This document shows positions 1-64,000 of a DNA stretch of 64,000 bases, in pieces. The notes beneath the pieces were generated by a model. That model made no database searches. It saw only the letters and a program-made list of their open reading frames with translations, and had not been told where the DNA came from. Origin of the DNA: Fodinicola acaciae (GTDB taxonomy: Bacteria; Actinomycetota; Actinomycetes; Mycobacteriales; HKI-0501); assembly GCF_010993745.1 (NCBI RefSeq), contig NZ_WOTN01000003.1, forward strand, positions 1,488,001-1,552,000, read 5' to 3'. The position numbers were made by a program, and so were the translations under genes. The stretch's first letter is position 1. The number at the start of each line of letters is the position of its first letter.

Positions 1-170
1 GAATTTGCCAACGCTTGAGCCGATTCCGGGCGGATGAAGGCGACCTGTGCGCGGCCTTTCTGGCAGACGCCTGGGCCGGCCACCTGCGAACAGTGAACGC
101 GCAGCAATACGTCGAGCAGACCTGGCTGGACTTGGCAGAGGATTCGCTTGGTGGTGGCCAGCGTGACTGA
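1..170 (+). CDS. 3' end of element protein, tandem paralog copy 1 (partial)
   Basis: The reading frame open from the window start ends in TGA at 168-170. The last ~55 residues carry a stretch (AAFLADAWAGHLRTVNAQQY then VEQTW) that aligns almost residue by residue with the C-terminus of the next gene (AAYVHWSWAAHLRQFDAQRY then VEQLW). It is therefore the first visible member of a tandem family of small, probably helical proteins. The function is unknown. The stop overlaps the start of the next gene within GTGACTGA, which suggests translational coupling. Confidence 0.7.
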   Translation, partial: ICQRLSRFRADEGDLCAAFLADAWAGHLRTVNAQQYVEQTWLDLAEDSLGGGQRD

Positions 171-498
171 GCGCAAGTCGTCCACCTTGGCGCGACGCGT
201 CTACGCCGCACTGTCCAACCAGCTCCTGGATGTCCTTGACGACAAGGACGCCGTACGCGCTCGCGTCGGCGAAGGCATCAGCCTGCCGACCTTGGCCGCC
301 CAACTGCACCAGCTGGTGCAGCGTGAAGCCAAGATCTGCCAACAACTCGGTGAACTACGGGCTCGCGACGACGATGTCCCGGCCGCGTACGTGCACTGGA
401 GCTGGGCGGCACACCTGCGGCAGTTCGATGCCCAGCGGTACGTCGAGCAGCTGTGGCTGGCGCAGTACGAAACCGACGCTTTGGACGAACCGTCGTGA
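163..498 (+). CDS. Element protein of unknown function, tandem paralog copy 2
   Basis: This 111-residue soluble protein is rich in Leu, Ala, Gln and Arg and probably all-helical. I chose GTG at 163 because it overlaps the upstream stop (GTGACTGA); TTG at 148 is an in-frame alternative. The C-terminal half (W-x-W-A-A-H-L-R-Q-F-D-A-Q-R-Y-V-E-Q) matches copy 1 strongly and copy 3 more weakly. No known domain or catalytic motif is visible. It lies at the head of the operon that leads into the radical SAM genes, but nothing in the sequence shows whether it takes part in that pathway. Confidence 0.7.
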   Translation: MTERKSSTLARRVYAALSNQLLDVLDDKDAVRARVGEGISLPTLAAQLHQLVQREAKICQQLGELRARDDDVPAAYVHWSWAAHLRQFDAQRYVEQLWLAQYETDALDEPS

Positions 499-658
499 AC
501 GAACCACCAGCCGCTTCGCTGCCGGCCGTACCGCAACGGCGGCAGCTAGCCCCCAACGCCAGCACGGAGACGGCGAGCAGTGGCCTGCTTTGCCTAGCCG
601 GCCACGGTATTCGTGCTGGCGTTGGTACCTCTCATTCCTCCAGTGTCAAGGACGACTC

Positions 659-796
659 ATGGATGCGTTCTTCTTTCTGCTGCTCGGCTTTATGGCTGGA
701 ATCTTCGTCACGAACAACGCCTCGATGCGGACGTGCCTTGGCTGCCGGAAGCTGCTGGATGGCGAGCTGCCCGATGGCGATGACGACCATGCCTAA
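659..796 (+). CDS. Small membrane-anchored protein with Cys pair (45 aa)
   Basis: The start ATG at 659 is preceded by AAGGA at a suitable distance. Residues 4-20 form one hydrophobic segment (FFFLLLGFMAGIFV). They are followed by C-L-G-C, a possible metal or disulfide pair, and an acidic C-terminus. The stop TAA lies inside ATGCCTAA, overlapping the next gene. A different frame is open across the same interval but is Ser/Cys-rich and looks non-coding. The function is unknown; position and overlap place it in the same operon as its neighbours. Confidence 0.55.
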   Translation: MDAFFFLLLGFMAGIFVTNNASMRTCLGCRKLLDGELPDGDDDHA

Positions 797-1241
797 ATTC
801 TTGGTGTCGGTTGGGCCGGTGGCACAGCGGCATTTGCACGCCAGGTTCGGCAGTCCGGTGGCCCGGTGGCGCTGGCAGGTGGCGGAATGGATTCGCGGCC
901 GGCCGGATGTGCTGGTCGACGGGCACGGCTTTCTGCGCCGCCGCTGGTGTGAGCTGCTGGCAGTGCATGTCGAGCAGAACGAACTCCTGGCCAGCATTCG
1001 GGATGGCGGAGACCGCTCGACGACCGCCACCGACCAGCTGCACGCGATGATGCAGCGCGAGCGCGCCATCTACCTGGCCGTGGCTCGGCACTACGCCGCG
1101 TACGGCGAAGACCTGGCGGCGCACGCCTGCCAGAGCTGGGCCTCGTACCTCCTGCAGTTGGACACGGCGACATTCATTGCGTCGTACGGAAAAAACAACC
1201 TGGACGACGACGCCTCATTGGTGGATGGTTGCCGTGACTGA
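789..1241 (+). CDS. Element protein of unknown function, tandem paralog copy 3
   Basis: This protein has about 150 residues. ATG at 789 overlaps the upstream stop; in-frame ATGs at 774 and 780 are alternatives. The N-terminal half is basic and Trp-rich (RWRWQVAEWIRGRPDVLVDG). The C-terminal half resembles copies 1 and 2 in spacing and composition (YAAYGEDLAAHACQSWASYL then LQLDTATFIASY), which indicates an older duplication. The function is unknown. Its TGA overlaps the next start within GTGACTGA, the same junction found between copies 1 and 2. Confidence 0.65.
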   Translation: MPKFLVSVGPVAQRHLHARFGSPVARWRWQVAEWIRGRPDVLVDGHGFLRRRWCELLAVHVEQNELLASIRDGGDRSTTATDQLHAMMQRERAIYLAVARHYAAYGEDLAAHACQSWASYLLQLDTATFIASYGKNNLDDDASLVDGCRD

Positions 1242-1641
1242 CGAGCCGCCGGCCGAGGAACGGCCCCTGCTGACGGCGACGCCGCAGCTAGTCAAGACGG
1301 CGATTGAGCAGCTGCAACAGCACCAGCCGATTTCGCGCAAGGGCAAGAGCATTTGTCGGCGGTGCTGCCAGCCATGGACGTGTGAGATCCACCAGCACGC
1401 CGAAGAAGTCATCGTGGCGGCCGGCTTGCGGCTGGCCGACTTCGACTCGTGCGCAGCTGCCAAGCCGAAGTCCGACACGGGCTTGGTTGTGCTCGACACC
1501 AGCCAGCCGCGGCCGCGCAGCCACCGGCAGTCGCCCCAGCCGAAGCCACGGGTGCAGCTGCGCGACGACGGCTCGATGACGGTCACGGTGACGCCGGTCG
1601 GGACGGCCACCATGCGGTTGCCGCGCATCCGGCCGGATTAG
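1234..1641 (+). CDS. Element protein with CxxC...C-x2-H zinc-finger-like motif
   Basis: This 135-residue protein starts at GTG 1234, overlapping the previous stop by 8 bases. Residues ~40-60 hold S-I-C-R-R-C-C-Q-P-W-T-C-E-I-H-Q-H, a compact Cys/His cluster like the small zinc-binding proteins common in actinobacterial integrative elements. The middle third is Pro/Arg/Gln-rich and probably disordered. The C-terminus contains a short beta-rich stretch (GSMTVTVTPVGTATMRLP). A DNA- or RNA-binding adaptor role is possible but not shown. Confidence 0.6.
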   Translation: MTDEPPAEERPLLTATPQLVKTAIEQLQQHQPISRKGKSICRRCCQPWTCEIHQHAEEVIVAAGLRLADFDSCAAAKPKSDTGLVVLDTSQPRPRSHRQSPQPKPRVQLRDDGSMTVTVTPVGTATMRLPRIRPD

Positions 1642-1678
1642 CTGGCCGGCGAAAGTCTCATCTGCCGGCTGGGTGGGG

Positions 1679-1777
1679 ATGTTCGCTGCTTTTGAACCCC
1701 ACGGGCAGCGGATCTGGTCGGCGGATGAGCTGGGGAGGCCTCCGGTGCTGGTGCCGCTTTGTCGCGGGGTGGCATGA
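1679..1777 (+). CDS. Mini-ORF (32 aa) with good RBS, first in the radical SAM operon
   Basis: ATG at 1679 directly follows GGGTGGGG. The 32-residue product begins MFAAFEPHGQRIW and has no recognised domain. Its TGA (1775-1777) overlaps the ATG of the next mini-ORF in ATGA, so ribosomes would pass on to the following frames. It may be a real peptide, the remnant of a longer gene, or a translational leader that sets expression of the radical SAM enzyme. It follows a 37-base gap after the previous gene. Confidence 0.4.
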   Translation: MFAAFEPHGQRIWSADELGRPPVLVPLCRGVA

Positions 1778-1875
1778 GCCCGGAGGTTCTTCCGCAAGCT
1801 CAGGCGCTGGCATTTCGAGCATCCATCTCGATTTGCGAGAACTCCTGTCGGAGTTCGGAAAGGTACGCACCATGA
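1774..1875 (+). CDS. Mini-ORF (33 aa) with two Cys, coupled to radical SAM gene; possible precursor peptide
   Basis: The frame begins at ATG 1774, overlapping the stop of the previous mini-ORF. It ends in TGA 1873-1875, which overlaps the ATG of the radical SAM gene. The C-terminal part reads S-I-C-E-N-S-C-R-S-S-E-R-Y-A-P. A short peptide with clustered Cys, Ser and Tyr directly before a SPASM radical SAM enzyme is the typical layout of a ribosomally made, modified peptide. No leader motif of a known RiPP class was recognised, so this remains an inference; a translational-coupling leader is the main alternative. Confidence 0.4.
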   Translation: MSPEVLPQAQALAFRASISICENSCRSSERYAP

Positions 1876-2981
1876 AGCGATCCCTGCTGATCGACACGCA
1901 CGCCAGTTCCTGCTATTTCCGTACGTCGGTCGCCGGCGACGGCCGTAAGGCGCTGGTGCAGATCACCGAGCGCTGCAACCTGCACTGCGCGCATTGCTTT
2001 GTATCGTCAGGAAACTGGGGTGAGCACCTGGCGCTCGACGACTTTGCCGGCAAGGTGCTGCCTCGGTTGCAGGCGGCGCGCGTGGAGCGCATCACCTTGA
2101 CCGGCGGCGAGCCCTTTGTCCATCCGCAGCTGCGCGAGATCTGCACGGCCGTGACGGATTCGGGGCTGCCGCTCGGCATCTGCACCAACGCCACACAGAC
2201 CAGCGATGACGACATTTCGTTTTTGGAGCAATTAGGCAACGTGCATGTCAACGTCAGCTTCGACGGCTTCCGGCAGGAAAGCCATGGGAAGTTCCGCGGG
2301 AACCAGGCCTCGTTCGAGACGACCGTAGACACGACACGGAAATTCGCAGCAGCTGGATTGCTGCAAGGGTTGTTGTCGACGCCGAACGCCTTGACCGCCG
2401 TGGACGAGTTCGCCGCGCTGTGTGAGTTCGCGGTCGAGGTCGGCGCCGAGTACGTGCTCATGAATCCGCTGTCCTCATTTGGGCGAGGCGTCAAGAGTCA
2501 AGGCCGGCTGGCGGCCAACGCCGACAAGATGCGCGCCATCCGTACGGTGACGGAGCGCTTCGCCGAGCGCGGTCTCGACCTGGTGCATATCCGGTTTCCC
2601 AACGAGGACAAGCCACTGGCCGGCTGCGACGCCGGTAAGCTGATCTACGTCTTCGCCGACGGCGCCACCGCGATCTGTCCCTACTTGGTCTTTGCGGCAC
2701 GGACACCGCAGTCGCCGTACGCCGACAGTGAGTTTCTGGTCGGCAACATTCTCAATGAAGAAGTCGCGCATGCGCTCGACCAATATGACTTGGCGAGCCG
2801 TCTGCGGATGGGAACGAACGCTACCTGCACCGCGTGTGGCCTGAATAGCGCATGTGGCAAGGGATGTCCAGCCGCACTCATCTCACGCGGGCTGCGTATC
2901 GGCGAAGTTGACACCGAGCAGTGTCCGCTGCCAAACAGACAACCGTTGCTGCAAATTGGGCGGAGACCAAGTGACCAGTAA
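1872..2981 (+). CDS. Radical SAM/SPASM domain enzyme
   Basis: The protein has 369 residues. Cys35-x3-Cys39-x2-Cys42 (CNLHCAHC) is the canonical site for the SAM-cleaving 4Fe-4S cluster. It is followed by the GGEP motif (TLTGGEPFVHP) and the usual beta-alpha barrel elements. The C-terminus has CDAGK, DGATAICPYL and C-x2-C-x5-C-x3-C with a last Cys 18 residues on, which matches a SPASM domain with auxiliary clusters. SPASM enzymes mostly modify peptides or proteins and activate sulfatases; a few act on small molecules. Nothing here fixes the substrate. ATG 1872 is coupled to a mini-ORF, and the 3' end overlaps the kinase gene by 11 bases. It is not viperin-like, because viperins lack SPASM. Confidence 0.88.
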   Translation: MKRSLLIDTHASSCYFRTSVAGDGRKALVQITERCNLHCAHCFVSSGNWGEHLALDDFAGKVLPRLQAARVERITLTGGEPFVHPQLREICTAVTDSGLPLGICTNATQTSDDDISFLEQLGNVHVNVSFDGFRQESHGKFRGNQASFETTVDTTRKFAAAGLLQGLLSTPNALTAVDEFAALCEFAVEVGAEYVLMNPLSSFGRGVKSQGRLAANADKMRAIRTVTERFAERGLDLVHIRFPNEDKPLAGCDAGKLIYVFADGATAICPYLVFAARTPQSPYADSEFLVGNILNEEVAHALDQYDLASRLRMGTNATCTACGLNSACGKGCPAALISRGLRIGEVDTEQCPLPNRQPLLQIGRRPSDQ

Positions 2982-3588
2982 GACCGATGTGCGCGGCTTG
3001 TTCGTGGCCATCGAGGGACCGAACGGCGTCGGCAAGACCACCGTCTGCGCCGAGCTGGCCGCGCAGCTCCGGGAGCGCGGCCTGTCCGTCCATCCGACGA
3101 CGGAACCGTCCGCTACGCCGCTGGGGCGATTGCTGCGCTCGGGTGAAGCCACGCTGCAGGGCCGCGCGCTGGCGCTCGGTGTCGCCGCCGACCGGTACGC
3201 GCATCTGGAGGGAGAGGTTGGCCCCGCCGTTGACGCCGGCCAGTACGTGCTGTCAGACCGCTATGTGCAGTCGTCGCTGGTGCTGCAACGCCTCGATGGC
3301 ATGTCCGTGGCCGAGATCTGGAGCTACAACCGCTACGTTCGGCGGCCGGACCTGTCGGTGTACCTCAGCGAGAGCCCCGAACGGATTGCCGTACGACTGG
3401 CTGAGCGGCGGCAGCGGTCGCGCCTGGAAACGGCCGGCTCGCCAGAACGAGAATTGCGGCTCTACCGCGAGGCGTACGAGTTCCTGCAGGCGCATGGCTG
3501 GACGCAAATCATCGTGAAGTGCCGGGGTCAAACGCCAGCGCGGATTGCGCACCGTATCGTCACACATCTTCACCTGCTCACGAAGTAG
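2971..3588 (+). CDS. Thymidylate kinase-like nucleoside monophosphate kinase
   Basis: From GTG 2971, inside the end of the radical SAM gene, the product has 205 residues, the usual dTMP kinase length. The P-loop is GPNGVGKT at residues 16-23. Further family motifs are ADRYAHLE and SDRYVQSSLVLQ (the DRY motif), PDLSVYL, and an Arg-rich LID (RLAERRQRSRLE). The enzyme should transfer phosphate from ATP to a nucleoside monophosphate. As the host must have its own tmk, this copy probably serves a special substrate of the operon. Overlap with the radical SAM gene argues for a joint task. Confidence 0.82.
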   Translation: MTSKTDVRGLFVAIEGPNGVGKTTVCAELAAQLRERGLSVHPTTEPSATPLGRLLRSGEATLQGRALALGVAADRYAHLEGEVGPAVDAGQYVLSDRYVQSSLVLQRLDGMSVAEIWSYNRYVRRPDLSVYLSESPERIAVRLAERRQRSRLETAGSPERELRLYREAYEFLQAHGWTQIIVKCRGQTPARIAHRIVTHLHLLTK

Positions 3589-3606
3589 CTCGCCGGAGGA
3601 GCGACA

Positions 3607-4410
3607 ATGCTGTCGATCTTGACCGTCAACATCGGGGCTGCCGCGCGACAGCGGGCCGAAGCGCTGCTGGGGTGGCTGGCGGCGCGGCCGGAGGATGTCT
3701 TCGTCCTGACTGAGACCAGCGGCGGGCCGGGAACGGCGTACCTGCTGGAGCAGTTTCGTGCTGCGGGCTTCGCGGTGGCGTACGCAGCCGACAGCAGCGG
3801 CGACCGCGGCACGGCGGTGGTCAGCCGGGTCAAGGTGGAACGGACACTGGATGAGCTGACCAGCGGCGTCAGCTTGCCGGGGCGGGTGGCCGGCGTCGAG
3901 CTGGCCACCACGCCGCGTACGGCGGTGCTCGGGGTGTACGTGCCGAGCCGGGACCGCAGCGTAGACAAGATCGAGAAGAAGGAGCGGTTCATTAGCTCGC
4001 TGCTGGCGGGGTTGGACAAACTGCCGGACGAGCTACGCGAGCGGTTGGTGGTCGGCGGGGACTACAACGTCATCGCGCGGGACCACCAACCGTTGCACGC
4101 GGGGTTTCTGCCGTTCGAGTTCGGACTGCTGGAGACGCTGGAGAGCCACGGGTTCGTCGACGCGTACGCGCGGTGCTCACCGGGTGAGCAGGCGTACAGC
4201 TGGATTGGTCGGACGAACGACGGCTACCGGTACGACTACTTCCACGTCGGTGCCAAGCTCGGCGGCAGCATCGCCGGCTGTGCGTACCTGCACGAGACCC
4301 GCGAACAGCGGCTGACAGACCACGCTGCGGTGACGCTCAGCTTGGAGATCGCCAAGGTGGAGCGACTGGAGACCAGCGACCCGACTGCCGCCGGCGACGG
4401 GCTGTTTTAG
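3607..4410 (+). CDS. Endonuclease/exonuclease/phosphatase (DNase I-like) family protein
   Basis: The protein has 267 residues and starts at ATG 3607 behind GGAGG, 18 bases after the kinase gene. The metal and catalytic residues of the EEP fold are present: N8 in LTVNI, E36 in LTETS, D152 and N154 in GGDYNVI, the YRYDYFHV strand, and D238-H239 in LTDHAAV. EEP enzymes hydrolyse phosphodiesters or phosphomonoesters in DNA, RNA, inositol phosphates or nucleotide conjugates. No export signal is seen, so it should act in the cytoplasm. It overlaps the 3' end of the convergent CYTH gene by 4 bases. Confidence 0.8.
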   Translation: MLSILTVNIGAAARQRAEALLGWLAARPEDVFVLTETSGGPGTAYLLEQFRAAGFAVAYAADSSGDRGTAVVSRVKVERTLDELTSGVSLPGRVAGVELATTPRTAVLGVYVPSRDRSVDKIEKKERFISSLLAGLDKLPDELRERLVVGGDYNVIARDHQPLHAGFLPFEFGLLETLESHGFVDAYARCSPGEQAYSWIGRTNDGYRYDYFHVGAKLGGSIAGCAYLHETREQRLTDHAAVTLSLEIAKVERLETSDPTAAGDGLF

Positions 4411-4961
4411 GCCGAGACCAACGCGGCACGGACCAGCGAGTCGTAGGTGTCGGTGGTGCGCTCCACGTCGAGGTTCAGCGAGCGTACGAAGCGGTCGAGC
4501 TCGGCTTGGACTTCGAGACCGGGCCGGCCCGGCGGTACGACGGTTTCGGCTTCCAGGAACGAGCCGGCGTGCTCGACTTCATCCAGGCACAGCGACAAGT
4601 CGCCGCGGGCCGCGGTGCGGCGCGACTTCACGATGCGGACGGTTGGCCGGAAGCCCATGGCCAGCAGCGCGGCGTGCATCTCATCGCGGTCAGCGACCTC
4701 AGTTTCGTGCTCCAGGCAGGCCATCTCGTTGTCTTGGGGCTTCTTCAGGGTGAAGAGGTGGCGGCCCAGCTGCGTACGAAGTCGCGCGAAGGCCACGCCG
4801 AGCTTGGGCTGGCCGTAGTCCCAGCCAGGCTCGGCGTACGCCTGGTCGTCCTGGTGAACCGGTGGCGAGAGGTGGAAGCCGTGGCCGGCAAGCTGGTCGA
4901 CAGCGGCCGCGGTGTCGTGGAGGCGGTACTTGACCTCGATCTCACGCCGCTGGATGGGCAT
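4407..4961 (-). CDS. CYTH domain protein (class IV adenylate cyclase / triphosphatase-like)
   Basis: The 184-residue product starts at ATG 4961 with GGGGAG about 5 bases upstream. The ExExK signature is REIEVKYRL near the N-terminus. The RLR, LFTLKKP, HETEV and CLDEVEHAGSFLEAE segments supply the charged strands of the triphosphate tunnel. CYTH proteins bind triphosphates with divalent metal and act as cyclases, thiamine triphosphatases or other triphosphatases. The gene is convergent with the EEP gene, so it is transcribed separately. A role in handling a nucleotide triphosphate made by the neighbours is inference. Confidence 0.8.
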   Translation of the reverse strand: MPIQRREIEVKYRLHDTAAAVDQLAGHGFHLSPPVHQDDQAYAEPGWDYGQPKLGVAFARLRTQLGRHLFTLKKPQDNEMACLEHETEVADRDEMHAALLAMGFRPTVRIVKSRRTAARGDLSLCLDEVEHAGSFLEAETVVPPGRPGLEVQAELDRFVRSLNLDVERTTDTYDSLVRAALVSA

Positions 4962-5432
4962 TGGCTCCCCACAAGATCGCCGGCACGTTTGCGTCAGGTT
5001 AGCCAAGCCGGAAGCGGGGGTGTGGGACGGGGAGCCGGACACGCTCCGGAAGGCTGAGTGTGGCAATGAGGCGGGATGGGCGCGGCGTCGATGGTGCCTA
5101 CACATGTGGGCTAAGAGTCCGACCACGGCTCGACGGACTGAAGGCGTGTCACGTTTTTTTCGCGAAGTCCTCACGGCGCCCACCGGTTCTCCGTTGCTGG
5201 TGGGGAGGCGTCGCGCGCTCCGATAGGGCCGTTGCCGCTGGAGCCGGCTGTCAATTAGTGGCCAATGTTTAGCGATGAGTAAAAGATGTTGTCGAGCGGG
5301 CCAGCCTTCCGGCTACAAGATGCTTGAACATTCAGTCAACTGTCTGCAAGTGACCGTTGACGGAGCGCACACTTCGCTTACGACTTCGTTGGTCGATACG
5401 TCTTGACGCAAGACAGATGAAGGTGCACAGCT
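4962..5432. promoter_or_regulatory. 470-bp intergenic region between divergent CYTH and TIGR04141-like genes
   Basis: No convincing gene is seen. Frames open on the plus strand here lack ribosome sites and show non-coding composition. The region must hold the minus-strand promoter of the CYTH gene (near 4965-5050) and the plus-strand promoter of the following gene. The right half (5250-5430) is locally AT-richer. No strong -35/-10 pair can be fixed. Confidence 0.4.
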
Positions 5433-6932
5433 ATGAAACTGAACCTTTTCAGAATTCCAGAGCCTGCCGTGAAGGCGCTTAGGAAGAAGTTCATGGACAG
5501 CGGCATGGTCGTCACCAAACGCGAGTCCCAGGCCGGCTGGCGCGGAGCCTTCTATTACTCGGCTGGCCCAGCGCGCAAGGTCAGCTGGGCCGAGACGTTT
5601 CGTGACTACCTTGAAGGCCAGCAGTTGCCCTTAAATCGCAACGCCTTCGCGGCGTTCATCTTCACCCGAAAAGAAGACTGCTTTGTACTGAGTTTCGGCA
5701 AGACGCACTTCTTTATCCGTCCGTACTGTGACTATGACTTCGGCATCGAGCTCGCGAAACGAATAGCGGACGAAAACGACAGTCGGCAAACAGCGTCGCG
5801 CCGATACCAGACGCGCCGTAAGAAGGACATCAAGAGTTATGCGACGGACACGCCGTTGGACGTGGAAAGCGGCGAGGCCGTCGAGTACCTCCAGATGGGC
5901 ATCGTTACGTCCAAGCGTGAACGCTTTGGGGTGGCGGGCAAGTTCGGTACGTCGGCCCTGCTCCAACCCGACATTGAGACCAGCGAGATTGGTAAGCTCT
6001 TGACTGATCTCGTTGATGTGCTCGCCGAGCCAGAGCAGTTTCCGCTGCCGCGGACAACCACGATCAAGGACGAGGACGAGATCGCACACTTCGATGAGCT
6101 GCTGCTTGATGAGCTGACAAGTGACGCCGCGACATCCGAGCTTACCCACAACTCTTATGACCTCTACGGTGTGGACTTCATCTTCAACGAAGATGGCAAA
6201 TTTGTCGTGAGCTGTCGCGGTGGCGGGCCACGAACCACCTACGACCATCTGACGATTCAGGATCTCCGCACCTACATCCAGGTCAACAAAATTAGCCGCG
6301 ATTCCATCTTGAATATTCGGATTCATCACGAGCCCGACGACGCTACGCCGTACACCAAGCCACTCAAAGAGTCCATCGACTTCATTGCCGATGACGAGCA
6401 GGTCCTTCTAACTGGCGGCCAGTGGACGAAATTCAACCAGGATTACCTGAAGTTCCTCGACCAAAGCATCGCCGCCATCGACATGGAGCCCGTCGAAGCT
6501 GAGTTCGCCAAGATCGTTGGCGGTGAGCCGGCATTCAACATCTCCGCCGCAGTTAAGCGTGCCGGGTACGCCGTCGCCGACAAGGACTTCTCGATATTCA
6601 AGACCCGATCGAGCACGCCAGTGGAGGCGTGGGATCTCAGCCGCGATGGCTGCGTCTATGCGGTTAAGTTTGGCACCCCGCAGAAACTCGGTTATGTCTG
6701 CGACCAGGCGCTCAACGTCCTGGAACTGATTCGCAACCGCGCCAACGTCAACGACATCCCGGACTTTACAAGCTACTGCCTCTGGTTTGGTTACGAAGCG
6801 AAGAGACCACTGACGGACCTGCGCGCTAGCGGCTCGATCATCTTGAAGCAGAAGATTGACAACTGGGCGCGGAAGGCGCGCGACCTCGGTATTCGGCCGG
6901 TCATCAAGTTGAGCCATCGGCCCAAGAGCTAG
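5433..6932 (+). CDS. TIGR04141/DUF6119 family sporadically distributed protein
   Basis: The product has 499 residues and starts at ATG 5433 with GAAGGTG upstream. The pattern FVLSFGKTHFFIRPYCDYDF with GIELAKRI, then a short basic stretch and GVAGKFGTSALLQ, matches my memory of the TIGR04141/DUF6119 family of ~500-550-residue proteins scattered in islands and plasmids. Their function is not established. No membrane segment or catalytic motif is obvious. It has its own upstream region and stands alone between convergent neighbours, like an independent cargo gene. Its GC content appears slightly lower than that of the surrounding genes. Confidence 0.6.
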   Translation: MKLNLFRIPEPAVKALRKKFMDSGMVVTKRESQAGWRGAFYYSAGPARKVSWAETFRDYLEGQQLPLNRNAFAAFIFTRKEDCFVLSFGKTHFFIRPYCDYDFGIELAKRIADENDSRQTASRRYQTRRKKDIKSYATDTPLDVESGEAVEYLQMGIVTSKRERFGVAGKFGTSALLQPDIETSEIGKLLTDLVDVLAEPEQFPLPRTTTIKDEDEIAHFDELLLDELTSDAATSELTHNSYDLYGVDFIFNEDGKFVVSCRGGGPRTTYDHLTIQDLRTYIQVNKISRDSILNIRIHHEPDDATPYTKPLKESIDFIADDEQVLLTGGQWTKFNQDYLKFLDQSIAAIDMEPVEAEFAKIVGGEPAFNISAAVKRAGYAVADKDFSIFKTRSSTPVEAWDLSRDGCVYAVKFGTPQKLGYVCDQALNVLELIRNRANVNDIPDFTSYCLWFGYEAKRPLTDLRASGSIILKQKIDNWARKARDLGIRPVIKLSHRPKS

Positions 6933-6987
6933 GCTGAACGCCAGCGTCAGCGTCAGGCTCATGCAGCGTGCGCGAAACCAATGCTTG

Positions 6988-7266
6988 TCAATCCGGCAAC
7001 GTCACAACGGTAACGGTGTGCGGCTGCGTATCGAAGTTCCATATCCACGCTACTAGGGTGTACTGCTGGCCTTTCGTGACGCGCTCGACGCTCGTACTGA
7101 TGGCAGTTTTCGGCGTGTCGTCGCTGAGCCGGAACACCAGGTCTGGTGGGGTGACCGCTAAGCCGAAGGGGCCAACCGGGACCGTCGTGTGCTTGCCAGG
7201 TTCGACGGTAGCGTCGCCAATGATTGTTGCTTGGGTGTCTTCAGGGGTGTTGGGGGTGGTAGGCAT
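6988..7266 (-). CDS. Small hypothetical beta-rich protein (92 aa)
   Basis: ATG 7266 is preceded by GAGG eight bases upstream, so I chose it over the longer frame. The sequence is rich in Thr, Val and Pro with alternating hydrophobic residues (TTVPVGPFGLAVTPPDLVFR, YTLVAWIWNFDTQPHTVTVV), which suggests a small beta-sandwich. There is no signal peptide. It is convergent with the TIGR04141-like gene, with 55 bases between the stops. The function is unknown. Confidence 0.55.
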   Translation of the reverse strand: MPTTPNTPEDTQATIIGDATVEPGKHTTVPVGPFGLAVTPPDLVFRLSDDTPKTAISTSVERVTKGQQYTLVAWIWNFDTQPHTVTVVTLPD

Positions 7267-7627
7267 TGCCTGTACCTCGTTTAGGGTTTGCTTGGCGGTA
7301 GGGTGTGCCTCCCCACGTCCCCGCACTTGCCTGCTAGGGCGTTGACCGTCCGACGTTTGCCAAGCAACAGAAAAGCCAGCGTCGAAGCGCAACCCTTCCG
7401 CAAATCTGCGGGGGGGGCGATGCCGGCTTGGTGGCCGCGGTGGCGGTCGAACAGTGCACCTGATTTATTGTTGCCCGGATCCCGGGCCCTACCAGGAAAA
7501 ATTATGCGCCCTCTTGCTAGCAGGGTCAACAAAACAGCGGCGCGCCCGCTGATCCCCCAGCCACAGGACACGCCGCCGGCTCATTGCTGACGCCGATGTG
7601 CCACCGACGCCGCCCTCTGGCCTTGCG
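7267..7627. other. Intergenic region, no gene seen
   Basis: The 361-bp stretch between two minus-strand genes contains open frames on both strands, but none has a ribosome site or a credible composition. A run of eight G occurs at about 7420. It probably contains the promoter for the 92-residue protein gene and the end of the secreted-protein transcript. I see no repeat or RNA gene. Confidence 0.4.
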
Positions 7628-8041
7628 TCACTGACACTGCGATAACCCGATTGTCGGCCGTCCATTCACCGGTGCCGGCGTACTGAGCCAGTGGTCGGCT
7701 ACCCAGAAACCGCGGTTGCCGTACGAGATGTTCCACCAGACGCGGTTACCGTTGGAGCCGACCGGGTCGCCGTACGGGTAGTAGCAGTACAACGTCAGCC
7801 AAGCGCCCTCGGGCGCGCCGTAGCCTTCGCCAGGTCCCCACGGGACGGAGCGGTACGCAACCCCGATGCCACCGGTACCCACGACTTGGTATTGCGGAAA
7901 GTTGTCGGCTTGGGCTGCCGTGGAGGCGCCGAAGGTGACGGCCATGAGCATGGCCAGGAATACCAGCGTCGAGCGCCAGAATGGCAGTCGCCTGGCCGAC
8001 TCCTGGTCGAGGCCCAGCGATACACCGCGTTTGGTCAGCAT
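7628..8041 (-). CDS. Secreted SH3-like small protein
   Basis: ATG 8041 follows AGGAGG closely, giving 137 residues. The N-terminus is basic, then carries the hydrophobic segment FLAMLMAVTFGAS and a likely AQA-D cleavage site, so the protein is exported. The mature part (VGTGGIGVAYRSVPW, WLTLYCYYPYGDPV, NGNRVWWNISYGNRGFWVAD) resembles bacterial SH3 folds of small actinobacterial secreted proteins, with two Cys that may form a disulfide. A cell-envelope role is likely; nothing links it to transfer. The divergent regulator gene starts 148 bp away. Confidence 0.65.
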   Translation of the reverse strand: MLTKRGVSLGLDQESARRLPFWRSTLVFLAMLMAVTFGASTAAQADNFPQYQVVGTGGIGVAYRSVPWGPGEGYGAPEGAWLTLYCYYPYGDPVGSNGNRVWWNISYGNRGFWVADHWLSTPAPVNGRPTIGLSQCQ

Positions 8042-8189
8042 GTTTCCTCCTTGCTGTAAGGAATGAGAGATTTTCACGGGTGACCTTGCTGTCGCCCGCC
8101 AAAAAGACGATATGAACCTGTAGCCGGCCGTGGTGTACTGCTTGCATTCGCCGCCGCTGCGTGCAAGAAGTCACGGGGATGACCGCCAC
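8042..8189. promoter_or_regulatory. Divergent promoter region between secreted protein and XRE-type regulator
   Basis: This 148-bp gap between two divergent starts must carry both promoters and possibly the regulator's operator. A clean palindromic operator is not evident. Confidence 0.4.
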
Positions 8190-9800
8190 ATGGCACCAGC
8201 TAAGAAATCCTCGTCTCGCCAGGGACGACCAACTGAGATCGGCCGGGCGAGCCATGCCTTGGCCGCCGGTTCGGAGGATGCCTTAGCCGGCTGGCTGCTC
8301 CGCATCAACCGGATGGCTGGTGTGAATCCGTCATACCGGCAGGCGACGCGCTTTATCGCCGACTTTCCCGGTGGTTGCTGGCAAGCCGGCGCGGATAGCT
8401 ACAAGGTCTCGCGCTGGGAAACAGGTGCTATTCGCGTACCGTACCTGGCCGTCCGCCGCTACGAAGAACTGCTGCGGTTGGAGTCCAATCAGCTGGTCAG
8501 CGTCATTGACGCCGTCAACCGCTACCTGGCTCCGTCGATCGTGGCCATGCCGCGGCTGGAGCGCCGCGTCGTGGTCGAGCAGCCGGCTGACCATGAACGC
8601 CTCGCGGTCATCGTCGACCGCGTGTACGGCGATGATCCTGTTTCCGGTGATAGCTGGGACAGCCTGTCAGCCTTTCTGGCCAGCAACCCCGGCACGGTGA
8701 TACTGCGTAGTAACGGCGTCTGGAGCGCGATCGCGGAACGGCTCTTGGCCGAGCTCGTCATCGCTACGGGACGCGCCTGGACGCAGCGCTACGAGGCGTT
8801 CAGTCGACTGTTGGCCCACCCCATTGCTCAAGCCGCGGCCGTAGACGCCTGCGCACAGCTGGGACGAGATCCGACCAACCAGGTGTTCATCGACACGCTG
8901 TCCGTCCTGGACGCTAGTCCCCATCCGGCGGCCGGCCACGAGCTGGTCCGCCAGATTGCCAACGCCGTCAACGACCGCGCTCGCTATGGCGCCCTGCTCG
9001 GCAGCGAGCGCAAGCTGCGGCTTGGGCACTTCGCACCGGCCGACCGAGCGGTGCTGGAGCGTCTACTGCGCGACCTGGCCACCTCGACCACCTGCGGAGA
9101 CGCACACGGCGACTTTGCTCGCCATTTGCTGCAGCAGGTCCAGCCGGATCGGACCAGCGCAGCGCACAATCTTGATCAGGCACCTGCGGCTGATGCGGTC
9201 GTAGCGAGGTTGGTGCTCAAGCTCGCTGGCGACGAACGGCTCGGCGAGGCCGCCACACGCGATGCACTCCTGCCGACGCTCCTGCATGAAGGTCTCTACA
9301 GCCCGAGCGCTGACACGCAGCTGTACGCCGCACTCCTGCTCAGGGCATCGCCCTACCGACACCCGCTGGCCAGGGCTGTCGGTAATGAACTTCGTGCATC
9401 GCGGCTCACCGCCACTGTCGGCACGGCGATCGCGCTGGTGAATCTGTTCTGCCTCGTCGGTGGGCCGGCGGATGGCTCTGTGCTAATCGAGCTTTTGACC
9501 CGACGCGATGTGCCGTTGTCCGTGAAGGAGGCGGCGGCCCTGCGTATCGGCCACGTCGTGCAAGGCGCCCCGGGGTCGGCTATCGGGACACTTCTCGACT
9601 TCTACCTTGCGCAGTGGCAGCGGCAGCGCGCGTCGAGTGTGGCGACCATCATTGGGGATCTTGGCTACAGCATTGGCGTGGCGGGCGATGAGCAGGCGCT
9701 GCATCGGCTGGCCGCTGCGGAGGCACCGGCTGAAAGTAGGCGTGCCGCGCGCTGGTACCGAGATATTCCGCGTGCCGTACGCATCAGCGCACAGACTTGA
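8190..9800 (+). CDS. XRE-type helix-turn-helix regulator with helical repeat domain
   Basis: I start this 536-residue protein at ATG 8190 (MAPAKKSS). Residues ~25-105 contain a helix-turn-helix-like region with SYKVSRWETGAIRVPYLAVRR, as in XRE proteins (recognition helix followed by W-E-x-G). The remaining ~400 residues are Ala/Leu-rich helical pairs that look like armadillo/HEAT-type repeats. Similar long XRE-like proteins are frequent in actinobacterial integrative elements, where they are thought to control the element or sense the host. The ligand is unknown. Confidence 0.72.
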   Translation: MAPAKKSSSRQGRPTEIGRASHALAAGSEDALAGWLLRINRMAGVNPSYRQATRFIADFPGGCWQAGADSYKVSRWETGAIRVPYLAVRRYEELLRLESNQLVSVIDAVNRYLAPSIVAMPRLERRVVVEQPADHERLAVIVDRVYGDDPVSGDSWDSLSAFLASNPGTVILRSNGVWSAIAERLLAELVIATGRAWTQRYEAFSRLLAHPIAQAAAVDACAQLGRDPTNQVFIDTLSVLDASPHPAAGHELVRQIANAVNDRARYGALLGSERKLRLGHFAPADRAVLERLLRDLATSTTCGDAHGDFARHLLQQVQPDRTSAAHNLDQAPAADAVVARLVLKLAGDERLGEAATRDALLPTLLHEGLYSPSADTQLYAALLLRASPYRHPLARAVGNELRASRLTATVGTAIALVNLFCLVGGPADGSVLIELLTRRDVPLSVKEAAALRIGHVVQGAPGSAIGTLLDFYLAQWQRQRASSVATIIGDLGYSIGVAGDEQALHRLAAAEAPAESRRAARWYRDIPRAVRISAQT

Positions 9801-10030
9801 GGTCAGCGTACGGCGACGGAGCACCGATGGAACCACGGCAATGCCTGTAAATTGCGTCAGGCTTCCATGCTCGGATTCGCTATACTGAAGAGGCGGCTGT
9901 GTGCTCTCCGGCCGCTGTTTTCGTGTCTCTGCCCTGAATATTCATGATCAGGCCGTTGCGCGCTATGTGCGTGGCGGCCTGGTGGTGAAGGACCGCCCAT
10001 CAGGCGACGTGAATAGCGGTCTCGTTAGGT
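9801..10030 (+). promoter_or_regulatory. Intergenic region with -10-like TATACT at 9881
   Basis: The gap holds GGATTCGCTATACTGAAGAG. TATACT (9881-9886) is a near-consensus sigma-70 -10 hexamer in a high-GC background, but no matching -35 lies 16-18 bases upstream. It would drive the DUF3846-like gene. Confidence 0.35.
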
Positions 10031-10531
10031 GTGTGGTCGGTGATCACCGCAATCTACCTACCGGCGGACGACGAACAGCCTCTGCGCAAGCAACGGATTG
10101 TCTCCGGAGACGTTGAGACATACCGGGCTGCGGTCGAGGGCAATCTGCAAGTCGTGACGCTGGAACGGCCAAGCGCTTCGTTGTACGTCAATGAGGACGG
10201 CAAACGGAACTACCAACCGCTCAACCAGCGGGCAACTGTCCTGCTGTGGGTACACAACGGTGCGTTCTGCGGCCGGGACCCGATCTGTGGCGATGCGCTG
10301 CTGGTGGGGCCACCAGACCAGCACTGTGACGACACGAACGTGCCGGAGGAGTACGTCAGGCTGTTGTTCAACGGCGGCCGGTATCGGGTCGAGGTGCAAG
10401 TGCACGGCGAGGACGCCTGGTATCACAACCGGGTGGTCTTCGATGACTGGTTCAGTGCGTACGTACGCGCGGTTGATCTGGCGCAGTGGTGGACGCTGGT
10501 AGCTAATGTGCGGGTGGTTGCGGCACCCTAA
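10031..10531 (+). CDS. DUF3846-like protein
   Basis: The product has up to 166 residues. The start is GTG 10031 or GTG 10040. The core G-D-V-E-T-Y-R-A-A-V-E-G-N-L-Q-V-V-T-L followed by LYVNEDGKRNYQPLNQRATV and ICGDALLVG matches the layout of DUF3846 proteins (vNEdGk, then a GdaliVG strand), found on plasmids, phages and mobile elements. The C-terminal third contains an extra W-rich region (DAWYHNRVVFDDWFSAYVRA). The function of the family is unknown. A strong hairpin follows directly. Confidence 0.6.
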   Translation: MWSVITAIYLPADDEQPLRKQRIVSGDVETYRAAVEGNLQVVTLERPSASLYVNEDGKRNYQPLNQRATVLLWVHNGAFCGRDPICGDALLVGPPDQHCDDTNVPEEYVRLLFNGGRYRVEVQVHGEDAWYHNRVVFDDWFSAYVRAVDLAQWWTLVANVRVVAAP

Positions 10532-10539
10532 CGGCTTCG

Positions 10540-10571
10540 CCCCGGTCAACAGCAGCCAGCGTTGATCGGGG
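10540..10571 (+). terminator. Hairpin terminator after DUF3846-like gene
   Basis: An 11-bp stem (CCCCGGTCAAC / GTTGATCGGGG, one G-T wobble) with a 10-base loop lies 9 bases after the stop and is followed by TCTTACT. Confidence 0.6.
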
Positions 10572-10680
10572 TCTTACTACAGTAGGTCGATGCTGTGGAA
10601 TTAACCTGCGGCCTTGTAACTCAAGAATTTGATTTGTTACGCAATGTATGCTTTAATATTTCAGTTAACGGTATGTGCTA

Positions 10681-11259
10681 ATGAACCACAATCTTGAATC
10701 AAAGTCTGATGAGCAATTCCAAGAATCTGGATCGCGGACCCTTCTATTTACTGGGGACAGTATCAATGCTCTGACTTCTAGTCAACTCGAGATGCTCGGG
10801 CAGGTAGCTCTTGCGTTCGGGGCGGAAATGCGCGTAGTTGAAGACTGTGAATTACCCGAGAGCTCACGAGTCAAAGAAGCAGGCGGTGAGTCTTGTACAT
10901 GGATTGCAAAAGAAGACCTGCTGGAGTGGGGTCGATGTCAAGTAAATACCAGCGGAGGTCGCTTGGCGAGCGTCTGGACTGCCATCATGGAGACGGGATC
11001 TAATCCAAATCGTGAGCGCGACCCTAAGCCTGATTTACGGTACGACGAATCGACAGGAACGGTTGAACTAGAGAGTGTGTATGAGCGTTTGGCGCGTACT
11101 GGTATGTCGAGATACGCATGGATTGGTCGAGGCGGGACGGGAGTTGCAGCATCCGAAACGATATATTGCCTCGTTAGATACGTGAACGATCGATTGAATC
11201 GAGGCGGCCTCGACCCTCGCAGGATGCAGCATCATCCGTATCCGTGGCGAGCCCAATGA
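10681..11259 (+). CDS. Unknown protein, low-GC gene convergent with STAND NTPase
   Basis: I use ATG 10681 (GTG 10675 also possible), giving 192 residues. The upstream region is AT-rich and has no clear ribosome site. No family was recognised. Notable segments are RTLLFTGDSINALTSSQLEM, EVAL-type helices and RYAWIGRGGTGVAASETIYC. Base composition is clearly lower in GC than the flanking genes, as is that of the next gene, and the two stop codons abut (11259/11260). This points to joint acquisition as one cassette. A partner or effector role for the NTPase is an inference. Confidence 0.6.
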   Translation: MNHNLESKSDEQFQESGSRTLLFTGDSINALTSSQLEMLGQVALAFGAEMRVVEDCELPESSRVKEAGGESCTWIAKEDLLEWGRCQVNTSGGRLASVWTAIMETGSNPNRERDPKPDLRYDESTGTVELESVYERLARTGMSRYAWIGRGGTGVAASETIYCLVRYVNDRLNRGGLDPRRMQHHPYPWRAQ

Positions 11260-13350
11260 CTAAGTTTTGACTATCTCAATGGTGGTTTCAAATACTGCAA
11301 AGCCATCGGCTCTTAAGGTTTCGATATCTTGACGGTACTTTTGTTCGGAAGGGTCTTCTTTGAGGGCATAGGTGGTCATTTTGTCGTCAAATGCCGCAAC
11401 GATTTCGCCGTTGATCCACACCTCATTATTTGTCCGACCGTCCTCGTAGTTGAAGACGAGCACGAACCTTGAGCTGCCAGCGATCTCGGAGATGTGCGGT
11501 AAGAATGAACGGTATCGAGCCACGGCTGCAGTTATTGTGCCTCGCTCCATATCCTTATCCCAGAGTAGTCGGGACAGCTCCGTCCCTCCTTCTCTGGACC
11601 TTATGAGTGCTGCTTCGAGCTTGGGGTCAGGCTCTCTTAGCTTTATCGGTCGATTTCTGCGTTTCGAGGCGAACCTTTCGTAGCCCATCGCAAGCACCAT
11701 GATGGCTTCTGCGTGAGAGCCCAGCGGACGCAGTTCTTCCGTCAGCAGCGCGCTGTACATCCGTTCAATCCCGTCGAGCACCAGTGCTGCGGCTGGGCTA
11801 AGTAGCTCGTAAAGCAATTCTCCTGTATAAGGATGCCCTTCATAGTTTGAGAAGTGATACCGAGTAAAGAAAGGATCGATAAGAGCATAAGAGTCCAATA
11901 ACTCCATGGCCTGAGCGTATGAATGAGCACCGCGATATGCGGGATGCTCTCTCGCGTAGGCCTGAAGAATGGGCGGGGCCGTGGTTGGTGGTCCCTTAGA
12001 GGCTATGGTCAAGTATGCCAGCAATTCGTACGCCAGAGAGTCTCGACCGCGAACTTCATCGAGCACATAAGATAGAACGACGGTCAGCGTTCTACCTTCT
12101 GGTAACATTATTCGTTCAGCGAGTCCGACCGCGTCTGCTCGAATATCTCTACAGAATGACGCCATGTTTCTTGCCAAGTGCCGATACAGTCTGGCGGCGT
12201 GATGGATTAGGAGAGGATAGCCGCTGCAGCCTTCGGCCAGCAGCGCCGCGTCTCGCTCGCCAATCCCAGGAAGCTTCTGCTGCGCGAGCGCTTCAGCCTC
12301 ATCTGGCTGCATATTTCCGACATTTATGAAATGGCAGTAATCTGGCGGTGAATTACCTCTGGTGCGGCACGTAGCTATAACAATGGGACATGGATTTTCG
12401 TGAAGAAGCAAGTTGTGTAGCTCTCCCGCACTCTCAAGGTTGTCTAGGATAATACACGGTGCGGTCGGCGAATCGCTGAGCAACCTGCCAAAGAGCGCCA
12501 GTTGGTTATCGTCGGCAGTTCCTTGGTAACTAAGCCATCGATTCAGCACGCGATACAAGTGGTTTGGTACTAAGGCGCCGCCACTGACCTTCAGTAAGAC
12601 CTCGCTCGCATCGCCTGGAAGGACCTCGGCAGCAAGGGCCTTTGCGAGACTAGTCTTTCCCATCCCGGGCGGGCCAACCAATACGATCACCTTTGCGCCG
12701 GAATTGAGAACTTCTCGGAACTCGGCGTGATATTGGTCGCGCTTGATGTATGTCGTACGCCGTTGGTCGTGAGTTAATTCACGTATAGCGCGAGCCAACC
12801 TAGCCAATGCGGCGCGATTTCGTGTATATGTCGTCTTGGGGTCGAGATCGGTCTCACTGAACGTCTCGCGTATTTTGGTTCTTAAGTCGCGCGCAGTGTA
12901 GTGCTCAAGTCCGCGCTGAAGTCCGAACAGGATTTCAAGGCGTTTTCGCGTGTTTTCTTCCGTAATCGTTGCGCACGCCGCGACAATAAGCCGCTTGAGG
13001 CAATCTCCTCGCCTTATGTTCGGTGCGTCTGTGGTGTATCTGCGTCCGATGTCGAGTAAACCCTGAATCTTCGAGTTGTCCAGCGGCCGATAGCTTCCAC
13101 GGTTTTCGTCGTACATGTCGAACCTTCGACCACTTGCATGAGTGAGCTGCTGAACGAGTGGATCGTTCTCGTTGGGACCTGCCAACTTGGGCCTCGCAGT
13201 CGCTCGTCCCTGTCTTCTTGCCACCCGGTTCGTACACGGTACACCCGGTTCGTATCCACAGAAGCCCGGTTCTTCTCCTTGCTCGTCAGATGACTGGCTC
13301 CCGAGTTCCTTTCTAGAGTCGCTGATGTCGGCGATCGACGCTGGTGACAC
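11260..13350 (-). CDS. STAND/AAA-type NTPase, candidate defence or stress sensor
   Basis: The start is uncertain; GTG 13350 gives 696 residues. After a ~200-residue helical N-terminal region, a P-loop (VLVGPPGMGKTSLAKAL, near residue 228) is followed by Walker B CIILDNLES, then IVIATCRTRG (sensor-1-like) and a GxP-type motif (EGCSGYPLLIHHAARLYR), the order of NB-ARC/NACHT STAND NTPases. The C-terminal ~300 residues are helical and end in a beta-rich segment (FVLVFNYEDGRTNNEVWING). STAND proteins often detect invaders and trigger an effector; no effector domain is recognised here. The gene is AT-richer than its surroundings. Confidence 0.75.
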   Translation of the reverse strand: MSPASIADISDSRKELGSQSSDEQGEEPGFCGYEPGVPCTNRVARRQGRATARPKLAGPNENDPLVQQLTHASGRRFDMYDENRGSYRPLDNSKIQGLLDIGRRYTTDAPNIRRGDCLKRLIVAACATITEENTRKRLEILFGLQRGLEHYTARDLRTKIRETFSETDLDPKTTYTRNRAALARLARAIRELTHDQRRTTYIKRDQYHAEFREVLNSGAKVIVLVGPPGMGKTSLAKALAAEVLPGDASEVLLKVSGGALVPNHLYRVLNRWLSYQGTADDNQLALFGRLLSDSPTAPCIILDNLESAGELHNLLLHENPCPIVIATCRTRGNSPPDYCHFINVGNMQPDEAEALAQQKLPGIGERDAALLAEGCSGYPLLIHHAARLYRHLARNMASFCRDIRADAVGLAERIMLPEGRTLTVVLSYVLDEVRGRDSLAYELLAYLTIASKGPPTTAPPILQAYAREHPAYRGAHSYAQAMELLDSYALIDPFFTRYHFSNYEGHPYTGELLYELLSPAAALVLDGIERMYSALLTEELRPLGSHAEAIMVLAMGYERFASKRRNRPIKLREPDPKLEAALIRSREGGTELSRLLWDKDMERGTITAAVARYRSFLPHISEIAGSSRFVLVFNYEDGRTNNEVWINGEIVAAFDDKMTTYALKEDPSEQKYRQDIETLRADGFAVFETTIEIVKT

Positions 13351-13437
13351 AGCCCGCGCTGGCTCGTTCCTTGATCAACTCCACAGCGACACGAAGCCCG
13401 ATGTACGACTTTGGGCTTCAGAAAGGAGCACACACCT

Positions 13438-13725
13438 GTGCCCGGAGAACTTAGCCGCTACCGGCGGATGTCCGCCGTGGAGCGGCGCCAAGAAGCTGAA
13501 CTGCTCGGCATCGACCACGTCACGGAGCTGGCCGAAGCGCAGGTCGAAGGCATCGCCCGCGTCACCAGGCGCGCACTGTTCGAGACCCTGCAGACCAGCA
13601 TGCTGCGTCAGAAGGCCGAGCAGCTCGCGCCGGACGGGGCCGAGCTGTACGCCATGCTCATGGTGGCCGGCACGATGGAGATGGGCAACGTCATCTCCGG
13701 CCTCAGCCGTAAACAGCGGCGGTAG
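13438..13725 (+). CDS. Small element protein (95 aa), function unknown
   Basis: GTG 13438 is preceded by AAAGGAG nine bases upstream. The protein is helical and charged (RRMSAVERRQEAELLGIDHV, VTRRALFETLQTSML) and ends with a basic tail (SRKQRR). It begins the run of small transfer-region genes. The first part resembles small regulatory or adaptor proteins in actinobacterial elements, but no named family is assigned. The next gene starts 3 bases after its stop. Confidence 0.65.
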   Translation: MPGELSRYRRMSAVERRQEAELLGIDHVTELAEAQVEGIARVTRRALFETLQTSMLRQKAEQLAPDGAELYAMLMVAGTMEMGNVISGLSRKQRR

Positions 13726-13728
13726 GCC

Positions 13729-14031
13729 ATGCAGCCCTATTGGTTCAACGTGTGCGTGTTCGGCGGAGGAATGTTGCTTGGCGCATTCTTCCTGCTCATC
13801 TTCAGTGAATACGTACCGGAGCGCTGGTCGGCTGCTCGCCGTCAGCAGCGGCTCGATCAGCGACGTCACGCCCGACAGGCCGAACGTCAGATCACCTTGC
13901 TTGGCCAGCAAATGCGTCTCCTCCTGATGGAAGCTGCCCTGCGACGAGGCACCACCAAGTCGTCGCGTCGCAGCCGCCGTCAAGCAGACGAAATTTGGGA
14001 GACGTTCGTAGAGCACGAGCGACCCGAGTAA
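13729..14031 (+). CDS. Small membrane protein with basic coiled tail (100 aa)
   Basis: ATG 13729 lies three bases after the previous stop. Residues 5-29 form one hydrophobic segment (FNVCVFGGGMLLGAFFLLIF). The rest is Arg/Gln-rich and probably a helix or coiled coil (RRQQRLDQRRHARQAERQIT). The topology suggests a single-pass inner-membrane protein with a cytoplasmic basic domain, such as a transfer accessory protein. The function is unknown. Confidence 0.65.
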   Translation: MQPYWFNVCVFGGGMLLGAFFLLIFSEYVPERWSAARRQQRLDQRRHARQAERQITLLGQQMRLLLMEAALRRGTTKSSRRSRRQADEIWETFVEHERPE

Positions 14032-14107
14032 ATCGCCATTTGTCCGATGGTTGGAGCCACGGCTACCGGACAACCCCTCCCTTGTGAAAGGAGCCGAGGA
14101 CCTATGA

Positions 14108-14239
14108 ATGGGACGCCACGGTAGGAAACGACGGGTCGGTAAGGCCGCAGATCGCGCACAAGAGCGGCGAGCCGAAGAAACGCAAAACCTGGCCGATGAG
14201 TTGCACGAACAGTGGCGACGGGAGCCACGAGACGAATGA
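14108..14239 (+). CDS. Very small basic protein (43 aa)
   Basis: ATG 14108 follows AAAGGAGCCGAGGACCT; the ATG four bases earlier hits a stop after six codons. The product begins MGRHGRKRRVGKAADRAQER, is strongly basic at the start and acidic/helical later. It resembles the start of the protein at 14516 (GRSKLGKAARRAQAERARD), so the two are probably paralogs. TGA 14237-14239 overlaps the next ATG in ATGA. Confidence 0.55.
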   Translation: MGRHGRKRRVGKAADRAQERRAEETQNLADELHEQWRREPRDE

Positions 14240-14364
14240 ACCTGCTACTGGCACTCGGCCTCATCTTCCTCGCCTACTGGGTGGGAAGGCTGCATCAATG
14301 GATCTTGATCGCTAACGATGTGCTCGGCTCAAGCCGGCGCAACCGAGGTGGCCGCTGCCGCTAG
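14236..14364 (+). CDS. Very small membrane protein (42 aa)
   Basis: The frame starts in the ATGA overlap with the preceding gene. One N-terminal hydrophobic segment (LLLALGLIFLAYWVGRL) is followed by a short polar tail ending in an Arg/Gly-rich stretch. Translational coupling and a good membrane segment support a real gene in spite of its size. The role is unknown. Confidence 0.5.
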   Translation: MNLLLALGLIFLAYWVGRLHQWILIANDVLGSSRRNRGGRCR

Positions 14365-14388
14365 ACGGTGAGTCACGGCCACGAATGG

Positions 14389-14432
14389 AGAGTCAGGAAT
14401 GGGGCGGCCAAGGTCGTTCCGTTCCTGACTCT
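14389..14432 (+). other. 21-bp hairpin with two-base apex, probably an RNA structure
   Basis: Bases 14389-14409 pair with 14412-14432 over 21 positions with no mismatch if G-U pairs are allowed. Sixteen are Watson-Crick and five are wobbles, all in the plus-strand RNA sense. A smaller stem CTTCT/AGAAG follows directly. It sits between two tiny genes and may be an attenuator, an RNase III site or a terminator; no U-run follows. Confidence 0.55.
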
Positions 14433-14515
14433 TCTAAGAGAAGCCCCGACGACGGCGACAGCCGACCAGTCGGTGGTTCGAATCCCTTTTCATGGAAGGA
14501 GCCAAGGACCTCGGA

Positions 14516-14728
14516 GTGCCGAGGAAAGGCCGAAGCAAGCTTGGTAAGGCCGCGCGACGGGCACAAGCCGAGCGCGCCCGTGATCTGGAAGAACGGTTCG
14601 CCGCAGAACTGCGGCGCGATGCTCGGGCACATCGTATTGCGGAGGCGGACCAAGTCGCTGAGAACCCGCTGCTGGCGAGCGAAGCATCTGAAACTGCCGA
14701 GCAGGCGGAAGACGGCCGTACGCAGTGA
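14516..14728 (+). CDS. Small basic/acidic helical protein (70 aa), paralog of the 43-aa protein
   Basis: I prefer GTG 14516 because AAGGAGCCAAGGACC, the same leader as before the 43-residue protein, lies upstream; ATG 14492 inside that leader is less likely. The product has a basic N-terminus (RKGRSKLGKAARRAQAERAR) and a long helix with an acidic end. Similarity to the 14108 product indicates duplication of a gene together with its leader. The TGA overlaps the next GTG in GTGA. Confidence 0.55.
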   Translation: MPRKGRSKLGKAARRAQAERARDLEERFAAELRRDARAHRIAEADQVAENPLLASEASETAEQAEDGRTQ

Positions 14729-15435
14729 GCGGCGTGGAGCGGGTGTCATTTCTCCACCGTGGTTGTCTCGTCTACCAGCAGGCCCATGACCTGCCTATCT
14801 ACACCATTCCGTATGAACGAGTGGTCATCGACGACCGACTTGGCCACCGCATCGGAGCTGCCTATCTCGCCGCGCCGATGCGCGAAAAGTCGGCTGAGCA
14901 GGCCTACCAAGCGTTCCGCAATGAGACGCTCCGCCAGTTTGACTACCTGACCCGCCCTGTTTCTCGGGGCGGCCTCGGGGTGGATGTCAGTGTCAGCTCC
15001 GTTGATCCGTACGCCGATGTCGACGGTCTCGTTGACGACCTCCAATCGCATCGGCGCATCAGGGTCTTCGCTACTTGCGGCTCTGGCAACGAACACCCGT
15101 GGTTCAGCAATGCGGACAACGACCGGTTCCGGGCCGTCCATGATGCCTTCGGTCATGCCGGCACGGGCTGCGGGTTCGACCCAGCCGGCGAAGAAGCGGC
15201 CTGGGTCAAGCACAGTCAGATGTACACGCCACTCGCTCGACGAGCTTTGGCGAGTGAGACTCGCGGCCAAAGCTGCGCGATGGTGTACGGCTGCCAAGGC
15301 GCGTACTTCCCAAGGCAGAAGGCAATCCTGCTGCCGGCGGCCTTCGCTGACCTGAGCACGCTCCGGATCAAGGCGGGGCCGGCTGGCATCAGCGTTCCAG
15401 CGGCTGCGGGGTTGGACCAGCACGACAACAACTGA
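14725..15435 (+). CDS. Conserved mobile-element protein with HDxFGH...GEExAW...ETRGQ motifs
   Basis: GTG 14725 is coupled to the preceding stop; 236 residues. The centre reads FRAVHDAFGHAGTGCGFD, then GEEAAWVKHSQMYTPLARRA and ASETRGQSCAM, then FPRQKAILLP. I know this block (HDxFGH, GEExAW, P-x-A-R-x-A, ETRGQ, QK-x-x-LLP) from phage and plasmid proteins. The two His and the Glu resemble the iron-binding 2-His-1-Glu set of aromatic amino-acid hydroxylases, so a metal enzyme is possible but unproven. A strong hairpin follows 8 bases after the stop. Confidence 0.65.
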   Translation: MSGVERVSFLHRGCLVYQQAHDLPIYTIPYERVVIDDRLGHRIGAAYLAAPMREKSAEQAYQAFRNETLRQFDYLTRPVSRGGLGVDVSVSSVDPYADVDGLVDDLQSHRRIRVFATCGSGNEHPWFSNADNDRFRAVHDAFGHAGTGCGFDPAGEEAAWVKHSQMYTPLARRALASETRGQSCAMVYGCQGAYFPRQKAILLPAAFADLSTLRIKAGPAGISVPAAAGLDQHDNN

Positions 15436-15443
15436 AGTCTGAA

Positions 15444-15484
15444 TGCGTAGGCGGTACGCGCCGAACGGTCGTACTGCCTACGCA
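15444..15484 (+). terminator. 15-bp hairpin after the HDxFGH gene
   Basis: TGCGTAGGCGGTACG (15444-15458) pairs with CGTACTGCCTACGCA (15470-15484) with one mismatch or wobble and an 11-base loop. There is no T-run; it may be an I-shaped terminator or processing site. Confidence 0.5.
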
Positions 15485-15514
15485 CTCTCTATCTGGAAGG
15501 AGAAGGACAGTGCT

Positions 15515-15760
15515 GTGAAGGTAACCATCGGGCCGATTCTCGGCCGTAGTCTCGCCGCAGTCGGCGTGCTCTTGTTGGCCGGCCTGTTTATCAAGCTCAT
15601 CGTCGCTATTTTGCAGCCAGTCTTGCCGGTCTGGTTCATGCTCGGCTTGACGGCGGGCTGGGGAATGCTGTGGGCCGCTATCAGCCCAGCGATTCCGGCC
15701 ATTGCGGCGGCGGCCATCCTCGTCGCCATAGTCTGGATCATCCTCGGGCGGCGGTGGTAG
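15515..15760 (+). CDS. Small membrane protein, two to three TM segments (81 aa)
   Basis: GTG 15515 follows GGAAGGAGAAGG; the longer frame would start inside the upstream hairpin. Hydrophobic stretches at ~10-32, ~35-55 and ~58-78 leave only short polar loops (VKVTIGPILGRSLAAVGVLL and so on) and a basic C-terminus RRW. It is probably a membrane component of the transfer apparatus (Spd-like), as its neighbours suggest, but no family is assigned. Confidence 0.6.
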   Translation: MKVTIGPILGRSLAAVGVLLLAGLFIKLIVAILQPVLPVWFMLGLTAGWGMLWAAISPAIPAIAAAAILVAIVWIILGRRW

Positions 15761-15762
15761 TC

Positions 15763-15951
15763 ATGAGCCGTCGACGTCGTCGTCCGAGCCTGCTCGGCTA
15801 TCTGCTGTATTTGCTGTTTCTCGTCCTGGTGTTCGCGGTGACGGTACGCGTCGTCGTGGCGTTGCTGCCCTGGCTTATCGCCGGAGCGCTGTTGCTCATC
15901 ATCGGACGCCTGGTGATCGGGTGGTTGTGGCGGCGCGGTGACGGTGACTGA
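15763..15951 (+). CDS. Small membrane protein with basic N-terminus (62 aa)
   Basis: ATG 15763 lies two bases after the previous stop. The N-terminus MSRRRRRPSLLGYL is followed by two hydrophobic segments (LLFLVLVFAVTVRVVVALLP and AGALLLIIGRLVIGWLW) and a short polar end. The stop lies inside the start of the DUF2637 gene. It belongs to the spread/transfer membrane gene set; the exact role is unknown. Confidence 0.6.
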   Translation: MSRRRRRPSLLGYLLYLLFLVLVFAVTVRVVVALLPWLIAGALLLIIGRLVIGWLWRRGDGD

Positions 15952-16579
15952 GCCGCAGCCGGCCTTCACGGATACCGCGGCCGGCATCATCCGCTGGACC
16001 GTCACCGTCGTAGCGGCGGTTATCGCCACGCTGACGTTCTGCTTCGGGTTCGGGAATGTCTGGCATTTGGCGCTCCAGCTCGGCGTTCCCGGCTGGGTCG
16101 CGCCGCTGGTAGCGCCAGCGGTCGACCTCTCGGTAGCCGGGTTGCTGGTAGCCCTGCAGTATCTCCGCGCCAAAGGCGTACGGACCCGGTTGTTGGGACC
16201 ACGTGGCCTGCTGCTGTTCTGCGGCGTGGCCACGCTGGCGCTGAATACCGCCGAACCGATGTTGGCCGGCGCCTACGGTCGCGCGATGTTTGACGCTATT
16301 TGCCCACTTTTGTTGCTGGGGTGGTCAGATGTCGGCCCCAGGCTCATCGCCGCCTTGCACAAGACCGTCCCGGACGGTCTGGCCGCTGAAAAGTCGGCAC
16401 CCGACGAGACCGTGCCCTCGATCGCGCTCGTAGCAGCCGCGCGCGAGCTGGCGGCGATGCACCAGGCCGAGCATGGCCGGCGTATCACGAGGGACGAACT
16501 GCGCGCCGGCATGTCGGTCTCCAACGAGATGGCCGGCAAACTGCTGCGGTTGGTGCGGTCGCCGCCTCGTCAGCCGTAG
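15938..16579 (+). CDS. DUF2637 membrane protein (SpdB-like), transfer region
   Basis: From GTG 15938 (or 15944) the product has up to 213 residues. Four hydrophobic segments occupy the first ~125 residues: WTVTVVAAVIATLTFCFGFG, VAPLVAPAVDLSVAGLLVAL, LLLFCGVATLALNTAEP and ICPLLLLGWSDVGP. This matches DUF2637, which is frequent next to transfer genes of actinobacterial plasmids and AICEs. The soluble C-terminus (AARELAAMHQAEHGRRITRD, MSVSNEMAGKLLRLV) looks like a small helix-turn-helix domain. It overlaps the upstream gene. Confidence 0.75.
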   Translation: MTVTEPQPAFTDTAAGIIRWTVTVVAAVIATLTFCFGFGNVWHLALQLGVPGWVAPLVAPAVDLSVAGLLVALQYLRAKGVRTRLLGPRGLLLFCGVATLALNTAEPMLAGAYGRAMFDAICPLLLLGWSDVGPRLIAALHKTVPDGLAAEKSAPDETVPSIALVAAARELAAMHQAEHGRRITRDELRAGMSVSNEMAGKLLRLVRSPPRQP

Positions 16580-16628
16580 CTGCGAAATGTACAGCACGCT
16601 TCACCGGTACGGCTGGCGCTGTGAATTT

Positions 16629-16646
16629 CACGGCTTGCCAGCCGTG
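16629..16646 (+). terminator. Short hairpin between DUF2637 gene and next small gene
   Basis: CACGGCT-TGCC-AGCCGTG forms a 7-bp perfect stem with a 4-base loop, followed by CCGGGTTTTGG. It could be a weak terminator or RNA-processing site in the 143-bp gap. Confidence 0.35.
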
Positions 16647-16722
16647 CCGGGTTTTGGCTTAGTAACAGGCCGAAGTTGTCGCTTCGACCATCCACCAACG
16701 TAAGGAGCCAAGGAATGCGCTA

Positions 16723-16884
16723 ATGCCATCCGAGTATCACCTACACGTCTATGGCGAACCCCGTCCCGATCGCGACTTGGCATTGCTGGCCCAGGCGCTG
16801 GTGTTGTTCAGCCAAGACGAAGCAGCAGCCGCTGCTGACGTAGACCTCCTGCAGTCCGTCCTCGACGAGGAGGACGCGGCATGA
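16723..16884 (+). CDS. Small acidic protein upstream of coupling ATPase (53 aa)
   Basis: ATG 16723 is preceded by TAAGGAGCCAAGGAATGCG, a third occurrence of the AAGGAGCC leader. The product (MPSEYHLHVYGEPRPDRDLA onward, ending in DEEDAA) is acidic and helical. Its TGA overlaps the ATG of the coupling protein in ATGA, so the two are translationally coupled. The function is unknown. Confidence 0.55.
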   Translation: MPSEYHLHVYGEPRPDRDLALLAQALVLFSQDEAAAAADVDLLQSVLDEEDAA

Positions 16885-19178
16885 GCGTAATTTTCCTGCT
16901 GCTACTGGCGCTTGCAGGCCTTGGCGGCATCGTGTACGCCGTCCGGGCGCGTGACGCTGCTACCTGGCGACGGTCGCTTGTTGCGTATCGCCTCGACTGG
17001 CCGGCTTCCCTGTCGACCGAGGACGTGGCCCGCTGGTTGACCAGCATTGCCGCGCAGACGCAGCCGATGCGCCTCTCGCTGCTCCGGCCGCCACCGGTTG
17101 CTTTGGAAATCACCAGCAACGCGAGCGGCATTACCTACGTCGTCCTAGTCCCGAAGGACGGCCGGGACCGTTTGCTGGCCAGCCTCAAAGGCGCGCTGCC
17201 CGGCGTCCGCGCCACCGAGCTGCCGGACTATTTAACGAAGCAGTCGACCTACCGCTTAGCCGCTGAGCTGACCATGACGAGTCAGACACGGCCACTGGCC
17301 GCGGAACGGGCCGAAGCCGCTAGCGCCGCCTTCATCGCGGCGTTGCAACCGGCTGGCAGTGCGGAGATCCGCATGCAGTGGTTGCTCGTCAGTGCCGGTA
17401 CGCCGCCGCCAGTGCCGACAACCCATGCCAGCCGTACGGAATCTCCGGCGTGGGGTTGGGAGAACGCCGTACCCAAGGACGCGGAAGCGGTCCAAGCTGC
17501 ACGGAAGAAACAGGCACATCCGCTGTTGTGGGCTATCGGACGGCTCGGTGTTACGGCGCCGAACGACGACATCGCCGAGCAAATGCTCGGCAAGATCTGG
17601 CCGACATTCCACACCATGAACGCTCAGGGCGTGCGGCTGCGCCGGCGCATGTTGCCGAGTTCGTGGGTAGCCCGACAACTCGCCGCCCGGTCGTACTCCG
17701 GTTGGTCGCGGTGGCCGTTGCTTGTCAACAGCGCGGAAGGTGCGGGACTGCTTGGACTGCCCGTGATGGCTACGCCGTTGCCGGGACTATCGCTCGGTAC
17801 CTCACGGCAGCTACCGCCAGCGCCGGACACGCCGCGGACGGGGTGTGTCATCGGGGAGACGACGTATCCGGGTACGCAACAGCTGCTGGCGATTCACCCA
17901 AAAGAGCGCGTTAAACACCTGTATTTGGTAGGTCCGACCGGGACTGGCAAGTCGACCCTGCTGGCGAACTTGGCGTTGCAGGATGCCGTTGCTGGCAAGG
18001 GAATGCTCGTCCTGGACCCGAAGGACGACTTGGTTGACGCCGTCCTTGCTCGCCTGCCCGAAAAGCGTCTTGGCGATGTCCGAGTCCTTGACGCTGTCAG
18101 TAGCCGACCGCTCGGCCTCAATCCGCTGCACCTGTCGGGCAGTGAGTACGCCCGCGAGCTGGCGGCTGAACAGACTGTGCACATTTTTAAGAGCATTTAC
18201 AAGGATTTCTGGGGGCCAAGAACGGATGATCTACTCCGTGCCAGCCTGATTTCCTTGACGCAGGTACCCGCGCCGAACGGTCAACACTTCGCCCTGACCG
18301 AGGTCGCGGAACTCCTGACCTCGCCGGAACTGCGTACCTATGTCATGCGCTCCTCGCGCCTCGACGAACGCTGGCGTCGCTATTGGCAGGATTATCACGT
18401 ACGTAGCGAGGCCGACCAGCTGGCGATTATTGGTCCAGTCCTAAATAAACTGCGTGCCGTCACCCATCGAGCCAGCTTGCGCGGCATTCTTGGTCAAAGC
18501 GACGGTTTGCAGCTGCGGGACATCTTCACCAAGCGAGCCATCGTGCTGGTGCCGTTGTCGTCTGGGCAAATAGGAACAGAAGCCGCAAATTTGCTCGGCT
18601 CTTTGGCTGTCGGCGCGCTCTGGGCTGCCACCTTGCAGCGTACGGCCGTGCCGACCGAACGGCGCAGCGCAGTCAATGCGTACCTGGACGAGTTCCAACA
18701 GGTGGTGCGCATCAGCGACGATCTGACGGACATGCTCGGCATGGCGCGTGGACTTGGACTCGGACTTACCCTGGCAAATCAGTACATAAAGCAGCTACCG
18801 GAGCCGGTTCGGGCCGCGGTGTTGGGTACGGCCCGGAGCCAGTTGTTTTATCAACTCGACTATGACGACGCCCAGACTGTGGCCAAGCGCTTCAGCCCGC
18901 TGTTGACGGCCGATGACTTCATGGGCTTGCCGGCCTACGAGTTTGTCGCCCGCTTAACGGTCAACGGCAGTACCCGACCACCGGTAACGGCCAAAGCCTT
19001 CCCACTCCCGCCGCCTAACCGCGACCCGCGCGAGCTGCGGCAGTGGCTAGCCGAACGCGACGGCACTGACCGTGCAGCCGTCGACGCTGACCTGCATGCC
19101 CGCAGTCGGCCTCGCCAGCGTCCCGGTGGCTCATCCGGCTTTGGTCGGGTGCCAAGCGGCGACGGCGGGACGTCATGA
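16881..19178 (+). CDS. VirD4/TraG-like conjugative coupling ATPase
   Basis: The product has 765 residues. One N-terminal hydrophobic segment (VIFLLLLALAGLGGIVYAV) anchors it in the membrane. The P-loop LVGPTGTGKSTLL has its Lys at 357; a second element is GKGMLVLDPKDDLVD; Walker B is AYLDEFQQV near 603. GLGLTLANQYIKQL and DYDDAQTVAKRFSPL follow, as in type IV coupling proteins and TraG-type ATPases. It should connect the relaxase-DNA complex to the export channel. This is a coupling protein rather than the hexameric TraB of classical AICEs. It overlaps genes on both sides. Confidence 0.85.
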   Translation: MSVIFLLLLALAGLGGIVYAVRARDAATWRRSLVAYRLDWPASLSTEDVARWLTSIAAQTQPMRLSLLRPPPVALEITSNASGITYVVLVPKDGRDRLLASLKGALPGVRATELPDYLTKQSTYRLAAELTMTSQTRPLAAERAEAASAAFIAALQPAGSAEIRMQWLLVSAGTPPPVPTTHASRTESPAWGWENAVPKDAEAVQAARKKQAHPLLWAIGRLGVTAPNDDIAEQMLGKIWPTFHTMNAQGVRLRRRMLPSSWVARQLAARSYSGWSRWPLLVNSAEGAGLLGLPVMATPLPGLSLGTSRQLPPAPDTPRTGCVIGETTYPGTQQLLAIHPKERVKHLYLVGPTGTGKSTLLANLALQDAVAGKGMLVLDPKDDLVDAVLARLPEKRLGDVRVLDAVSSRPLGLNPLHLSGSEYARELAAEQTVHIFKSIYKDFWGPRTDDLLRASLISLTQVPAPNGQHFALTEVAELLTSPELRTYVMRSSRLDERWRRYWQDYHVRSEADQLAIIGPVLNKLRAVTHRASLRGILGQSDGLQLRDIFTKRAIVLVPLSSGQIGTEAANLLGSLAVGALWAATLQRTAVPTERRSAVNAYLDEFQQVVRISDDLTDMLGMARGLGLGLTLANQYIKQLPEPVRAAVLGTARSQLFYQLDYDDAQTVAKRFSPLLTADDFMGLPAYEFVARLTVNGSTRPPVTAKAFPLPPPNRDPRELRQWLAERDGTDRAAVDADLHARSRPRQRPGGSSGFGRVPSGDGGTS

Positions 19179-19309
19179 GCCTGCTTTCATCCTGGCGCCG
19201 TCTTGCCATCGACGTTGACTTCGCCGGCTTACTCGGTCGGTGCGTCACCTCGGCAAACGCGCCAATAACGACGCCGAAATACTCCGTCCTTCCAGGAGTC
19301 TCCGTATGA
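19175..19309 (+). CDS. Very small coupled ORF (44 aa)
   Basis: ATG 19175 overlaps the coupling protein's stop (ATGAG), and its own TGA 19307-19309 overlaps the start of the Replic_Relax gene in ATGA. The product begins MSLLSSWRRLAIDVDFAGLL. No domain is seen. It may be a real small protein or only a device that carries ribosomes between the two large genes. Confidence 0.45.
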   Translation: MSLLSSWRRLAIDVDFAGLLGRCVTSANAPITTPKYSVLPGVSV

Positions 19310-20133
19310 CGGCCGGGGGCCAGCCGGCCCGCGTGCGTGACGCGCATGTCGCCTGGGTCCGCGCGCGTCTCAGCGACCGTGACTGGCAACTTGTAGAAAC
19401 GGTAAATCGCCTCGGTCTGATATCTGGCTGGCAGCTTGACCGCTTGCACTTCACCAACTTGACGGGCCGCTCGCGTACGGTGACACGCTCCAGCACGTTG
19501 GCGCGGTTGGTGCGGTGGCGTGTCCTGTATCGGTTGCCGCGTCGCATTGGCGGTGCGGCTCGTGGTTCGACGGTTTCGGTGTATGCCGCGGATACGGCCG
19601 GTGCACGCCTGCTAGCTGAGCGCGCCAACCTCGGTCAGCTTGATGCCGTTGTCCGGCGGCCGGGCGTGCCCACCGAGCGGTTCGTCGCTCACACGCTCGC
19701 GATCTCGGAGTTATTCGTTGAACTGACCGAAGCCGTGCGTACGAGCAACGGCTTGTTGCTGCGGGAGTTCGAGGCGGAACCGGCGGCGTGGTGGCCGGAC
19801 GGCCGGGGTGGGTGGCTTAAGCCGGATGCCTATCTGGTTGTCAGCGACGGCACAGATGACCACTTGCGGTGGATTGAGGCGGACAACGCCACCGAGAGCC
19901 TGCCGACGATTGAGCGCAAGCTGCGGGTCTACCTCGACTTTGTCCGGCGCGGCAACGTCGGGCCGCGCGGCACAATACCGCGCGTGCTGATCTCGGTGCC
20001 GAATGAACATCGGCGACAGGCGGTGCAGGCGCGTATTGCCCGGCTACCGGAGCCCGCCAACGAGCTGTTTGTGGTGACGGTAGCCCAAGAGGCTGTGGCG
20101 TTCGTGCTCGGCGAATTGCAAGGCGCTGGTTAG
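19306..20133 (+). CDS. Replication-relaxation (Replic_Relax) family protein
   Basis: ATG 19306 follows CCAGGAG; 275 residues. The N-terminal winged-helix part (RLSDRDWQLVETVNRLGLIS, WQLDRLHF, LARLVRWRVLYRLPRR, VYAADTAGARLL) is the Replic_Relax signature. Further on, a restriction-endonuclease-like core is suggested by FEAEPAAWWPDGRGGWLKPD, LRWIEADNATES and a Lys-rich helix (ERKLRVYLDF). Family members are linked to plasmid replication or relaxation in actinobacteria. It probably acts on the element's DNA during transfer, beside the coupling ATPase. Confidence 0.78.
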   Translation: MTAGGQPARVRDAHVAWVRARLSDRDWQLVETVNRLGLISGWQLDRLHFTNLTGRSRTVTRSSTLARLVRWRVLYRLPRRIGGAARGSTVSVYAADTAGARLLAERANLGQLDAVVRRPGVPTERFVAHTLAISELFVELTEAVRTSNGLLLREFEAEPAAWWPDGRGGWLKPDAYLVVSDGTDDHLRWIEADNATESLPTIERKLRVYLDFVRRGNVGPRGTIPRVLISVPNEHRRQAVQARIARLPEPANELFVVTVAQEAVAFVLGELQGAG

Positions 20134-20245
20134 TAGCGGCTGTGTGACAATCGGCGCGCGGCTGTATTTTCTGCATATGTAAAAGAAATTGGATAGAATT
20201 AAGTGATTTTCCCGTCATTCCAACAAAAAGAAGGGGTGGCTAACC
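20134..20245 (+). promoter_or_regulatory. AT-rich promoter region of the integrase
   Basis: The gap is unusually AT-rich. TAGAAT near 20196 is a possible -10 with CTGCAT 17 bases upstream as a weak -35. TTG 20246 is preceded by AAAGAAGGGG. No excisionase gene was found beside it. Confidence 0.4.
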
Positions 20246-22030
<1,785 letters not shown>

Positions 22031-22041
22031 CACGGTGCCGC

Positions 22042-22907
22042 CTAGCGCCCACTCACCGGGTCGGCGGCGAGGGAGGCGAGGATTCGGAGGCGGTCGGCGG
22101 ACGGGGAGCCGGGTTCGGCGGTGTAGATCATCAGGATGAGGCCCGGTTCTGCGGTGATGGCCAGTTCCTCGTACGCGAGGACCAGCTCACCGGCTTCAGG
22201 GTGGTGGAAGCGCTTGGTGCCGGCGCCGTGGGTGCGTACGTTATGCGAGCCCCAGAGCGTCCGGAAAGTCACGCTTTGCGTGGAGAGCTCCCCGACCAGG
22301 CTCTGCAAGCCGCGGTCGTGCGGGTCGCGGCCGGCTTCGGCGCGCATGATGGCGACGCACATTTCGGCGAAGAGCTCCCAGTCGGGATAGAACTCGCGCG
22401 AGGCGGGGTCGAGGAACTGGAAGCGCGCCAGGTTGGGCGTACGGCCGCTGTCGCCGATCAGCGGTGAGTAGAAGACCCGGCCGAGCGCGTTGCTAGCGAG
22501 CAGGTCCTGTTGCGGGTTGCGTACGAACGCGACGCCGTCGGTGATCGCCGCCAGGCCCAGTGCAGGCTCGGCCGCGCGGCGCTCTGTCTGGTGGCTCGCC
22601 GCCGCGGCCGGCCGGAGGTGGGGATGCCGTCGGCGGCGCGGGCGAGGTCGAAGAGGTGTGCGCGTTCGGTGTCGTCGAGGCGCAGGGCGCGCGCGATCGC
22701 GTCGAGTACGGACGCGGAGGCGCCGGCGATCGCGCCGCGTTCGAGTTTGGCGTAGTGCTCGACGCTGACGCCGGCGAGCAGCGCGACCTCGGCTCGTCGC
22801 AGGCCGAGTACGCGCTGGTTCGCACCGGCCGGCAGACCGGCCTCGGCCGGTGTGACCTTTGGCCCGGCGCGTCATCAGGAACTCGCGGACCTCGGAGCGG
22901 TGTCCAT
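22042..22907 (-). pseudogene. Frameshifted XRE regulator with MmyB-like ligand domain
   Basis: Joining three frames restores a normal ~285-residue regulator: ATG 22907, then SEVREFLMTRRAK, VTPAEAGLPAGANQRVLGLR with RRAEVALLAGVSVEHYAKLE, and LAAITDGVAFVRNPQQDLLA to the end. The breaks are a missing base near 22900, an extra base near 22855 (run of three T/A beside GG) and a missing base near 22555. The HTH and the MmyB-like sensor are recognisable. It probably once controlled the divergent alcohol dehydrogenase. Three indels suggest real decay, though sequencing error cannot be excluded. Confidence 0.75.
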
Positions 22908-23149
22908 GTCGTGAGGGTAAGCCGGTTCCAGCCGTGTGGGGTTCCCTGCTGGTACACCTCTCGACAGTGACTTCCACGCCAGCGGCGGCCGGCATCTACT
23001 CGAGCACGTGCGCAGTACGCTGCTCCTCCTGCTGACGGTGCTCGCCGGTCTTGCGGCGATCGTCGGACCGCTGCTTGGTGGCCAGCTCACGGTGGTAACC
23101 GACTGGCGTGGCCTCTCTCTTCCCGGCGGCGATCGGCGTCGAGAAAATC

Positions 23150-24172
23150 GTGCGCGGTGTCATCATGTACGCACCAGGCGACATCCGTGTCGAGGAACGC
23201 GACGATCCGGTGATCGTCGAGCCGACCGACGCGGTGATCCGCATCGCCGCGTCCTGTGTCTGCGGCTCGGACCTGTGGCCCTATCGAGGCGTCGACGAGC
23301 TGTCCGGTCCGACGCCGATGGGTCACGAGTACGTCGGCGTCGTCGAGGAAATCGGCGCGGACGTGCGGAAAATCAAGGTTGGCGACTTCGTCGTCGGATC
23401 GTTTTTCGCCTCTGACAACACCTGTGAGATCTGCCAGGCCGGCTACCAGAGCCGCTGCGTGCACAACGTGCCGATGGGATCGATTGGTACGCAGGCAGAA
23501 CGCGCGCGCGTCCCGCTCGCCGACGGCACTCTGGTCGCCACGCCGGCGCCGCCTCCGGCCGACCGGATTCCGAGCCTGCTCGCGGCCTCCGACGTGCTTG
23601 GCACCGGTTGGTTCGCGGCCGTCGCCGCCGCGGCCGGTCCCGGCAGGACCGTCGCGGTGGTCGGCGACGGCGCGGTCGGCCTGCTCGCTGTGCTGGCCGC
23701 CAGGCGGCTCGGCGCCGAGCGGATCATCGCGATGAGCCGGCACGCGGATCGTCAAGCGCTGGCACGAAAATTCGGCGCCACCGACATCGTCGAGGAGCGT
23801 GGCGGCGACGGCGTCGCGGCGGTCAAACGGCTTACCGGAGGGCTCGGCGCGCACAGCGTCGTCGAGGCGGTCGGCACGTACGAGTCGATGACACAGGCCA
23901 TCCACTCGACCCGTCCCGGTGGTCACGTCGGCTATGTCGGCGTCACGCACGGCGTGCGGTTGGACGGCATGGACCTGTTCTTCTCCGGCGTCCACCTGCA
24001 CGGCGGTCCCGCTCCGGTCCGGCGGTTCCTGCCGGAGCTGGTCGAGCTGGTCATGGTCAGCGAGATCGATCCCGGTGCGGTGTTCGACCTGACGCTTCCG
24101 CTCGACGACGCGGCCGCGGCCTACCAGGCGATGGACGAGCGCCGTGCCAGCAAGGTGTTGTTGACCGTGTAG
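23150..24172 (+). CDS. Zinc-type medium-chain alcohol dehydrogenase
   Basis: I start at GTG 23150 (VRGVIMYAPGDIRVEE), as in related proteins; a longer frame from 23108 exists. The 340-residue product has the catalytic zinc motifs C-G-S-D, GHEYVGVVEEIG and a structural set with fewer Cys (CEICQAGYQSRC). The Rossmann motif is VAVVGDGAVGLLAV. It should oxidise or reduce an alcohol/aldehyde with NAD(P). The neighbouring broken regulator is the partner usually found divergent to such genes, so control may now be lost. Confidence 0.85.
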   Translation: MRGVIMYAPGDIRVEERDDPVIVEPTDAVIRIAASCVCGSDLWPYRGVDELSGPTPMGHEYVGVVEEIGADVRKIKVGDFVVGSFFASDNTCEICQAGYQSRCVHNVPMGSIGTQAERARVPLADGTLVATPAPPPADRIPSLLAASDVLGTGWFAAVAAAAGPGRTVAVVGDGAVGLLAVLAARRLGAERIIAMSRHADRQALARKFGATDIVEERGGDGVAAVKRLTGGLGAHSVVEAVGTYESMTQAIHSTRPGGHVGYVGVTHGVRLDGMDLFFSGVHLHGGPAPVRRFLPELVELVMVSEIDPGAVFDLTLPLDDAAAAYQAMDERRASKVLLTV

Positions 24173-24305
24173 TTCTCACGGTGTCGAGCGCCATGGCGTG
24201 AAGCGATCGACACCGGAGATTTACCCATGCGTGACGAACCGAACCTTTCCCGCGTCCACCATTCTTTCGCAGCAGGCCAAGGCGAAAACGGGAGGACGAT
24301 CACGG

Positions 24306-24863
24306 ATGGGGTTTCTCGGCGTACGGCTGGCGGATCGCCGCGACGAGGCGGTGGCCGCGGTGCTCGCCGGTGCCGTCGTGGTGATCCTCGGTTTCGCGTC
24401 CGGTCTCGGCATTCCGGTGGCCGGCACCGACCAGCCGGCGGCCGCGGGTCCGGCCGCGCCACCGCCAGCCCACCCCGATCCTGGTACGCAGGCGCCGCCC
24501 GCCGGTGCCGGCTCGGTCGGCGGCGGAGGCGGTGGTACGCCGTCAGGCGGCGGCGTCGTCACCGGGCCAAAGCCGAGCCCGACGCCATCGACCGGCCCGA
24601 CCACGCCGGACCAACCGACGCCGAGTCCGAGTCCGCCGGTTTCCTGTCCCCCGGGCCTGATCGGCGGCCTGCCAGTGGTCGGCCCGCTGGTGGCCACCTC
24701 GCCGACGCCAGGCCCCGTCCCGTCGTTGCTCGGCGACCTGCCGATCGTCGGTCCCCTTGTCACGCCGGGAAAACCGGGAGTCCTGAGCTGTCCGGTCGGC
24801 GTCCTGGTCGGCCCGAGTTGCTGCGCCACCGCGACCACCACCGGAAAGCAGCTCGTCCCGTGA
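24306..24863 (+). CDS. Pro/Gly-rich membrane-anchored or secreted protein
   Basis: ATG 24306 has GGGAGG upstream; 185 residues. A hydrophobic segment at ~17-38 (VAAVLAGAVVVILGFASGLG) is followed by ~90 residues of Pro, Ala, Gly, Thr and Ser, typical of a wall-spanning linker. The C-terminal part has two similar units, GLIGGLPVVGPLV and SLLGDLPIVGPLV, and three Cys (VLSCPVGVLVGPSCCA). It overlaps the CopD gene by four bases, so a role in envelope copper handling is possible. Confidence 0.6.
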   Translation: MGFLGVRLADRRDEAVAAVLAGAVVVILGFASGLGIPVAGTDQPAAAGPAAPPPAHPDPGTQAPPAGAGSVGGGGGGTPSGGGVVTGPKPSPTPSTGPTTPDQPTPSPSPPVSCPPGLIGGLPVVGPLVATSPTPGPVPSLLGDLPIVGPLVTPGKPGVLSCPVGVLVGPSCCATATTTGKQLVP

Positions 24864-25750
24864 CGCGCGACGACACGCTGCACGCGTTTGCGGTGCTGTT
24901 GCACGTGACCGGCTATCTCGCGCTGGCCATTCTCGCCGGCGGTCTGTTGTTTGTCTCGGCATTGTGGCCCGCGGGCGCGCGCGATCCGCGTACCCGGCTG
25001 ATCCTGACGTCGTCGGTCGCGGTCGGCGTCGCGTCCGCGATCGGTACGGTCCTGCTGGCGGCTCAGTACGCGACCAGCGGTCCGGCGATCGAGGACGTAC
25101 TCACCGCGCCTTTTGGCCGGGTCGCAGCGGCTTCCGGCCTGCTGTGGCTGCTCGCGGCGGTCGTCGTGGTGGCGGTCCTGCAGCGCGGCGAGCGAGCCGT
25201 ACGGTCACTGCCGTGGCGCGCCGGCGCGCTGGCGGTCGCCTTCGGACTGCTGCGCGCCACCGGAATGTCCGGCCATTCCAACGAAACCGCCGAGGCCGGT
25301 CTGAGCATCGTCGCGGATTTCCTGCATCTGGCCGGAGTCAGCGCCTGGCTCGGCGGCCTGACGGTCCTGTCGGTCGGCCTGCTGCCGCGCCGGAGAGCCG
25401 ACGAGATCGGTGACGTCGCGCCGAAATTCTCCAGGTTCGCGATGGTCTCGGTGCTGGCGATCGTCGCCTCCGGCCTGATCATGGCCTGGCAGATCGTCGG
25501 CTCAGTCGGCGCGCTCGTCGGCACCGCATACGGCCACCTGCTGCTGACGAAGCTGGCCGTCTTCGCGCTCGTCCTGCTCGCCGCGATGATGAGCAAGCAC
25601 TGGGTCGAAAATCGGCTTTCCGCCGTCATCTCGCGACATGCGTCCGCCGCTGTCCGGCCGTTCGTGCTGTCGGTCGGCGCGGAGACCGTGCTGGCCGTCG
25701 CCGTGCTGGTGGCGGCGAGTGTCCTCGTCACGGCCAGTCCCGGCCACTGA
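24860..25750 (+). CDS. copD: CopD-family copper resistance membrane protein
   Basis: GTG 24860 lies in the GTGA overlap with the preceding stop; 296 residues. About eight hydrophobic segments are seen, among them FAVLLHVTGYLALAILAGGL, ADFLHLAGVSAWLGGLTVLS and LLLTKLAVFALVLLAAMMSK. The conserved His residues (LLHVTG, DFLHLAG) and the SAWLGGL motif are typical of the CopD domain. CopD proteins are thought to move copper across the membrane. It forms an operon with the Pro-rich protein and precedes two cupredoxins. Confidence 0.8.
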   Translation: MTRDDTLHAFAVLLHVTGYLALAILAGGLLFVSALWPAGARDPRTRLILTSSVAVGVASAIGTVLLAAQYATSGPAIEDVLTAPFGRVAAASGLLWLLAAVVVVAVLQRGERAVRSLPWRAGALAVAFGLLRATGMSGHSNETAEAGLSIVADFLHLAGVSAWLGGLTVLSVGLLPRRRADEIGDVAPKFSRFAMVSVLAIVASGLIMAWQIVGSVGALVGTAYGHLLLTKLAVFALVLLAAMMSKHWVENRLSAVISRHASAAVRPFVLSVGAETVLAVAVLVAASVLVTASPGH

Positions 25751-25886
25751 CCCACGTCCAGCGAAAGGAAAAAACTCACCAGTCCCGTTGTTGGTTCCGC
25801 GCAAACCAGGTGATCCGGCCGAAAGTCGCAGTCGTCCGGCGCAGCCGCGGTTTGTCAGGGACATCCGGAAAGGAGAAGGCTCACAG

Positions 25887-26780
25887 ATGAGCCGACACGA
25901 GAAAATCGCGACGGCCAGGCGGAAACTGCCGGCGGTCGTGGCGGCAGCCGGAGTGCTCGTCGCGGTGCTGTCGCTGCTTGGCCTGCAGGCCGAGGCGGCG
26001 CGTACGGACCACTCGCGGCTGTCCGCGAACGGCAGCACCTTGGCCGCGCCCGCAACAAACCCAGCCGCGAACACGGCCGCGCGGCCGAAGGTCAGCCACT
26101 CGGTGGAGATCAAGAACTACGCGTTTTCGCCGACGTCGTTGACAGTCGCCGAGGGCGACACGGTGACCTGGACCAACCTGGACACCGCGCCGCACACGGT
26201 GACAGTGACCAGCGGACCGGTCACGTTCGACTCGGGCAACCTGCAGAAGGGACAGTCTTTCAGCTATACGTTCGGCAAAGCCGGCACGTACGCGTACTAC
26301 TGTGCCGTCCATCCGGACATGAAGGCGAGCGTGACGGTCACCGGCGCGACCACTCCGCCGTCATCTCCCCCGCCGACGACCGGTCCGCCAGCCTCAGCGT
26401 CGCCGACGCCGAGCATGTCGATGCCGCCGCCGAGCAGCGGTTGCGCCGGCCTCGACGCGGCGGCACACGCCTTTCTGCAGCATTTCTACGCGGCGCATCT
26501 GGAGCCGTCGTTGGGCCAGCAGATCGGCGACATCCTCAACGTCGACCAATACGTCAAAACACACACGGTGTTGATCGAAAACATGATCAAACCGTTGGTC
26601 GGTGGCTCCGACCAGGCGTTGGCGGTGTTCCTGCAACACGTGTACGCCGCGCATCTGGAGGCCTCGCCAAACCAGCAGGTCAGCGACATCGCCAACCTCG
26701 ACCAGTATGTCAAGACGCACACGGTGTTGATCGAGAACATGATCAAACCCCTGGTCGGCAGCGATCTGAGCTCCTGCTGA
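25887..26780 (+). CDS. Secreted cupredoxin with duplicated C-terminal unit
   Basis: ATG 25887 follows GGAAAGGAGAAGG; 297 residues. After a signal sequence, a plastocyanin-like domain shows the type-1 copper ligands: His in DTAPHTV, and Cys-x2-His-x3-Met in YYCAVHPDMKA. A Pro/Ser linker leads to two near-identical ~50-residue repeats (FLQHFYAAHLEPSLGQQIGD and FLQHVYAAHLEASPNQQVSD, each ending VLIENMIKPLVG). The repeat unit is of unknown function and may be a small helical interaction module. Confidence 0.8.
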   Translation: MSRHEKIATARRKLPAVVAAAGVLVAVLSLLGLQAEAARTDHSRLSANGSTLAAPATNPAANTAARPKVSHSVEIKNYAFSPTSLTVAEGDTVTWTNLDTAPHTVTVTSGPVTFDSGNLQKGQSFSYTFGKAGTYAYYCAVHPDMKASVTVTGATTPPSSPPPTTGPPASASPTPSMSMPPPSSGCAGLDAAAHAFLQHFYAAHLEPSLGQQIGDILNVDQYVKTHTVLIENMIKPLVGGSDQALAVFLQHVYAAHLEASPNQQVSDIANLDQYVKTHTVLIENMIKPLVGSDLSSC

Positions 26781-26860
26781 TCCCACCTACGCGGGGTCCG
26801 GCCGGGTCGCAGCCGGTCGGACCCGGCGACCTCTCGAATGCTTCCGGAGCGCCAAAAAAC

Positions 26861-27460
26861 ATGCGAAAGCTGCTCATTCTCGCCGCGGTCTGCTGGCTGG
26901 CATTTCCGGTCACTCCGGCGGCCGCCGCGACGCATTCCGTTTCGATGCGGCAATACGCGTACGCGCCGGCCGCGCTGACCATCACGGCCGGCGACACGAT
27001 CCGGTGGACGAACTACGACACGGCTCAGCATGACGTGACGATCACCAATGGGCCGGTGTCGTTTCACGGTCCGCTCATCGGCAAAGGCCAGTCGTGGACC
27101 TACACGTTCGGCACGGCCGGCACCTACTCCTACGTCTGCAGCATCCATCCAGACATGAAGGCGCGGATCGTCGTGCGTCCGAAAGCAGTCGTCAGCAGTG
27201 CCACGCCAGCACCGGCGCCAGCGCGGCCGCGGCCGTCCGCCTCAGCGTCACCGGCAGTCGTGGCGCCGAGCGCGTCGATGCCGATGGTGGCCACCCCGGC
27301 GCCGGACTCCGCGAGCTTGAGCCCGCTGCTGATCGTGGCCGGCATCTCGGTCGCGGTGGTGGTCTTCTGCCTGCTGCTGATGAGCTCTCGACCGACGCCG
27401 TCGTTCACCAGCCATCGCGAGCTGGACGACACCGCCGTGCTGCCGAAGGATGAGCGCTAG
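26861..27460 (+). CDS. Membrane-anchored cupredoxin
   Basis: ATG 26861; 200 residues. A signal peptide (LLILAAVCWLAFPVTPAAAA) precedes a cupredoxin domain with copper ligands His in DTAQHDV and Cys, His, Met in YVCSIHPDMKA. A Pro/Ala-rich stalk leads to a C-terminal TM segment (LLIVAGISVAVVVFCLLLM) with a short cytoplasmic tail. The domain resembles that of the preceding protein, so the two arose by duplication. It is likely an electron or copper carrier on the outer face of the membrane. Confidence 0.8.
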   Translation: MRKLLILAAVCWLAFPVTPAAAATHSVSMRQYAYAPAALTITAGDTIRWTNYDTAQHDVTITNGPVSFHGPLIGKGQSWTYTFGTAGTYSYVCSIHPDMKARIVVRPKAVVSSATPAPAPARPRPSASASPAVVAPSASMPMVATPAPDSASLSPLLIVAGISVAVVVFCLLLMSSRPTPSFTSHRELDDTAVLPKDER

Positions 27461-27506
27461 CCGCGGGATTTCATCTGATGGCTGGCGACACGGTTTGGAA
27501 TGCACG

Positions 27507-29105
27507 GAAGTGCCTGTCCAGCGCGGGAAACTTGGGATTGCGAAGTCACAAGTAGCGTCGCGTGGAAGGCACTCCGTGGGTGAAGGGTAACAGGGTTGTC
27601 GGGTTGGTTTTGGATCCGACTCGCGAGTCGTTGGTGTCTTGGGCGGGTGGGTTGTTGCTGCGGCAGACGATCCGGGTGTCGGGCATCGAGCGGGTGTTGT
27701 CGATGGCGTTGGCGCCGTGGCGTGGGAGGCGTGCTGTCCATGATCCGGGAAAGATCATCGGCGACTTGGCGGTTGCGATCGCGCTGGGTGGGGACTGTCT
27801 GGCCGATCTTGCCGTGGTCCGTGCGCAGCCGGGGCTGTTCGGGCCGGTGGCCAGTGATCCCACGGCATCTCGCCTGGTGAGCGCGCTGGCTGCCGATATC
27901 GATGCCGTGTTGCCGGCGATTCGGTCTGCTCGCGCCCGGGCGCGGGCGGCGGTGTGGGCGGCGGCGGCCGTTGGCTGGCCGGGTGGGCAGCCGCGCGGGC
28001 GGGCAGGTGATCGTGGATATCGACGCGACGTTGGTGAGCGCGCATTCGGACAAGGAACACGCGTCAGGCACTGATAAACGCACGTTCGGGTTCGCGCCGA
28101 TGTGTGTGTTCGTCGACCACGGCGAATACGGCACCGGTGAGACGTTGGTGACCCAGTTGCGCCCGGGCAACGCCTCGCCGCAGAACACGCCCGATCATAT
28201 CCAGGCGCTGGATCTGGCGCTGCCCCAGCTGCCCGAAGGCGAGCGCGCGCAGGTGCTCGTCCGCGCCGATTCCGGCGCGTGTTCCAAGGCGTTCCTGCAT
28301 CACATCACCGATCTGGGGTTGGAGTATTCGATCGGATTCCCGGCCCATGAAACGGTCAAAGCCGCGATGGAGGCTATCCCGCCGCAGGCCTGGAGACCGG
28401 CTGTTGACGGTGACGGCCAGCCGCGCGAGGGCGCGCAGGTCGCCGAGCTCACGCGATGGATGCCCGACCCGACCCCGGCAACCCGACCCGGTCCTCAACA
28501 ATGGCCAGCCGGGATGCGGGTGATCGCCCGCCGGGAACGACCACACCCCGGCGCGCAACTACGCCTCACCGACCAGGACGGGTGGCGCATCACCTGCTTC
28601 GCCACCAACACCCACGGCCCCGGCTGGACACTGGACACACTGGAAGTACGCCACCGGCAACGAGCCCGTTGCGAGGACCGTATCCGCGCGCAGAAAGACA
28701 CCGGCATGCGCAACCTGCCCTTCCACGGATACGCCCACAACCAGATCTGGCTGGAAATCGCCGCACTAGCGGCGGACTTGCTGGCCTGGACCCAAACCCT
28801 GGCCTGGGACACACACCAACCCGCCAGACGCTGGGAACCCAAACGCCTACGGCTACGCATCCTGGCCGTCGCCGGCCGCATCATCCACAGCGGCCGACGA
28901 CGACGCCTACGACTACCCCGCAACTGGCCCTTCAACCACCTCATCGACAACGCCTGGAAATCCCTACAACCCAGCTAAAAACGACGAACCAACCCCACAA
29001 CCAGGACCGGAGAACCGGCGACACAGCGCCGGAAACCAGCCCTGCCACAAACAAACACACAGACCCCACAACCAGCCAAACAGTCACTCAACTCCCACGC
29101 GAAAG
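27507..29105 (+). mobile_element. IS1380-family insertion sequence (degenerate)
   Basis: A split transposase of the IS1380 type lies inside. Ends were estimated from weak inverted similarity between CGCGGGAAACTTGGG (left, ~27515) and the reverse complement of CTCAACTCCCACGCG (right, ~29100). No target duplication could be fixed. Confidence 0.6.
27562..28978 (+). pseudogene. IS1380-family transposase, frameshifted
   Basis: The N-terminal part is in one frame (27562 to about 27980: DPGKIIGDLAVAIALGGDCL, FGPVASDPTASRL). The catalytic part is in another (from about 27985 to 28978: GGQVIVDIDATLVSAHSDKE, TQLRPGNASPQNTPDHI, VLVRADSGACSKAFLHH, RCEDRIRAQKDTGMRNLPF). Together they cover a whole IS1380 DDE transposase. 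The single frame change near 27,955-28,005 inactivates it unless it is a programmed shift, which is not known for this family. Confidence 0.75.
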
Positions 29106-29113
29106 ATCGAGGC

Positions 29114-29229
29114 TAGGGCCTGTCTCCATATTCCGCGGGGCGATAGCCGAGCCGCTGTCACATCTTTCTCGGGCCGCCTGACGTTTGGATCTCGACTCTC
29201 GTCCCCCCGGAATATGGAGACAGGCCCTA
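29114..29229. repeat. 116-bp MITE-like element with 20-22-bp perfect terminal inverted repeats
   Basis: GGGCCTGTCTCCATATTCCG at 29116-29135 is repeated in perfect inversion at 29208-29227, with TA on both outer sides (possible TA or CTAR target duplication, as in the IS5/IS427 group). The 72-bp interior has no open frame. It lies ~10 bp from the estimated right end of the IS1380 element. Confidence 0.75.
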
Positions 29230-29330
29230 AAACAATTTCCGGCCGGATCGCCGGCGAATGTTGACGCGACCGCGACCGGCGCGTACATTCACGCGGGCAA
29301 TCGATTTCTCGGGTGAACCGGAGTGGTCGC

Positions 29331-31316
29331 ATGGCGCCGATCGACCGTCGCAGTTTTCTCCGGGCCGGCATCGGGGTCGCCGCCGTCGCGATTTCCCGGC
29401 CGTTCGCCGCCGCCACACCGGCGTACGTCGGCGCCGGCGCTTTCACCAGGGTCTACGATCCGACGCCGACCGGCAGCGTGAAGCAATACATCAACGACCA
29501 CACGTTCGTACGCGCGTCGACCGGCGAGTGGCACCTGTTCGGCATCACCGGCCAGATGGGGGCGATCGGCAACGAGGTCAACTTCGCGCACGCCACCGCG
29601 CCGGCACTCTATGGTCCGTGGACGCGGCAACCGTACGCGCTGACCGCGGATCGGTCCTATTACGGCGAAACGCAGATCTGGGCTCCGCACGTCATCCTGG
29701 TCGACGGCACGTATCACATGTTTTACTGCAGCGTCCGCGACAACGGCTTCGGCATCAGCCTGGCGACCTCGACGGATCTGGTCAACTGGACCAAACGCCC
29801 TGCCGGTCCGCTGTTCTACGGCAACGCCAACCGTGACCCGTACGTGACGCGGATCGGCAACCAGTGGGTCATGTACTACTGCGAGGTCGGCGGCGGTGAC
29901 CACCACATCGTCGGTTACCGCACCAGCACGGATCTGGTCAACTGGAGCGCACAGCAGGTCGCGTACACGGATCCGTCGACCACCGCCAATACGCCGTCGA
30001 CCACCGAGTCGCCGACCGTCATCCAGCGCGACGGTTACTCGTATCTGTTCATCGGCCCGAAAAACGGCTACGAAGGCACCGACGTGCTGCGCAGCACCAA
30101 CCCGTTTTCCTTCAGCTACGCCGACCTCGCCGGGCACATCCCCGGCCATGCCGCCGAGGTGATCGACGACGGTGGCACCGTGTCGGTCAGCGCCTGCGGC
30201 TGGTTCGAGCACGGTGTTTCGTTGGCACCGCTGGAATGGCGATCGGCCGCCGCGCCATGGCAGACGCGCGACAATCCGGTGGCGCAGCTCGGCGCCGGTG
30301 GACTGCTGCACGTTTTCGCGCTGGAGCCCGGCACATCTCGCATCCTGCACCGAGCCCAGACGGCGAATGCCTGGTCCGACTGGGAAGTCTTCAGCGATCC
30401 GGTCGGCGCCGTGCCGACCGCCTGCCGCAGCCAGGACGGCCGGCTGGAGGTTTTCGCCGTAGGCCCCAACGGAAACAGCCTGCTGCATCGCGTCCAGAAC
30501 GCCGACGGCAGCTGGCGTGACTGGTCGGCCTTCGGCGGGCCGGCCGGCGCCGCGCCGGCGGTGGCCCGCCGGATGGACGGCGCGCTGGAGGCCTTCGCGC
30601 TCGGACCGGGCGGCGCCTATATCGCTCGCCGCGCGCAAAACCGCGCCAACGCCACCGAAACCGACTGGACGGCCTGGGAGACTTTCGGTACGGCCGCGGG
30701 ATCACCGCCGGTTGTCGGCACCAATGCCGACGGACGACTGGAGGTCTTCGCACTCGGACCGGCCGGAGCGTACGTGGCGCATCGCTGGCAGGACGGCGAC
30801 GGCGTCTGGCGGCAACCGTGGGACGCGAGTTTCGGTGGCCCGGCGGCAACCGCGGTGACGGTGACGCGCGACGGCCGCGGCCTGCTGAACGTCTTCGCCC
30901 TCGACGCCTACGGCGGCGGCTCGCACTGCCGCACGCAGTCGGTGCCGAGCGGCGGCTGGAACGGTTGGACGAGCGTCGTGTCCGGCTGGGTCGACCTGCC
31001 ACCGACCGCCATCCCGAGCCAGGACGGCCGGCTGGAGATGTTCTGGACGCCGGTCGGCCGCGAAGGCGTGCTGCACCGCTATCAGACGAGTACGACCACC
31101 GGCGCGTGGTCGGCGCCGGAGACGTTCAGCACCGACACCGTCGCGGCGACGCCGAGCGCCGTCATGGACTCCGCCGGCCGCATCCATGTTTTCGCCGTAC
31201 GTCCGGACGGCACGCTGTTGGAACGCGTCCAGACCGCACCGAGCTCCGGCTGGGCTGGCTGGACGACGTTCGGCGACCGCAAGATCGCCGTCGTACCAGC
31301 CGGATCGGTGACCTGA
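29331..31316 (+). CDS. Tat-exported two-propeller protein (GH43-like plus PLL-like lectin)
   Basis: ATG 29331; 661 residues. The N-terminus has a twin-arginine signal (DRRSFLRAGIGVAAVAISRP). Residues ~35-310 look like a five-bladed glycosidase propeller of the GH43/GH32 type (QIWAPHVILVDGTYHMFYCS, STDLVNW twice, NRDPYVTRIGNQWVMYY, TESPTVIQRDGYSYLF), with the acidic residues needed for hydrolysis. Residues ~325-655 are seven repeats of the form GRLEVFALGP...W..W..FGG, as in PLL/tachylectin-like sugar-binding propellers. It is probably a secreted carbohydrate-binding or arabinan/levan-active protein. Confidence 0.75.
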   Translation: MAPIDRRSFLRAGIGVAAVAISRPFAAATPAYVGAGAFTRVYDPTPTGSVKQYINDHTFVRASTGEWHLFGITGQMGAIGNEVNFAHATAPALYGPWTRQPYALTADRSYYGETQIWAPHVILVDGTYHMFYCSVRDNGFGISLATSTDLVNWTKRPAGPLFYGNANRDPYVTRIGNQWVMYYCEVGGGDHHIVGYRTSTDLVNWSAQQVAYTDPSTTANTPSTTESPTVIQRDGYSYLFIGPKNGYEGTDVLRSTNPFSFSYADLAGHIPGHAAEVIDDGGTVSVSACGWFEHGVSLAPLEWRSAAAPWQTRDNPVAQLGAGGLLHVFALEPGTSRILHRAQTANAWSDWEVFSDPVGAVPTACRSQDGRLEVFAVGPNGNSLLHRVQNADGSWRDWSAFGGPAGAAPAVARRMDGALEAFALGPGGAYIARRAQNRANATETDWTAWETFGTAAGSPPVVGTNADGRLEVFALGPAGAYVAHRWQDGDGVWRQPWDASFGGPAATAVTVTRDGRGLLNVFALDAYGGGSHCRTQSVPSGGWNGWTSVVSGWVDLPPTAIPSQDGRLEMFWTPVGREGVLHRYQTSTTTGAWSAPETFSTDTVAATPSAVMDSAGRIHVFAVRPDGTLLERVQTAPSSGWAGWTTFGDRKIAVVPAGSVT

Positions 31317-31374
31317 TCGCAGGTCCGTCTTCGAGGGCCACCCCGTCCCGGCCGCGCACGCGAGTCGCTCCAGT

Positions 31375-34300
31375 GTGATCGAAACGCGTACGCGGCGTGG
31401 CCGGCGCTGGGACGATGGCCGGGTGGACGACCTCCGACCGCCGCCGCGCGACCGCGTGGCGCAGCTGGTCGTGTGGCATCCGGACGGCCAGCGCCGCGGT
31501 TCCGGATATCGGGTCAGCGACACCGAAGTGCTGACCGCCGCGCACGTGCTCGCCGGCGCCGAGGCCGTCGAGGTGCGGTTCGAGCCCGACCTGCCGACCG
31601 GCCGGCAGCTGCCGGCGCGGTCATGGCGCACGCATCCGTCCGCCGACTTCGCGGTCGTGACCATCGAGCCGGACGGCCGGCCGACGCCGGCCGCGGCGTA
31701 CGGCCGGGTCACCGAGCGGCTGGCCGTGCTGACCGCGCAGGCGGTCGGTTTTCCGCGCTGGAAACTGCGTTTCGACGACCAGCCATATCGCGACGCGCAC
31801 CATGTCGTCGGCACCATCGCGGTGCTGTCCAACTTTCGCGAAGGCACCCTGGAAGTGCGCGTACCGACGCCGCCGGCCGATCCGGACGACGGCGGCTCGC
31901 CGTGGGAAGGCATGTCCGGCGCGCCGGTGTGGGTCGGCGGCCGGATCGTCGGCGTGATCACCAAACACCATCTCAGCGACGGGCCTGGCCGGCTCGCGGC
32001 GGCGCGACTGGACCGGGCGGCCGGCGACTGGGACCTGTTTGCGCTGCCCGCCGAGTTGCCCGACGCGAGCCCGTTGTCGGCGGCCGAGGCCGTCGTCGCC
32101 GCACACCGCGCGGTGATCGCCGACATCGCGCCGGCCGAGCTGGTCGGCCGCGAGACCGAGCTGGCCGAGCTGGCCGCCTTCGCCGCCGGCGACCGGCCGT
32201 ACGCCTGGTGGCAGGCCGGTCCGTGGGCCGGCAAGTCGGCGCTGCTGTCCTGGTTCGCGCTGCATCCGCCGGCCGGCGTCGACGTGGTGTCGTTCTTCGT
32301 CAGCGGCCGGCTGGCCGAGCAGTCCGACTCCGACGCGTTTTTGGCCGCGATGATCGAACAACTGGCCGCACTGGCCGGCGAGGATCCGCAGGCCGCGCTG
32401 GGCGTACGGCAGCGCCAGGGCCAGTTTCTGCGGCTGCTCGCGGCCGCCGGCGAGCGGTGCACGGCGGTCGGCCGCCGGCTGCTGGTCGTCGTCGACGGCC
32501 TGGACGAGGACGCCTCGGCCGACCGCGACCGCATCGTCTCGCTGCTGCCACGCCATCCGCCGCCGGCCGTACGCCTGCTGATCGCCAGCCGGCCGGCGCC
32601 GATGCCGGCCGACCATCCGCTGCCCGCGGTCGCGGTCCGGCAGCTCACGCCGTCCGCGTACGGCCGCGGCGAGCAGGTCGCCGCCCAACACGAGCTGACC
32701 GACCGGCTGCACGGCGAGCCGGCCGAGCGCGAGCTGCTCGGCCTGATCACCGCGTGCGGCGGCGGCCTGACCCAGCCCGACCTGGTCGAGCTCACCGGCC
32801 AGCCGGCCGACGCGGTGGACAGCCTGCTGACCGGCCACTTCCAGCGGACCATCGGCTCGGCGGTGGTGACCGGTGAGCGCGCGTACGCCTTCGCGCACGA
32901 CACGCTGCGCGAGATTTCGCAGCAGCAGCAAGGCGAAACCGTCGAGGCCTACCGCGAGCGGCTGCACGCGTGGGCCGCCGGCTATCGCGGCCGCGGCTGG
33001 CCGGCGGACACGCCGACGTACCTGCTGCGCGGCTATCCGCGGCTGCTCGCCGCGACCGGTGACCTCGCGCGGCAGATCGCGCTGGCCACCGACCACGCTC
33101 GCCACGAGCGGCTGCTCGCGGTGACCGGCGGCGACTTCGAGGCGTTGAGCGAGGTGTCGGCAGCGGTCGAGGCGGTGTCGAGCTCGGCCGATCCGGACCT
33201 CACGGCGTTGTTGCGCCTGGCATACGCGCGCTATCGCCTCGAACAACGCAATCGCGATGTGCCGGCCGGCCTGCCGGTGCTGCACGCCGCGCTCGGCGCA
33301 CCCGATCGAGCGGTCGCGCTGGCCAGCAGCATCGCCGCGGCCGACCGCCGCACCGACGCGTTGTGTCAGCTCGCGATGCATCACGACGACAAGGCCATGG
33401 TCGGCCGATTGCTTGACATGGCGGCGAAATCCGCCGAGGAATGCACCGAGCCGGCGGCGCGCGCCACCGCGTACGCGACGATGGCGTCGGCGTACGTCTG
33501 GTGCGGCCAGCCGGATCGCGCGGACCAGCTGATCGACCTGGCCGAGCAGCTGATCGCGACCGGGTCGCAGACGTTGGAGGCACGGCTCCGGCTGCTGATG
33601 GCGCTGGTGGCGGCCGGTCACCGTACGCGCGCCGCCGATCTGGCCGGCGACATCGCCAGGAAGGACGGCGATCCGACCCGGACGCGGCTGCTGCCTGACT
33701 CCGCCATCCGGTCGATGCGCTCGGCGGCGGCCGGCCTGGCCGAGGCCGGATTCGCCGACCTCGCCTCGGCGATCGCCGGCCGGCTGCGCGACGAGGCACG
33801 GCACGTGCGCCGGTTTCGCACCGAGGCCGAGCTGGACGCGTCGTACGCGCACTCGCCGATCGGCAGCAGGCACACGCTGGTCTTCGTCAGCAATGGCTCG
33901 CTGCCGGGCTATGCCGAGGTCGTCGACCTGGTCGCCGACACCGTGGAGGCCAGGGTCGAGCGCGTCGAGGCCATCCACTCGGCGCGGCAAGGCCTGCGTG
34001 CCGAGATCGCCGCCGCGGCGGTGACGGCGTTGGTGGCGCGCGGCGCGTACGACGACGCCGAGCGGCTGGCACGGTCGATCGACGCGGACGAACCCGCCGC
34101 CCGAGCGCTGGTGGCGGTGGCGGCCGGCCGGCTCGGCGCCGGCCAGACGGAGGCGGCCGGTGGACTGGTCCATGCGGCCGAGCAGGTGGCGCGGCGGTCG
34201 GGCGGATCCGTCAGAGCCGCGACCGTACGCGCGGTCGGCGCCGAACTCGCCGCCGCCGGCGATCTCGACCGCGCCAGCCTGCTCACGCGGCAGCTCGGCG

Positions 34301-35211
34301 AGTCCCCCGCACTGCCGCCGGTCACCCCGTTCCTGCCGCCTCGGCGCAAAGTCGACCTGCCAGGGCAGCTGGCGCCGGAGGAGCAGGCCGTCCAACTGGT
34401 CGAGGCCGGCGCGTACCGGCGCGCGGAGCGGCTGGTCGCCGGCCGCGACGAGATGCTGCCGCCGGCCGGTCCGATCGCTCCGGTCGTCGCCGCGTTGGTG
34501 CGCGCCGGCCAACTCCGCCGCGCGATGAAGCTGTACGAGCGGGCGTCTTTCGGCCTCGACCGCGCCGAGCCGATGGCCATCATCGTGCGTGCACTGGCTT
34601 GCGCCGGCCATGTACGCGAGGTCGAGCGCATCGTGAAGGACGCGTTTTTCGACGAGGCAACGGTTTCCGTACTCATCGCCGCCGCCGAAGGTTTCGCCGA
34701 AGCCGGTGACCAGCGCTCCGCGCACCGGTTTGCCGACCGTGCCGAGGCGATGCTGAGCAAGCCTCAGCTGCCCGGCAAGACCTTCGCGATCCCGGTCGCG
34801 TTGATGTGGGCCGCGCTCGGCGACGCCGACCGCGCCGACCAGGTGCTCGCCACCACCAGCGACCCGGTGGCCAGGATCACCGCGTTGTCCGGCATCGCCG
34901 TACGGTCGGCCAGGGCCGGTGACCCGGGCGCGGCAGCGCGGAGCCTTCGGACGGCCCTCCGTACGCTCACCGACCAGCCGCCGTCCGAGTCGCGCACCAA
35001 GGCCGTCGCCGAGGTGGTGGTCGCGCTCGCCGACAACCACGACGCCGGCTGGGACGCCACCACGCTGCCACCGGTCCGCCGGCTGCTTGTCGACGCGCTC
35101 ACCGGTCCTGGCTGGCTCGCCGCGATTCCGGCGGTCCGCCGCTGCTCGCTCACCAGCCTGCGGGAATTCGCCGACATCGAGTTCAGTGATTCAGGCTCAG
35201 CCGCAGGTTGA
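31375..35211 (+). CDS. Trypsin-like protease - STAND NTPase - helical repeat protein
   Basis: From GTG 31375 (GTG 31423 also possible) the product has 1,278 residues. The first ~220 form a trypsin-like domain with the complete triad His57 (TAAHVL), Asp91 (SADFAVV) and Ser181 (GMSGAPV). An NTPase follows with P-loop AGPWAGKSALL (Lys287) and Walker B LLVVVDGLDEDAS, then a STAND-type winged helix region. The last ~700 residues are TPR-like helical pairs rich in Ala/Arg. No signal peptide is seen, so it should act in the cytoplasm. Protease-STAND fusions are proposed conflict or cell-death switches; the trigger and target are unknown. Confidence 0.8.
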   Translation: MIETRTRRGRRWDDGRVDDLRPPPRDRVAQLVVWHPDGQRRGSGYRVSDTEVLTAAHVLAGAEAVEVRFEPDLPTGRQLPARSWRTHPSADFAVVTIEPDGRPTPAAAYGRVTERLAVLTAQAVGFPRWKLRFDDQPYRDAHHVVGTIAVLSNFREGTLEVRVPTPPADPDDGGSPWEGMSGAPVWVGGRIVGVITKHHLSDGPGRLAAARLDRAAGDWDLFALPAELPDASPLSAAEAVVAAHRAVIADIAPAELVGRETELAELAAFAAGDRPYAWWQAGPWAGKSALLSWFALHPPAGVDVVSFFVSGRLAEQSDSDAFLAAMIEQLAALAGEDPQAALGVRQRQGQFLRLLAAAGERCTAVGRRLLVVVDGLDEDASADRDRIVSLLPRHPPPAVRLLIASRPAPMPADHPLPAVAVRQLTPSAYGRGEQVAAQHELTDRLHGEPAERELLGLITACGGGLTQPDLVELTGQPADAVDSLLTGHFQRTIGSAVVTGERAYAFAHDTLREISQQQQGETVEAYRERLHAWAAGYRGRGWPADTPTYLLRGYPRLLAATGDLARQIALATDHARHERLLAVTGGDFEALSEVSAAVEAVSSSADPDLTALLRLAYARYRLEQRNRDVPAGLPVLHAALGAPDRAVALASSIAAADRRTDALCQLAMHHDDKAMVGRLLDMAAKSAEECTEPAARATAYATMASAYVWCGQPDRADQLIDLAEQLIATGSQTLEARLRLLMALVAAGHRTRAADLAGDIARKDGDPTRTRLLPDSAIRSMRSAAAGLAEAGFADLASAIAGRLRDEARHVRRFRTEAELDASYAHSPIGSRHTLVFVSNGSLPGYAEVVDLVADTVEARVERVEAIHSARQGLRAEIAAAAVTALVARGAYDDAERLARSIDADEPAARALVAVAAGRLGAGQTEAAGGLVHAAEQVARRSGGSVRAATVRAVGAELAAAGDLDRASLLTRQLGESPALPPVTPFLPPRRKVDLPGQLAPEEQAVQLVEAGAYRRAERLVAGRDEMLPPAGPIAPVVAALVRAGQLRRAMKLYERASFGLDRAEPMAIIVRALACAGHVREVERIVKDAFFDEATVSVLIAAAEGFAEAGDQRSAHRFADRAEAMLSKPQLPGKTFAIPVALMWAALGDADRADQVLATTSDPVARITALSGIAVRSARAGDPGAAARSLRTALRTLTDQPPSESRTKAVAEVVVALADNHDAGWDATTLPPVRRLLVDALTGPGWLAAIPAVRRCSLTSLREFADIEFSDSGSAAG

Positions 35212-37183
35212 ATGCCGGCGCGTGCCGCCACGGGTTGGTTTTTGTCTTGTCCAGCCGCGATTTTCCGAGGTCGAAGGTGACCGTGCCGCCGGTGACGGTG
35301 GCCGGCACCGTGAAAACGACCGCGCTGTCGTTCTTGTCCAACGACACGATGGTGCTGAAGGCACGATCGTGACGATCCGCCGTGATCGCGGCGCCGCCGG
35401 TCGGACGGAAGGTGAAGGCCTGCGCGTCGTTCACCAGATAGAGGCCGACACTCGAATAGAAAGCGTCGGTGGTCGTCACGTTTGGCATCGGGACGGACAG
35501 AAAAGCCTGGCCGGCCGGAGCCCAGCCTCGCTCCGGGCGATAGTTGCTTATCGACGCGACCTCCGCCTTGAGGCCGGACAACGGCGTCGTGACCGACACA
35601 CTCACCGGCAGCGTCCTGCCGTCGAAGACACCGGTCGCCTGCGCGTCACCGCTCCAGTCCACATCGGACTGATGCTGCGCGTACGGATCGGCGATCACTT
35701 TTCCGGTACGCAGGTCGATTTCCGCCGTACGTCCGGCGTCGGCGAGCTGCAGCCGCACCGGTGTGGCCGGCGCGGCGCCGACCACGATGACCTGCGTCGT
35801 CGACGACCGGTCCGGCAGCGGAAGGCCGGTCAGCACGGTCGGTTGGTCGCCGACCAGCAGCCGCGCGACGACCGGATTCTTCTGGTCCGGCGAAAAAGCC
35901 GCGTAGGTCACCATCGGGTCGATGGCCGCGACGAGCAGCTTCTGGCCCTGTTTCGCGCGTACGGCCGGCACGTGCAGGTCTCTGGCCTCGTACGTGTCCA
36001 GCTCGTCGCCGGTCGCCGACCAGGCCACCCCGACGCTGGCGTGCGGCATCGAGATCCGCGCCGGCCGCGTGTAACCCCAACCGCCCGGATTCGGCGGATA
36101 GAGCGGTGTGGTGCTGATGCGTACGCCGGACCACTCCGGCGCCGGCGGCGGTTGGTTCTGCCGGAAAAGCAACACGCCGAGCAGGCTCAGCACCCCGACC
36201 ACCGCGACCGCGCCGAGCGAGGTGCCGATGGCGCGGCGGATGCCGGCGCGCCTCGACGTGCGACGCCGCTCGGCCGCGATCTTTTCCGCCGCCTGACGGA
36301 CAATCTCACCCTGTTGCGTTTTCTGCGCGATGGCACCGACCAGCGCCGGCGGCAGCCAGTTGCCCGGCGATGCCGCAGGCGCGGCTGCGAGCATGTCCAG
36401 CAGCTGTGCGGCGGTCGGCCGCCGAGCGGCCTCTTTTTCCAAGCACGCCTGGACAATCGGGGCGATCCAGCTGCCGGCCAGGTCATCGAGCCGCGGGTCT
36501 GTCACCACGGTCCGGTAAAGCTGGGCGTCCACACCGCCGTCGCCGCCGAACGGCTCGCGGCCGGTGCTCGCGTATGCCAGCACGCCACCGTAGGAAAATA
36601 CGTCCGACGCGGCATCGACCGGCTGGCCGACCGCCTGTTCCGGTGACATGAATCCGGGCGAGCCAACGACAAATCCGGTCTGCGTGAGCTTGCTGGCATC
36701 CATCGCCCGCGAAATGCCGAAGTCGATCACCCGCGGACCGTCCATCGTCAGCAACACGTTGGACGGTTTGAGATCCCGGTGTACGAGACCGGTCGCGTGG
36801 ATCGACCGCAGCGCCTCGGCCAAACCGCCGGCGAGCGTACGCAGGCTGTCCGGCGGCAGCGGCCCGGCGACCGCGATCGCTTCGTCCAGCGGCATTCCCG
36901 GCACGTACTCGGTGACCAGCCACGGCCGCTCAGCGTCCGGATCGGCGTCGATGACTGCCGCGGTGAAAGCGCCGCTGACCGCGCGAGCGGCGGCGACCTC
37001 GCGGCGGAACCGCTCGCGAAATTCCGGATCCTGCGCGAATCGGCTGCGGACCACCTTGATCGCCACCAGCCGGCCGCCCGGCAGCCGGCCGAGATAGACG
37101 ACCCCCATGCCGCCGGCACCGAGCCGGCCGAGCAACTCATATCCACCGAGCTCGGCCGGATCGCCTTTGTCCAACGGAAACAT
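35183..37183 (-). CDS. Membrane Ser/Thr protein kinase with beta-rich sensor
   Basis: ATG 37183 overlaps the stop of the upstream kinase gene (TGATG); 666 residues. The PknB-type kinase domain (residues ~14-270) has GAGGMGVVYLG, VAIKVV, HRDLKPSN, DFGIS and SPEQ. A basic juxtamembrane stretch precedes one TM segment (AVAVVGVLSLLGVLLF). The external ~280 residues are beta-rich and Thr/Val-rich, with no known family recognised. The extracellular part presumably senses the envelope. The last codons overlap the 3' end of the convergent protease-STAND gene by 29 bases. Confidence 0.85.
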   Translation of the reverse strand: MFPLDKGDPAELGGYELLGRLGAGGMGVVYLGRLPGGRLVAIKVVRSRFAQDPEFRERFRREVAAARAVSGAFTAAVIDADPDAERPWLVTEYVPGMPLDEAIAVAGPLPPDSLRTLAGGLAEALRSIHATGLVHRDLKPSNVLLTMDGPRVIDFGISRAMDASKLTQTGFVVGSPGFMSPEQAVGQPVDAASDVFSYGGVLAYASTGREPFGGDGGVDAQLYRTVVTDPRLDDLAGSWIAPIVQACLEKEAARRPTAAQLLDMLAAAPAASPGNWLPPALVGAIAQKTQQGEIVRQAAEKIAAERRRTSRRAGIRRAIGTSLGAVAVVGVLSLLGVLLFRQNQPPPAPEWSGVRISTTPLYPPNPGGWGYTRPARISMPHASVGVAWSATGDELDTYEARDLHVPAVRAKQGQKLLVAAIDPMVTYAAFSPDQKNPVVARLLVGDQPTVLTGLPLPDRSSTTQVIVVGAAPATPVRLQLADAGRTAEIDLRTGKVIADPYAQHQSDVDWSGDAQATGVFDGRTLPVSVSVTTPLSGLKAEVASISNYRPERGWAPAGQAFLSVPMPNVTTTDAFYSSVGLYLVNDAQAFTFRPTGGAAITADRHDRAFSTIVSLDKNDSAVVFTVPATVTGGTVTFDLGKSRLDKTKTNPWRHAPAFNLRLSLNH

Positions 37184-39243
37184 CAGCGTATGGTCCTTAC
37201 AGCGGTGACGTTTGACGCTGTCTGCACGTAAATAAGTCCGTCGCCGGCGATGGTGGCCTCGCCGTAGTCGGCCAGGCCACGCGTCGCGATTTCCTTGCCG
37301 GTGCGCGCTTCCACCGCGGTCAGTGCGTCGGAGCCGATCAGATAGACGACACCATTGCGTACGGCCGGAGATCCACCGGGCACGTTCGGACTGTCCGCCA
37401 TGCGTTCCCACACCTTCTTCCCAGTGGCCGCATCCGCGGCGAAGGCTCGCTGTGCGCTGCCATAGAAAAAGACCATGTCACCGGCCACCGACGGATGCGT
37501 GCCGTGACCGAACTCGTCGTCGTCGGCGCCAACCGGAAAAGCCCATTTCTGCCGGCCGCTGGCCGCGTCGTACGCGTGCAGCGTGCCGCCTTGCGCTCCA
37601 ATGTAGACAGTGTCGCCGATGAGCACCGGTGGCACCGCCGGACCGGTCACCTTCCAGCTCGGCTCGCCGGTGAGCGCGTCGAGCGCGACGAAGTTTCCGC
37701 CAGAGCCGAAATAGAAACGGCTCCTGTCGGCCACGAGCCGCGCCTCGAAGCCGACTCGGCGGCCGGTCGCGTACGTCCAGATTTCGGCGCCGGTGCGTGC
37801 GTTCAGGCCGTGGACCAGGCCGGTCGAGTGCTCGACCGCGGCGACCACGTCACCGCACAACGTCGGCGGGTCGAGGCCGGACAGGTTGGGATGGTGCCAG
37901 CGTTGTGCGCCTGACCGGATGTCGACGGCGTCGAATCCGTCGTCGGCCTGATAGAAGATCGTGTCGCCGGCGGCCGCGGCGGCTCCGTCGACGCCGAAAA
38001 TGGAGTCACCGGTGTTCACGTCGTAGACCGACATCCGGCTGCCATCGGAGACGCAGGCATTCGATTTCACCACGGTGAGAGTGAAATCGACCGTCGCCTC
38101 ACGCACGGGACGGTGCCATGTCACCTCGCCGCTGCGCGCGTCCAGGACGTACAGGTCATCGGAGGCGACGGCGATCCACACCTTGCCGGCGGCCAGCCGG
38201 GTGTCGCCGTGTTTCGCGAACGTCCATGGATAACGATAGGAATTCACCGCGGAAGCGGTGAGCGCGGCACCGGCACCGACCGCGGCCAGGCCGGCGACAC
38301 CGAGCGAGGCGGCCAGAATCGTCCGCCGGCTGACCCGCCGGCCGTAGGCGGTGGCGTCGGCCGAGACGTACGGCCGGAAACGGGCCGGCAGTGCGGCGTT
38401 TTCGGCCGCACGACCCCGTTCCACGATGTCGACGAGCACCGCCGGCGGCAGCCAGTCGGCTTGTGCCCTCATCTGCCGCAGCTGCCGCTGCGCCGGGTCT
38501 TTTCGCAGGCAGAGCAACAGAAACTCACGCAGCTGCGGGTCGGCCACCGCGGTCAGGTCGGGTTCGTCGCGGACGATCCGATAGAGCTGCGTGTGCACCG
38601 GCACGTCGCCGAAAGGCGGCTTGCCGGTCGCCGCGTACGTGAGCACACCGCCAAGGGAAAACACGTCGCTGGCCGGACCGACGCGGTCACCTCGTATCTG
38701 CTCCGGCGACGCGTACGCCGGCGATCCGGCGACGCCGAGGCGGGTCACCGCACTGTCCCCCGGCGCCGCCGCGATGCCGAAGTCGATCAACCGCGGCCCG
38801 TCGGCCAGCAGCATCACGTTGGCCGGCGTCAGATCGCGATGTACGACGCCGGCACGGTGGATCACCGCCAGAGCGTCGGCCAGTCCGGCGGCCAGGGCCC
38901 ACACGGTCGGCACCGGCAGAGGCCCGTGGCCCGCGACCGCCTCCTGCAGCGAAATGCCGGCCAGATAGGTGGTTGCGAGCCACGGCACGGCCTCCTCGCC
39001 CACGTCCACCACCGCCGCGCCGAACGCACCGGCGACTCGCGTCGCCTCCGCCTCCCGGCGGAACCGCTCGCGGATCGCCGGCTCGGCGACCAGCTCGTGG
39101 TGCGGCGTTTTCAACGCCACCAACCGGCCGCCGCCCGAGCGCGCCAGATAGACCGTACTCATGCCGCCGGAACCCAACCGTGCCAACAAAAGGTAGCCGC
39201 CAACGGCCCGAGGGTCGGTCGCCGTCAAGGCCCGCAACCGCAC
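37183..39243 (-). CDS. Membrane Ser/Thr kinase with PQQ-like beta-propeller sensor
   Basis: GTG 39243 has AGGAGG six bases upstream; 686 residues. The kinase domain has GSGGMSTVYLA, VALKTPH, HRDLTPAN, DFGIA and SPEQ. The catalytic-loop Lys of HRDLKPxN is replaced by Thr. After a TM segment (ILAASLGVAGLAAVGAGAAL) come repeats such as LYVLDARSGEVTWHRPV, VHGLNARTGAEIWTYATG and LHAYDAASGRQKWAFPVG, typical of PQQ/AfsK-like propellers that bind ligands or proteins. It is translationally coupled to the following kinase, so both probably answer related signals. Confidence 0.85.
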   Translation of the reverse strand: MRLRALTATDPRAVGGYLLLARLGSGGMSTVYLARSGGGRLVALKTPHHELVAEPAIRERFRREAEATRVAGAFGAAVVDVGEEAVPWLATTYLAGISLQEAVAGHGPLPVPTVWALAAGLADALAVIHRAGVVHRDLTPANVMLLADGPRLIDFGIAAAPGDSAVTRLGVAGSPAYASPEQIRGDRVGPASDVFSLGGVLTYAATGKPPFGDVPVHTQLYRIVRDEPDLTAVADPQLREFLLLCLRKDPAQRQLRQMRAQADWLPPAVLVDIVERGRAAENAALPARFRPYVSADATAYGRRVSRRTILAASLGVAGLAAVGAGAALTASAVNSYRYPWTFAKHGDTRLAAGKVWIAVASDDLYVLDARSGEVTWHRPVREATVDFTLTVVKSNACVSDGSRMSVYDVNTGDSIFGVDGAAAAAGDTIFYQADDGFDAVDIRSGAQRWHHPNLSGLDPPTLCGDVVAAVEHSTGLVHGLNARTGAEIWTYATGRRVGFEARLVADRSRFYFGSGGNFVALDALTGEPSWKVTGPAVPPVLIGDTVYIGAQGGTLHAYDAASGRQKWAFPVGADDDEFGHGTHPSVAGDMVFFYGSAQRAFAADAATGKKVWERMADSPNVPGGSPAVRNGVVYLIGSDALTAVEARTGKEIATRGLADYGEATIAGDGLIYVQTASNVTAVRTIR

Positions 39244-39317
39244 CGCCTCCTGTCTCGACGGCTAAATCATGACGCGGTCAGGCAACACGCGGACCCTTGG
39301 TTGTTTCTTTGCGTTCT

Positions 39318-40379
39318 CTAGAGGTTGACGACCTTCGGCGTGTCCTCGGCCGGCGGCTCGGCGGCTGGCGGCGGGGTCGTACGCACCGGCGCACGGCGCG
39401 GCGGCTCCGGCGGTTTCGGCGCACGCCGCAGGCCCATCCGGCCGTCGGCGGTCTGCACCACCTGATAGCCGCCGCGCGCGAGCAGGGCGATGGTCGAGTC
39501 GTCCGGCGGCCGCCGGCGCTGCGCCGCCGGGGTGGCGATCCAGGTGACCAGCGCGCGCTCGGCCTCCGTGCCGATCAGCTCCGCCGCACCGGCGACGGTC
39601 ATCACCACCGCCGCGAAGTCGCGAGCCCGCCGGCGCCGGCGCAGCAACGCGAGCGCACGCCGGCGTCGCGCGACCGCGCGGTTGCGCAGGTGCATCAGGT
39701 AGGCGACCAGGAGGATCGCCGAGACGCTCAGCCCGACCCAGAAGCCGGGACCGATCGCCAGCAGGCCGGCGAGCTGGCCGAGCACCAGCAACGCGAGCAC
39801 GGTGACCACCCGGCGACGGCGACGCCGCCACCAGACCGACAGCTCCGGCCCGCCGGCCGGTTTCCGGTCCGTACGCGGCGCCGCGGACCGGCGCGGCGGC
39901 GACAATGAGAATGGGAGCGAGACCAGCCACATCGCCACACGGCGCAGCTTCAGCCAGATCGCGACCGGCAGCGACACGGTCTCCAGGGTGAGGTCGATCG
40001 GACCGGTCTGCCGGAAGCTCTCGTCGACGTCCTTGAGTGCCTCGTAGACGGCCGCGTCGTCCTCGCCGTCCCCCGGCGTGAGCGCGCCGGGCACGCTGGC
40101 CCGGCCGGCGGCCGCGGGGCCGTACGTGTCGCTGAGGTCCGGCAACGCCTGGGTCACCGGCTCGTCGGCCGGCTCCTCGAGTACGGCCGTCGGTGGCGCC
40201 ACCGGCACCGGCCCGGGGACCGTACGGTTGCGGCGCTTGCGGCGCAGCACCCGCATCATCGACGTGCGCAGCTCGAAGTCGGCGCGCAGCTTGCGGTCAT
40301 AGCGACGCACCAGCGACGGCACCAGAGCCGCGAGGGCTCCGACTGCGGCGATCAGCAGGAGGATCGACGAGGGCAGCAT
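39318..40379 (-). CDS. sepX/glpR: Divisome membrane protein SepX/GlpR-like
   Basis: I start at ATG 40379 because GGAGGT lies 5-6 bases upstream; 353 residues. The N-terminus is a membrane segment (SSILLLIAAVGALAALVPSL). A long charged, Pro-rich cytoplasmic region follows, then a pair of TM segments (VVTVLALLVLGQLAGLLAIG and FWVGLSVSAILLVAYLM) and a conserved C-terminal region ending VVNL. This layout and the nearby rimJ - glp - galU genes match SepX (Streptomyces) and GlpR (Corynebacterium/Mycobacterium), the receptor for gephyrin-like Glp at the division septum. Confidence 0.75.
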   Translation of the reverse strand: MLPSSILLLIAAVGALAALVPSLVRRYDRKLRADFELRTSMMRVLRRKRRNRTVPGPVPVAPPTAVLEEPADEPVTQALPDLSDTYGPAAAGRASVPGALTPGDGEDDAAVYEALKDVDESFRQTGPIDLTLETVSLPVAIWLKLRRVAMWLVSLPFSLSPPRRSAAPRTDRKPAGGPELSVWWRRRRRRVVTVLALLVLGQLAGLLAIGPGFWVGLSVSAILLVAYLMHLRNRAVARRRRALALLRRRRRARDFAAVVMTVAGAAELIGTEAERALVTWIATPAAQRRRPPDDSTIALLARGGYQVVQTADGRMGLRRAPKPPEPPRRAPVRTTPPPAAEPPAEDTPKVVNL

Positions 40380-40476
40380 CGACACCTCCGTCACGTCTGC
40401 CTCACCTGTCACACGAGGCTACGGGCTGGAAGGTTCCCTTGTCTCGCATCCCGTCACGGCGTGTCACCGCTATATG

Positions 40477-40529
40477 TGCCACAACGCCTCGTTGCTGTCC
40501 GGTGGTGACAGCAACGAGGCGTTGTGGCA
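40477..40529 (-). terminator. Perfect 23-bp hairpin downstream of the ABC ATPase gene
   Basis: Bases 40477-40499 are the exact reverse complement of 40507-40529, with a 7-base loop (CGGTGGT). It lies 12 bases after the ABC gene's stop. No U-run is present, as in I-shaped actinobacterial terminators. Confidence 0.75.
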
Positions 40530-40540
40530 AACGGGTCGGG

Positions 40541-42268
40541 CTAGGAGGCGACGGACAGCAACTGGCGGCGGGCCTGGCGTGCCTCGCGGGCGGCGTCCGG
40601 GTCGAGCAGCGGCACCGCGGCCAGCAGCGACTTGGTGTAGGGGTGCTGCGGGTTGCTGTAGAGGTCCTCGGTGTCGGCGTACTCGACCAGCTTGCCGTGC
40701 TGCATCACCGCGACCCGGTCGCACACCTGGCGTACGACGGCCAGGTCGTGGGACACGAACATCAGCGTCAGGTGAAACTCTTCCTGCAGGTCGTTGAGCA
40801 GCCGCAGCACCTGCGCCTGGGTCGTCACGTCCAGCGCGGACACCGGCTCGTCGCAGATCAGCAGCTTGGGCCGCAGCATCAGCGAGCGCGCGATGCCGAT
40901 GCGCTGGCGCTGGCCGCCGGAGAACTCGTGCGGATAAGCGTTGAAACGCTGCGGGTCCAGGCCCACCCGCTCCAGCATGTCCTGCACTTCCTGGCGGATC
41001 GCGCGGCTGTCCTTGCCACCCATGATCCGCAGCGGCAGCGCGATGCTCTCGCCGATCGGGATGCGCGGGTTGAGCGAGGAGACCGGGTCCTGGAACACCA
41101 TCTGGATGTCCCTGCGTACCGGCTTGAGCTGCGAGTTGGGCAGCCGGGAGATGTCCTTGCCCTCGAACAGGATCTTGCCCGAGGTCGGCTGCAGCAGCCG
41201 GATGATGCAGCGCGCCAGCGTCGACTTGCCGCTGCCGGACTCGCCGACGACGCCGAGCGTACGGCCGCGCGGGACCTCCAGCGAGACGCCGTCCACAGCG
41301 CGTACCTCGACCTTGCTGCTGCCCAGGAAGCCGCGGCCGGACCGGAAGGTCTGGTGCAGGTCGACGACCTCGACCAGCGCGTCGTCCTTGGACTCCAGCT
41401 TGCCGGACTTGATCAGCTCGATCCGGGCCTGCACGCGGGCCGACGGCTCGTCCAGGCGCGGCACCGAGGAGAGCAGGGCCTGCGTGTACGGATGCACCGG
41501 CCGGCGCATCACGTCACCCACCGGGCCGCGCTCGACCTCCTTGCCTTTCTGCATGACCAGGATCTCGTCGGTGTTGCCGGCCGCGACGCCGAGGTCGTGG
41601 GTGATCAGGATGAGCCCCATGCCGGTCTCCCGGCGCAGCTCCTCCAGCAGGTCCAGGATCTGCGCCTGGACGGTCACGTCCAGCGCGGTGGTCGGCTCGT
41701 CGGCGACCAGTACGCGCGGCTGGCAGACGATGCCCATGGCGATCACCGAGCGCTGCCGCATGCCGCCGGAGAACTGGTGCGGATATGCCTTGGCACGCCG
41801 CGCCGCGTCCGGGATGTGCACGTGGTCCAGCGCCTCGACCGCCTTCGCCCAGGCCTCCTTCTTGCTGCACTGCGTGTGCGAGCGGTAGGCCTCGGCGATC
41901 TGGTCGCCGACCGTGTAGTACGGGTTGAGCGCGGACAGCGCGTCCTGGAACACCATCGCGATCTGGCTGCCGCGCATCTGGCGCACGGTCTCGTCGCTGG
42001 CGGACTGCATGTCCGTACCGGTCACCCTGATCTCGCCGGTGATCTGCGCGCGGCTGCGCCGGTGCAGACCGAGCAGCGCGAGCGAGGTGGCGCTCTTGCC
42101 GGACCCGGACTCGCCGACGATGCCCAGCGACCTGCCGGCATCCAGCTCGAACGACAGGCCGTCTACGGCCTTCAGCGGACCTTCCTGGGTCGGGAAGGTG
42201 ATCCGCAGGTCCCTGACCTCCAGCACCGGTCCGGCTGGAGCGTCGGACGGCTTGCTCAGATTCGACAT
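40541..42268 (-). CDS. Oligopeptide-type ABC transporter ATPase, two fused nucleotide-binding domains
   Basis: ATG 42268 with GAGG upstream (GTG 42274 possible); 575 residues. Two complete ABC domains are fused: Walker A GESGSGKS twice, Q-loops VFQDALSALNP and VFQDPVSSLNP, signatures FSGGMRQR and FSGGQRQR, Walker B LVADEPTTALDV and LICDEPVSALDV. Each is followed by an oligopeptide-type C-terminal segment (HPYTQALLSSVP, HPYTKSLLAAVP). It should energise uptake of peptides or nickel-type substrates. No permease or binding-protein gene is adjacent, so the partners are elsewhere. It interrupts the usual glpR-rimJ order. Confidence 0.85.
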   Translation of the reverse strand: MSNLSKPSDAPAGPVLEVRDLRITFPTQEGPLKAVDGLSFELDAGRSLGIVGESGSGKSATSLALLGLHRRSRAQITGEIRVTGTDMQSASDETVRQMRGSQIAMVFQDALSALNPYYTVGDQIAEAYRSHTQCSKKEAWAKAVEALDHVHIPDAARRAKAYPHQFSGGMRQRSVIAMGIVCQPRVLVADEPTTALDVTVQAQILDLLEELRRETGMGLILITHDLGVAAGNTDEILVMQKGKEVERGPVGDVMRRPVHPYTQALLSSVPRLDEPSARVQARIELIKSGKLESKDDALVEVVDLHQTFRSGRGFLGSSKVEVRAVDGVSLEVPRGRTLGVVGESGSGKSTLARCIIRLLQPTSGKILFEGKDISRLPNSQLKPVRRDIQMVFQDPVSSLNPRIPIGESIALPLRIMGGKDSRAIRQEVQDMLERVGLDPQRFNAYPHEFSGGQRQRIGIARSLMLRPKLLICDEPVSALDVTTQAQVLRLLNDLQEEFHLTLMFVSHDLAVVRQVCDRVAVMQHGKLVEYADTEDLYSNPQHPYTKSLLAAVPLLDPDAAREARQARRQLLSVAS

Positions 42269-42393
42269 CCTCACCTCACTCTGGGAACGGCGGCAGCATA
42301 GAACACCGCCGCATGGCCCCGTGACCGGAACGCGGATTAAGTCGCCGGACCGTTACCAAACCTACGACCCCACCCAGCCCGCCCGACCACCCC

Positions 42394-42772
42394 AACTACC
42401 CGCTACAGCCCGAAACTGTCACACCCCCCTGCCAAATTTGGCCCCCACCCAGATCGGGTGGGGGGTGGGTTCGCGTTGGAAACTTGCATACATAGAAGTT
42501 GATCTTGACGTACGCCCCAGTAGCACTATCGGTCACTCTGGTCACACAGGTCACATGGTCGATGCACGCATGGCCCCCTTGCGTGCGCCCAGTGCACGTA
42601 AGGGGGCCATGCGTGCATGCCAGAGATTCATAAAGGCGACATTTAGCGCTATAGACCTGCGTTTCAATTTCGAACTTATCTAAGTAACCACGCGAACCCA
42701 CCCCCCGCCCGTTTTGGGTGGGGGCCAAATTTGGCAGGGGGGTACGACAGTTTCGCGTTGTAGCGGGTAGTT
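42394..42772. repeat. ~380-bp nested palindromic repeat, copy A
   Basis: The outer ~100 bp on each side are imperfect inverted copies of each other. The ends read AACTACCCGCTACAG and, inverted, CGTTGTAGCGGGTAGTT. Inside are the GC-rich block around CCAAATTTGGCCCCCACCC and a central 25-bp hairpin (42562-42586 with 42594-42618, 24 of 25 matching). A second copy lies at 45,678-46,068. Copy A begins exactly at the rimJ stop. No reading frame of note is inside. Confidence 0.8.
42562..42618 (-). terminator. Central 25-bp hairpin of repeat copy A
   Basis: ATGCACGCATGGCCCCCTTG plus five bases pairs with its inverted copy (24/25) across a 7-base loop. It is placed to end rimJ-strand transcription and shares its arm with the hairpins at 45,834 and 50,188. 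Confidence 0.55.
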
Positions 42773-43386
42773 CAGGGGGTGCGGGAGGCGCGCCAGCGGG
42801 AGACCAGGCCGGTTGGGGCCACGTCCTCGACGGTGAGGGCGTAGCCGATGTGGTCGCGCCACGCGCCGTCGATGTGCAGGAAGCGTTTGTGCAGCGCCTC
42901 CTCGCGGAAGCCGAGCTTTTCGACGACGCGGCGGCTGGCGGCGTTTTCCGGGCGGATGTTGACCTCGATGCGGTGCAGGCCGGCGGCGGTGAAGCCGTGG
43001 TCGACGACGAGCGCGAGCGCGGTCGGCATGATGCCGCGGCCGGCCAGCCGGCCGTCGACCCAGTAGCCGACCGAAGCCGAGCAGAACGCGCCGCGTACGA
43101 CGTTGGAAAGGGTGATCTGGCCGGCGAAGGCGCCCTCGTACGCGATGACCCACGGCAGCGTGTCGCCGGATCGTGCGCCGCGGCGCAGCGAGCGCAGCAG
43201 GTTGGGATACTGGCTCACGTCGTTGGCGACCCGCCACGGCTGCGGCCGGGTCGGCTCCCAGGGTGCCAGCCATCGCTCGTTGGCCAGCCGCACCTCGCTC
43301 CACGCACGCGCGTCACGGCCGCGATGCGGTCGCAGCGTCACTGGGCCTTCGGTGAGGGTCGCGGGCCATCCCGGGTGTCGGTACAC
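42772..43386 (-). CDS. rimJ: GNAT N-acetyltransferase, RimJ/RimL type
   Basis: GTG 43386; 204 residues. The GNAT core is clear: WVIAYEGAFAGQITLSNV, SVGYWVDGRLAGRGIMPTAL (acetyl-CoA-binding region), LHRIEVNIRPENAASRRVVE and KLGFREEAL-x-KRFLHIDG-x-WRDHIGYALT. RimJ-type enzymes acetylate protein N-termini, classically of ribosomal protein S5. The gene lies 6 bases downstream of glp on the same strand, an order seen in mycobacteria and corynebacteria. Repeat copy A starts at its stop codon. Confidence 0.85.
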   Translation of the reverse strand: MYRHPGWPATLTEGPVTLRPHRGRDARAWSEVRLANERWLAPWEPTRPQPWRVANDVSQYPNLLRSLRRGARSGDTLPWVIAYEGAFAGQITLSNVVRGAFCSASVGYWVDGRLAGRGIMPTALALVVDHGFTAAGLHRIEVNIRPENAASRRVVEKLGFREEALHKRFLHIDGAWRDHIGYALTVEDVAPTGLVSRWRASRTP

Positions 43387-43392
43387 AGCCGG

Positions 43393-44634
43393 CTATCGTC
43401 GCCGATCGAACAACAGGACGTCCACCGAGGTCCCCGCCGGCGCGGTGGCGATACGTTCGCCGAGCACCATCAGCGCGTTCGCGGCGGCCAGTCCGGACAG
43501 CAGATGTGGCCCTCCGGCCAGCGGCGTCGCCGTGTAGCCGCCGCCGCGCCGCTCGGTCACGTACGCCGGCCGAAACTCGCGATAGCCGCGCGGCGAGGAC
43601 ACCGTCTCGGTCAGGTGCGCCTTCACCGACGGCCGGAACACCGGCTCGGCGCCGGACAGGCGCTGCAGCACCGGGCGTACGAGCACCTCGAAACCGACCA
43701 GCGCCGAGCCGGGGTCGCCCGGCAGGCAGATCACCGGCGTACGCTCCTCGCCGATCCGGCCGAAGCCGAAGATCTGCGACGGATAGACGGACACGTCGGT
43801 GAACACCACGCCTTCGCGCGAGAGGGTGCGGCGGACCATGTCGCCGGGACCGCTGCCGGTGCCGCCGGTGAGGACGACCAGGTCGGCGCGGATCGTCTGG
43901 TCGTCCAGCAGCGAGCGCAGCTTCTCCGGGTCGTCCGGGCTGATGCCGACCCGGAAGGCCTGCGCGCCGGCCTCCACGGCCGCGGCCGCCAGCGCGTGCG
44001 AGTTGGCGTCGACCACCTGGCCCGGCGAGCCGACCCGGCCGGTGGCGACCAGCTCGTCGCCGGTCGCGACCGCGACCATCCGCGGCCGCGGCCGTACGGC
44101 GACGTGGTCGATGCCGGAACCAGCCAGCAGGCCGACGACGGCCGCCGAGACGTACGTGCCGGCCGGCAGCATCACCGAGCCCGCCGGCACGTCCTCGCCG
44201 GTCCGGCGGACGAACGAGCCGCGCCGCGGTGGCTCGGCGATCTCGATGGTGACCAGGCCGCCGTCGGTCCACGCGGTCGGCACGACGGTGTCGGCGCCGG
44301 CCGGCAACGGTGCACCGGCGGCCACCGAGAAGCAGCTGCCGCCGGTCAGCCGGGTCGGCTTCCAGGAGGTGGCGCTCACGTCACCGATGACCGACAGGCG
44401 CGCGGGCAGCCGCTCGCTGGCGCCGGAGACGTCGTCGGCCCGCAGCGCGTACCCGTCCACCGCGGCCATGTCGAACGGAGGCAGCGGCCCCGGTGCCTGA
44501 ACGTCGGTCGCCAACACGCCGGCGTGCGCGTCGTGCAGCGCCAGGTCGAACGGCCGGAGCGGGACGATCTCGCTCAGCACGCCGGTCAGGTAGTCGGCCA
44601 GGCCGACCCCTGCCGTCCCTTCCTCCGCGTTCAT
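43393..44634 (-). CDS. glp: Gephyrin-like MoeA-type protein (Glp)
   Basis: ATG 44634; 413 residues, standard for MoeA/gephyrin E domain. Motifs include PFDMAAVDGYALRADDV, GAPLPAGADTVVPTAW, MVAVATGDELV, VVDANSHALAAAA, LTGGTGSGPGDMV and VICLPGDPGSALVGFE. MoeA enzymes insert molybdate into molybdopterin. In actinobacteria the copy in this gene setting (with glpR/sepX, rimJ, galU) is Glp, which bridges FtsZ and GlpR at the septum. Context favours the division role; enzyme activity cannot be excluded. It sits between galU and rimJ with short gaps. Confidence 0.85.
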   Translation of the reverse strand: MNAEEGTAGVGLADYLTGVLSEIVPLRPFDLALHDAHAGVLATDVQAPGPLPPFDMAAVDGYALRADDVSGASERLPARLSVIGDVSATSWKPTRLTGGSCFSVAAGAPLPAGADTVVPTAWTDGGLVTIEIAEPPRRGSFVRRTGEDVPAGSVMLPAGTYVSAAVVGLLAGSGIDHVAVRPRPRMVAVATGDELVATGRVGSPGQVVDANSHALAAAAVEAGAQAFRVGISPDDPEKLRSLLDDQTIRADLVVLTGGTGSGPGDMVRRTLSREGVVFTDVSVYPSQIFGFGRIGEERTPVICLPGDPGSALVGFEVLVRPVLQRLSGAEPVFRPSVKAHLTETVSSPRGYREFRPAYVTERRGGGYTATPLAGGPHLLSGLAAANALMVLGERIATAPAGTSVDVLLFDRRR

Positions 44635-44663
44635 AAGCCCCCCAAATCGGTCAAACCATCAAC

Positions 44664-45599
44664 CTACCCCGCGCTGCCGGCCCCCGAGTCGAACGTCGAG
44701 TTGAAACCACTATCCACATAGGACTTCAGCCAGTCACGGAAGTCGGGGCCCAAGTCGTCGCGATCCGCCGCGAGTTTCACCACAGCACGCAGGTACGACT
44801 GGCGGTCGCCGGTGTCGTAGCGGCGGCCGGAGAACAACACTCCGTGCACCGGCGTGCCTTCGTTGGCCATGGTCGCCATCGCGTCGGTCAGCTGGATCTC
44901 GCCGCCGCGACCCGGCTGCGTACGCGCGATCACGTCGAAGATCTCGCCGGGAAGGACGTACCGGCCGATCACCGCGAGGTTGCTCGGCGCGTCGGCCGGG
45001 TCGGGTTTCTCTACCAGCTCGGAGATCGCGACCACGTCCTCCTGCTCGGTCGGCTTGGCGGTGGCGATGCCGTACAGCTTGGTCTGCTCGCGCGGCACCT
45101 CGATGAGGCCGACGACGATGCCGCCGGTGTCGGCCTGCAGGTCGAGCATCCGCGGCAGCAGCGGGTCGCGCTCGTCGATCAGGTCGTCGCCGAGCATCAC
45201 CGCGAACGGCTGGTTGCCGACATGCGCGGCCGCGCAGAGCACAGCGTGGCCGAGGCCGAGTGGCTCCGGCTGGCGGGAGGTGTGGATGGCCGCGAGGTCG
45301 CACGGCCGGCGGATCGCGTCCAGCAGGTCGTCCTTGCCGGATTCGGCGAGAGTCTGTTCCAGGTCGAGCTTACGGTCGAAGTGGTCCACCATCGACGACT
45401 TGCCGCGGCCGGTCACCAGCAGCACGTCGGTGAGCCCGGAGGCGGCCGCCTCCTCGACGATGTACTGCAACGCCGGCTTGTCGACGACGGGAAGAAGCTC
45501 TTTCGGCACCGCCTTGGTGGCGGGGAGGAATCGGGTCCCGAGCCCGGCGGCCGGGATGACAGCCTTTCGGGCGCGGGTACGCGTACGTGTCTCAGGCAT
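44664..45599 (-). CDS. galU: UTP-glucose-1-phosphate uridylyltransferase
   Basis: ATG 45599; 311 residues. The nucleotidyltransferase signature is AVIPAAGLGTRFLPATKAVP with KELLPVVDKPALQYIVEEA. Further motifs are PLGLGHAVLCA, VMLGDDLIDE, VEKPDPADAPSNLAVIGRYV and GGEIQLTDAM. It makes UDP-glucose from UTP and glucose-1-phosphate for wall glycans and trehalose. It lies 29 bp upstream of glp and is probably transcribed with it. Repeat copy B begins ~80 bp upstream of its start, so its promoter lies in or beside that repeat. Confidence 0.92.
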   Translation of the reverse strand: MPETRTRTRARKAVIPAAGLGTRFLPATKAVPKELLPVVDKPALQYIVEEAAASGLTDVLLVTGRGKSSMVDHFDRKLDLEQTLAESGKDDLLDAIRRPCDLAAIHTSRQPEPLGLGHAVLCAAAHVGNQPFAVMLGDDLIDERDPLLPRMLDLQADTGGIVVGLIEVPREQTKLYGIATAKPTEQEDVVAISELVEKPDPADAPSNLAVIGRYVLPGEIFDVIARTQPGRGGEIQLTDAMATMANEGTPVHGVLFSGRRYDTGDRQSYLRAVVKLAADRDDLGPDFRDWLKSYVDSGFNSTFDSGAGSAG

Positions 45600-45677
45600 G
45601 CGAGCAGGCTATGGCATGTGCCGCCGACGCCGGTGGACGCGGTACGTGGCGACCACCTGACTCCCCCGCACGTCGCA

Positions 45678-46068
45678 AACTACCCGCTACAGCGCGAAAC
45701 TGTCGTACCCCTCGTGTTATCTGGCCCCCACCCACATCGGGTGGGGGGTGGGTTGAGAGGTTCCAAACTGACAGAAATTGATCTTGGTCGCGTCGTCATT
45801 GAGCGCTAAATGCCACCTTTGTCCGGTTGGCTGATGCACGCAAGGCCACCTTGCGTGCACTGGACGCACGCAAGGGGGCCATGCGTGCATGGCGACTTGT
45901 GACTGGTGTGACTAAAGATGGCCAAGTGGCTGGCGAGTCGCGTGCGGCGAAGTCCAAGATCAATTTCGAACTCATCCAAGTTTCCACGCGAACCCACCCC
46001 CCACCCGATCTGGGTGGGGGCCAAATTTGGCAGGGGGGTACGACAGTTTCGCGCTGTAGCGGGTAACT
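45678..46068. repeat. ~390-bp nested palindromic repeat, copy B
   Basis: It has the same architecture as the element at 42,394. The outer arms carry AACTACCCGCTACAGCGCG at the left and CGCGCTGTAGCGGGTAACT at the right. Shared blocks are GCCAAATTTGG-type, a CCCCCACCC/GGGTGGGGG block, and a central 25-bp hairpin (45834-45858 with 45866-45890, 23 of 25 matching). The right end coincides with the TAG stop of the GGDEF gene, just as copy A abuts the rimJ stop. Confidence 0.8.
45834..45890 (-). terminator. Central 25-bp hairpin of repeat copy B
   Basis: Arms ATGCACGCAAGGCCACCTTG plus five bases and its inverted partner match 23 of 25 across a 7-base loop (ACTGGAC). It probably ends GGDEF-gene transcription. 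Confidence 0.5.
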
Positions 46069-48115
46069 AGCGTTGGACTCGGCGGGGTGCGCCGGCGACG
46101 CGCCAGGTGTCGCGGCCGTCGGCTTTGGCGGTGACCAGGGCGCCCTCGGCGGCTTCCAGCAGGTCTTCGGGTGCGGTGCCGTGTTGCGGATAGAGGGCCA
46201 CGCCGACCGACACGGTCACGCGTACGGACAGCTCCGTCGGCCGGCGCGTCGGGTCGGAGGCCGGCAGGGTGATCGGGGTCGAGCGCAGCGACATGCAGAT
46301 GCGCCGCGCCGCGGTCTGCGCGCCGGCGCTGTCGGCCTCGGGCAGCAGCAGGACGAAGGCCTCGCCGCCCTGCCGGAAAGCCATGTCGACCTCGCGTACG
46401 GCCGCGCGCAGGCGATGCGCGAGCTCGGCCAGTACGGCGTCGCCGACGGTGTGGCCATACTGCTCGTTCACCGCCGCGAACCGGTCGACGTCGACGGCCA
46501 GCACGGCCAGCGAGCGCTCGAACCGCGACGCGCGCTCGATCTCGCGCTTCAGCGACACCCGCAGATAACGGTAGTTCCACAGGTCCGTCAGCGGGTCGGC
46601 CAACGCCAGCCGCTCCGCCTCCGAGTGCAGCAGCACGTTCTCCACCGCGACCGCCGCCTGGCCGGCGAACGTACGCAGCGTCACCAGGTCGCCGTCGTCG
46701 AAGTCGTCGGCGCCGAGGCGGTCATAGAGCGCCAGTACGCCGAGCAACCGGCCGCCACCCGCGCGACTGCCGCCGGCGCCGCGGCCGCTGCCGGAGAACG
46801 GTACGGCGATGTAGGTCTGGCAGCGCGGCTCCACCGGCGCGAGGTCGGTCGCCGGGTTACGTACCCGTCCGTGCCGTGGCTCGCCGCTCTCGGCGACCCC
46901 GCCGAGCACGCCTTCGCCGATCGCCAGCCGCAGGTCGCGCGGGTTGACACCGCGGCCGGACAGGTTCTGGCCGGACTGGCCGACCAGCGTCCCCGGCCAG
47001 CTGCCGTCGCTGCGGTCGACCAGCAGCACCACGCCCGCCTGCGCGCCAGTGGCCGCCATCGCGGTCTCCAGGATCACCTCGAGAATCCGGTCGAGGTCGT
47101 GCGTCGACGACAGCGTGTCGCCGAGCAGCGCCAGGTTGCCACGCAGCTGGTCACGGCTGACGGTCAGCGCGGTCACGTACGACTGCATCTCGCGGGTCAT
47201 CCGGTTGAACGTGCTGGCCAGCTGGCCGACCTCGTCGCGGCCACGGACCGGTACGCGCGCGTCCAGGTCACCGGCCGCCACCCGCTCGGCCGCGCCGGCG
47301 ACCTCGATGATCGGCGCCGTGGTCGTACGCGCCAGCCGCCAGGCGACCAGCACGGCGATCACGATCACCAGCAGCACGATCAGGATCAGCAGGCCGTACA
47401 GGCCCTCCTGCGGCTGCCTCGGCGTGCTCAGCGCCAGCAGCAGCGGCTGTCCGCGCTGCGGCTTCACCGCACGCACCATCAGGCCACCGTCGGCCTGCGT
47501 GGCCGGCAACGCCGGCATGGCCAGCAGGTCGCCGACCGCCGCGGCGACCGCCATGCCGTCGCCGGGCAGCGTGGACAGGCCCGGCGCGCCCTTGTCGGCG
47601 AGCGCCGTCACGTCGACCGACGCCGTACGGGACAGCTGCGTGAGCAGTGCCTCGTTGAGGATGAAGGCCGCCTCGACGGTGCCGGCCACCGCGCCGGTGG
47701 ACGTACGCAGCTGCACCGATGCCGCGATGCCCGGCTGGGTCGTCCGCGAGGGCCGCGCCGGCGGGTCGACCGCGCAGTTGGCCGGGAACGACAGGGCCGT
47801 GCCGCCGCTGGCCACCTGGCCGCCGTTGGCGTCCCGTACGACCACGGCGTCGGCGAGCGCCTGCCGCAGGACGGTGTTGATGGCCGCCGGCCGCTCGGAC
47901 TCACCGGCCGTCGCCACGATCGTCGCGGCGGCCAGCGCACTGCGGCAGAGCTGCGAAACCGTGGTGGACACGGTGCTGCCGGCCAGCTGCAACCGGTCGG
48001 CGGTGCGCTGGTCGGTGACCCGTCCGACGCTGATGCCGACGAACACCGCACCGAGCACGAGCGGTCCGAGCACGATCGCCAGGAAAGCGGCGGTGAGCCG
48101 GGCGCGCATCGTCAC
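46067..48115 (-). CDS. Membrane HAMP-GAF-GGDEF protein with degenerate active site
   Basis: I start at GTG 48115 (GTG 48118 and ATG 48109 also possible), behind AGGAGG; ~682 residues. Order: TM (TAAFLAIVLGPLVLGAVFVG), external sensor of ~240 residues, TM (LLILIVLLVIVIAVLVAW), HAMP (APIIEVAGAAERVAAGDLDA), GAF, GGDEF. The signature is GGEAF instead of GG(D/E)EF, so diguanylate cyclase activity is doubtful, while the RxxD inhibitory site (REVD) is kept five residues upstream. It may therefore be a c-di-GMP receptor. It is divergent to the cyclo-ligase gene. Confidence 0.82.
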   Translation of the reverse strand: MTMRARLTAAFLAIVLGPLVLGAVFVGISVGRVTDQRTADRLQLAGSTVSTTVSQLCRSALAAATIVATAGESERPAAINTVLRQALADAVVVRDANGGQVASGGTALSFPANCAVDPPARPSRTTQPGIAASVQLRTSTGAVAGTVEAAFILNEALLTQLSRTASVDVTALADKGAPGLSTLPGDGMAVAAAVGDLLAMPALPATQADGGLMVRAVKPQRGQPLLLALSTPRQPQEGLYGLLILIVLLVIVIAVLVAWRLARTTTAPIIEVAGAAERVAAGDLDARVPVRGRDEVGQLASTFNRMTREMQSYVTALTVSRDQLRGNLALLGDTLSSTHDLDRILEVILETAMAATGAQAGVVLLVDRSDGSWPGTLVGQSGQNLSGRGVNPRDLRLAIGEGVLGGVAESGEPRHGRVRNPATDLAPVEPRCQTYIAVPFSGSGRGAGGSRAGGGRLLGVLALYDRLGADDFDDGDLVTLRTFAGQAAVAVENVLLHSEAERLALADPLTDLWNYRYLRVSLKREIERASRFERSLAVLAVDVDRFAAVNEQYGHTVGDAVLAELAHRLRAAVREVDMAFRQGGEAFVLLLPEADSAGAQTAARRICMSLRSTPITLPASDPTRRPTELSVRVTVSVGVALYPQHGTAPEDLLEAAEGALVTAKADGRDTWRVAGAPRRVQR

Positions 48116-48193
48116 CACATGCCTCCTTAGCAACCGGACCAGCACCACCTGCGATGATCGGAGCGTACGCGGGTGGGAGGGCAGACTACGCAC

Positions 48194-48796
48194 ATGACCC
48201 ACTTCGCCAGGAAGCACACGCTGCGCCAGGAGCTCTCGGCCAGCCGGCGAGGCAGGCCGGCCGCGGCGCGCGAGGCCGACTCGGCGCGGATCGTCGCGAC
48301 GTTGTGCACCGAACTCGCCGACATCGGCACCACGGTGGCCGCGTACGTGCCGGTCGGCGCCGAGCCTGGTGGCGACCTGCCCGGCACGTTGCTCGAGCGC
48401 GGATTCGCGGTGCTGCTTCCGGTGTTGTTGGCCGACGGCGACCTCGACTGGGCCACCTGCCGGTCGACCACCGACCTGGCGCCGGCCGGTCGTGGCCTTC
48501 GCGAGCCGCTCGGGCCACGGCTGGGCACCGACGCCATCCGTACGGCCGACGCGGTCGTCGTGCCGGCGGTCGCCGTCGGCCTGGACGGCTCGCGGCTCGG
48601 TCGCGGCGGCGGCTCGTACGACCGCGCGCTCACCCGCGTGTCGGCCGACACGCCGGTCGTCGCGCTGGTGTACGACGACGAGCTGGTGGACAGCCTGCCG
48701 ACCGAGGCGCACGACGTGCAGGTCAACGCGGTGGTCACGCCGTCACGCGGCTGGCTGGACCTCCCGGCCGCCTTCGGCCTGACCGGATCAGGTTGA
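48194..48796 (+). CDS. 5-formyltetrahydrofolate cyclo-ligase
   Basis: ATG 48194; 200 residues. Family features are the N-terminal KHTLRQELSASRRGR, the AAYVPVGAEPG strand, GLDGSRLGRGGGSYDRAL (ATP/folate-binding loop) and VALVYDDELVDSLPTEAHDV with VNAVVTPS at the end. The enzyme makes 5,10-methenyl-THF from 5-formyl-THF using ATP. Its place near galU, glp and mscL follows the arrangement in Mycobacterium. It is divergent to the GGDEF gene, with ~80 bp between starts. Confidence 0.88.
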   Translation: MTHFARKHTLRQELSASRRGRPAAAREADSARIVATLCTELADIGTTVAAYVPVGAEPGGDLPGTLLERGFAVLLPVLLADGDLDWATCRSTTDLAPAGRGLREPLGPRLGTDAIRTADAVVVPAVAVGLDGSRLGRGGGSYDRALTRVSADTPVVALVYDDELVDSLPTEAHDVQVNAVVTPSRGWLDLPAAFGLTGSG

Positions 48797-48885
48797 ATGC
48801 CACACCGTGATCCGCTGGACGAACGCCGTCCTTTGACGCACCATTAGCACTCGGAGAGTTCGAGTGCCAGTTCCGGAGGAACCCC

Positions 48886-49203
48886 GTGCCGACATACCAG
48901 TACGCCTGCACCGAGTGCGGTCACCGTTTCGAGGCGGTGCAGGCATTCACCGACGACGCGCTGACGACCTGCCCCAACTGCTCGGGCAAGTTGCGCAAGG
49001 TGTTCTCCGCGGTCGGCGTGGTGTTCAAGGGCTCCGGCTTCTATCGCACCGACTCGCGCTCGTCCAGCACCGCCTCGACGCCGGCCAGCAGCTCGAATGG
49101 CTCCAAGGACAGCGGCAGCACGTCCACCTCGTCGACGAGCACGTCGTCCGACACCAAGTCCAGCACCAGCAAGCCGGCCGCCACCAGCGCCTCCGCGAGC
49201 TGA
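48886..49203 (+). CDS. FmdB-type zinc ribbon protein
   Basis: GTG 48886 follows GGAGGAACCCC; 105 residues. The first 45 residues are the FmdB regulator-like zinc ribbon: YQYACTECGHRFEAVQAF, then CPNCSGKLRKVFSAVGVVFK, with two CxxC pairs, and the GSGFYRTDSR end typical of the family. The rest is a low-complexity Ser/Thr/Lys tail. The function is not firmly known; the family is often encoded near mscL and the cyclo-ligase gene in actinobacteria. Confidence 0.85.
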   Translation: MPTYQYACTECGHRFEAVQAFTDDALTTCPNCSGKLRKVFSAVGVVFKGSGFYRTDSRSSSTASTPASSSNGSKDSGSTSTSSTSTSSDTKSSTSKPAATSASAS

Positions 49204-49317
49204 CCGCTCCTTAGCACGGAACGCCACCACAAACGGGTTGTCCACAGCGGGATCGGCTGTCCACAGATTCCGGTCGCCGCGGCCAAACCGGCCGATACGC
49301 GGCATACGGTGACCGGC

Positions 49318-49758
49318 ATGCGACTGTTCACCCGCGACGACGAGCGGCTCGACACGGCACCCTGGCGGTTTCGCCTGCCGCGGCCCAGCCGGGCGCTGCG
49401 ACCGCTCGCGGCGGCCGCGCTGGTCTGCCTGGCCGCGCTCGTCCTGCTCTCCGCCAACGACACCGCCGGCCAGCCGACCGCTGCCGCTCCGAAGCCGAAA
49501 GACAGCCGCGCGGCCGTCCCGAGCGGCCTTGTCGGCGTGACAGTGGAGGTCTCGTCCGCGGCCGCGGCCACGCTGCGGCCAGGCGACCACATCGACCTGC
49601 TGGCGACCGCGGCCGACACGACCACCGTCGCCGAGTCGGCGTTGGTGCTGGCCACCGGCGCCAGTCAGGTTTTCGTTGCGGTGCCGCGAGAAGCCGCCAC
49701 CCGGATTGCCGCAATCCCGGCAGATGCCCGAATAACCGTCACCGTACGCTCCCCTTAG
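49318..49758 (+). CDS. SAF-domain protein (CpaB/RcpC-like), membrane-anchored
   Basis: ATG 49318 (GTG 49309 possible); 146 residues. A basic N-terminus is followed by a TM segment (RPLAAAALVCLAALVLLSAN) and a short linker. The C-terminal domain VPSGLVGVTVEVSSAAAATL, RPGDHIDLLAT, VFVAVPREAATRIAAI matches the second part of the SAF/RcpC domain found in Flp pilus assembly proteins. No pilus genes are nearby, so the role is open; this gene is regularly found before mscL in actinobacteria. Confidence 0.7.
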   Translation: MRLFTRDDERLDTAPWRFRLPRPSRALRPLAAAALVCLAALVLLSANDTAGQPTAAAPKPKDSRAAVPSGLVGVTVEVSSAAAATLRPGDHIDLLATAADTTTVAESALVLATGASQVFVAVPREAATRIAAIPADARITVTVRSP

Positions 49759-49784
49759 CAATCGCCTAAGGGAGGAAAGCGAAG

Positions 49785-50183
49785 ATGCTGAGGGGTTTCA
49801 AGGAGTTCATCCTGCGCGGCAACGTCGTCGAGCTGGCCGTCGCGGTCGTGATCGGTTCCGCCTTCAACGCGGTGGTGACCTCGGTGGTCGACAACCTGAT
49901 CAAGCCGCTGATCCAGCTGGTGCCCAGCGTCGGGCCGCAGGGTGGCCTGGTGCTGCGGCACAACCCCGGCGGTGCGGACGTGGTGCTCGGCTATGGCAAC
50001 GTGATCAACGCGCTGATCACCTTCGTCCTCATCGCCGCGGTCGTCTACTTCGCCTTCGTGCTGCCGATGAACAAGCTCGCCGAGATGCGCGCCAAGGGAA
50101 GGGAGCCGGAGCCGGAGAAGGTCAGCGAGGAGGTGGCGCTGCTGCGCGAGATCCGCGACTCACTCGCCCGCCGGCAGGACTGA
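49785..50183 (+). CDS. mscL: Large-conductance mechanosensitive channel
   Basis: ATG 49785 follows GGGAGGAAAG; 132 residues. The N-terminus MLRGFKEFILRGNVVELAVA with VVIGSAFNAVVTSVVDNLI is the strongly conserved first TM helix (pore). The second TM helix is NVINALITFVLIAAVVYFAF. The C-terminus is a charged helix (EEVALLREIRDSLARRQ). It forms a pentameric membrane pore that releases solutes under osmotic downshock. A perfect hairpin follows five bases after the stop. Confidence 0.95.
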   Translation: MLRGFKEFILRGNVVELAVAVVIGSAFNAVVTSVVDNLIKPLIQLVPSVGPQGGLVLRHNPGGADVVLGYGNVINALITFVLIAAVVYFAFVLPMNKLAEMRAKGREPEPEKVSEEVALLREIRDSLARRQD

Positions 50184-50187
50184 CGGT

Positions 50188-50234
50188 CGCATGGCCACCA
50201 TGCGTGCGCCGGACGCACGCATGGTGGCCATGCG
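50188..50234 (+). terminator. Perfect 21-bp hairpin terminator of mscL
   Basis: CGCATGGCCACCATGCGTGCG (50188-50208; 21 bases, first 20 CGCATGGCCACCATGCGTGC) is exactly inverted at 50214-50234 with loop CCGGA. The arm is related to the central hairpins of the large palindromic repeats. Confidence 0.75.
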
Positions 50235-50254
50235 GACATCCCGTCGGCCGGGCG

Positions 50255-50413
50255 TCACCAGTGTGGCGGACGCTCCTCCAGCAGCCGGTCGTCGCGGCTG
50301 TCCCGGCCGTAGCGCTCACCCCAGCCCTCGTCGCGGTCGTCGCTGGTCTGGTCGGGGAGGATGTCGATGTCGTCGTCCAGCTGCACTTCGCGGTCCCCGT
50401 CTGGCGCGCTCAT
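50255..50413 (-). CDS. Small acidic actinobacterial protein (52 aa)
   Basis: ATG 50413 has GAGGAG five bases upstream, and the stop is at 50255-50257. The product is very acidic and ends DRLLEERPPHW, preceded by DDRDEGWGERYGRDSRD. Short proteins with the D-R-D-E-G-W-G-E and E-R-P-P-H-W endings are conserved in many actinobacteria, always of unknown function. Its size, strong ribosome site and this motif support a real gene. Confidence 0.65.
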   Translation of the reverse strand: MSAPDGDREVQLDDDIDILPDQTSDDRDEGWGERYGRDSRDDRLLEERPPHW

Positions 50414-50561
50414 GCGGGCTCCTCAGCAGTTCAAGTGGTGGACACGGGACGGTTCTGTGACACTACGACTGTCCGTTATTGATCACGTGCCGGCGACGTC
50501 CAGGCTACTGACACGGATGTCGGGCCACTGTGACTGCCGGCACCAAGAGGGGGTCCTTTCC

Positions 50562-50762
50562 ATGAGCATGTTCGACGATGCGAAGAAGTTCATCGACGAG
50601 CACGACGAGCAGGTAGACCAGGTCCTGGACAAGGCCGGCGAGTTCGCCAACGAGAAAACCGGCGGCCAGTACGGCGACCAGATCCAGCAGGGGGTCGACT
50701 TCGCGCAGCAGCACACCGGCGACGGAGACACGACGCAGGGACAGCAGGACCAGCAGCAGTAG
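50562..50762 (+). CDS. MT0933/Rv0909-like antitoxin-type small protein
   Basis: ATG 50562 (second ATG 50568); 66 residues. The sequence MSMFDDAKKFIDEHDEQVDQ followed by KAGEFANEKTGGQYGDQI matches the antitoxin family MT0933 (Rv0909). The C-terminus is a Gln/Asp-rich low-complexity tail. No toxin gene is adjacent, which is common for this family, so an antitoxin role is doubtful. In M. tuberculosis the homolog lies beside ctpE; here a CtpE-like gene follows at 55.3 kb. A classical terminator comes next. Confidence 0.72.
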   Translation: MSMFDDAKKFIDEHDEQVDQVLDKAGEFANEKTGGQYGDQIQQGVDFAQQHTGDGDTTQGQQDQQQ

Positions 50763-50774
50763 GACCACCGCGGA

Positions 50775-50803
50775 AGGGACCCGAGCGCGCTCGGGTCCCT
50801 TTT
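50775..50803 (+). terminator. Intrinsic terminator
   Basis: A perfect 26-bp palindrome (AGGGACCCGAGCG / CGCTCGGGTCCCT) is followed by TTT. It can serve both the small gene on the left and, in the other sense, the convergent acylase gene that ends at 50805. Confidence 0.85.
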
Positions 50804-50804
50804 G

Positions 50805-53279
50805 CTATGGCGTCAGCTCCAGCGTGTCCACCGCCGACGCGCGTACGGCGCCGGCACTGAACGGCATCGGCCGCAGCTCACCGCGTTGCCACAGCGGCGT
50901 CTGGTCGCCGTAATGGTCGGCGTAGGCGTGACCGGACACGCCGGTCAGGTCGATCCACCTCGACCGGTCCAGATCGGCGGTGTCCACGATCATCCGCATC
51001 GACGGCACGCTGGCCACCGCGTAGCCCTTGGCGGCGATCCAGCCGGTCGCGTCGACCAGGCCGCCACCACCGCCGACCGCGTACGGACCGCGGTTGAACA
51101 ACGCCTCGATCGGCGCGATCCCGGAGTTGCCCAGGCTCGCGTTGCGCAGCGTCAGCTGGTGCATCCGTCCCCACTGCCAGCCCTTCGGGTCGGCGCCCTG
51201 GCTGTCGGCCAGCTCGGTCGCGGCCTCGGTCATCGCGCGCGCCAGGATGTCGTCACGGCTCTCGACCCGCTTCGTGCCGCGTACGTCCCACCACGGCGAC
51301 CGCGGATCCGCCAGCAGCGCTTTCACGACCGCGAACCACCGCTCGTTGCCGACGACACTTTCGCGGTCGTACGCCGGGATGTCGTCGTAGAACGTGTCGG
51401 CGAGCAGGTGCCGCCAGGTGGCGTTGAAGAAAGCACCGGCCGCCGAGCCGGCCGGCTGCTGGAAATCCCAGCCACGCAACAGGTCCTGCGCCCGCGCGGC
51501 GAAACCGGTCAGCCGGATCCTCAGCAGCGCCGGCACGACGTCGACGGCGTTGCCGTTGCGCGTGTCCATCTGCATGCGCTGCACATCGGCGACACTCACC
51601 TTCGCGCGTGAGGTGATCAGGTCGCGGATCCGCTGCGACCGATAGCCGTATTCCCAGTCGGTGGTCAGCAAATACGGATAGCCGGGGCCGACGACCGCCT
51701 GGTTGGCGGTCACCACGAAACCCTCCTGCGGGTTCAGCACGCTCGGCAGCGCGTCGTACGGAATGCGGCTTTTCCAGTCATAGCGCGGATCCCAGCCCGG
51801 CGCCGGCCACCGGCCGTCCCCCAGGCCACGGACCGGGATGTCACCAGGCGCCTGATAGCCGATGTTGCCGTCCACGTCCGCGTACACGAGATTCTGTGCC
51901 GGTACGGCGAAAAGCCGCGCCGCCTCGCGGAACTGCGGCCAGTTTTGCGCCAGCGCCATCGAAAAGACGGCGTCCATGGTGCGGCCGGCGTCCAATGCCG
52001 TCCAGCGCAACGACACCGCGGTCGTCTTCGACGCGCGCCGTACGCCCGGATCGACGTCGGACATCAGCGGGCCGTGACCCGTGCTGCGGACTGTGACGAC
52101 CCGCGAGGAGCCGCCGGCGATCCGGATCGTCTCCTTACGTGTCTGCAGCGGCCGCCATTCGTCGCCGACCTGATACCGCGTGCCGTTCAGCTTCTCCAGG
52201 TAGAGATCAGCGACGTCCGGACCGAGATTGGTGAATCCCCAGGCGATCCGCTCGTTGTGTCCGATGACGATCCCGGGTACGCCGGAAAAACTGTAGCCGA
52301 GCACGGAAAACGGGCAGCCGGCCGAGACCGTCCGGCAGTGCAGGCCCATCTGGTACCAGATCGACGGCATGCCGGGACCGAGGTGCGGATCGTTGGCCAG
52401 GATCGGTTTTCCGGTGGTCGTGCGCGAGCCGGCGATCACCCAGGAATTCGACCCGATGTCGGCGGAGGTCCCGGGGCCGAGCAGGTCCAGCGCGCGAAAA
52501 GCCTTCGAAACTCCGGAAAAAGCAACAGCCGGCTGTACGGTCGCCGAGCGGAACGTGCCGTTCCGCACGCCGCCGCCACCGACGATCGGCGCGTGTTCCG
52601 CAAACGGATATGCCGGCCACAGCTGCTCGATGCGGTCCCTCGACAGGCCGGCGGTGAGCAGTTGTGCGCGGTCCAGCTCGGCGATCAGGTTGGACCGCAG
52701 ATCCCACGCCATCGCCTTCAGCCAGGCGACCGAGTCGACCGGTGTCCACGGCTCGATCCGGTAGTCCGGTGCGGTGATTTTCAACACACCGTATTCGAGG
52801 CTGGCCGCCAGGCCCTGGTGCGTCCGGAGATACGCGTTGACGCCGGCCGCGTATGCCTGCAGGTAAATCTTTGTCCGCGCGGACAACAGGCCAAATTCGC
52901 GCTCCGCGACCCGCCGCCATCCCATCGTCCGCACGGCCGCGTCGGTGTCCACCTGGCTCGCGCCGAACATCTCCGACAGCCGGCCAGCGGTGACATGCCG
53001 GCGGAAGTCCATTTCCCAGAACCGGTCCTGCGCGTGCACATATCCCTGGGCACGGAAAAGATCCGTCGCGGTCGACGCGTACAGCTGGGGCACGCCACCG
53101 GCGTCGCGGCTGACCGTGACCGGCGCGGACAGGCCCGGCACGGAGACACTGCCGGACGTCTGCGGAAAAGACGCGCGTACGGCGATCGTCCCCCCGCCGA
53201 CGGCGAAGGCGCCGACCAGCAACAACACCGCGAGAATGCCGCACATCAGCCGGACGGCGACCCGTCCCCACCGTTTCAT
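50805..53279 (-). CDS. Penicillin acylase family N-terminal-nucleophile hydrolase
   Basis: ATG 53279 gives 824 residues with a signal/anchor (VAVRLMCGILAVLLLVGAFA). The alpha part has YVHAQDRFWEMDFRRHVTAG and RLSEMFG. The autocleavage site and nucleophile Ser lie in SADIGSNSWVIAGSRTTTGK with ILANDPHLG after it. The beta part carries FVVTANQAVVGP and the conserved ending. The family cleaves amide bonds in beta-lactams, acyl-homoserine lactones or similar acylated compounds; the substrate is unknown. It should act outside the membrane. The gene is divergent to the DUF4430 protein gene. Confidence 0.88.
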   Translation of the reverse strand: MKRWGRVAVRLMCGILAVLLLVGAFAVGGGTIAVRASFPQTSGSVSVPGLSAPVTVSRDAGGVPQLYASTATDLFRAQGYVHAQDRFWEMDFRRHVTAGRLSEMFGASQVDTDAAVRTMGWRRVAEREFGLLSARTKIYLQAYAAGVNAYLRTHQGLAASLEYGVLKITAPDYRIEPWTPVDSVAWLKAMAWDLRSNLIAELDRAQLLTAGLSRDRIEQLWPAYPFAEHAPIVGGGGVRNGTFRSATVQPAVAFSGVSKAFRALDLLGPGTSADIGSNSWVIAGSRTTTGKPILANDPHLGPGMPSIWYQMGLHCRTVSAGCPFSVLGYSFSGVPGIVIGHNERIAWGFTNLGPDVADLYLEKLNGTRYQVGDEWRPLQTRKETIRIAGGSSRVVTVRSTGHGPLMSDVDPGVRRASKTTAVSLRWTALDAGRTMDAVFSMALAQNWPQFREAARLFAVPAQNLVYADVDGNIGYQAPGDIPVRGLGDGRWPAPGWDPRYDWKSRIPYDALPSVLNPQEGFVVTANQAVVGPGYPYLLTTDWEYGYRSQRIRDLITSRAKVSVADVQRMQMDTRNGNAVDVVPALLRIRLTGFAARAQDLLRGWDFQQPAGSAAGAFFNATWRHLLADTFYDDIPAYDRESVVGNERWFAVVKALLADPRSPWWDVRGTKRVESRDDILARAMTEAATELADSQGADPKGWQWGRMHQLTLRNASLGNSGIAPIEALFNRGPYAVGGGGGLVDATGWIAAKGYAVASVPSMRMIVDTADLDRSRWIDLTGVSGHAYADHYGDQTPLWQRGELRPMPFSAGAVRASAVDTLELTP

Positions 53280-53399
53280 GACGCCAACATAAGGCCCGGC
53301 ACCGACAGGCCGTACGAATGGGACAGATCGCTTCACTCCGCAGTCATGGGATCACTGCGCGCCGAGAAGTTGTCAGACCCGCGTGTTAACGTCACGGCC

Positions 53400-53500
53400 A
53401 CCGCGGACGATGTTTTCGGTGTCCGCGGCGTCAAAAAACGCGTGCTGAGCAGGTGCGCTGGCAGTGACCGTCGGGGGCCAGGACCATGCGGCGCCGGAAG
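53400..53500 (+). promoter_or_regulatory. Cobalamin-riboswitch-like leader, degenerate or variant
   Basis: The leader starts with TTCGGTGTCCGCGGC (53415 on), like the usual start of actinobacterial B12 riboswitches. It ends with GGCAGTGACC and GGGGGCCAGGACC (53473-53485), like the CACTG/GAAGCCAGGAC end. The central GGGAACCCGGTG...AATCC core is missing or much altered. The downstream gene type is often B12-controlled, which supports the idea. Confidence 0.35.
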
Positions 53501-53537
53501 GCCGGCACCGCGCGTCACGAGTGCCCGAGGAGTGCTC

Positions 53538-55259
53538 ATGAGCGGCCGTCGGCGCCGCCGGACCCTGCGTGGTGCGGCCGTGCTCCTGGCGCTGTGCGCG
53601 TTCCTCGGCACGAGCGCCGGTCCGGCGGTGGCCGATCCGAGCGCGGAGCCGTCGGTGGCCGCGTGGTCGTCCGGTCCGTGTGCCGGCGACACCGGCGTGA
53701 CGGTGGTCGCCGACTTCACGCCGTTCCGGTCCGGCCGGCGGTTCGGTGACACGCCGGTGGTGCGCCGCTGCGACCACGGCACGCCGGCCACCGCGATGCG
53801 GGCGCTCGCTGACGTTGGTCTCGACGTGACGCGCGGCACGGACGGCTATCTGTGCCGGATCACCGGCCTGCCGAAGGTGGCCGACGACGCCTGCACGGGC
53901 GCGAGCGGCGGCCGGCCCGGCTGGGCCCTGTCGGTGCCCAACGCCGACCGTACGGTGTGGACCTATCCGGCGGAGACCGCCGATCGCTATCACCCGGCGG
54001 CCGGTGGCGTGGTGGCCTTCTCGTACGGCACCGGCACGACCAACCAGCCGTCGGTCAGCGTCGCCGGCGCGGCACAGCCGGCGTCCGCGCCGGCCGCGAT
54101 GGACCCGCCGACGCCGTCCGGCACTCCCGGCGGACCGAGCTCGCAGAGCGCGCCAGCGCCGGCATCCGCCGCGCGCGCCGCCACCTTCCTGGCCGACGAC
54201 CTGCGCCGCGGCGGCCACACGTTCCCGGCGGCACCGGCCGGGCTGGTCGCCGACGCGATCCTTGCCCTGCACGCGGCCGGCGTCGCGCCGGACGAGGCGA
54301 AGGCCGCGACGGCACGGCTGCGTACGCAGACCGCCGCCGATCCGCAGCTGACCGCGAAGCTTCTGCTGATCGCCGTCGCCCAGGGCATCGACCCGCGACA
54401 CTGGTCGGCGAGCGGCCGGCTCGCCGACCTGGTCAGGGCGGTGGCCGCCGGCGTCGACCGCACCGGCCGATACGGACCCGACACCGCGTCGCAGGCGTAC
54501 GGCGTCGTCGCGCTGAGCAGGGCCGGAGCGGCTGCCCTGGCGGTCGCGTACCTGCTGCGTCAGCAGTGTCCCGACGGCGGCTTCCGCGCCACCGCTCAAG
54601 GCAGCTGCGCGTCGAGCGTCGACGGCACGGCGATCGCCACGTGGTCGTTGGCGGTGGTCGGCGGCCAGGACGCGGCCGTGCAACGCGCGGCGAGCTGGCT
54701 GACCAGCCACCGCGACTCCACCGGCGGCTTCGGCGTCGCCGGCAGCACCGGCCTGGCGGCGCGTGCGCTGGCGGCGGCCGGCGCGACACCACCGGGCGCG
54801 TACGCCGGCTGGCTGGGATCGCTGCAGGTGCCGGCCGCCCTGCCGACCGTCCTGCGGGGCGCCATCGCCGCCTCGCCGGCCGACTTCGCCGCTGTGAAGA
54901 CCGGTCTCGACGCGTACGCGAAGTCGCCGGCCGGCCTGGCGCGGCTGCGCCAGACCACCGCGCTGGCGGTGCTCGGCCTGGCCGCTCCGTCAGCGCGACA
55001 CGCTGGCGGCGCGGCGGCACCGGCCGCCGGTTCTGGAGGGCGCGCGGGCGCCAGCCGGCCACACGACGCGGCCGGCCCGCCGGCACGGCCGATGACCTCG
55101 TTGCCGGAGACCGGTCCGGCGGTCGTACCGATGCTGGCCATCGGCGTGCTGCTCGTGCTGCTCGGCGTGGCCTGCACGCTCAGTCCTGGTCCGGATCCAT
55201 CCAGCGAGCTGGTCGCCTGGATCCAACGGCGAGCCCAGCGCTCGGCCAACACTTCCTGA
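53538..55259 (+). CDS. DUF4430 / terpenoid-cyclase-repeat protein with LPETG sorting signal
   Basis: ATG 53538 behind CGAGGAG; 573 residues. A signal peptide (GAAVLLALCAFLGTSAGPAV) is followed by a DUF4430-like domain (DGYLCRITGLPKVADDACTG, WALSVPNADRTVWTY), a Pro/Ala linker and ~300 residues of alpha-helical repeats (QQCPDGGFRA, DSTGGFGVAG, GIATWSLAVV-like), as in transcobalamin/prenyltransferase folds. The end carries LPETG, a TM segment (VVPMLAIGVLLVLLGVACTL) and a basic tail, so sortase should attach it to the wall. A surface cobalamin-binding role is plausible by analogy only. Confidence 0.72.
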   Translation: MSGRRRRRTLRGAAVLLALCAFLGTSAGPAVADPSAEPSVAAWSSGPCAGDTGVTVVADFTPFRSGRRFGDTPVVRRCDHGTPATAMRALADVGLDVTRGTDGYLCRITGLPKVADDACTGASGGRPGWALSVPNADRTVWTYPAETADRYHPAAGGVVAFSYGTGTTNQPSVSVAGAAQPASAPAAMDPPTPSGTPGGPSSQSAPAPASAARAATFLADDLRRGGHTFPAAPAGLVADAILALHAAGVAPDEAKAATARLRTQTAADPQLTAKLLLIAVAQGIDPRHWSASGRLADLVRAVAAGVDRTGRYGPDTASQAYGVVALSRAGAAALAVAYLLRQQCPDGGFRATAQGSCASSVDGTAIATWSLAVVGGQDAAVQRAASWLTSHRDSTGGFGVAGSTGLAARALAAAGATPPGAYAGWLGSLQVPAALPTVLRGAIAASPADFAAVKTGLDAYAKSPAGLARLRQTTALAVLGLAAPSARHAGGAAAPAAGSGGRAGASRPHDAAGPPARPMTSLPETGPAVVPMLAIGVLLVLLGVACTLSPGPDPSSELVAWIQRRAQRSANTS

Positions 55260-55316
55260 TCAACGGCATACTCCAGGTGGAGGCGGCCGGCCCTGACCGG
55301 CCGCTACCGTGACCAA

Positions 55317-57695
55317 GTGCTCAAAGAGGATCTACATCGGGGGCTCAGCTCCGCCGAGGTCGCGCAACGGATAGCCGACGGCCGCACGAACGACGTGCCG
55401 ACCAGAGCCAGCCGCAGCGTCTGGGACATCGTACGCGGCAACGTCTTCACCAGGATCAACGCGATCTTCGGCGTACTTTTCCTGCTGATCGCCTCCACCG
55501 GCTTTTTCATCGACGGCGTCTTCGGCCTGCTGATCATCGCCAACAGCGTGATCGGCATGATCCAGGAGCTGCGCGCCAAGCGGACGCTCGACCGGCTCAC
55601 CATCGTGGGCCAGGCCAAGCCACGCGTACGCCGCGAGGGCGTCAGCACGGAGGTGGCGCCCAACCAGGTGGTCGCCGACGACGTGATCGAGATGGCGGCC
55701 GGCGACCAGATCGTGGTGGACGGCGAGGTGCTCGGCGCCGAGGCCCTGGAGGTCGACGAGTCGCTGCTGACCGGTGAGTCCGACCCGGTCGTGAAGCGCG
55801 CCGGCGACCAGGTGATGTCCGGCAGCTTCGTGGTCGCCGGCGGCGGCACCTACCGGGCCACCAAGGTCGGCAAGGAGGCGTACGCGGCCAGGCTCGCCGA
55901 GGAGGCCAGCAAGTTCACCCTGGTCAACTCCGAGCTGCGCAACGGCATCAACCGGATCCTGCGCTTCATCACGTATCTGCTGATCCCGGCCGGTGCGCTG
56001 TCGATCTACAACCAGCTCTTCTCCGGTCAGCAGCAGTGGCGCGAGGCCGTACGCGGCATGGTCGCGGCGCTCGTGCCGATGGTGCCCGAAGGCCTGATCC
56101 TGATGACCGCCATCGCCTTCGCGGTCGGCGTGATCCGGCTCGGCCAGCGGCAGTGCCTGGTCAACGAGCTGCCGGCGATCGAGGGGCTGGCCAGGGTCGA
56201 CACGGTGTGCGCGGACAAGACCGGCACGCTGACCGAGAACGCGTTGCGGCTGACCGAGGTGCTACCGGTCGGCAACGGCGAGCCGGCCGAGCGGGCACTG
56301 GCCGCGCTGGCCGCCGCCGACTCCCGGCCCAACGCGAGCCTGGCCGCGATCGCGCAGGCCTACCCGGAGGCGCCTGGCTGGCCGGTCGAGGCGGTGGCGG
56401 CCTTTTCGTCGGCGCGGAAGTGGAGCGGCGCGAGCTTCGGCGAGCACGGCAACTGGGTCCTCGGCGCCCCGGACGTGTTGCTGCCGGCGGACAGCGGCGA
56501 ACGTGCCGAGGCCGAGCGGATCGGCTCGCGGGGTTTGCGCGTACTGCTGCTGGCGAAGGCCGCACAGAAGGTGGACGTCGCCGGCGCTCCCGGGGTCGTC
56601 ACGCCGGTCGCGCTGGTGGTGCTGGAGCAGAAGGTGCGGCCGGACGCCAAGGACACGCTCGACTACTTCGGCGAGCAGAACGTCACGGTCAAGGTGATCT
56701 CCGGCGACAACGCGCTGTCGGTCGGCGCCGTGGCCACCGCGCTGGACCTGCCACACGCGGACCGGCCGGTCGACGCGCGTACGCTCCCCGAGGAGCCGGA
56801 GCAGCTGGCCGAGTCGGTGGAGAACGGCACGGTCTTCGGCCGCGTGACGCCGGCGCAGAAGCGGTCGATGGTCAAGGCGCTGCAGTCCAAGGGCCACACG
56901 GTCGCGATGACCGGTGACGGCGTCAACGACGTACTGGCGCTCAAGGACGCCGACATCGGCGTGGCGATGGGGGCCGGCAGCCCGGCGACCCGGTCGGTCG
57001 CGCAGATCGTGTTGCTGGACAACAAGTTCGCGACGCTGCCGCATGTCGTCGGCGAGGGGCGGCGGGTGATCGGCAACATCGAGCGGGTCTCCAACCTGTT
57101 TCTCACCAAGACCGTCTATTCGGTGCTGCTGGCGCTGCTGGTCGGCATCCCGGGCCTGATCGGCCTGGACGCTCTGCCGTACCCGTTCCTGCCCCGGCAC
57201 GTGACGCTGACCGGCTGGTTCACCATCGGCCTGCCGGCGTTCGTACTGTCGCTGGCGCCGAACAACGAGCGCGCACAACGCGGTTTCGTCGGCCGGGTCA
57301 TGCGGATGGCGATCCCCGCCGGCCTGGTCATCGCGGTCGCCTGTTTCGTGTCGTACGTGCTGGTCTACGACGGTCGCGGCGCCAGCCAGACCAACGTGGT
57401 GCAGGCCAGCACGACCGCGCTGATGACGCTGATCGCGATCGCGCTGTGGGTCCTGATCATCGTGGCGCGGCCGTACGTCTGGTGGAAGGTCGCGCTGATC
57501 GCCACGATGGTGGTGCTGTCGGCGGTGATGTTCGTCCTGCCGCTGAGCCAGAAGGTCTTCCAGCTCGACCCGAGCAACGGGTCGTACACGTTGACCGCCT
57601 GTGTGTGTGCGGTGGTCGGCATCGTGCTCATCGAGGCGTTCTGGTGGATCGACGGCTGGCTGCGCAAGGAAAAGCGCCGCCTCTTCGCCGCCTAG
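55317..57695 (+). CDS. ctpE: Cation-transporting P-type ATPase, CtpE-like
   Basis: GTG 55317; 792 residues. The P-ATPase signature set is complete: TGES in [15 protein letters not shown] in [11 protein letters not shown], the phosphorylation site DKTGTLT, and the hinge [22 protein letters not shown] pairs lie at both ends, with six C-terminal segments. PEGL instead of PE-CPC or similar heavy-metal motifs, together with the overall sequence, resembles CtpE of Mycobacterium, described as a calcium transporter. The ion here is inferred. A strong hairpin follows directly at the stop codon. Confidence 0.87.
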
Positions 57696-57728
57696 CGACG
57701 ACGCAATCGGAATCCGATTGCGTCGTCG
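57696..57728 (+). terminator. Hairpin terminator after ctpE
   Basis: CGACGACGCAATCGG pairs perfectly with CCGATTGCGTCGTCG across a 3-base loop, starting one base after the stop. There is no T-run. Confidence 0.7.
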
Positions 57729-57917
57729 GATGCCGGCTGACCTGCGGCGATGCGGCCACCGGTGACACTCGGACAGCCGATCTGGCGCCCGAATGCGACT
57801 TTGTCGACCGGTTTTCCCGCCGGATCGGTCAACAAGGTTTCCAATTGGATGCGCCGGCCGGTCACACACGGCGGGGGCCACGCGGAAACCGTCGCTCGCG
57901 GGTGTGAGACTGGTGCG
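57729..57917 (+). promoter_or_regulatory. Intergenic region upstream of the lipoprotein gene
   Basis: No gene is seen between the terminator and GTG 57918. A frame open across it (from 57750) continues into the lipoprotein but lacks a ribosome site. The promoter for the lipoprotein/CopD-CtaG pair should be here. Confidence 0.35.
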
Positions 57918-58181
57918 GTGGTCAAGCGTGTGCTAGGAGCTGTCGTCGTCGGCGGGTTGCTGCTCGCCGGGTTGTTGAGCGGTTGCGGGCTGGCGCCGGA
58001 GCCGCGGCCGAGTGGCAGTCCGCACAGCACGGCGATCCCGACCGTGCCGCCGAGCTCGCAGATCCCCGGCGGCCAGGCGTGGTGGCCGTACGTCGTCTTC
58101 GGTGTGATCGTGCTGGTGTTGATCCTCATCGGCGTGGCACTGGCGACCGCGCCGAAGCGCCCGAAGCCGCCACGGCCATGA
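57918..58181 (+). CDS. Small lipoprotein with C-terminal TM segment
   Basis: GTG 57918 (GTG 57903 possible); 87 residues. The signal RVLGAVVVGGLLLAGLLSGC ends in a lipobox (L-L-S-G-C), so Cys should be lipidated. A short Pro/Ser stretch leads to a hydrophobic segment (WPYVVFGVIVLVLILIGVAL) and a basic end. It overlaps the CopD-CtaG gene in ATGA, so it is probably a small partner in copper delivery to cytochrome oxidase; this is inferred from position. Confidence 0.65.
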   Translation: MVKRVLGAVVVGGLLLAGLLSGCGLAPEPRPSGSPHSTAIPTVPPSSQIPGGQAWWPYVVFGVIVLVLILIGVALATAPKRPKPPRP

Positions 58182-60241
58182 GCACTCCGGCGCGCACCGA
58201 CAGCCCCGTCCACGTGCCGACGGTGCTGGCCGCGGCGCTGTTGGCCGCGGTCGCCGTCGCCGCGATCGCACTGTGGACCGGCGGCGCGGTGACCAACCAG
58301 GTCCCCGGCCTGCCGGATCCGGGACCGCTCACCATCTGGGCCCTGCCGCTGTCGACGGTGCTCGGCCAGCTGGCGGCCGCGACCACGGTCGGCGGCCTCG
58401 CGGTCGCCGCCTTCGCCATTCCGACGCAGCACGCCGACAACGGCCGCCGCGTGTCCGCGCACGGCTATCTGATGCTGCGTACGGCTTCGGTCGCCGCGAT
58501 CGTCTGGGCTCTGGCGACCGCCGCGCAGCTGTGCTTCACGCTGTCCGACCTGCTCGGCCAGCCGGTCACCCAGGCGCTCAACCGCACGTCGCTGGTCAGC
58601 TTCGTCAGTACGGTCGAGGTCGGCCAGACGCTCACGGTCATGATGGTGGCCGCGCTGCTGATCGCCACGGCCTCACGCATCGTGTTGTCGGCGACCGGCG
58701 CCGCGGTGCTCGCCGTGTTGTCGGTGGCCGCCGCCATGCCGCCGGTGTTCAGCGGCCACGCGGCATCGGCCGGCAACCACCAGATGGCCGTGTCGACGAT
58801 GATCCTGCACGTCGGCGGCGTACTCGTCTGGACAGGCGGCCTGATCGCGCTGCTGCTCTGCCGGCGGCTGCCGACCCCGGCGCTGTCCGCCGCCGCGCAC
58901 CGCTACTCCAAGGCCGCGCTGGCCGCGTTCGTCGTGGTCGGCCTGAGCGGCGTGGTCAACGCGACCGTACGCGTGCAGTCGTGGGGCGCCCTGTTCGGCA
59001 CCGGCTATGGCCGGATCGTCATCCTGAAGTTCCTGGCGCTGGTGTCACTCGGTGTTTTCGGCTGGTGGCACCGAAAACGTACGCTGCCCGCATTGGCCGA
59101 CGGTGCGCGCGGCGCGTTCGTACGGCTCGCCGCGGTGGAAGTGCTCGTCTTCGCCGCCACGGTCGGCCTGGCCGTCGCGCTGTCGCGTACGCCGCCGGCC
59201 GGCGTGCCGGAGGAGCTCGACCGCACCGGCGCGCTGCTCGGCTTTCCGATGCCGGGGCCGGCGACGCTGGAGAAGATGGTCTTCAACTGGCTGCCGGAGC
59301 CGCTGTTCATCGCCGTGTCGCTGGCCGCGATCGGTTTTTACCTGGCCGGCGTGTGGCGGCTGCGCAAGCGCGGCGACCGCTGGCCGGTGTCGCGTACGGC
59401 CTGCTGGGTCGCCGGCTGGCTGATCGTCATCGTCGTGACCTCGAGCGGTCTCGCGCGCTATGGCTACGTACTCTTCAGCATCCACATGATCCAGCACATG
59501 ACGCTGGCGATGCTGGCGCCGGCGATCATGGTGCTCGGTGGACCGATGACGCTGGCGCTGCGCGCGCTGCCGCCGTCGACGGACAAGGACCTGCGCGGCC
59601 CGCGCGAGTGGCTGCTGTGGGCCACCGGGACGCCGGTCGCCAAGCTGCTGACCAATCCGCTGGTGGCGCTGACCTTGTATGTGGCGTCGTTCTATGCCAT
59701 GTATTTCACCGGTCTGTACGAGCAGATGTTGCGCTCGCACGCGCTGCACCTGCTGATGTTCACGCATTTCCTGGCGGCCGGCTATCTGTTCTTCTGGATC
59801 CTGATCGGCGTCGACCCGGCGCCGCGGCCGCTGCCGTATCCGGTGCGCATCCCGCTGCTGTTCGTGTCGATGATCTTCCACGCGTTTTTCGGCCTGGCGC
59901 TGATGCAGACGGCCACGCTGTTGGCCGCCGGCTGGTACGAGTCGCTGGTGCGCACCTGGGGTGCGACGCCGCTGGCCGACCAGCAGGTCGGCGCCGGCAT
60001 CGCGTGGGCCTTCGGCGAGCTGCCGAGCCTGGTGATCGCGCTCGCGTTGCTCTACCAGTGGATCCGCTCCGACGAACGCGAGCAGCGCCGCCTCGACCGC
60101 GCCGCCGACCGAGCCGAGGCCCGCGCAGCCGCGCGCGGTGACGCCGAGCCGGCCGAGGACGACCAGGACGCTCTCGCCGCGTACAACCGCCGGTTGAAGG
60201 CGCTGGCCGAAGCCGACGACCGTACGCGCCAGCGCCATTAG
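58178..60241 (+). CDS. CopD-CtaG fusion, copper transport and cytochrome oxidase assembly
   Basis: ATG 58178, coupled to the lipoprotein; 687 residues. The N-terminal half has CopD features (QMAVSTMILHVGGVLVWTGG, YSKAALAAFVVVGLSGVVNA, GRIVILKFLALVSLGVFGWW). The C-terminal half is caa3-type CtaG (LFSIHMIQHMTLAMLAPAIM, VLGGPMTLALRALP, HLLMFTHFLAAGYLFFWILI, IFHAFFGLALM), with the conserved His residues. It is followed by a charged cytoplasmic tail. CtaG helps to load copper into the oxidase, and fusion to CopD is known in actinobacteria. Confidence 0.88.
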   Translation: MSTPARTDSPVHVPTVLAAALLAAVAVAAIALWTGGAVTNQVPGLPDPGPLTIWALPLSTVLGQLAAATTVGGLAVAAFAIPTQHADNGRRVSAHGYLMLRTASVAAIVWALATAAQLCFTLSDLLGQPVTQALNRTSLVSFVSTVEVGQTLTVMMVAALLIATASRIVLSATGAAVLAVLSVAAAMPPVFSGHAASAGNHQMAVSTMILHVGGVLVWTGGLIALLLCRRLPTPALSAAAHRYSKAALAAFVVVGLSGVVNATVRVQSWGALFGTGYGRIVILKFLALVSLGVFGWWHRKRTLPALADGARGAFVRLAAVEVLVFAATVGLAVALSRTPPAGVPEELDRTGALLGFPMPGPATLEKMVFNWLPEPLFIAVSLAAIGFYLAGVWRLRKRGDRWPVSRTACWVAGWLIVIVVTSSGLARYGYVLFSIHMIQHMTLAMLAPAIMVLGGPMTLALRALPPSTDKDLRGPREWLLWATGTPVAKLLTNPLVALTLYVASFYAMYFTGLYEQMLRSHALHLLMFTHFLAAGYLFFWILIGVDPAPRPLPYPVRIPLLFVSMIFHAFFGLALMQTATLLAAGWYESLVRTWGATPLADQQVGAGIAWAFGELPSLVIALALLYQWIRSDEREQRRLDRAADRAEARAAARGDAEPAEDDQDALAAYNRRLKALAEADDRTRQRH

Positions 60242-60265
60242 CGGTCCGGTACCGTTGTCAGGTCT

Positions 60266-60341
60266 GGCCTCGTAGCTCAGGGGATAGAGCACCGCTCTCC
60301 TAAAGCGGGTGTCGCGCGTTCGAATCGCGCCGGGGCCACCA
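60266..60341 (+). tRNA. tRNA-Arg (anticodon CCT)
   Basis: A complete cloverleaf: acceptor GGCCTCG / CGGGGCC, D arm with GCTCAGGGGATAGAGC, anticodon arm CCGCT-CTCCTAA-AGCGG (anticodon CCT, codon AGG), T arm GCGCG-TTCGAAT-CGCGC, and encoded CCA. It stands alone between the CopD-CtaG gene and a truncated kinase gene. Confidence 0.93.
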
Positions 60342-60417
60342 GCCAATGCGCCGCAGGGACTCCCTACGTGCGTGGTGAGACCTGCGTGCATGGCTGTCGG
60401 CGGTCGAGAATGCACGC

Positions 60418-60663
60418 ATGCGTGTCCTTGTGGTGACTGGGCCGCCAGCAGTCGGGAAGACGACCGTTGGCCGCATGGTCGCCGGCGGTCGTGAGCGATG
60501 TGCTTTCGTTGACGTCGATGACATCCGGCACCTGGTGGTCGCTGGACACGCAGCGCCATGGGCCGGCTCTGAGGGCCGGTCGCAGCAGCGGCTCGGCGTG
60601 TTGAACGGTTGTGCCTTGGCGCGCACCTTCGTACGCGAGGACCAACGAAGGGGGCGTCGATGA
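60418..60663 (+). pseudogene. Truncated P-loop nucleotide kinase-like gene
   Basis: The frame begins well, with MRVLVVTGPPAVGKTTVGRM (P-loop), then FVDVDDIRHLVVAGHAAPWA and RLGVLNGCALARTF, as in ~170-residue AAA_33/gluconate-kinase-like proteins. It then ends after 81 residues with an Arg-rich tail. The second half with the LID and base-binding parts is missing. The next gene begins at the stop codon. It looks like a remnant left by a deletion just behind a tRNA gene. Confidence 0.65.
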
Positions 60664-61049
60664 TCGGACGGATGCATCACGTCGTGATCGACTGTCCCGA
60701 TCCTTCGGTGTTGGCGGAGTTCTATTCGGCTTTGTTGGGGAAGCCTGTCACCTATCGCAGCGCCGACTGGGTCGTGGTCGCCGACAACGACACCACTTCG
60801 GGTCTGGCGTTCCAGCGAGCGCCAGGCCATCGGCCGCCGGTCTGGCCGGACAGTGCGTCGAGCCAGCAGTTTCATCTCGACATCATGGTCGACGACACGG
60901 AAACGGCCGGTGAGCGCGTGATCGCTCTCGGAGCCACCAGGCTCACCGGCACCGACGTTTACGCCGACCCGGCCGGACATCCGTTCTGCCTCATCCCGCG
61001 ACCTCACTGGGCTCCGGCCATCGAACGGCATCCGGGTCAGCCGGTGTGA
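60660..61049 (+). CDS. VOC (glyoxalase/bleomycin resistance) family protein
   Basis: ATG 60660 with AAGGGGG upstream; 129 residues. The fold is shown by MHHVVIDCPDPSVLAEFYSA with LLGKPVTY, WVVVADNDTTSGLAFQRAPG, FHLDIMVDDTETAGERVIAL, GA-x-RL and VYADPAGHPFCLIPRP. Such single-domain members with the D-P-A-G-H-P-F-C-L-I ending are common in actinobacteria and of mostly unknown substrate. Its 3' end overlaps that of the convergent LysR gene by 13 bases. Confidence 0.85.
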   Translation: MIGRMHHVVIDCPDPSVLAEFYSALLGKPVTYRSADWVVVADNDTTSGLAFQRAPGHRPPVWPDSASSQQFHLDIMVDDTETAGERVIALGATRLTGTDVYADPAGHPFCLIPRPHWAPAIERHPGQPV

Positions 61050-61945
61050 CGCGTTTGTACGTCGGCGGCGACGGCGAGCAGGGCGCCCAGGACGCGTTGC
61101 ACGGACAGCCGCTCGGCTTTGTCCGGCCGCATGATCGCCGACACGTGGCGCGTCGACGGAATGTCGGTGAGCGGCCGCAGCACCAGGCCGCAATCGGTCG
61201 GAGTGGTGAACCGCGGCAGGATGGCGAGTTGCCGGCCGCTGGCGACCAGTGACTCGATCAGCCGGTTGTCGCGCAGCCGCTGCGCGATCCGCAGCTCGGC
61301 GCTGGTCGCCTGCTCGATGGCCCGCAGGACGCTGTCGAACGGAAAGCCTTCCGGTACGCCGATCCACTCGGCGTCGACCACGTCCGCGGCGGTCAGCGCC
61401 GGCCGTACGGTCAGCGGATGGTCGGCGGCCATCGCCACGTCGAGGGGTTCGCGTGCCAGGGATACGACGGTGAGGCGCTCTGTGCCGGCCGGCCGCGGTC
61501 CGGCCAGGCTGTGCGCGATGACGATGTCGCTGTCGGCGGCCAGGCCGGCGAACTCGGCCTCGGCGATGTCGAAGTCGCTGAACCGCAGCGTGATCGCCGA
61601 GCCGGCCAGCTCGCGGATCGCGCCGGCGAACAGGAAGGTGGCCGCGCTCGGCAGCGCGGCGATCGTGACCGTGCCGGCGGGACCGCCGCGGAACGCGTCC
61701 CACTCGGCTTGTACGCGCTCGATCGCGGCGGCCACGCTCGCGCCGCCGTCGGCGAGCAGCCGGCCGGCCTCGGTGAGCCGCAGGCCGCGGCCGGACGGCT
61801 CGACCAGCCGCATGCCAAACTCGCGCTGCGCCGCCTTGAGCTGCTGAGACACCGCAGACGGCGTACGGAAGGTCGCCTGCGCGACGGCGGTGACGCTGCC
61901 GCGCTCGGCCAACTCGCGGAGCAGCTCGAGATGCCGCGTATCCAT
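61037..61945 (-). CDS. LysR-family transcriptional regulator
   Basis: ATG 61945; 302 residues. The winged HTH is at the N-terminus (DTRHLELLRELAERGSVTAV, AQATFRTPSAVSQQLKAAQR, EFGMRLVE), followed by the linker helix and the periplasmic-binding-like effector domain (IAALPSAATFLFAGAIRELA, VPEGFPFDSVLR). LysR proteins commonly control a divergent gene; here that is the EamA exporter 72 bp away. Effector unknown, an amino acid or related solute being likely. Confidence 0.9.
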   Translation of the reverse strand: MDTRHLELLRELAERGSVTAVAQATFRTPSAVSQQLKAAQREFGMRLVEPSGRGLRLTEAGRLLADGGASVAAAIERVQAEWDAFRGGPAGTVTIAALPSAATFLFAGAIRELAGSAITLRFSDFDIAEAEFAGLAADSDIVIAHSLAGPRPAGTERLTVVSLAREPLDVAMAADHPLTVRPALTAADVVDAEWIGVPEGFPFDSVLRAIEQATSAELRIAQRLRDNRLIESLVASGRQLAILPRFTTPTDCGLVLRPLTDIPSTRHVSAIMRPDKAERLSVQRVLGALLAVAADVQTRHTG

Positions 61946-62017
61946 GAAGCCAGACTACAGAGTGCCTGTCTCATTTATTGATTGTGCTTAACGTACGGCT
62001 CGGATGAACATAGCGGC
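61946..62017. promoter_or_regulatory. Divergent LysR/EamA promoter region
   Basis: These 72 bp contain TTTATTGATTGTGCTTAACG, an AT-rich stretch with LysR-like T-n-A spacing. It should hold both promoters and the LysR site. Confidence 0.45.
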
Positions 62018-62935
62018 ATGCCTATGCGCCACCGCCTCGTCGCTCTGTCCGTCGCCGTCATGTGGGGTTTGAACTTCATCGCGATCGACGCCTCGCTCCA
62101 GCAGTTTCCGCCGATGTTCCTGGTGGCACTGCGCTTTGCGTTGATCGCGATCCCGACGATCCTGTTCGTGCCCCGTCCGCGCGTACGGCCGCGTTGGCTC
62201 ATCGGCTATGGCGTCGGCTTCGGCGTCCTGCAGTTTCTCTTCCTCTACTGGGGAATGGCCGCCGGACTGCCGGCCGGCCTCGCGTCGCTGGTGCTGCAGG
62301 CATCCGCGCCGTTCACCGTCGTGCTCGGCGCGACGTTCCTGCGCGAACGCCTGAGCGGACGCCAGGTCGTCGGCATCCTGGTCGCGGTCGGCGGCCTGGC
62401 GGTGGTCGGCTGGCAGCGCGCCGAGCACGCCACCGTGCTGCCGTTCCTGCTGGCACTGGCCGCCGCGCTCGGCTGGGCGATCGGCAACATCTGCAACCGG
62501 CAGGCCGAGCCGGACAAGCCGTTCCACCTGACCATGTGGATGTCGGTCGTGCCTCCGCTGCCGATGCTCGGCGTCTCCCTGCTGGTCGAGGGACCGGCGC
62601 GGATCGGCACCTCGTTCGCCTCGCTGGCCAGCCCGGCCGGCATCGCGGCGGTCGCCGGGCTCGCGTACACGGTGGTGATCGGTACGGTGGTCGGCTCCGG
62701 CATCTGGACCTGGCTGATGACCCGCCATCCGGCCGGCGTCGTCGCGCCGTTCTCGATGTTGGTGCCGGTCGTGGGCATGAGCGCCGCGTGGGTCATCCTC
62801 GGCGAGAGCGTGACGATCCCGGAGCTGGCCGGCGCCGCTCTGGTCGTCGTCGGCGTGCTGCTCGGTTCACTGCGGCGCGGCGTGAGCCGTACGCTCGCGA
62901 GCAGCGAGGCCGCCGCCGAAGAAGTGCTGATCTGA
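62018..62935 (+). CDS. EamA/DMT-family exporter
   Basis: ATG 62018 (MPMRHRLVALSV); 305 residues with ten hydrophobic segments in two EamA repeats, for example LVALSVAVMWGLNFIAIDAS, LQASAPFTVVLGATFLRERL and FSMLVPVVGMSAAWVILGES. The LQASAPFTV and M-L-V-P-V-V-G-M signatures are typical. Members export amino acids or related metabolites. The divergent LysR gene is the likely regulator. It ends five bases before the TetR gene's stop, in convergent orientation. Confidence 0.88.
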   Translation: MPMRHRLVALSVAVMWGLNFIAIDASLQQFPPMFLVALRFALIAIPTILFVPRPRVRPRWLIGYGVGFGVLQFLFLYWGMAAGLPAGLASLVLQASAPFTVVLGATFLRERLSGRQVVGILVAVGGLAVVGWQRAEHATVLPFLLALAAALGWAIGNICNRQAEPDKPFHLTMWMSVVPPLPMLGVSLLVEGPARIGTSFASLASPAGIAAVAGLAYTVVIGTVVGSGIWTWLMTRHPAGVVAPFSMLVPVVGMSAAWVILGESVTIPELAGAALVVVGVLLGSLRRGVSRTLASSEAAAEEVLI

Positions 62936-62940
62936 GACTG

Positions 62941-63504
62941 TCAGCGCGGTGGCCAGTTACGCAGGAGTGTGTCCAGCGCGTCCAGCGTGCGTGACCAGGA
63001 AGCGTCCGCGGCGCGCGGAGTCTGCGCGAACCCGCCGGCCTGCTCGAGGCTCGCATAGCCGTGGAAGGTGCTGCCGAGCAGTCGTACGGCGTCGGTCTCG
63101 TCCGGCTCGGCGAGCCGATAGCCGCGCAGGATCGCGCGCGTGAGCTCGGAGTGCCGGGTCGCCGGACCGGCCACGGTCGGGCCGAGCTCCAGCAGTATGG
63201 ACGCGTAGCGGCCGGGATGCGCCTTCGCATAGTCGCGATAGGCGTTGGCGAAGGCGACCAGGGCCTCCTTTCCCGAGCGGCCGGCCAACGCGGCCGCGGC
63301 GTTGTCGGCGAGCTCGGTCAGCGCCAGCGCCGCCACGCGCGTACGCAGCTCTTGCAGGCTGCGTACGTGCGAGTAGAGGCTCGCGTCCTTGACGCCGAAG
63401 CCGCGCGCGAGCGCCGAGACCGTGACGTTGTCGAAGCCGATCTCGTCGGCCAGCTCCGCCGCCGCTTGGGTGAGACGTTCGGCGGTCACTCCAGCGCGCG
63501 GCAT
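62941..63504 (-). CDS. TetR-family transcriptional regulator (WHG-type C-terminal domain)
   Basis: ATG 63504 has AGGAGAG upstream; 187 residues. The HTH is GVTAERLTQAAAELADEIGF with VTVSALARGFGVKDASLYSH and VRSLQELR. The C-terminal domain (ALVAFANAYRDYAKAHPGRY, GSTFHGYASLEQAGGF) belongs to the TetR_C/WHG group. It is divergent to the FBP-domain gene with 61 bp between starts, a common pair in actinobacteria, so it probably represses that gene and itself. Confidence 0.88.
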   Translation of the reverse strand: MPRAGVTAERLTQAAAELADEIGFDNVTVSALARGFGVKDASLYSHVRSLQELRTRVAALALTELADNAAAALAGRSGKEALVAFANAYRDYAKAHPGRYASILLELGPTVAGPATRHSELTRAILRGYRLAEPDETDAVRLLGSTFHGYASLEQAGGFAQTPRAADASWSRTLDALDTLLRNWPPR

Positions 63505-63565
63505 CCACTCTCCTAGCAGGTTTAACCATTTGCCTAATGTCTCTAGGCTACCTAACGTCGATGGC
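63505..63565. promoter_or_regulatory. Divergent TetR/FBP promoter with imperfect palindrome
   Basis: The 61-bp gap is AT-rich for this genome and contains CCTAATGTCTCTAGG, an imperfect palindrome that may be the TetR operator. Confidence 0.45.
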
Positions 63566-64000
63566 ATGAGACCAGTGACCGAACGCGAGATCCGCGACTC
63601 GTTCGTCAACTGCACGAAAGGCGAGGCGAAGCGACTGGCGGTCCCCAAGGACCTCGACGCGCGGCCGTGGGACGACCTGGACTTCCTCGGCTGGCGCGAC
63701 CCCGGCGCGCCGGACCGTGCCTATCTGGTGATGGAGTCCGGCGACGGGTACGTCGGCGTCGCGCTGCGCAAGGCGGCCGCACCGGCCGGCCAGCGGCGGC
63801 GCAACATGTGCTCGCTGTGCCTGACCACGCACGGCGGCGACGGGGTTTCCCTGATGACGGCTCGAAAAGCCGGTCGCGGCGGCGCGCAGGGCAACTCGGT
63901 CGGCACGTACATCTGCACCGACCTGGCCTGTTCGCTCTATCTGCGCGGCAAGAAACCGGTGGGTCTCGGCGGCCGGCCACCGGAATCGCTCACGGTCGCC
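63566..64000 (+). CDS. FBP domain (EF-G-binding, treble-clef zinc finger) protein, 3' end cut
   Basis: ATG 63566; 145 residues are visible before the window ends. The N-terminus has REIRDSFVNCTKGEAKRLAV and DLDFLGWRDPGAP. The C-terminal FBP zinc finger is NMCSLCLTTH, then GVSLMTARKAGRGGAQGNSV, GTYICTDLACSLYLRG, with the four Cys in place. Members bind elongation factor G and are linked to fusidic acid resistance in Firmicutes; the role in actinobacteria is less clear. The TetR gene is divergent. Confidence 0.85.
   Translation, partial: MRPVTEREIRDSFVNCTKGEAKRLAVPKDLDARPWDDLDFLGWRDPGAPDRAYLVMESGDGYVGVALRKAAAPAGQRRRNMCSLCLTTHGGDGVSLMTARKAGRGGAQGNSVGTYICTDLACSLYLRGKKPVGLGGRPPESLTVA

What the first reader, a model, noticed from the sequence alone, without database searches (positions are those of the whole stretch)
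1679..4961. Radical SAM/SPASM - nucleotide kinase - EEP - CYTH module on an integrative element
Seen: two mini-ORFs, a SPASM radical SAM enzyme, a dTMP-kinase-like protein and an EEP-fold hydrolase are linked by overlaps or an 18-base gap, with a CYTH protein convergent at the end. Known: radical SAM plus nucleotide kinase is the logic of viperin systems that make chain-terminating nucleotides, but viperins have no SPASM; SPASM enzymes mostly modify peptides. Inference: three of the four proteins handle nucleotides or phosphates, so the module may make, charge and degrade an unusual nucleotide or nucleotide-peptide. It may serve defence, signalling or element stability. I know of no described system with this set.
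Basis: partly seen in the sequence, partly recalled or inferred. Interest (0 to 1): 0.78.

Follow-up and report, generated by a model that had tools for sequence, protein, structure and literature searches.

The report
Gene cassette for a modified nucleotide
A compact set of three to four genes that travels as a unit between very different bacteria looks like a small factory for a toxic, modified nucleotide, carrying its own DNA-repair enzyme and nucleotide-destroying enzyme as protection; no such gene set turned up in the papers searched.

Summary
The four genes are real: SPASM radical SAM (1872-2981), TMK-like kinase (2971-3588), ExoIII/APE-fold EEP protein (3607-4410) and convergent CYTH triphosphatase-fold protein (4407-4961). 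The two mini-ORFs are not conserved. The set is a genuine, sporadic cassette: 65 of 70 distinct loci with this radical SAM family carry both kinase and EEP, in six or more phyla and in more than one gene order. A fourth gene, usually present, is swappable between NTP-hydrolase folds: CYTH, MazG or Nudix. Aureispira adds a deoxynucleoside kinase. A sister cassette in Micromonospora-like genomes keeps kinase and CYTH but uses a B12-radical SAM and an AlkA-like DNA glycosylase instead of the EEP. All 23 cassette kinases examined replace the pocket tyrosine that canonical dTMP kinases keep; a separate tmk was found in four of five carrier genomes tested. Best reading: it makes and phosphorylates a modified nucleotide that harms DNA synthesis, with self-protection by triphosphate hydrolysis and DNA excision. 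The logic resembles thmABC (4'-thiothymidine) and viperin-kinase systems, but it fails a membership test for each. Product and purpose (antibiotic or anti-phage) are unproven.

The parts
1872..2981 (+). SPASM radical SAM enzyme (369 aa), core biosynthetic enzyme of the cassette
   Evidence: Pfam PF04055 2.8e-19; full 7-Cys SPASM motif and CxxxCxxC conserved in alignment; AF2 model pLDDT 85, nearest folds SkfB, SuiB, BlsE
2971..3588 (+). TMK-like nucleotide kinase (205 aa), GTG start inside the rSAM 3' end
   Evidence: PF02223 9.8e-28; nearest solved structures are bacterial dTMP kinases; Tyr100 (S. aureus numbering) replaced by Leu in 23 of 23 cassette kinases
3607..4410 (+). EEP-fold protein of the ExoIII/APE branch (267 aa), likely DNA 3'-end processing or AP endonuclease activity
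   Evidence: PF03372 2.7e-8, TIGR00633 7.7e-17 below its cut-off; catalytic residues conserved; AF2 pLDDT 93.5, nearest folds NExo 3'-phosphatase, Mth0212, APE1
4407..4961 (-). CYTH / triphosphate tunnel metalloenzyme (184 aa), convergent
   Evidence: PF01928 6.6e-13; nearest PDB entry is triphosphate tunnel metalloenzyme Saci_0718; ExExK and tunnel residues conserved, also in Ryanbacteria and Aureispira
   Evidence: no recognisable homologue upstream of rSAM in relatives
   Evidence: no recognisable homologue upstream of rSAM in relatives
5433..6932 (+). DUF6119/TIGR04141 protein; neighbour, not part of the cassette
   Evidence: PF19614 2.5e-29; no tblastn match in the related loci

Best explanation
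A self-contained nucleotide-antimetabolite cassette. Step 1 (inferred): the SPASM radical SAM enzyme alters the sugar or base of a nucleoside or nucleotide. Step 2 (inferred; kinase family shown): the TMK-like kinase, whose pocket lacks the tyrosine kept by normal dTMP kinases, phosphorylates the modified monophosphate, and host NDP kinase completes the triphosphate. Step 3 (inferred): the analogue enters or blocks growing DNA of a competitor or invading phage. Step 4 (inferred from what replaces what): the host is protected at two levels. The CYTH protein (elsewhere MazG or Nudix) destroys the analogue triphosphate, and the ExoIII/APE-like EEP protein (in the sister cassette an AlkA-like DNA glycosylase) removes the analogue or blocked 3' end from DNA. 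Shown: gene set, homology, conservation as a unit, swaps of the fourth and third genes, altered kinase pocket, intact catalytic residues. Not shown: any substrate, product or activity.
For: Unit: 65 of 70 distinct rSAM loci carry TMK and EEP within a few kb; the others are four contig ends or broken rSAM genes and one true exception, L050. Gene order changes but the set stays: TMK-rSAM-EEP-CYTH-Nudix in Ryanbacteria, CYTH-rSAM-TMK-dNK-EEP in Aureispira. Pairwise distances of rSAM, TMK and EEP correlate at r 0.82-0.86. Nucleotide theme: an added deoxynucleoside kinase (PF01712 1.6e-28) in Aureispira, MazG in Streptomyces, Nudix next to EEP in Pseudonocardiaceae/Nocardia, and a Ryanbacteria Nudix whose best NCBIfam matches include MutT and pyrimidine (d)NTP diphosphatase, all below cut-off. 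Sister cassette: B12-radical SAM (AprD4 nearest in PDB, 3.6e-16) + same kinase subfamily + AlkA-like glycosylase (profile E about 1e-6) + CYTH in four genomes, kinase nested inside the cassette clade. Kinase: Tyr100 to Leu in 23/23, canonical tmks keep Tyr; separate tmk in four of five carrier genomes tested. Decayed cassettes keep the hydrolase: own-genome second copy with truncated TMK and frameshifted EEP but intact CYTH; G218 with EEP fragment but intact Nudix. Precedent: thmABC = rSAM + kinase + NTPase makes 4'-thiothymidine and the NTPase alone gives self-resistance (PMC12691670).
Against: No product or assay. By fold the rSAM is closest to peptide-modifying SPASM enzymes (SkfB, SuiB), with the nucleoside enzyme BlsE only seventh in the list. 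Clostridia, Agreia, Gemmatimonadota and some other loci show no fourth hydrolase in the held flanks. The EEP could be a biosynthetic phosphatase rather than a DNA-repair enzyme. No exporter was seen to be conserved. The kinase pocket argument rests on two positions, and at one of them a canonical tmk also varies (Met). G161 keeps a lone EEP and other decay patterns exist, so hydrolase retention is only three cases.
Confidence: 0.6

Rival explanations
1. Nucleoside antibiotic biosynthesis with cryptic phosphorylation: the kinase primes the substrate and the EEP protein is the phosphatase that releases a free nucleoside, which leaves the cell; CYTH/MazG/Nudix give self-resistance. Same chemistry class, but EEP is biosynthetic.
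For: AbmG (albomycin) is a kinase used for cryptic phosphorylation (PMC12691670), and an HD phosphohydrolase serves oxetanocin A biosynthesis (reference list of PMC7074753); the EEP fold includes 3'-phosphatases (NExo is the best fold match).
Against: No conserved exporter seen near the cassette. The EEP belongs to the ExoIII/APE branch that acts on DNA ends, and an AlkA-like DNA glycosylase stands in the sister cassette, which lacks EEP; this fits repair better than nucleoside release.
Confidence: 0.2
2. Peptide (RiPP) pathway: the SPASM enzyme modifies a small peptide that is then nucleotidylated or degraded.
For: SPASM enzymes mostly modify peptides; fold neighbours SkfB and SuiB; one mini-ORF has an ATGA overlap with the rSAM start.
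Against: No conserved small ORF upstream of rSAM; only about 30 residues precede the radical SAM core, so no room for an RRE domain; kinase, MazG and Nudix partners do not fit.
Confidence: 0.07
3. Unusual nucleotide signalling: CYTH acts as a class IV cyclase making a cyclic nucleotide from the modified nucleotide and EEP is the phosphodiesterase.
For: CYTH scores 57.2 bits against cyaB, just under the 57.95 cut-off.
Against: CYTH is replaced by MazG or Nudix, families not known to cyclise; no receptor or effector gene is conserved nearby; closest solved CYTH is a triphosphate tunnel metalloenzyme.
Confidence: 0.05
4. DNA base hypermodification or nucleotide-pool housekeeping for a mobile element, without a toxic product.
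For: TMK-like kinases, MutT/MazG-like hydrolases and ExoIII are all DNA-metabolism families.
Against: No DNA polymerase, dNMP hydrolase or transferase conserved; one match in IMG/VR and no close match among sequenced phages; distribution sporadic (8 of 298 genomes of the order).
Confidence: 0.08

Closest known systems
thmABC, 4'-thiothymidine cluster of Photorhabdus (PMC12691670)
   Same: three-gene logic: radical SAM enzyme, nucleos(t)ide kinase, nucleoside-triphosphate hydrolase as self-resistance; genes stay together while surroundings differ
   Different: ThmB is an AbmG homologue, and AbmG is of the deoxycytidine-kinase type (PMC9032320), not TMK-like; no EEP protein reported; rSAM homology could not be compared
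Prokaryotic viperins with associated kinases (pVip/SAND)
   Same: radical SAM enzyme next to a nucleotide kinase; human CMPK2 beside viperin has a TMK-like domain (own knowledge)
   Different: this enzyme has a full SPASM domain that viperins lack, matches pVip models only over the radical SAM core (4.1e-17), and carries EEP and CYTH/MazG/Nudix partners
BlsE (cytosylglucuronate decarboxylase) and AprD4 (radical SAM diol-dehydratase)
   Same: BlsE is the nearest solved relative with a nucleoside substrate for the window's rSAM (1e-20); AprD4 is the nearest solved relative of the sister cassette's rSAM
   Different: known from blasticidin S and apramycin pathways, not from kinase/EEP/CYTH cassettes (own knowledge); similarity is superfamily-level
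ExoIII/APE1/NExo family
   Same: fold and catalytic residues
   Different: a divergent group at about 21% identity; in the order searched, its strong matches are mostly in these cassettes or their remnants, with a few other contexts
PADLOC PDC-M51B phage-defence candidate
   Same: TMK-like kinase, 4.2e-12
   Different: no other PDC-M51 component matched; likely a generic kinase match

Membership tests
Prokaryotic viperin (pVip/SAND) | radical SAM core closer to viperins than to other rSAM families | tested here: not met
   SkfB 4.8e-28 and BlsE 1e-20 precede viperins at about 1e-9 in the PDB profile search
Prokaryotic viperin (pVip/SAND) | no SPASM domain | tested here: not met
   complete SPASM cysteine set across 28 rows
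Prokaryotic viperin (pVip/SAND) | converts NTP to ddhNTP | not testable with these tools
   needs enzymology
thmABC-type 4'-thionucleoside cluster | rSAM next to a nucleos(t)ide kinase and an NTP-hydrolase family protein | tested here: met
thmABC-type 4'-thionucleoside cluster | kinase of the AbmG/deoxycytidine-kinase family | tested here: not met
   kinase is PF02223 TMK-like; only Aureispira has an extra PF01712 kinase
thmABC-type 4'-thionucleoside cluster | ThmA homology of the rSAM | not tested
SPASM RiPP maturase system | precursor peptide encoded nearby | tested here: not met
   no conserved upstream ORF in the loci inspected
SPASM RiPP maturase system | RRE domain in the enzyme | tested here: not met
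   rSAM core starts near residue 30; no N-terminal domain by Pfam or in the model
Essential dTMP kinase (tmk) | only tmk of the genome | tested here: not met
   canonical tmk elsewhere in own genome and a second PF02223 gene in four of the five other carrier genomes scanned less Aureispira, whose draft gave only the cassette kinase
Essential dTMP kinase (tmk) | Phe66-type base-stacking residue and Tyr100 in the dTMP pocket | tested here: not met
   Val/Ile/Leu/Cys/Ala at position 66 and Leu at position 100 in 23/23
ExoIII/APE family nuclease | conserved Asn, Glu, Tyr, Asp-x-Asn, Asp, Asp-His catalytic set and fold | tested here: met
   activity not tested
CYTH triphosphate tunnel metalloenzyme | ExExK motif and charged tunnel residues | tested here: met
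   E7, E9, K11, K53, R62, K73, R114, D127, E137, E139 invariant in 14 sequences
Class IV adenylate cyclase (CyaB) | NCBIfam curated score cut-off | tested here: inconclusive
   57.2 vs 57.95 bits, borderline

The most novel reading that the evidence does not exclude
A modular, horizontally moving class of bacterial cassettes that make a poison nucleotide, with a TMK-derived kinase of one clade at the core and interchangeable parts around it: the radical SAM enzyme (SPASM or B12 type), the DNA-repair enzyme (ExoIII-like or AlkA-like) and the triphosphate hydrolase (CYTH, MazG or Nudix). It would be a viperin-independent route to nucleotide analogues for immunity or warfare, with built-in two-level self-protection.
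Probability: 0.45. Interest if true: 0.88.

Novelty: new variant of a known kind. Interest (0 to 1): 0.74.

Why it matters
If right, it gives dozens of ready-made clusters, some with only three genes, for new nucleotide analogues with likely resistance genes attached, and a direct test of whether bacteria outside the viperin family defend or compete with DNA-blocking nucleotides. It also predicts that some orphan CYTH, Nudix and ExoIII-like genes are resistance remnants.

Tried and rejected
Conserved precursor peptide upstream of rSAM: none. Kinase as replacement tmk: rejected. Defence-island enrichment: a PADLOC scan of 122 neighbours against 122 control genes gave no clear excess, though Agreia has Gabija and ThsA beside it and the window's own region has a RADAR-like pair. 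Element ends: no direct repeat of 22 bp or more and no tRNA on the upstream side. CYTH genes in six genomes without the rSAM were first read as orphans; four sit in the sister cassette, one lies beside a kinase remnant at a contig end, and only G180 looks like a true orphan. Selection test on the decayed second copy: all genes look constrained, CYTH not clearly more so. Literature: no paper found describing the set; only open-licence papers were searchable.
Full report
What is there. The window encodes, on the plus strand, a 369-aa radical SAM protein (1872-2981), a 205-aa kinase (2971-3588, GTG start) and a 267-aa EEP-fold protein (3607-4410), and on the minus strand a 184-aa CYTH protein (4407-4961). 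Pfam assigns all four above cut-off; the radical SAM protein is far below the cut-off of every NCBIfam equivalog listed, so it is not one of the named families. Its C-terminal cysteines make a complete SPASM motif, invariant or nearly so in 28 relatives. The two mini-ORFs are not conserved.

It is a unit. A genome-collection scan gave about 58 close relatives (43-78% identity), and the order, phylum, plasmid and virus searches a few more. Profile searches around each found the kinase and the EEP protein in 65 of 70 distinct loci (my count from that table). The five others are L023, L059, L060 and L064 (contig ends or broken rSAM genes) and L050, a true exception. Hosts are mostly Actinomycetota, but also Clostridia, Aureispira (Bacteroidota), Ryanbacteria and another Patescibacterium, a Gemmatimonadota MAG and Dormibacterota. 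The family is rare: 8 of 298 genomes of the order, 3 of 396 of the phylum, and only the known carrier among 345 genomes of the Bacteroidota sample and among 287 of the Ryanbacteria phylum. Distances between loci agree across the three proteins (r 0.82-0.86), and gene order differs in Ryanbacteria, Aureispira and a Solirubrobacteraceae MAG, so the link looks functional rather than frozen synteny.

The fourth gene is interchangeable. CYTH is present in about 42 loci: convergent in Actinomycetota, downstream in Ryanbacteria and upstream in Aureispira, with the catalytic tunnel residues kept throughout. Streptomyces and Embleya loci have a MazG-like protein instead, and Pseudonocardiaceae/Nocardia loci a Nudix hydrolase. 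Ryanbacteria has both CYTH and a Nudix whose NCBIfam matches include MutT and pyrimidine (d)NTP diphosphatase, below their cut-offs. These are different folds with one thing in common: they hydrolyse nucleoside or inorganic polyphosphates (established family knowledge). They follow the rSAM clades in the tree. Agreia, the Clostridia, the Gemmatimonadota MAG and some others show no such gene in the held flanks. Aureispira adds a deoxynucleoside kinase (PF01712).

The third gene is interchangeable too. A search for CYTH in 298 genomes of the order gave 11, of which six lacked the rSAM. In four of these (L162-L165) the CYTH is convergent with a kinase of the same subfamily, preceded by a 504-aa B12-binding radical SAM protein (nearest solved relative AprD4) and a roughly 280-aa protein that matches AlkA-type 3-methyladenine DNA glycosylases by profile (about 1e-6; NCBIfam 1e-7 below cut-off). 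Pfam alone did not call it, so this assignment is moderate. The kinases of this sister cassette fall inside the clade of the SPASM-cassette kinases, apart from canonical tmks. So around one kinase clade, a SPASM rSAM is exchanged for a B12 rSAM and an ExoIII/APE-like protein for a DNA glycosylase. Both are base-excision-repair families, which points to DNA as the place where the product does harm (inference).

The kinase is not a housekeeping tmk. The own genome has a canonical tmk, and a second PF02223 gene exists in the Ryanbacteria, Clostridia, Gemmatimonadota and Dormibacterota carriers; the Aureispira draft gave only the cassette kinase. Against S. aureus TMK numbering, catalytic and phosphate-binding residues and Gln101 are kept, but Tyr100 is Leu in 23 of 23 cassette kinases and Phe66 is Val/Ile/Leu/Cys/Ala, while four canonical tmks keep Tyr100 (the fifth control sequence, L153, turned out to be the cassette kinase itself). 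In the M. tuberculosis enzyme Phe70 stacks on thymine and Tyr103 contacts an inhibitor in the pocket (PMC8659263). That the substrate differs from dTMP is my inference.

The EEP protein. The model is confident (pLDDT 93.5); nearest folds are NExo 3'-phosphatase, Mth0212, APE1 and ExoIII, with the catalytic set conserved. Remnants are informative: the own genome holds a second, decayed cassette (about C2:333941-335727, 80.5% DNA identity) with a truncated kinase beside a transposase, frameshifted EEP and intact CYTH; G218 keeps an intact Nudix beside an EEP fragment; G161 keeps EEP alone. Loss of maker genes with survival of a protective gene is what resistance genes do, but three cases are few and dN/dS did not separate them.

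How it most likely works. The rSAM makes a modified nucleoside or nucleotide; the altered TMK-like kinase charges it; the product poisons DNA synthesis; CYTH/MazG/Nudix destroys the triphosphate and EEP or glycosylase cleans DNA in the producer. The closest demonstrated precedent is thmABC, where rSAM + kinase + NTPase make 4'-thiothymidine in E. coli and the NTPase alone confers resistance (PMC12691670). Viperin plus kinase is the other parallel, but the enzyme here has SPASM and is closer to SkfB and BlsE than to viperins, so membership is rejected while the analogy stands.

Defence or antibiotic? Undecided. Neighbour scans showed no clear excess of defence genes over control regions. Individual loci suggest it: Gabija and ThsA flank the Agreia cassette, and a KAP-type ATPase with an adenosine-deaminase protein weakly matching RdrB lies 5-10 kb upstream of the window start. 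No exporter was seen to be conserved, which slightly favours an intracellular use.

Limits. No substrate, product or activity is shown. ThmA could not be compared. The literature search covered open-licence papers only. Gene calls in neighbours come from a simple codon-usage script, and the phylum sample sizes are small.

Noticed in passing
L139:5941-7727 (G000:C2:333941-335727): Second, decayed cassette in the same genome: truncated TMK beside a transposase, frameshifted EEP, intact CYTH; 80.5% DNA identity to the window copy.
   Followed up: yes
L162:7200-10762, L163:4483-8033, L164, L165: Sister cassette: AlkA-like glycosylase, B12-radical SAM, TMK-like kinase and convergent CYTH.
   Followed up: yes
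L104:9866-14718 (G000:C3:1477866-1482718): RADAR-like pair upstream of the window: KAP/AAA ATPase and a protein with a C-terminal adenosine deaminase domain, weak RdrB match (1.9e-8).
   Followed up: partly
L142:5988-13982 (G180:C57): A different gene cluster with two EEP proteins, Nudix, formyltransferase, DegT aminotransferase, a divergent TMK-like kinase and a radical SAM protein; perhaps a nucleotide-sugar or nucleoside pathway.
   Followed up: partly
L144:4370-8009 (G000:C3:1777370-1781009): Two further TMK-like paralogues with a Nudix-like match between them in the own genome; outside both the canonical tmk and the cassette-kinase clades.
   Followed up: partly
L051:8671-9306: Aureispira cassette carries an extra deoxynucleoside kinase (PF01712) between TMK and EEP.
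   Followed up: yes
L056:3882-4808, L062:4502-5341: Dormibacterota loci have a second EEP protein upstream of the rSAM; L062 also has a MazG-domain protein further upstream (858-1628).
   Followed up: partly
L033:322-6635: Agreia cassette follows a Gabija system and a ThsA-like gene.
   Followed up: yes
L050: Only clear case of this radical SAM family without kinase and EEP nearby, despite 7 kb and 4.4 kb flanks.
   Followed up: no
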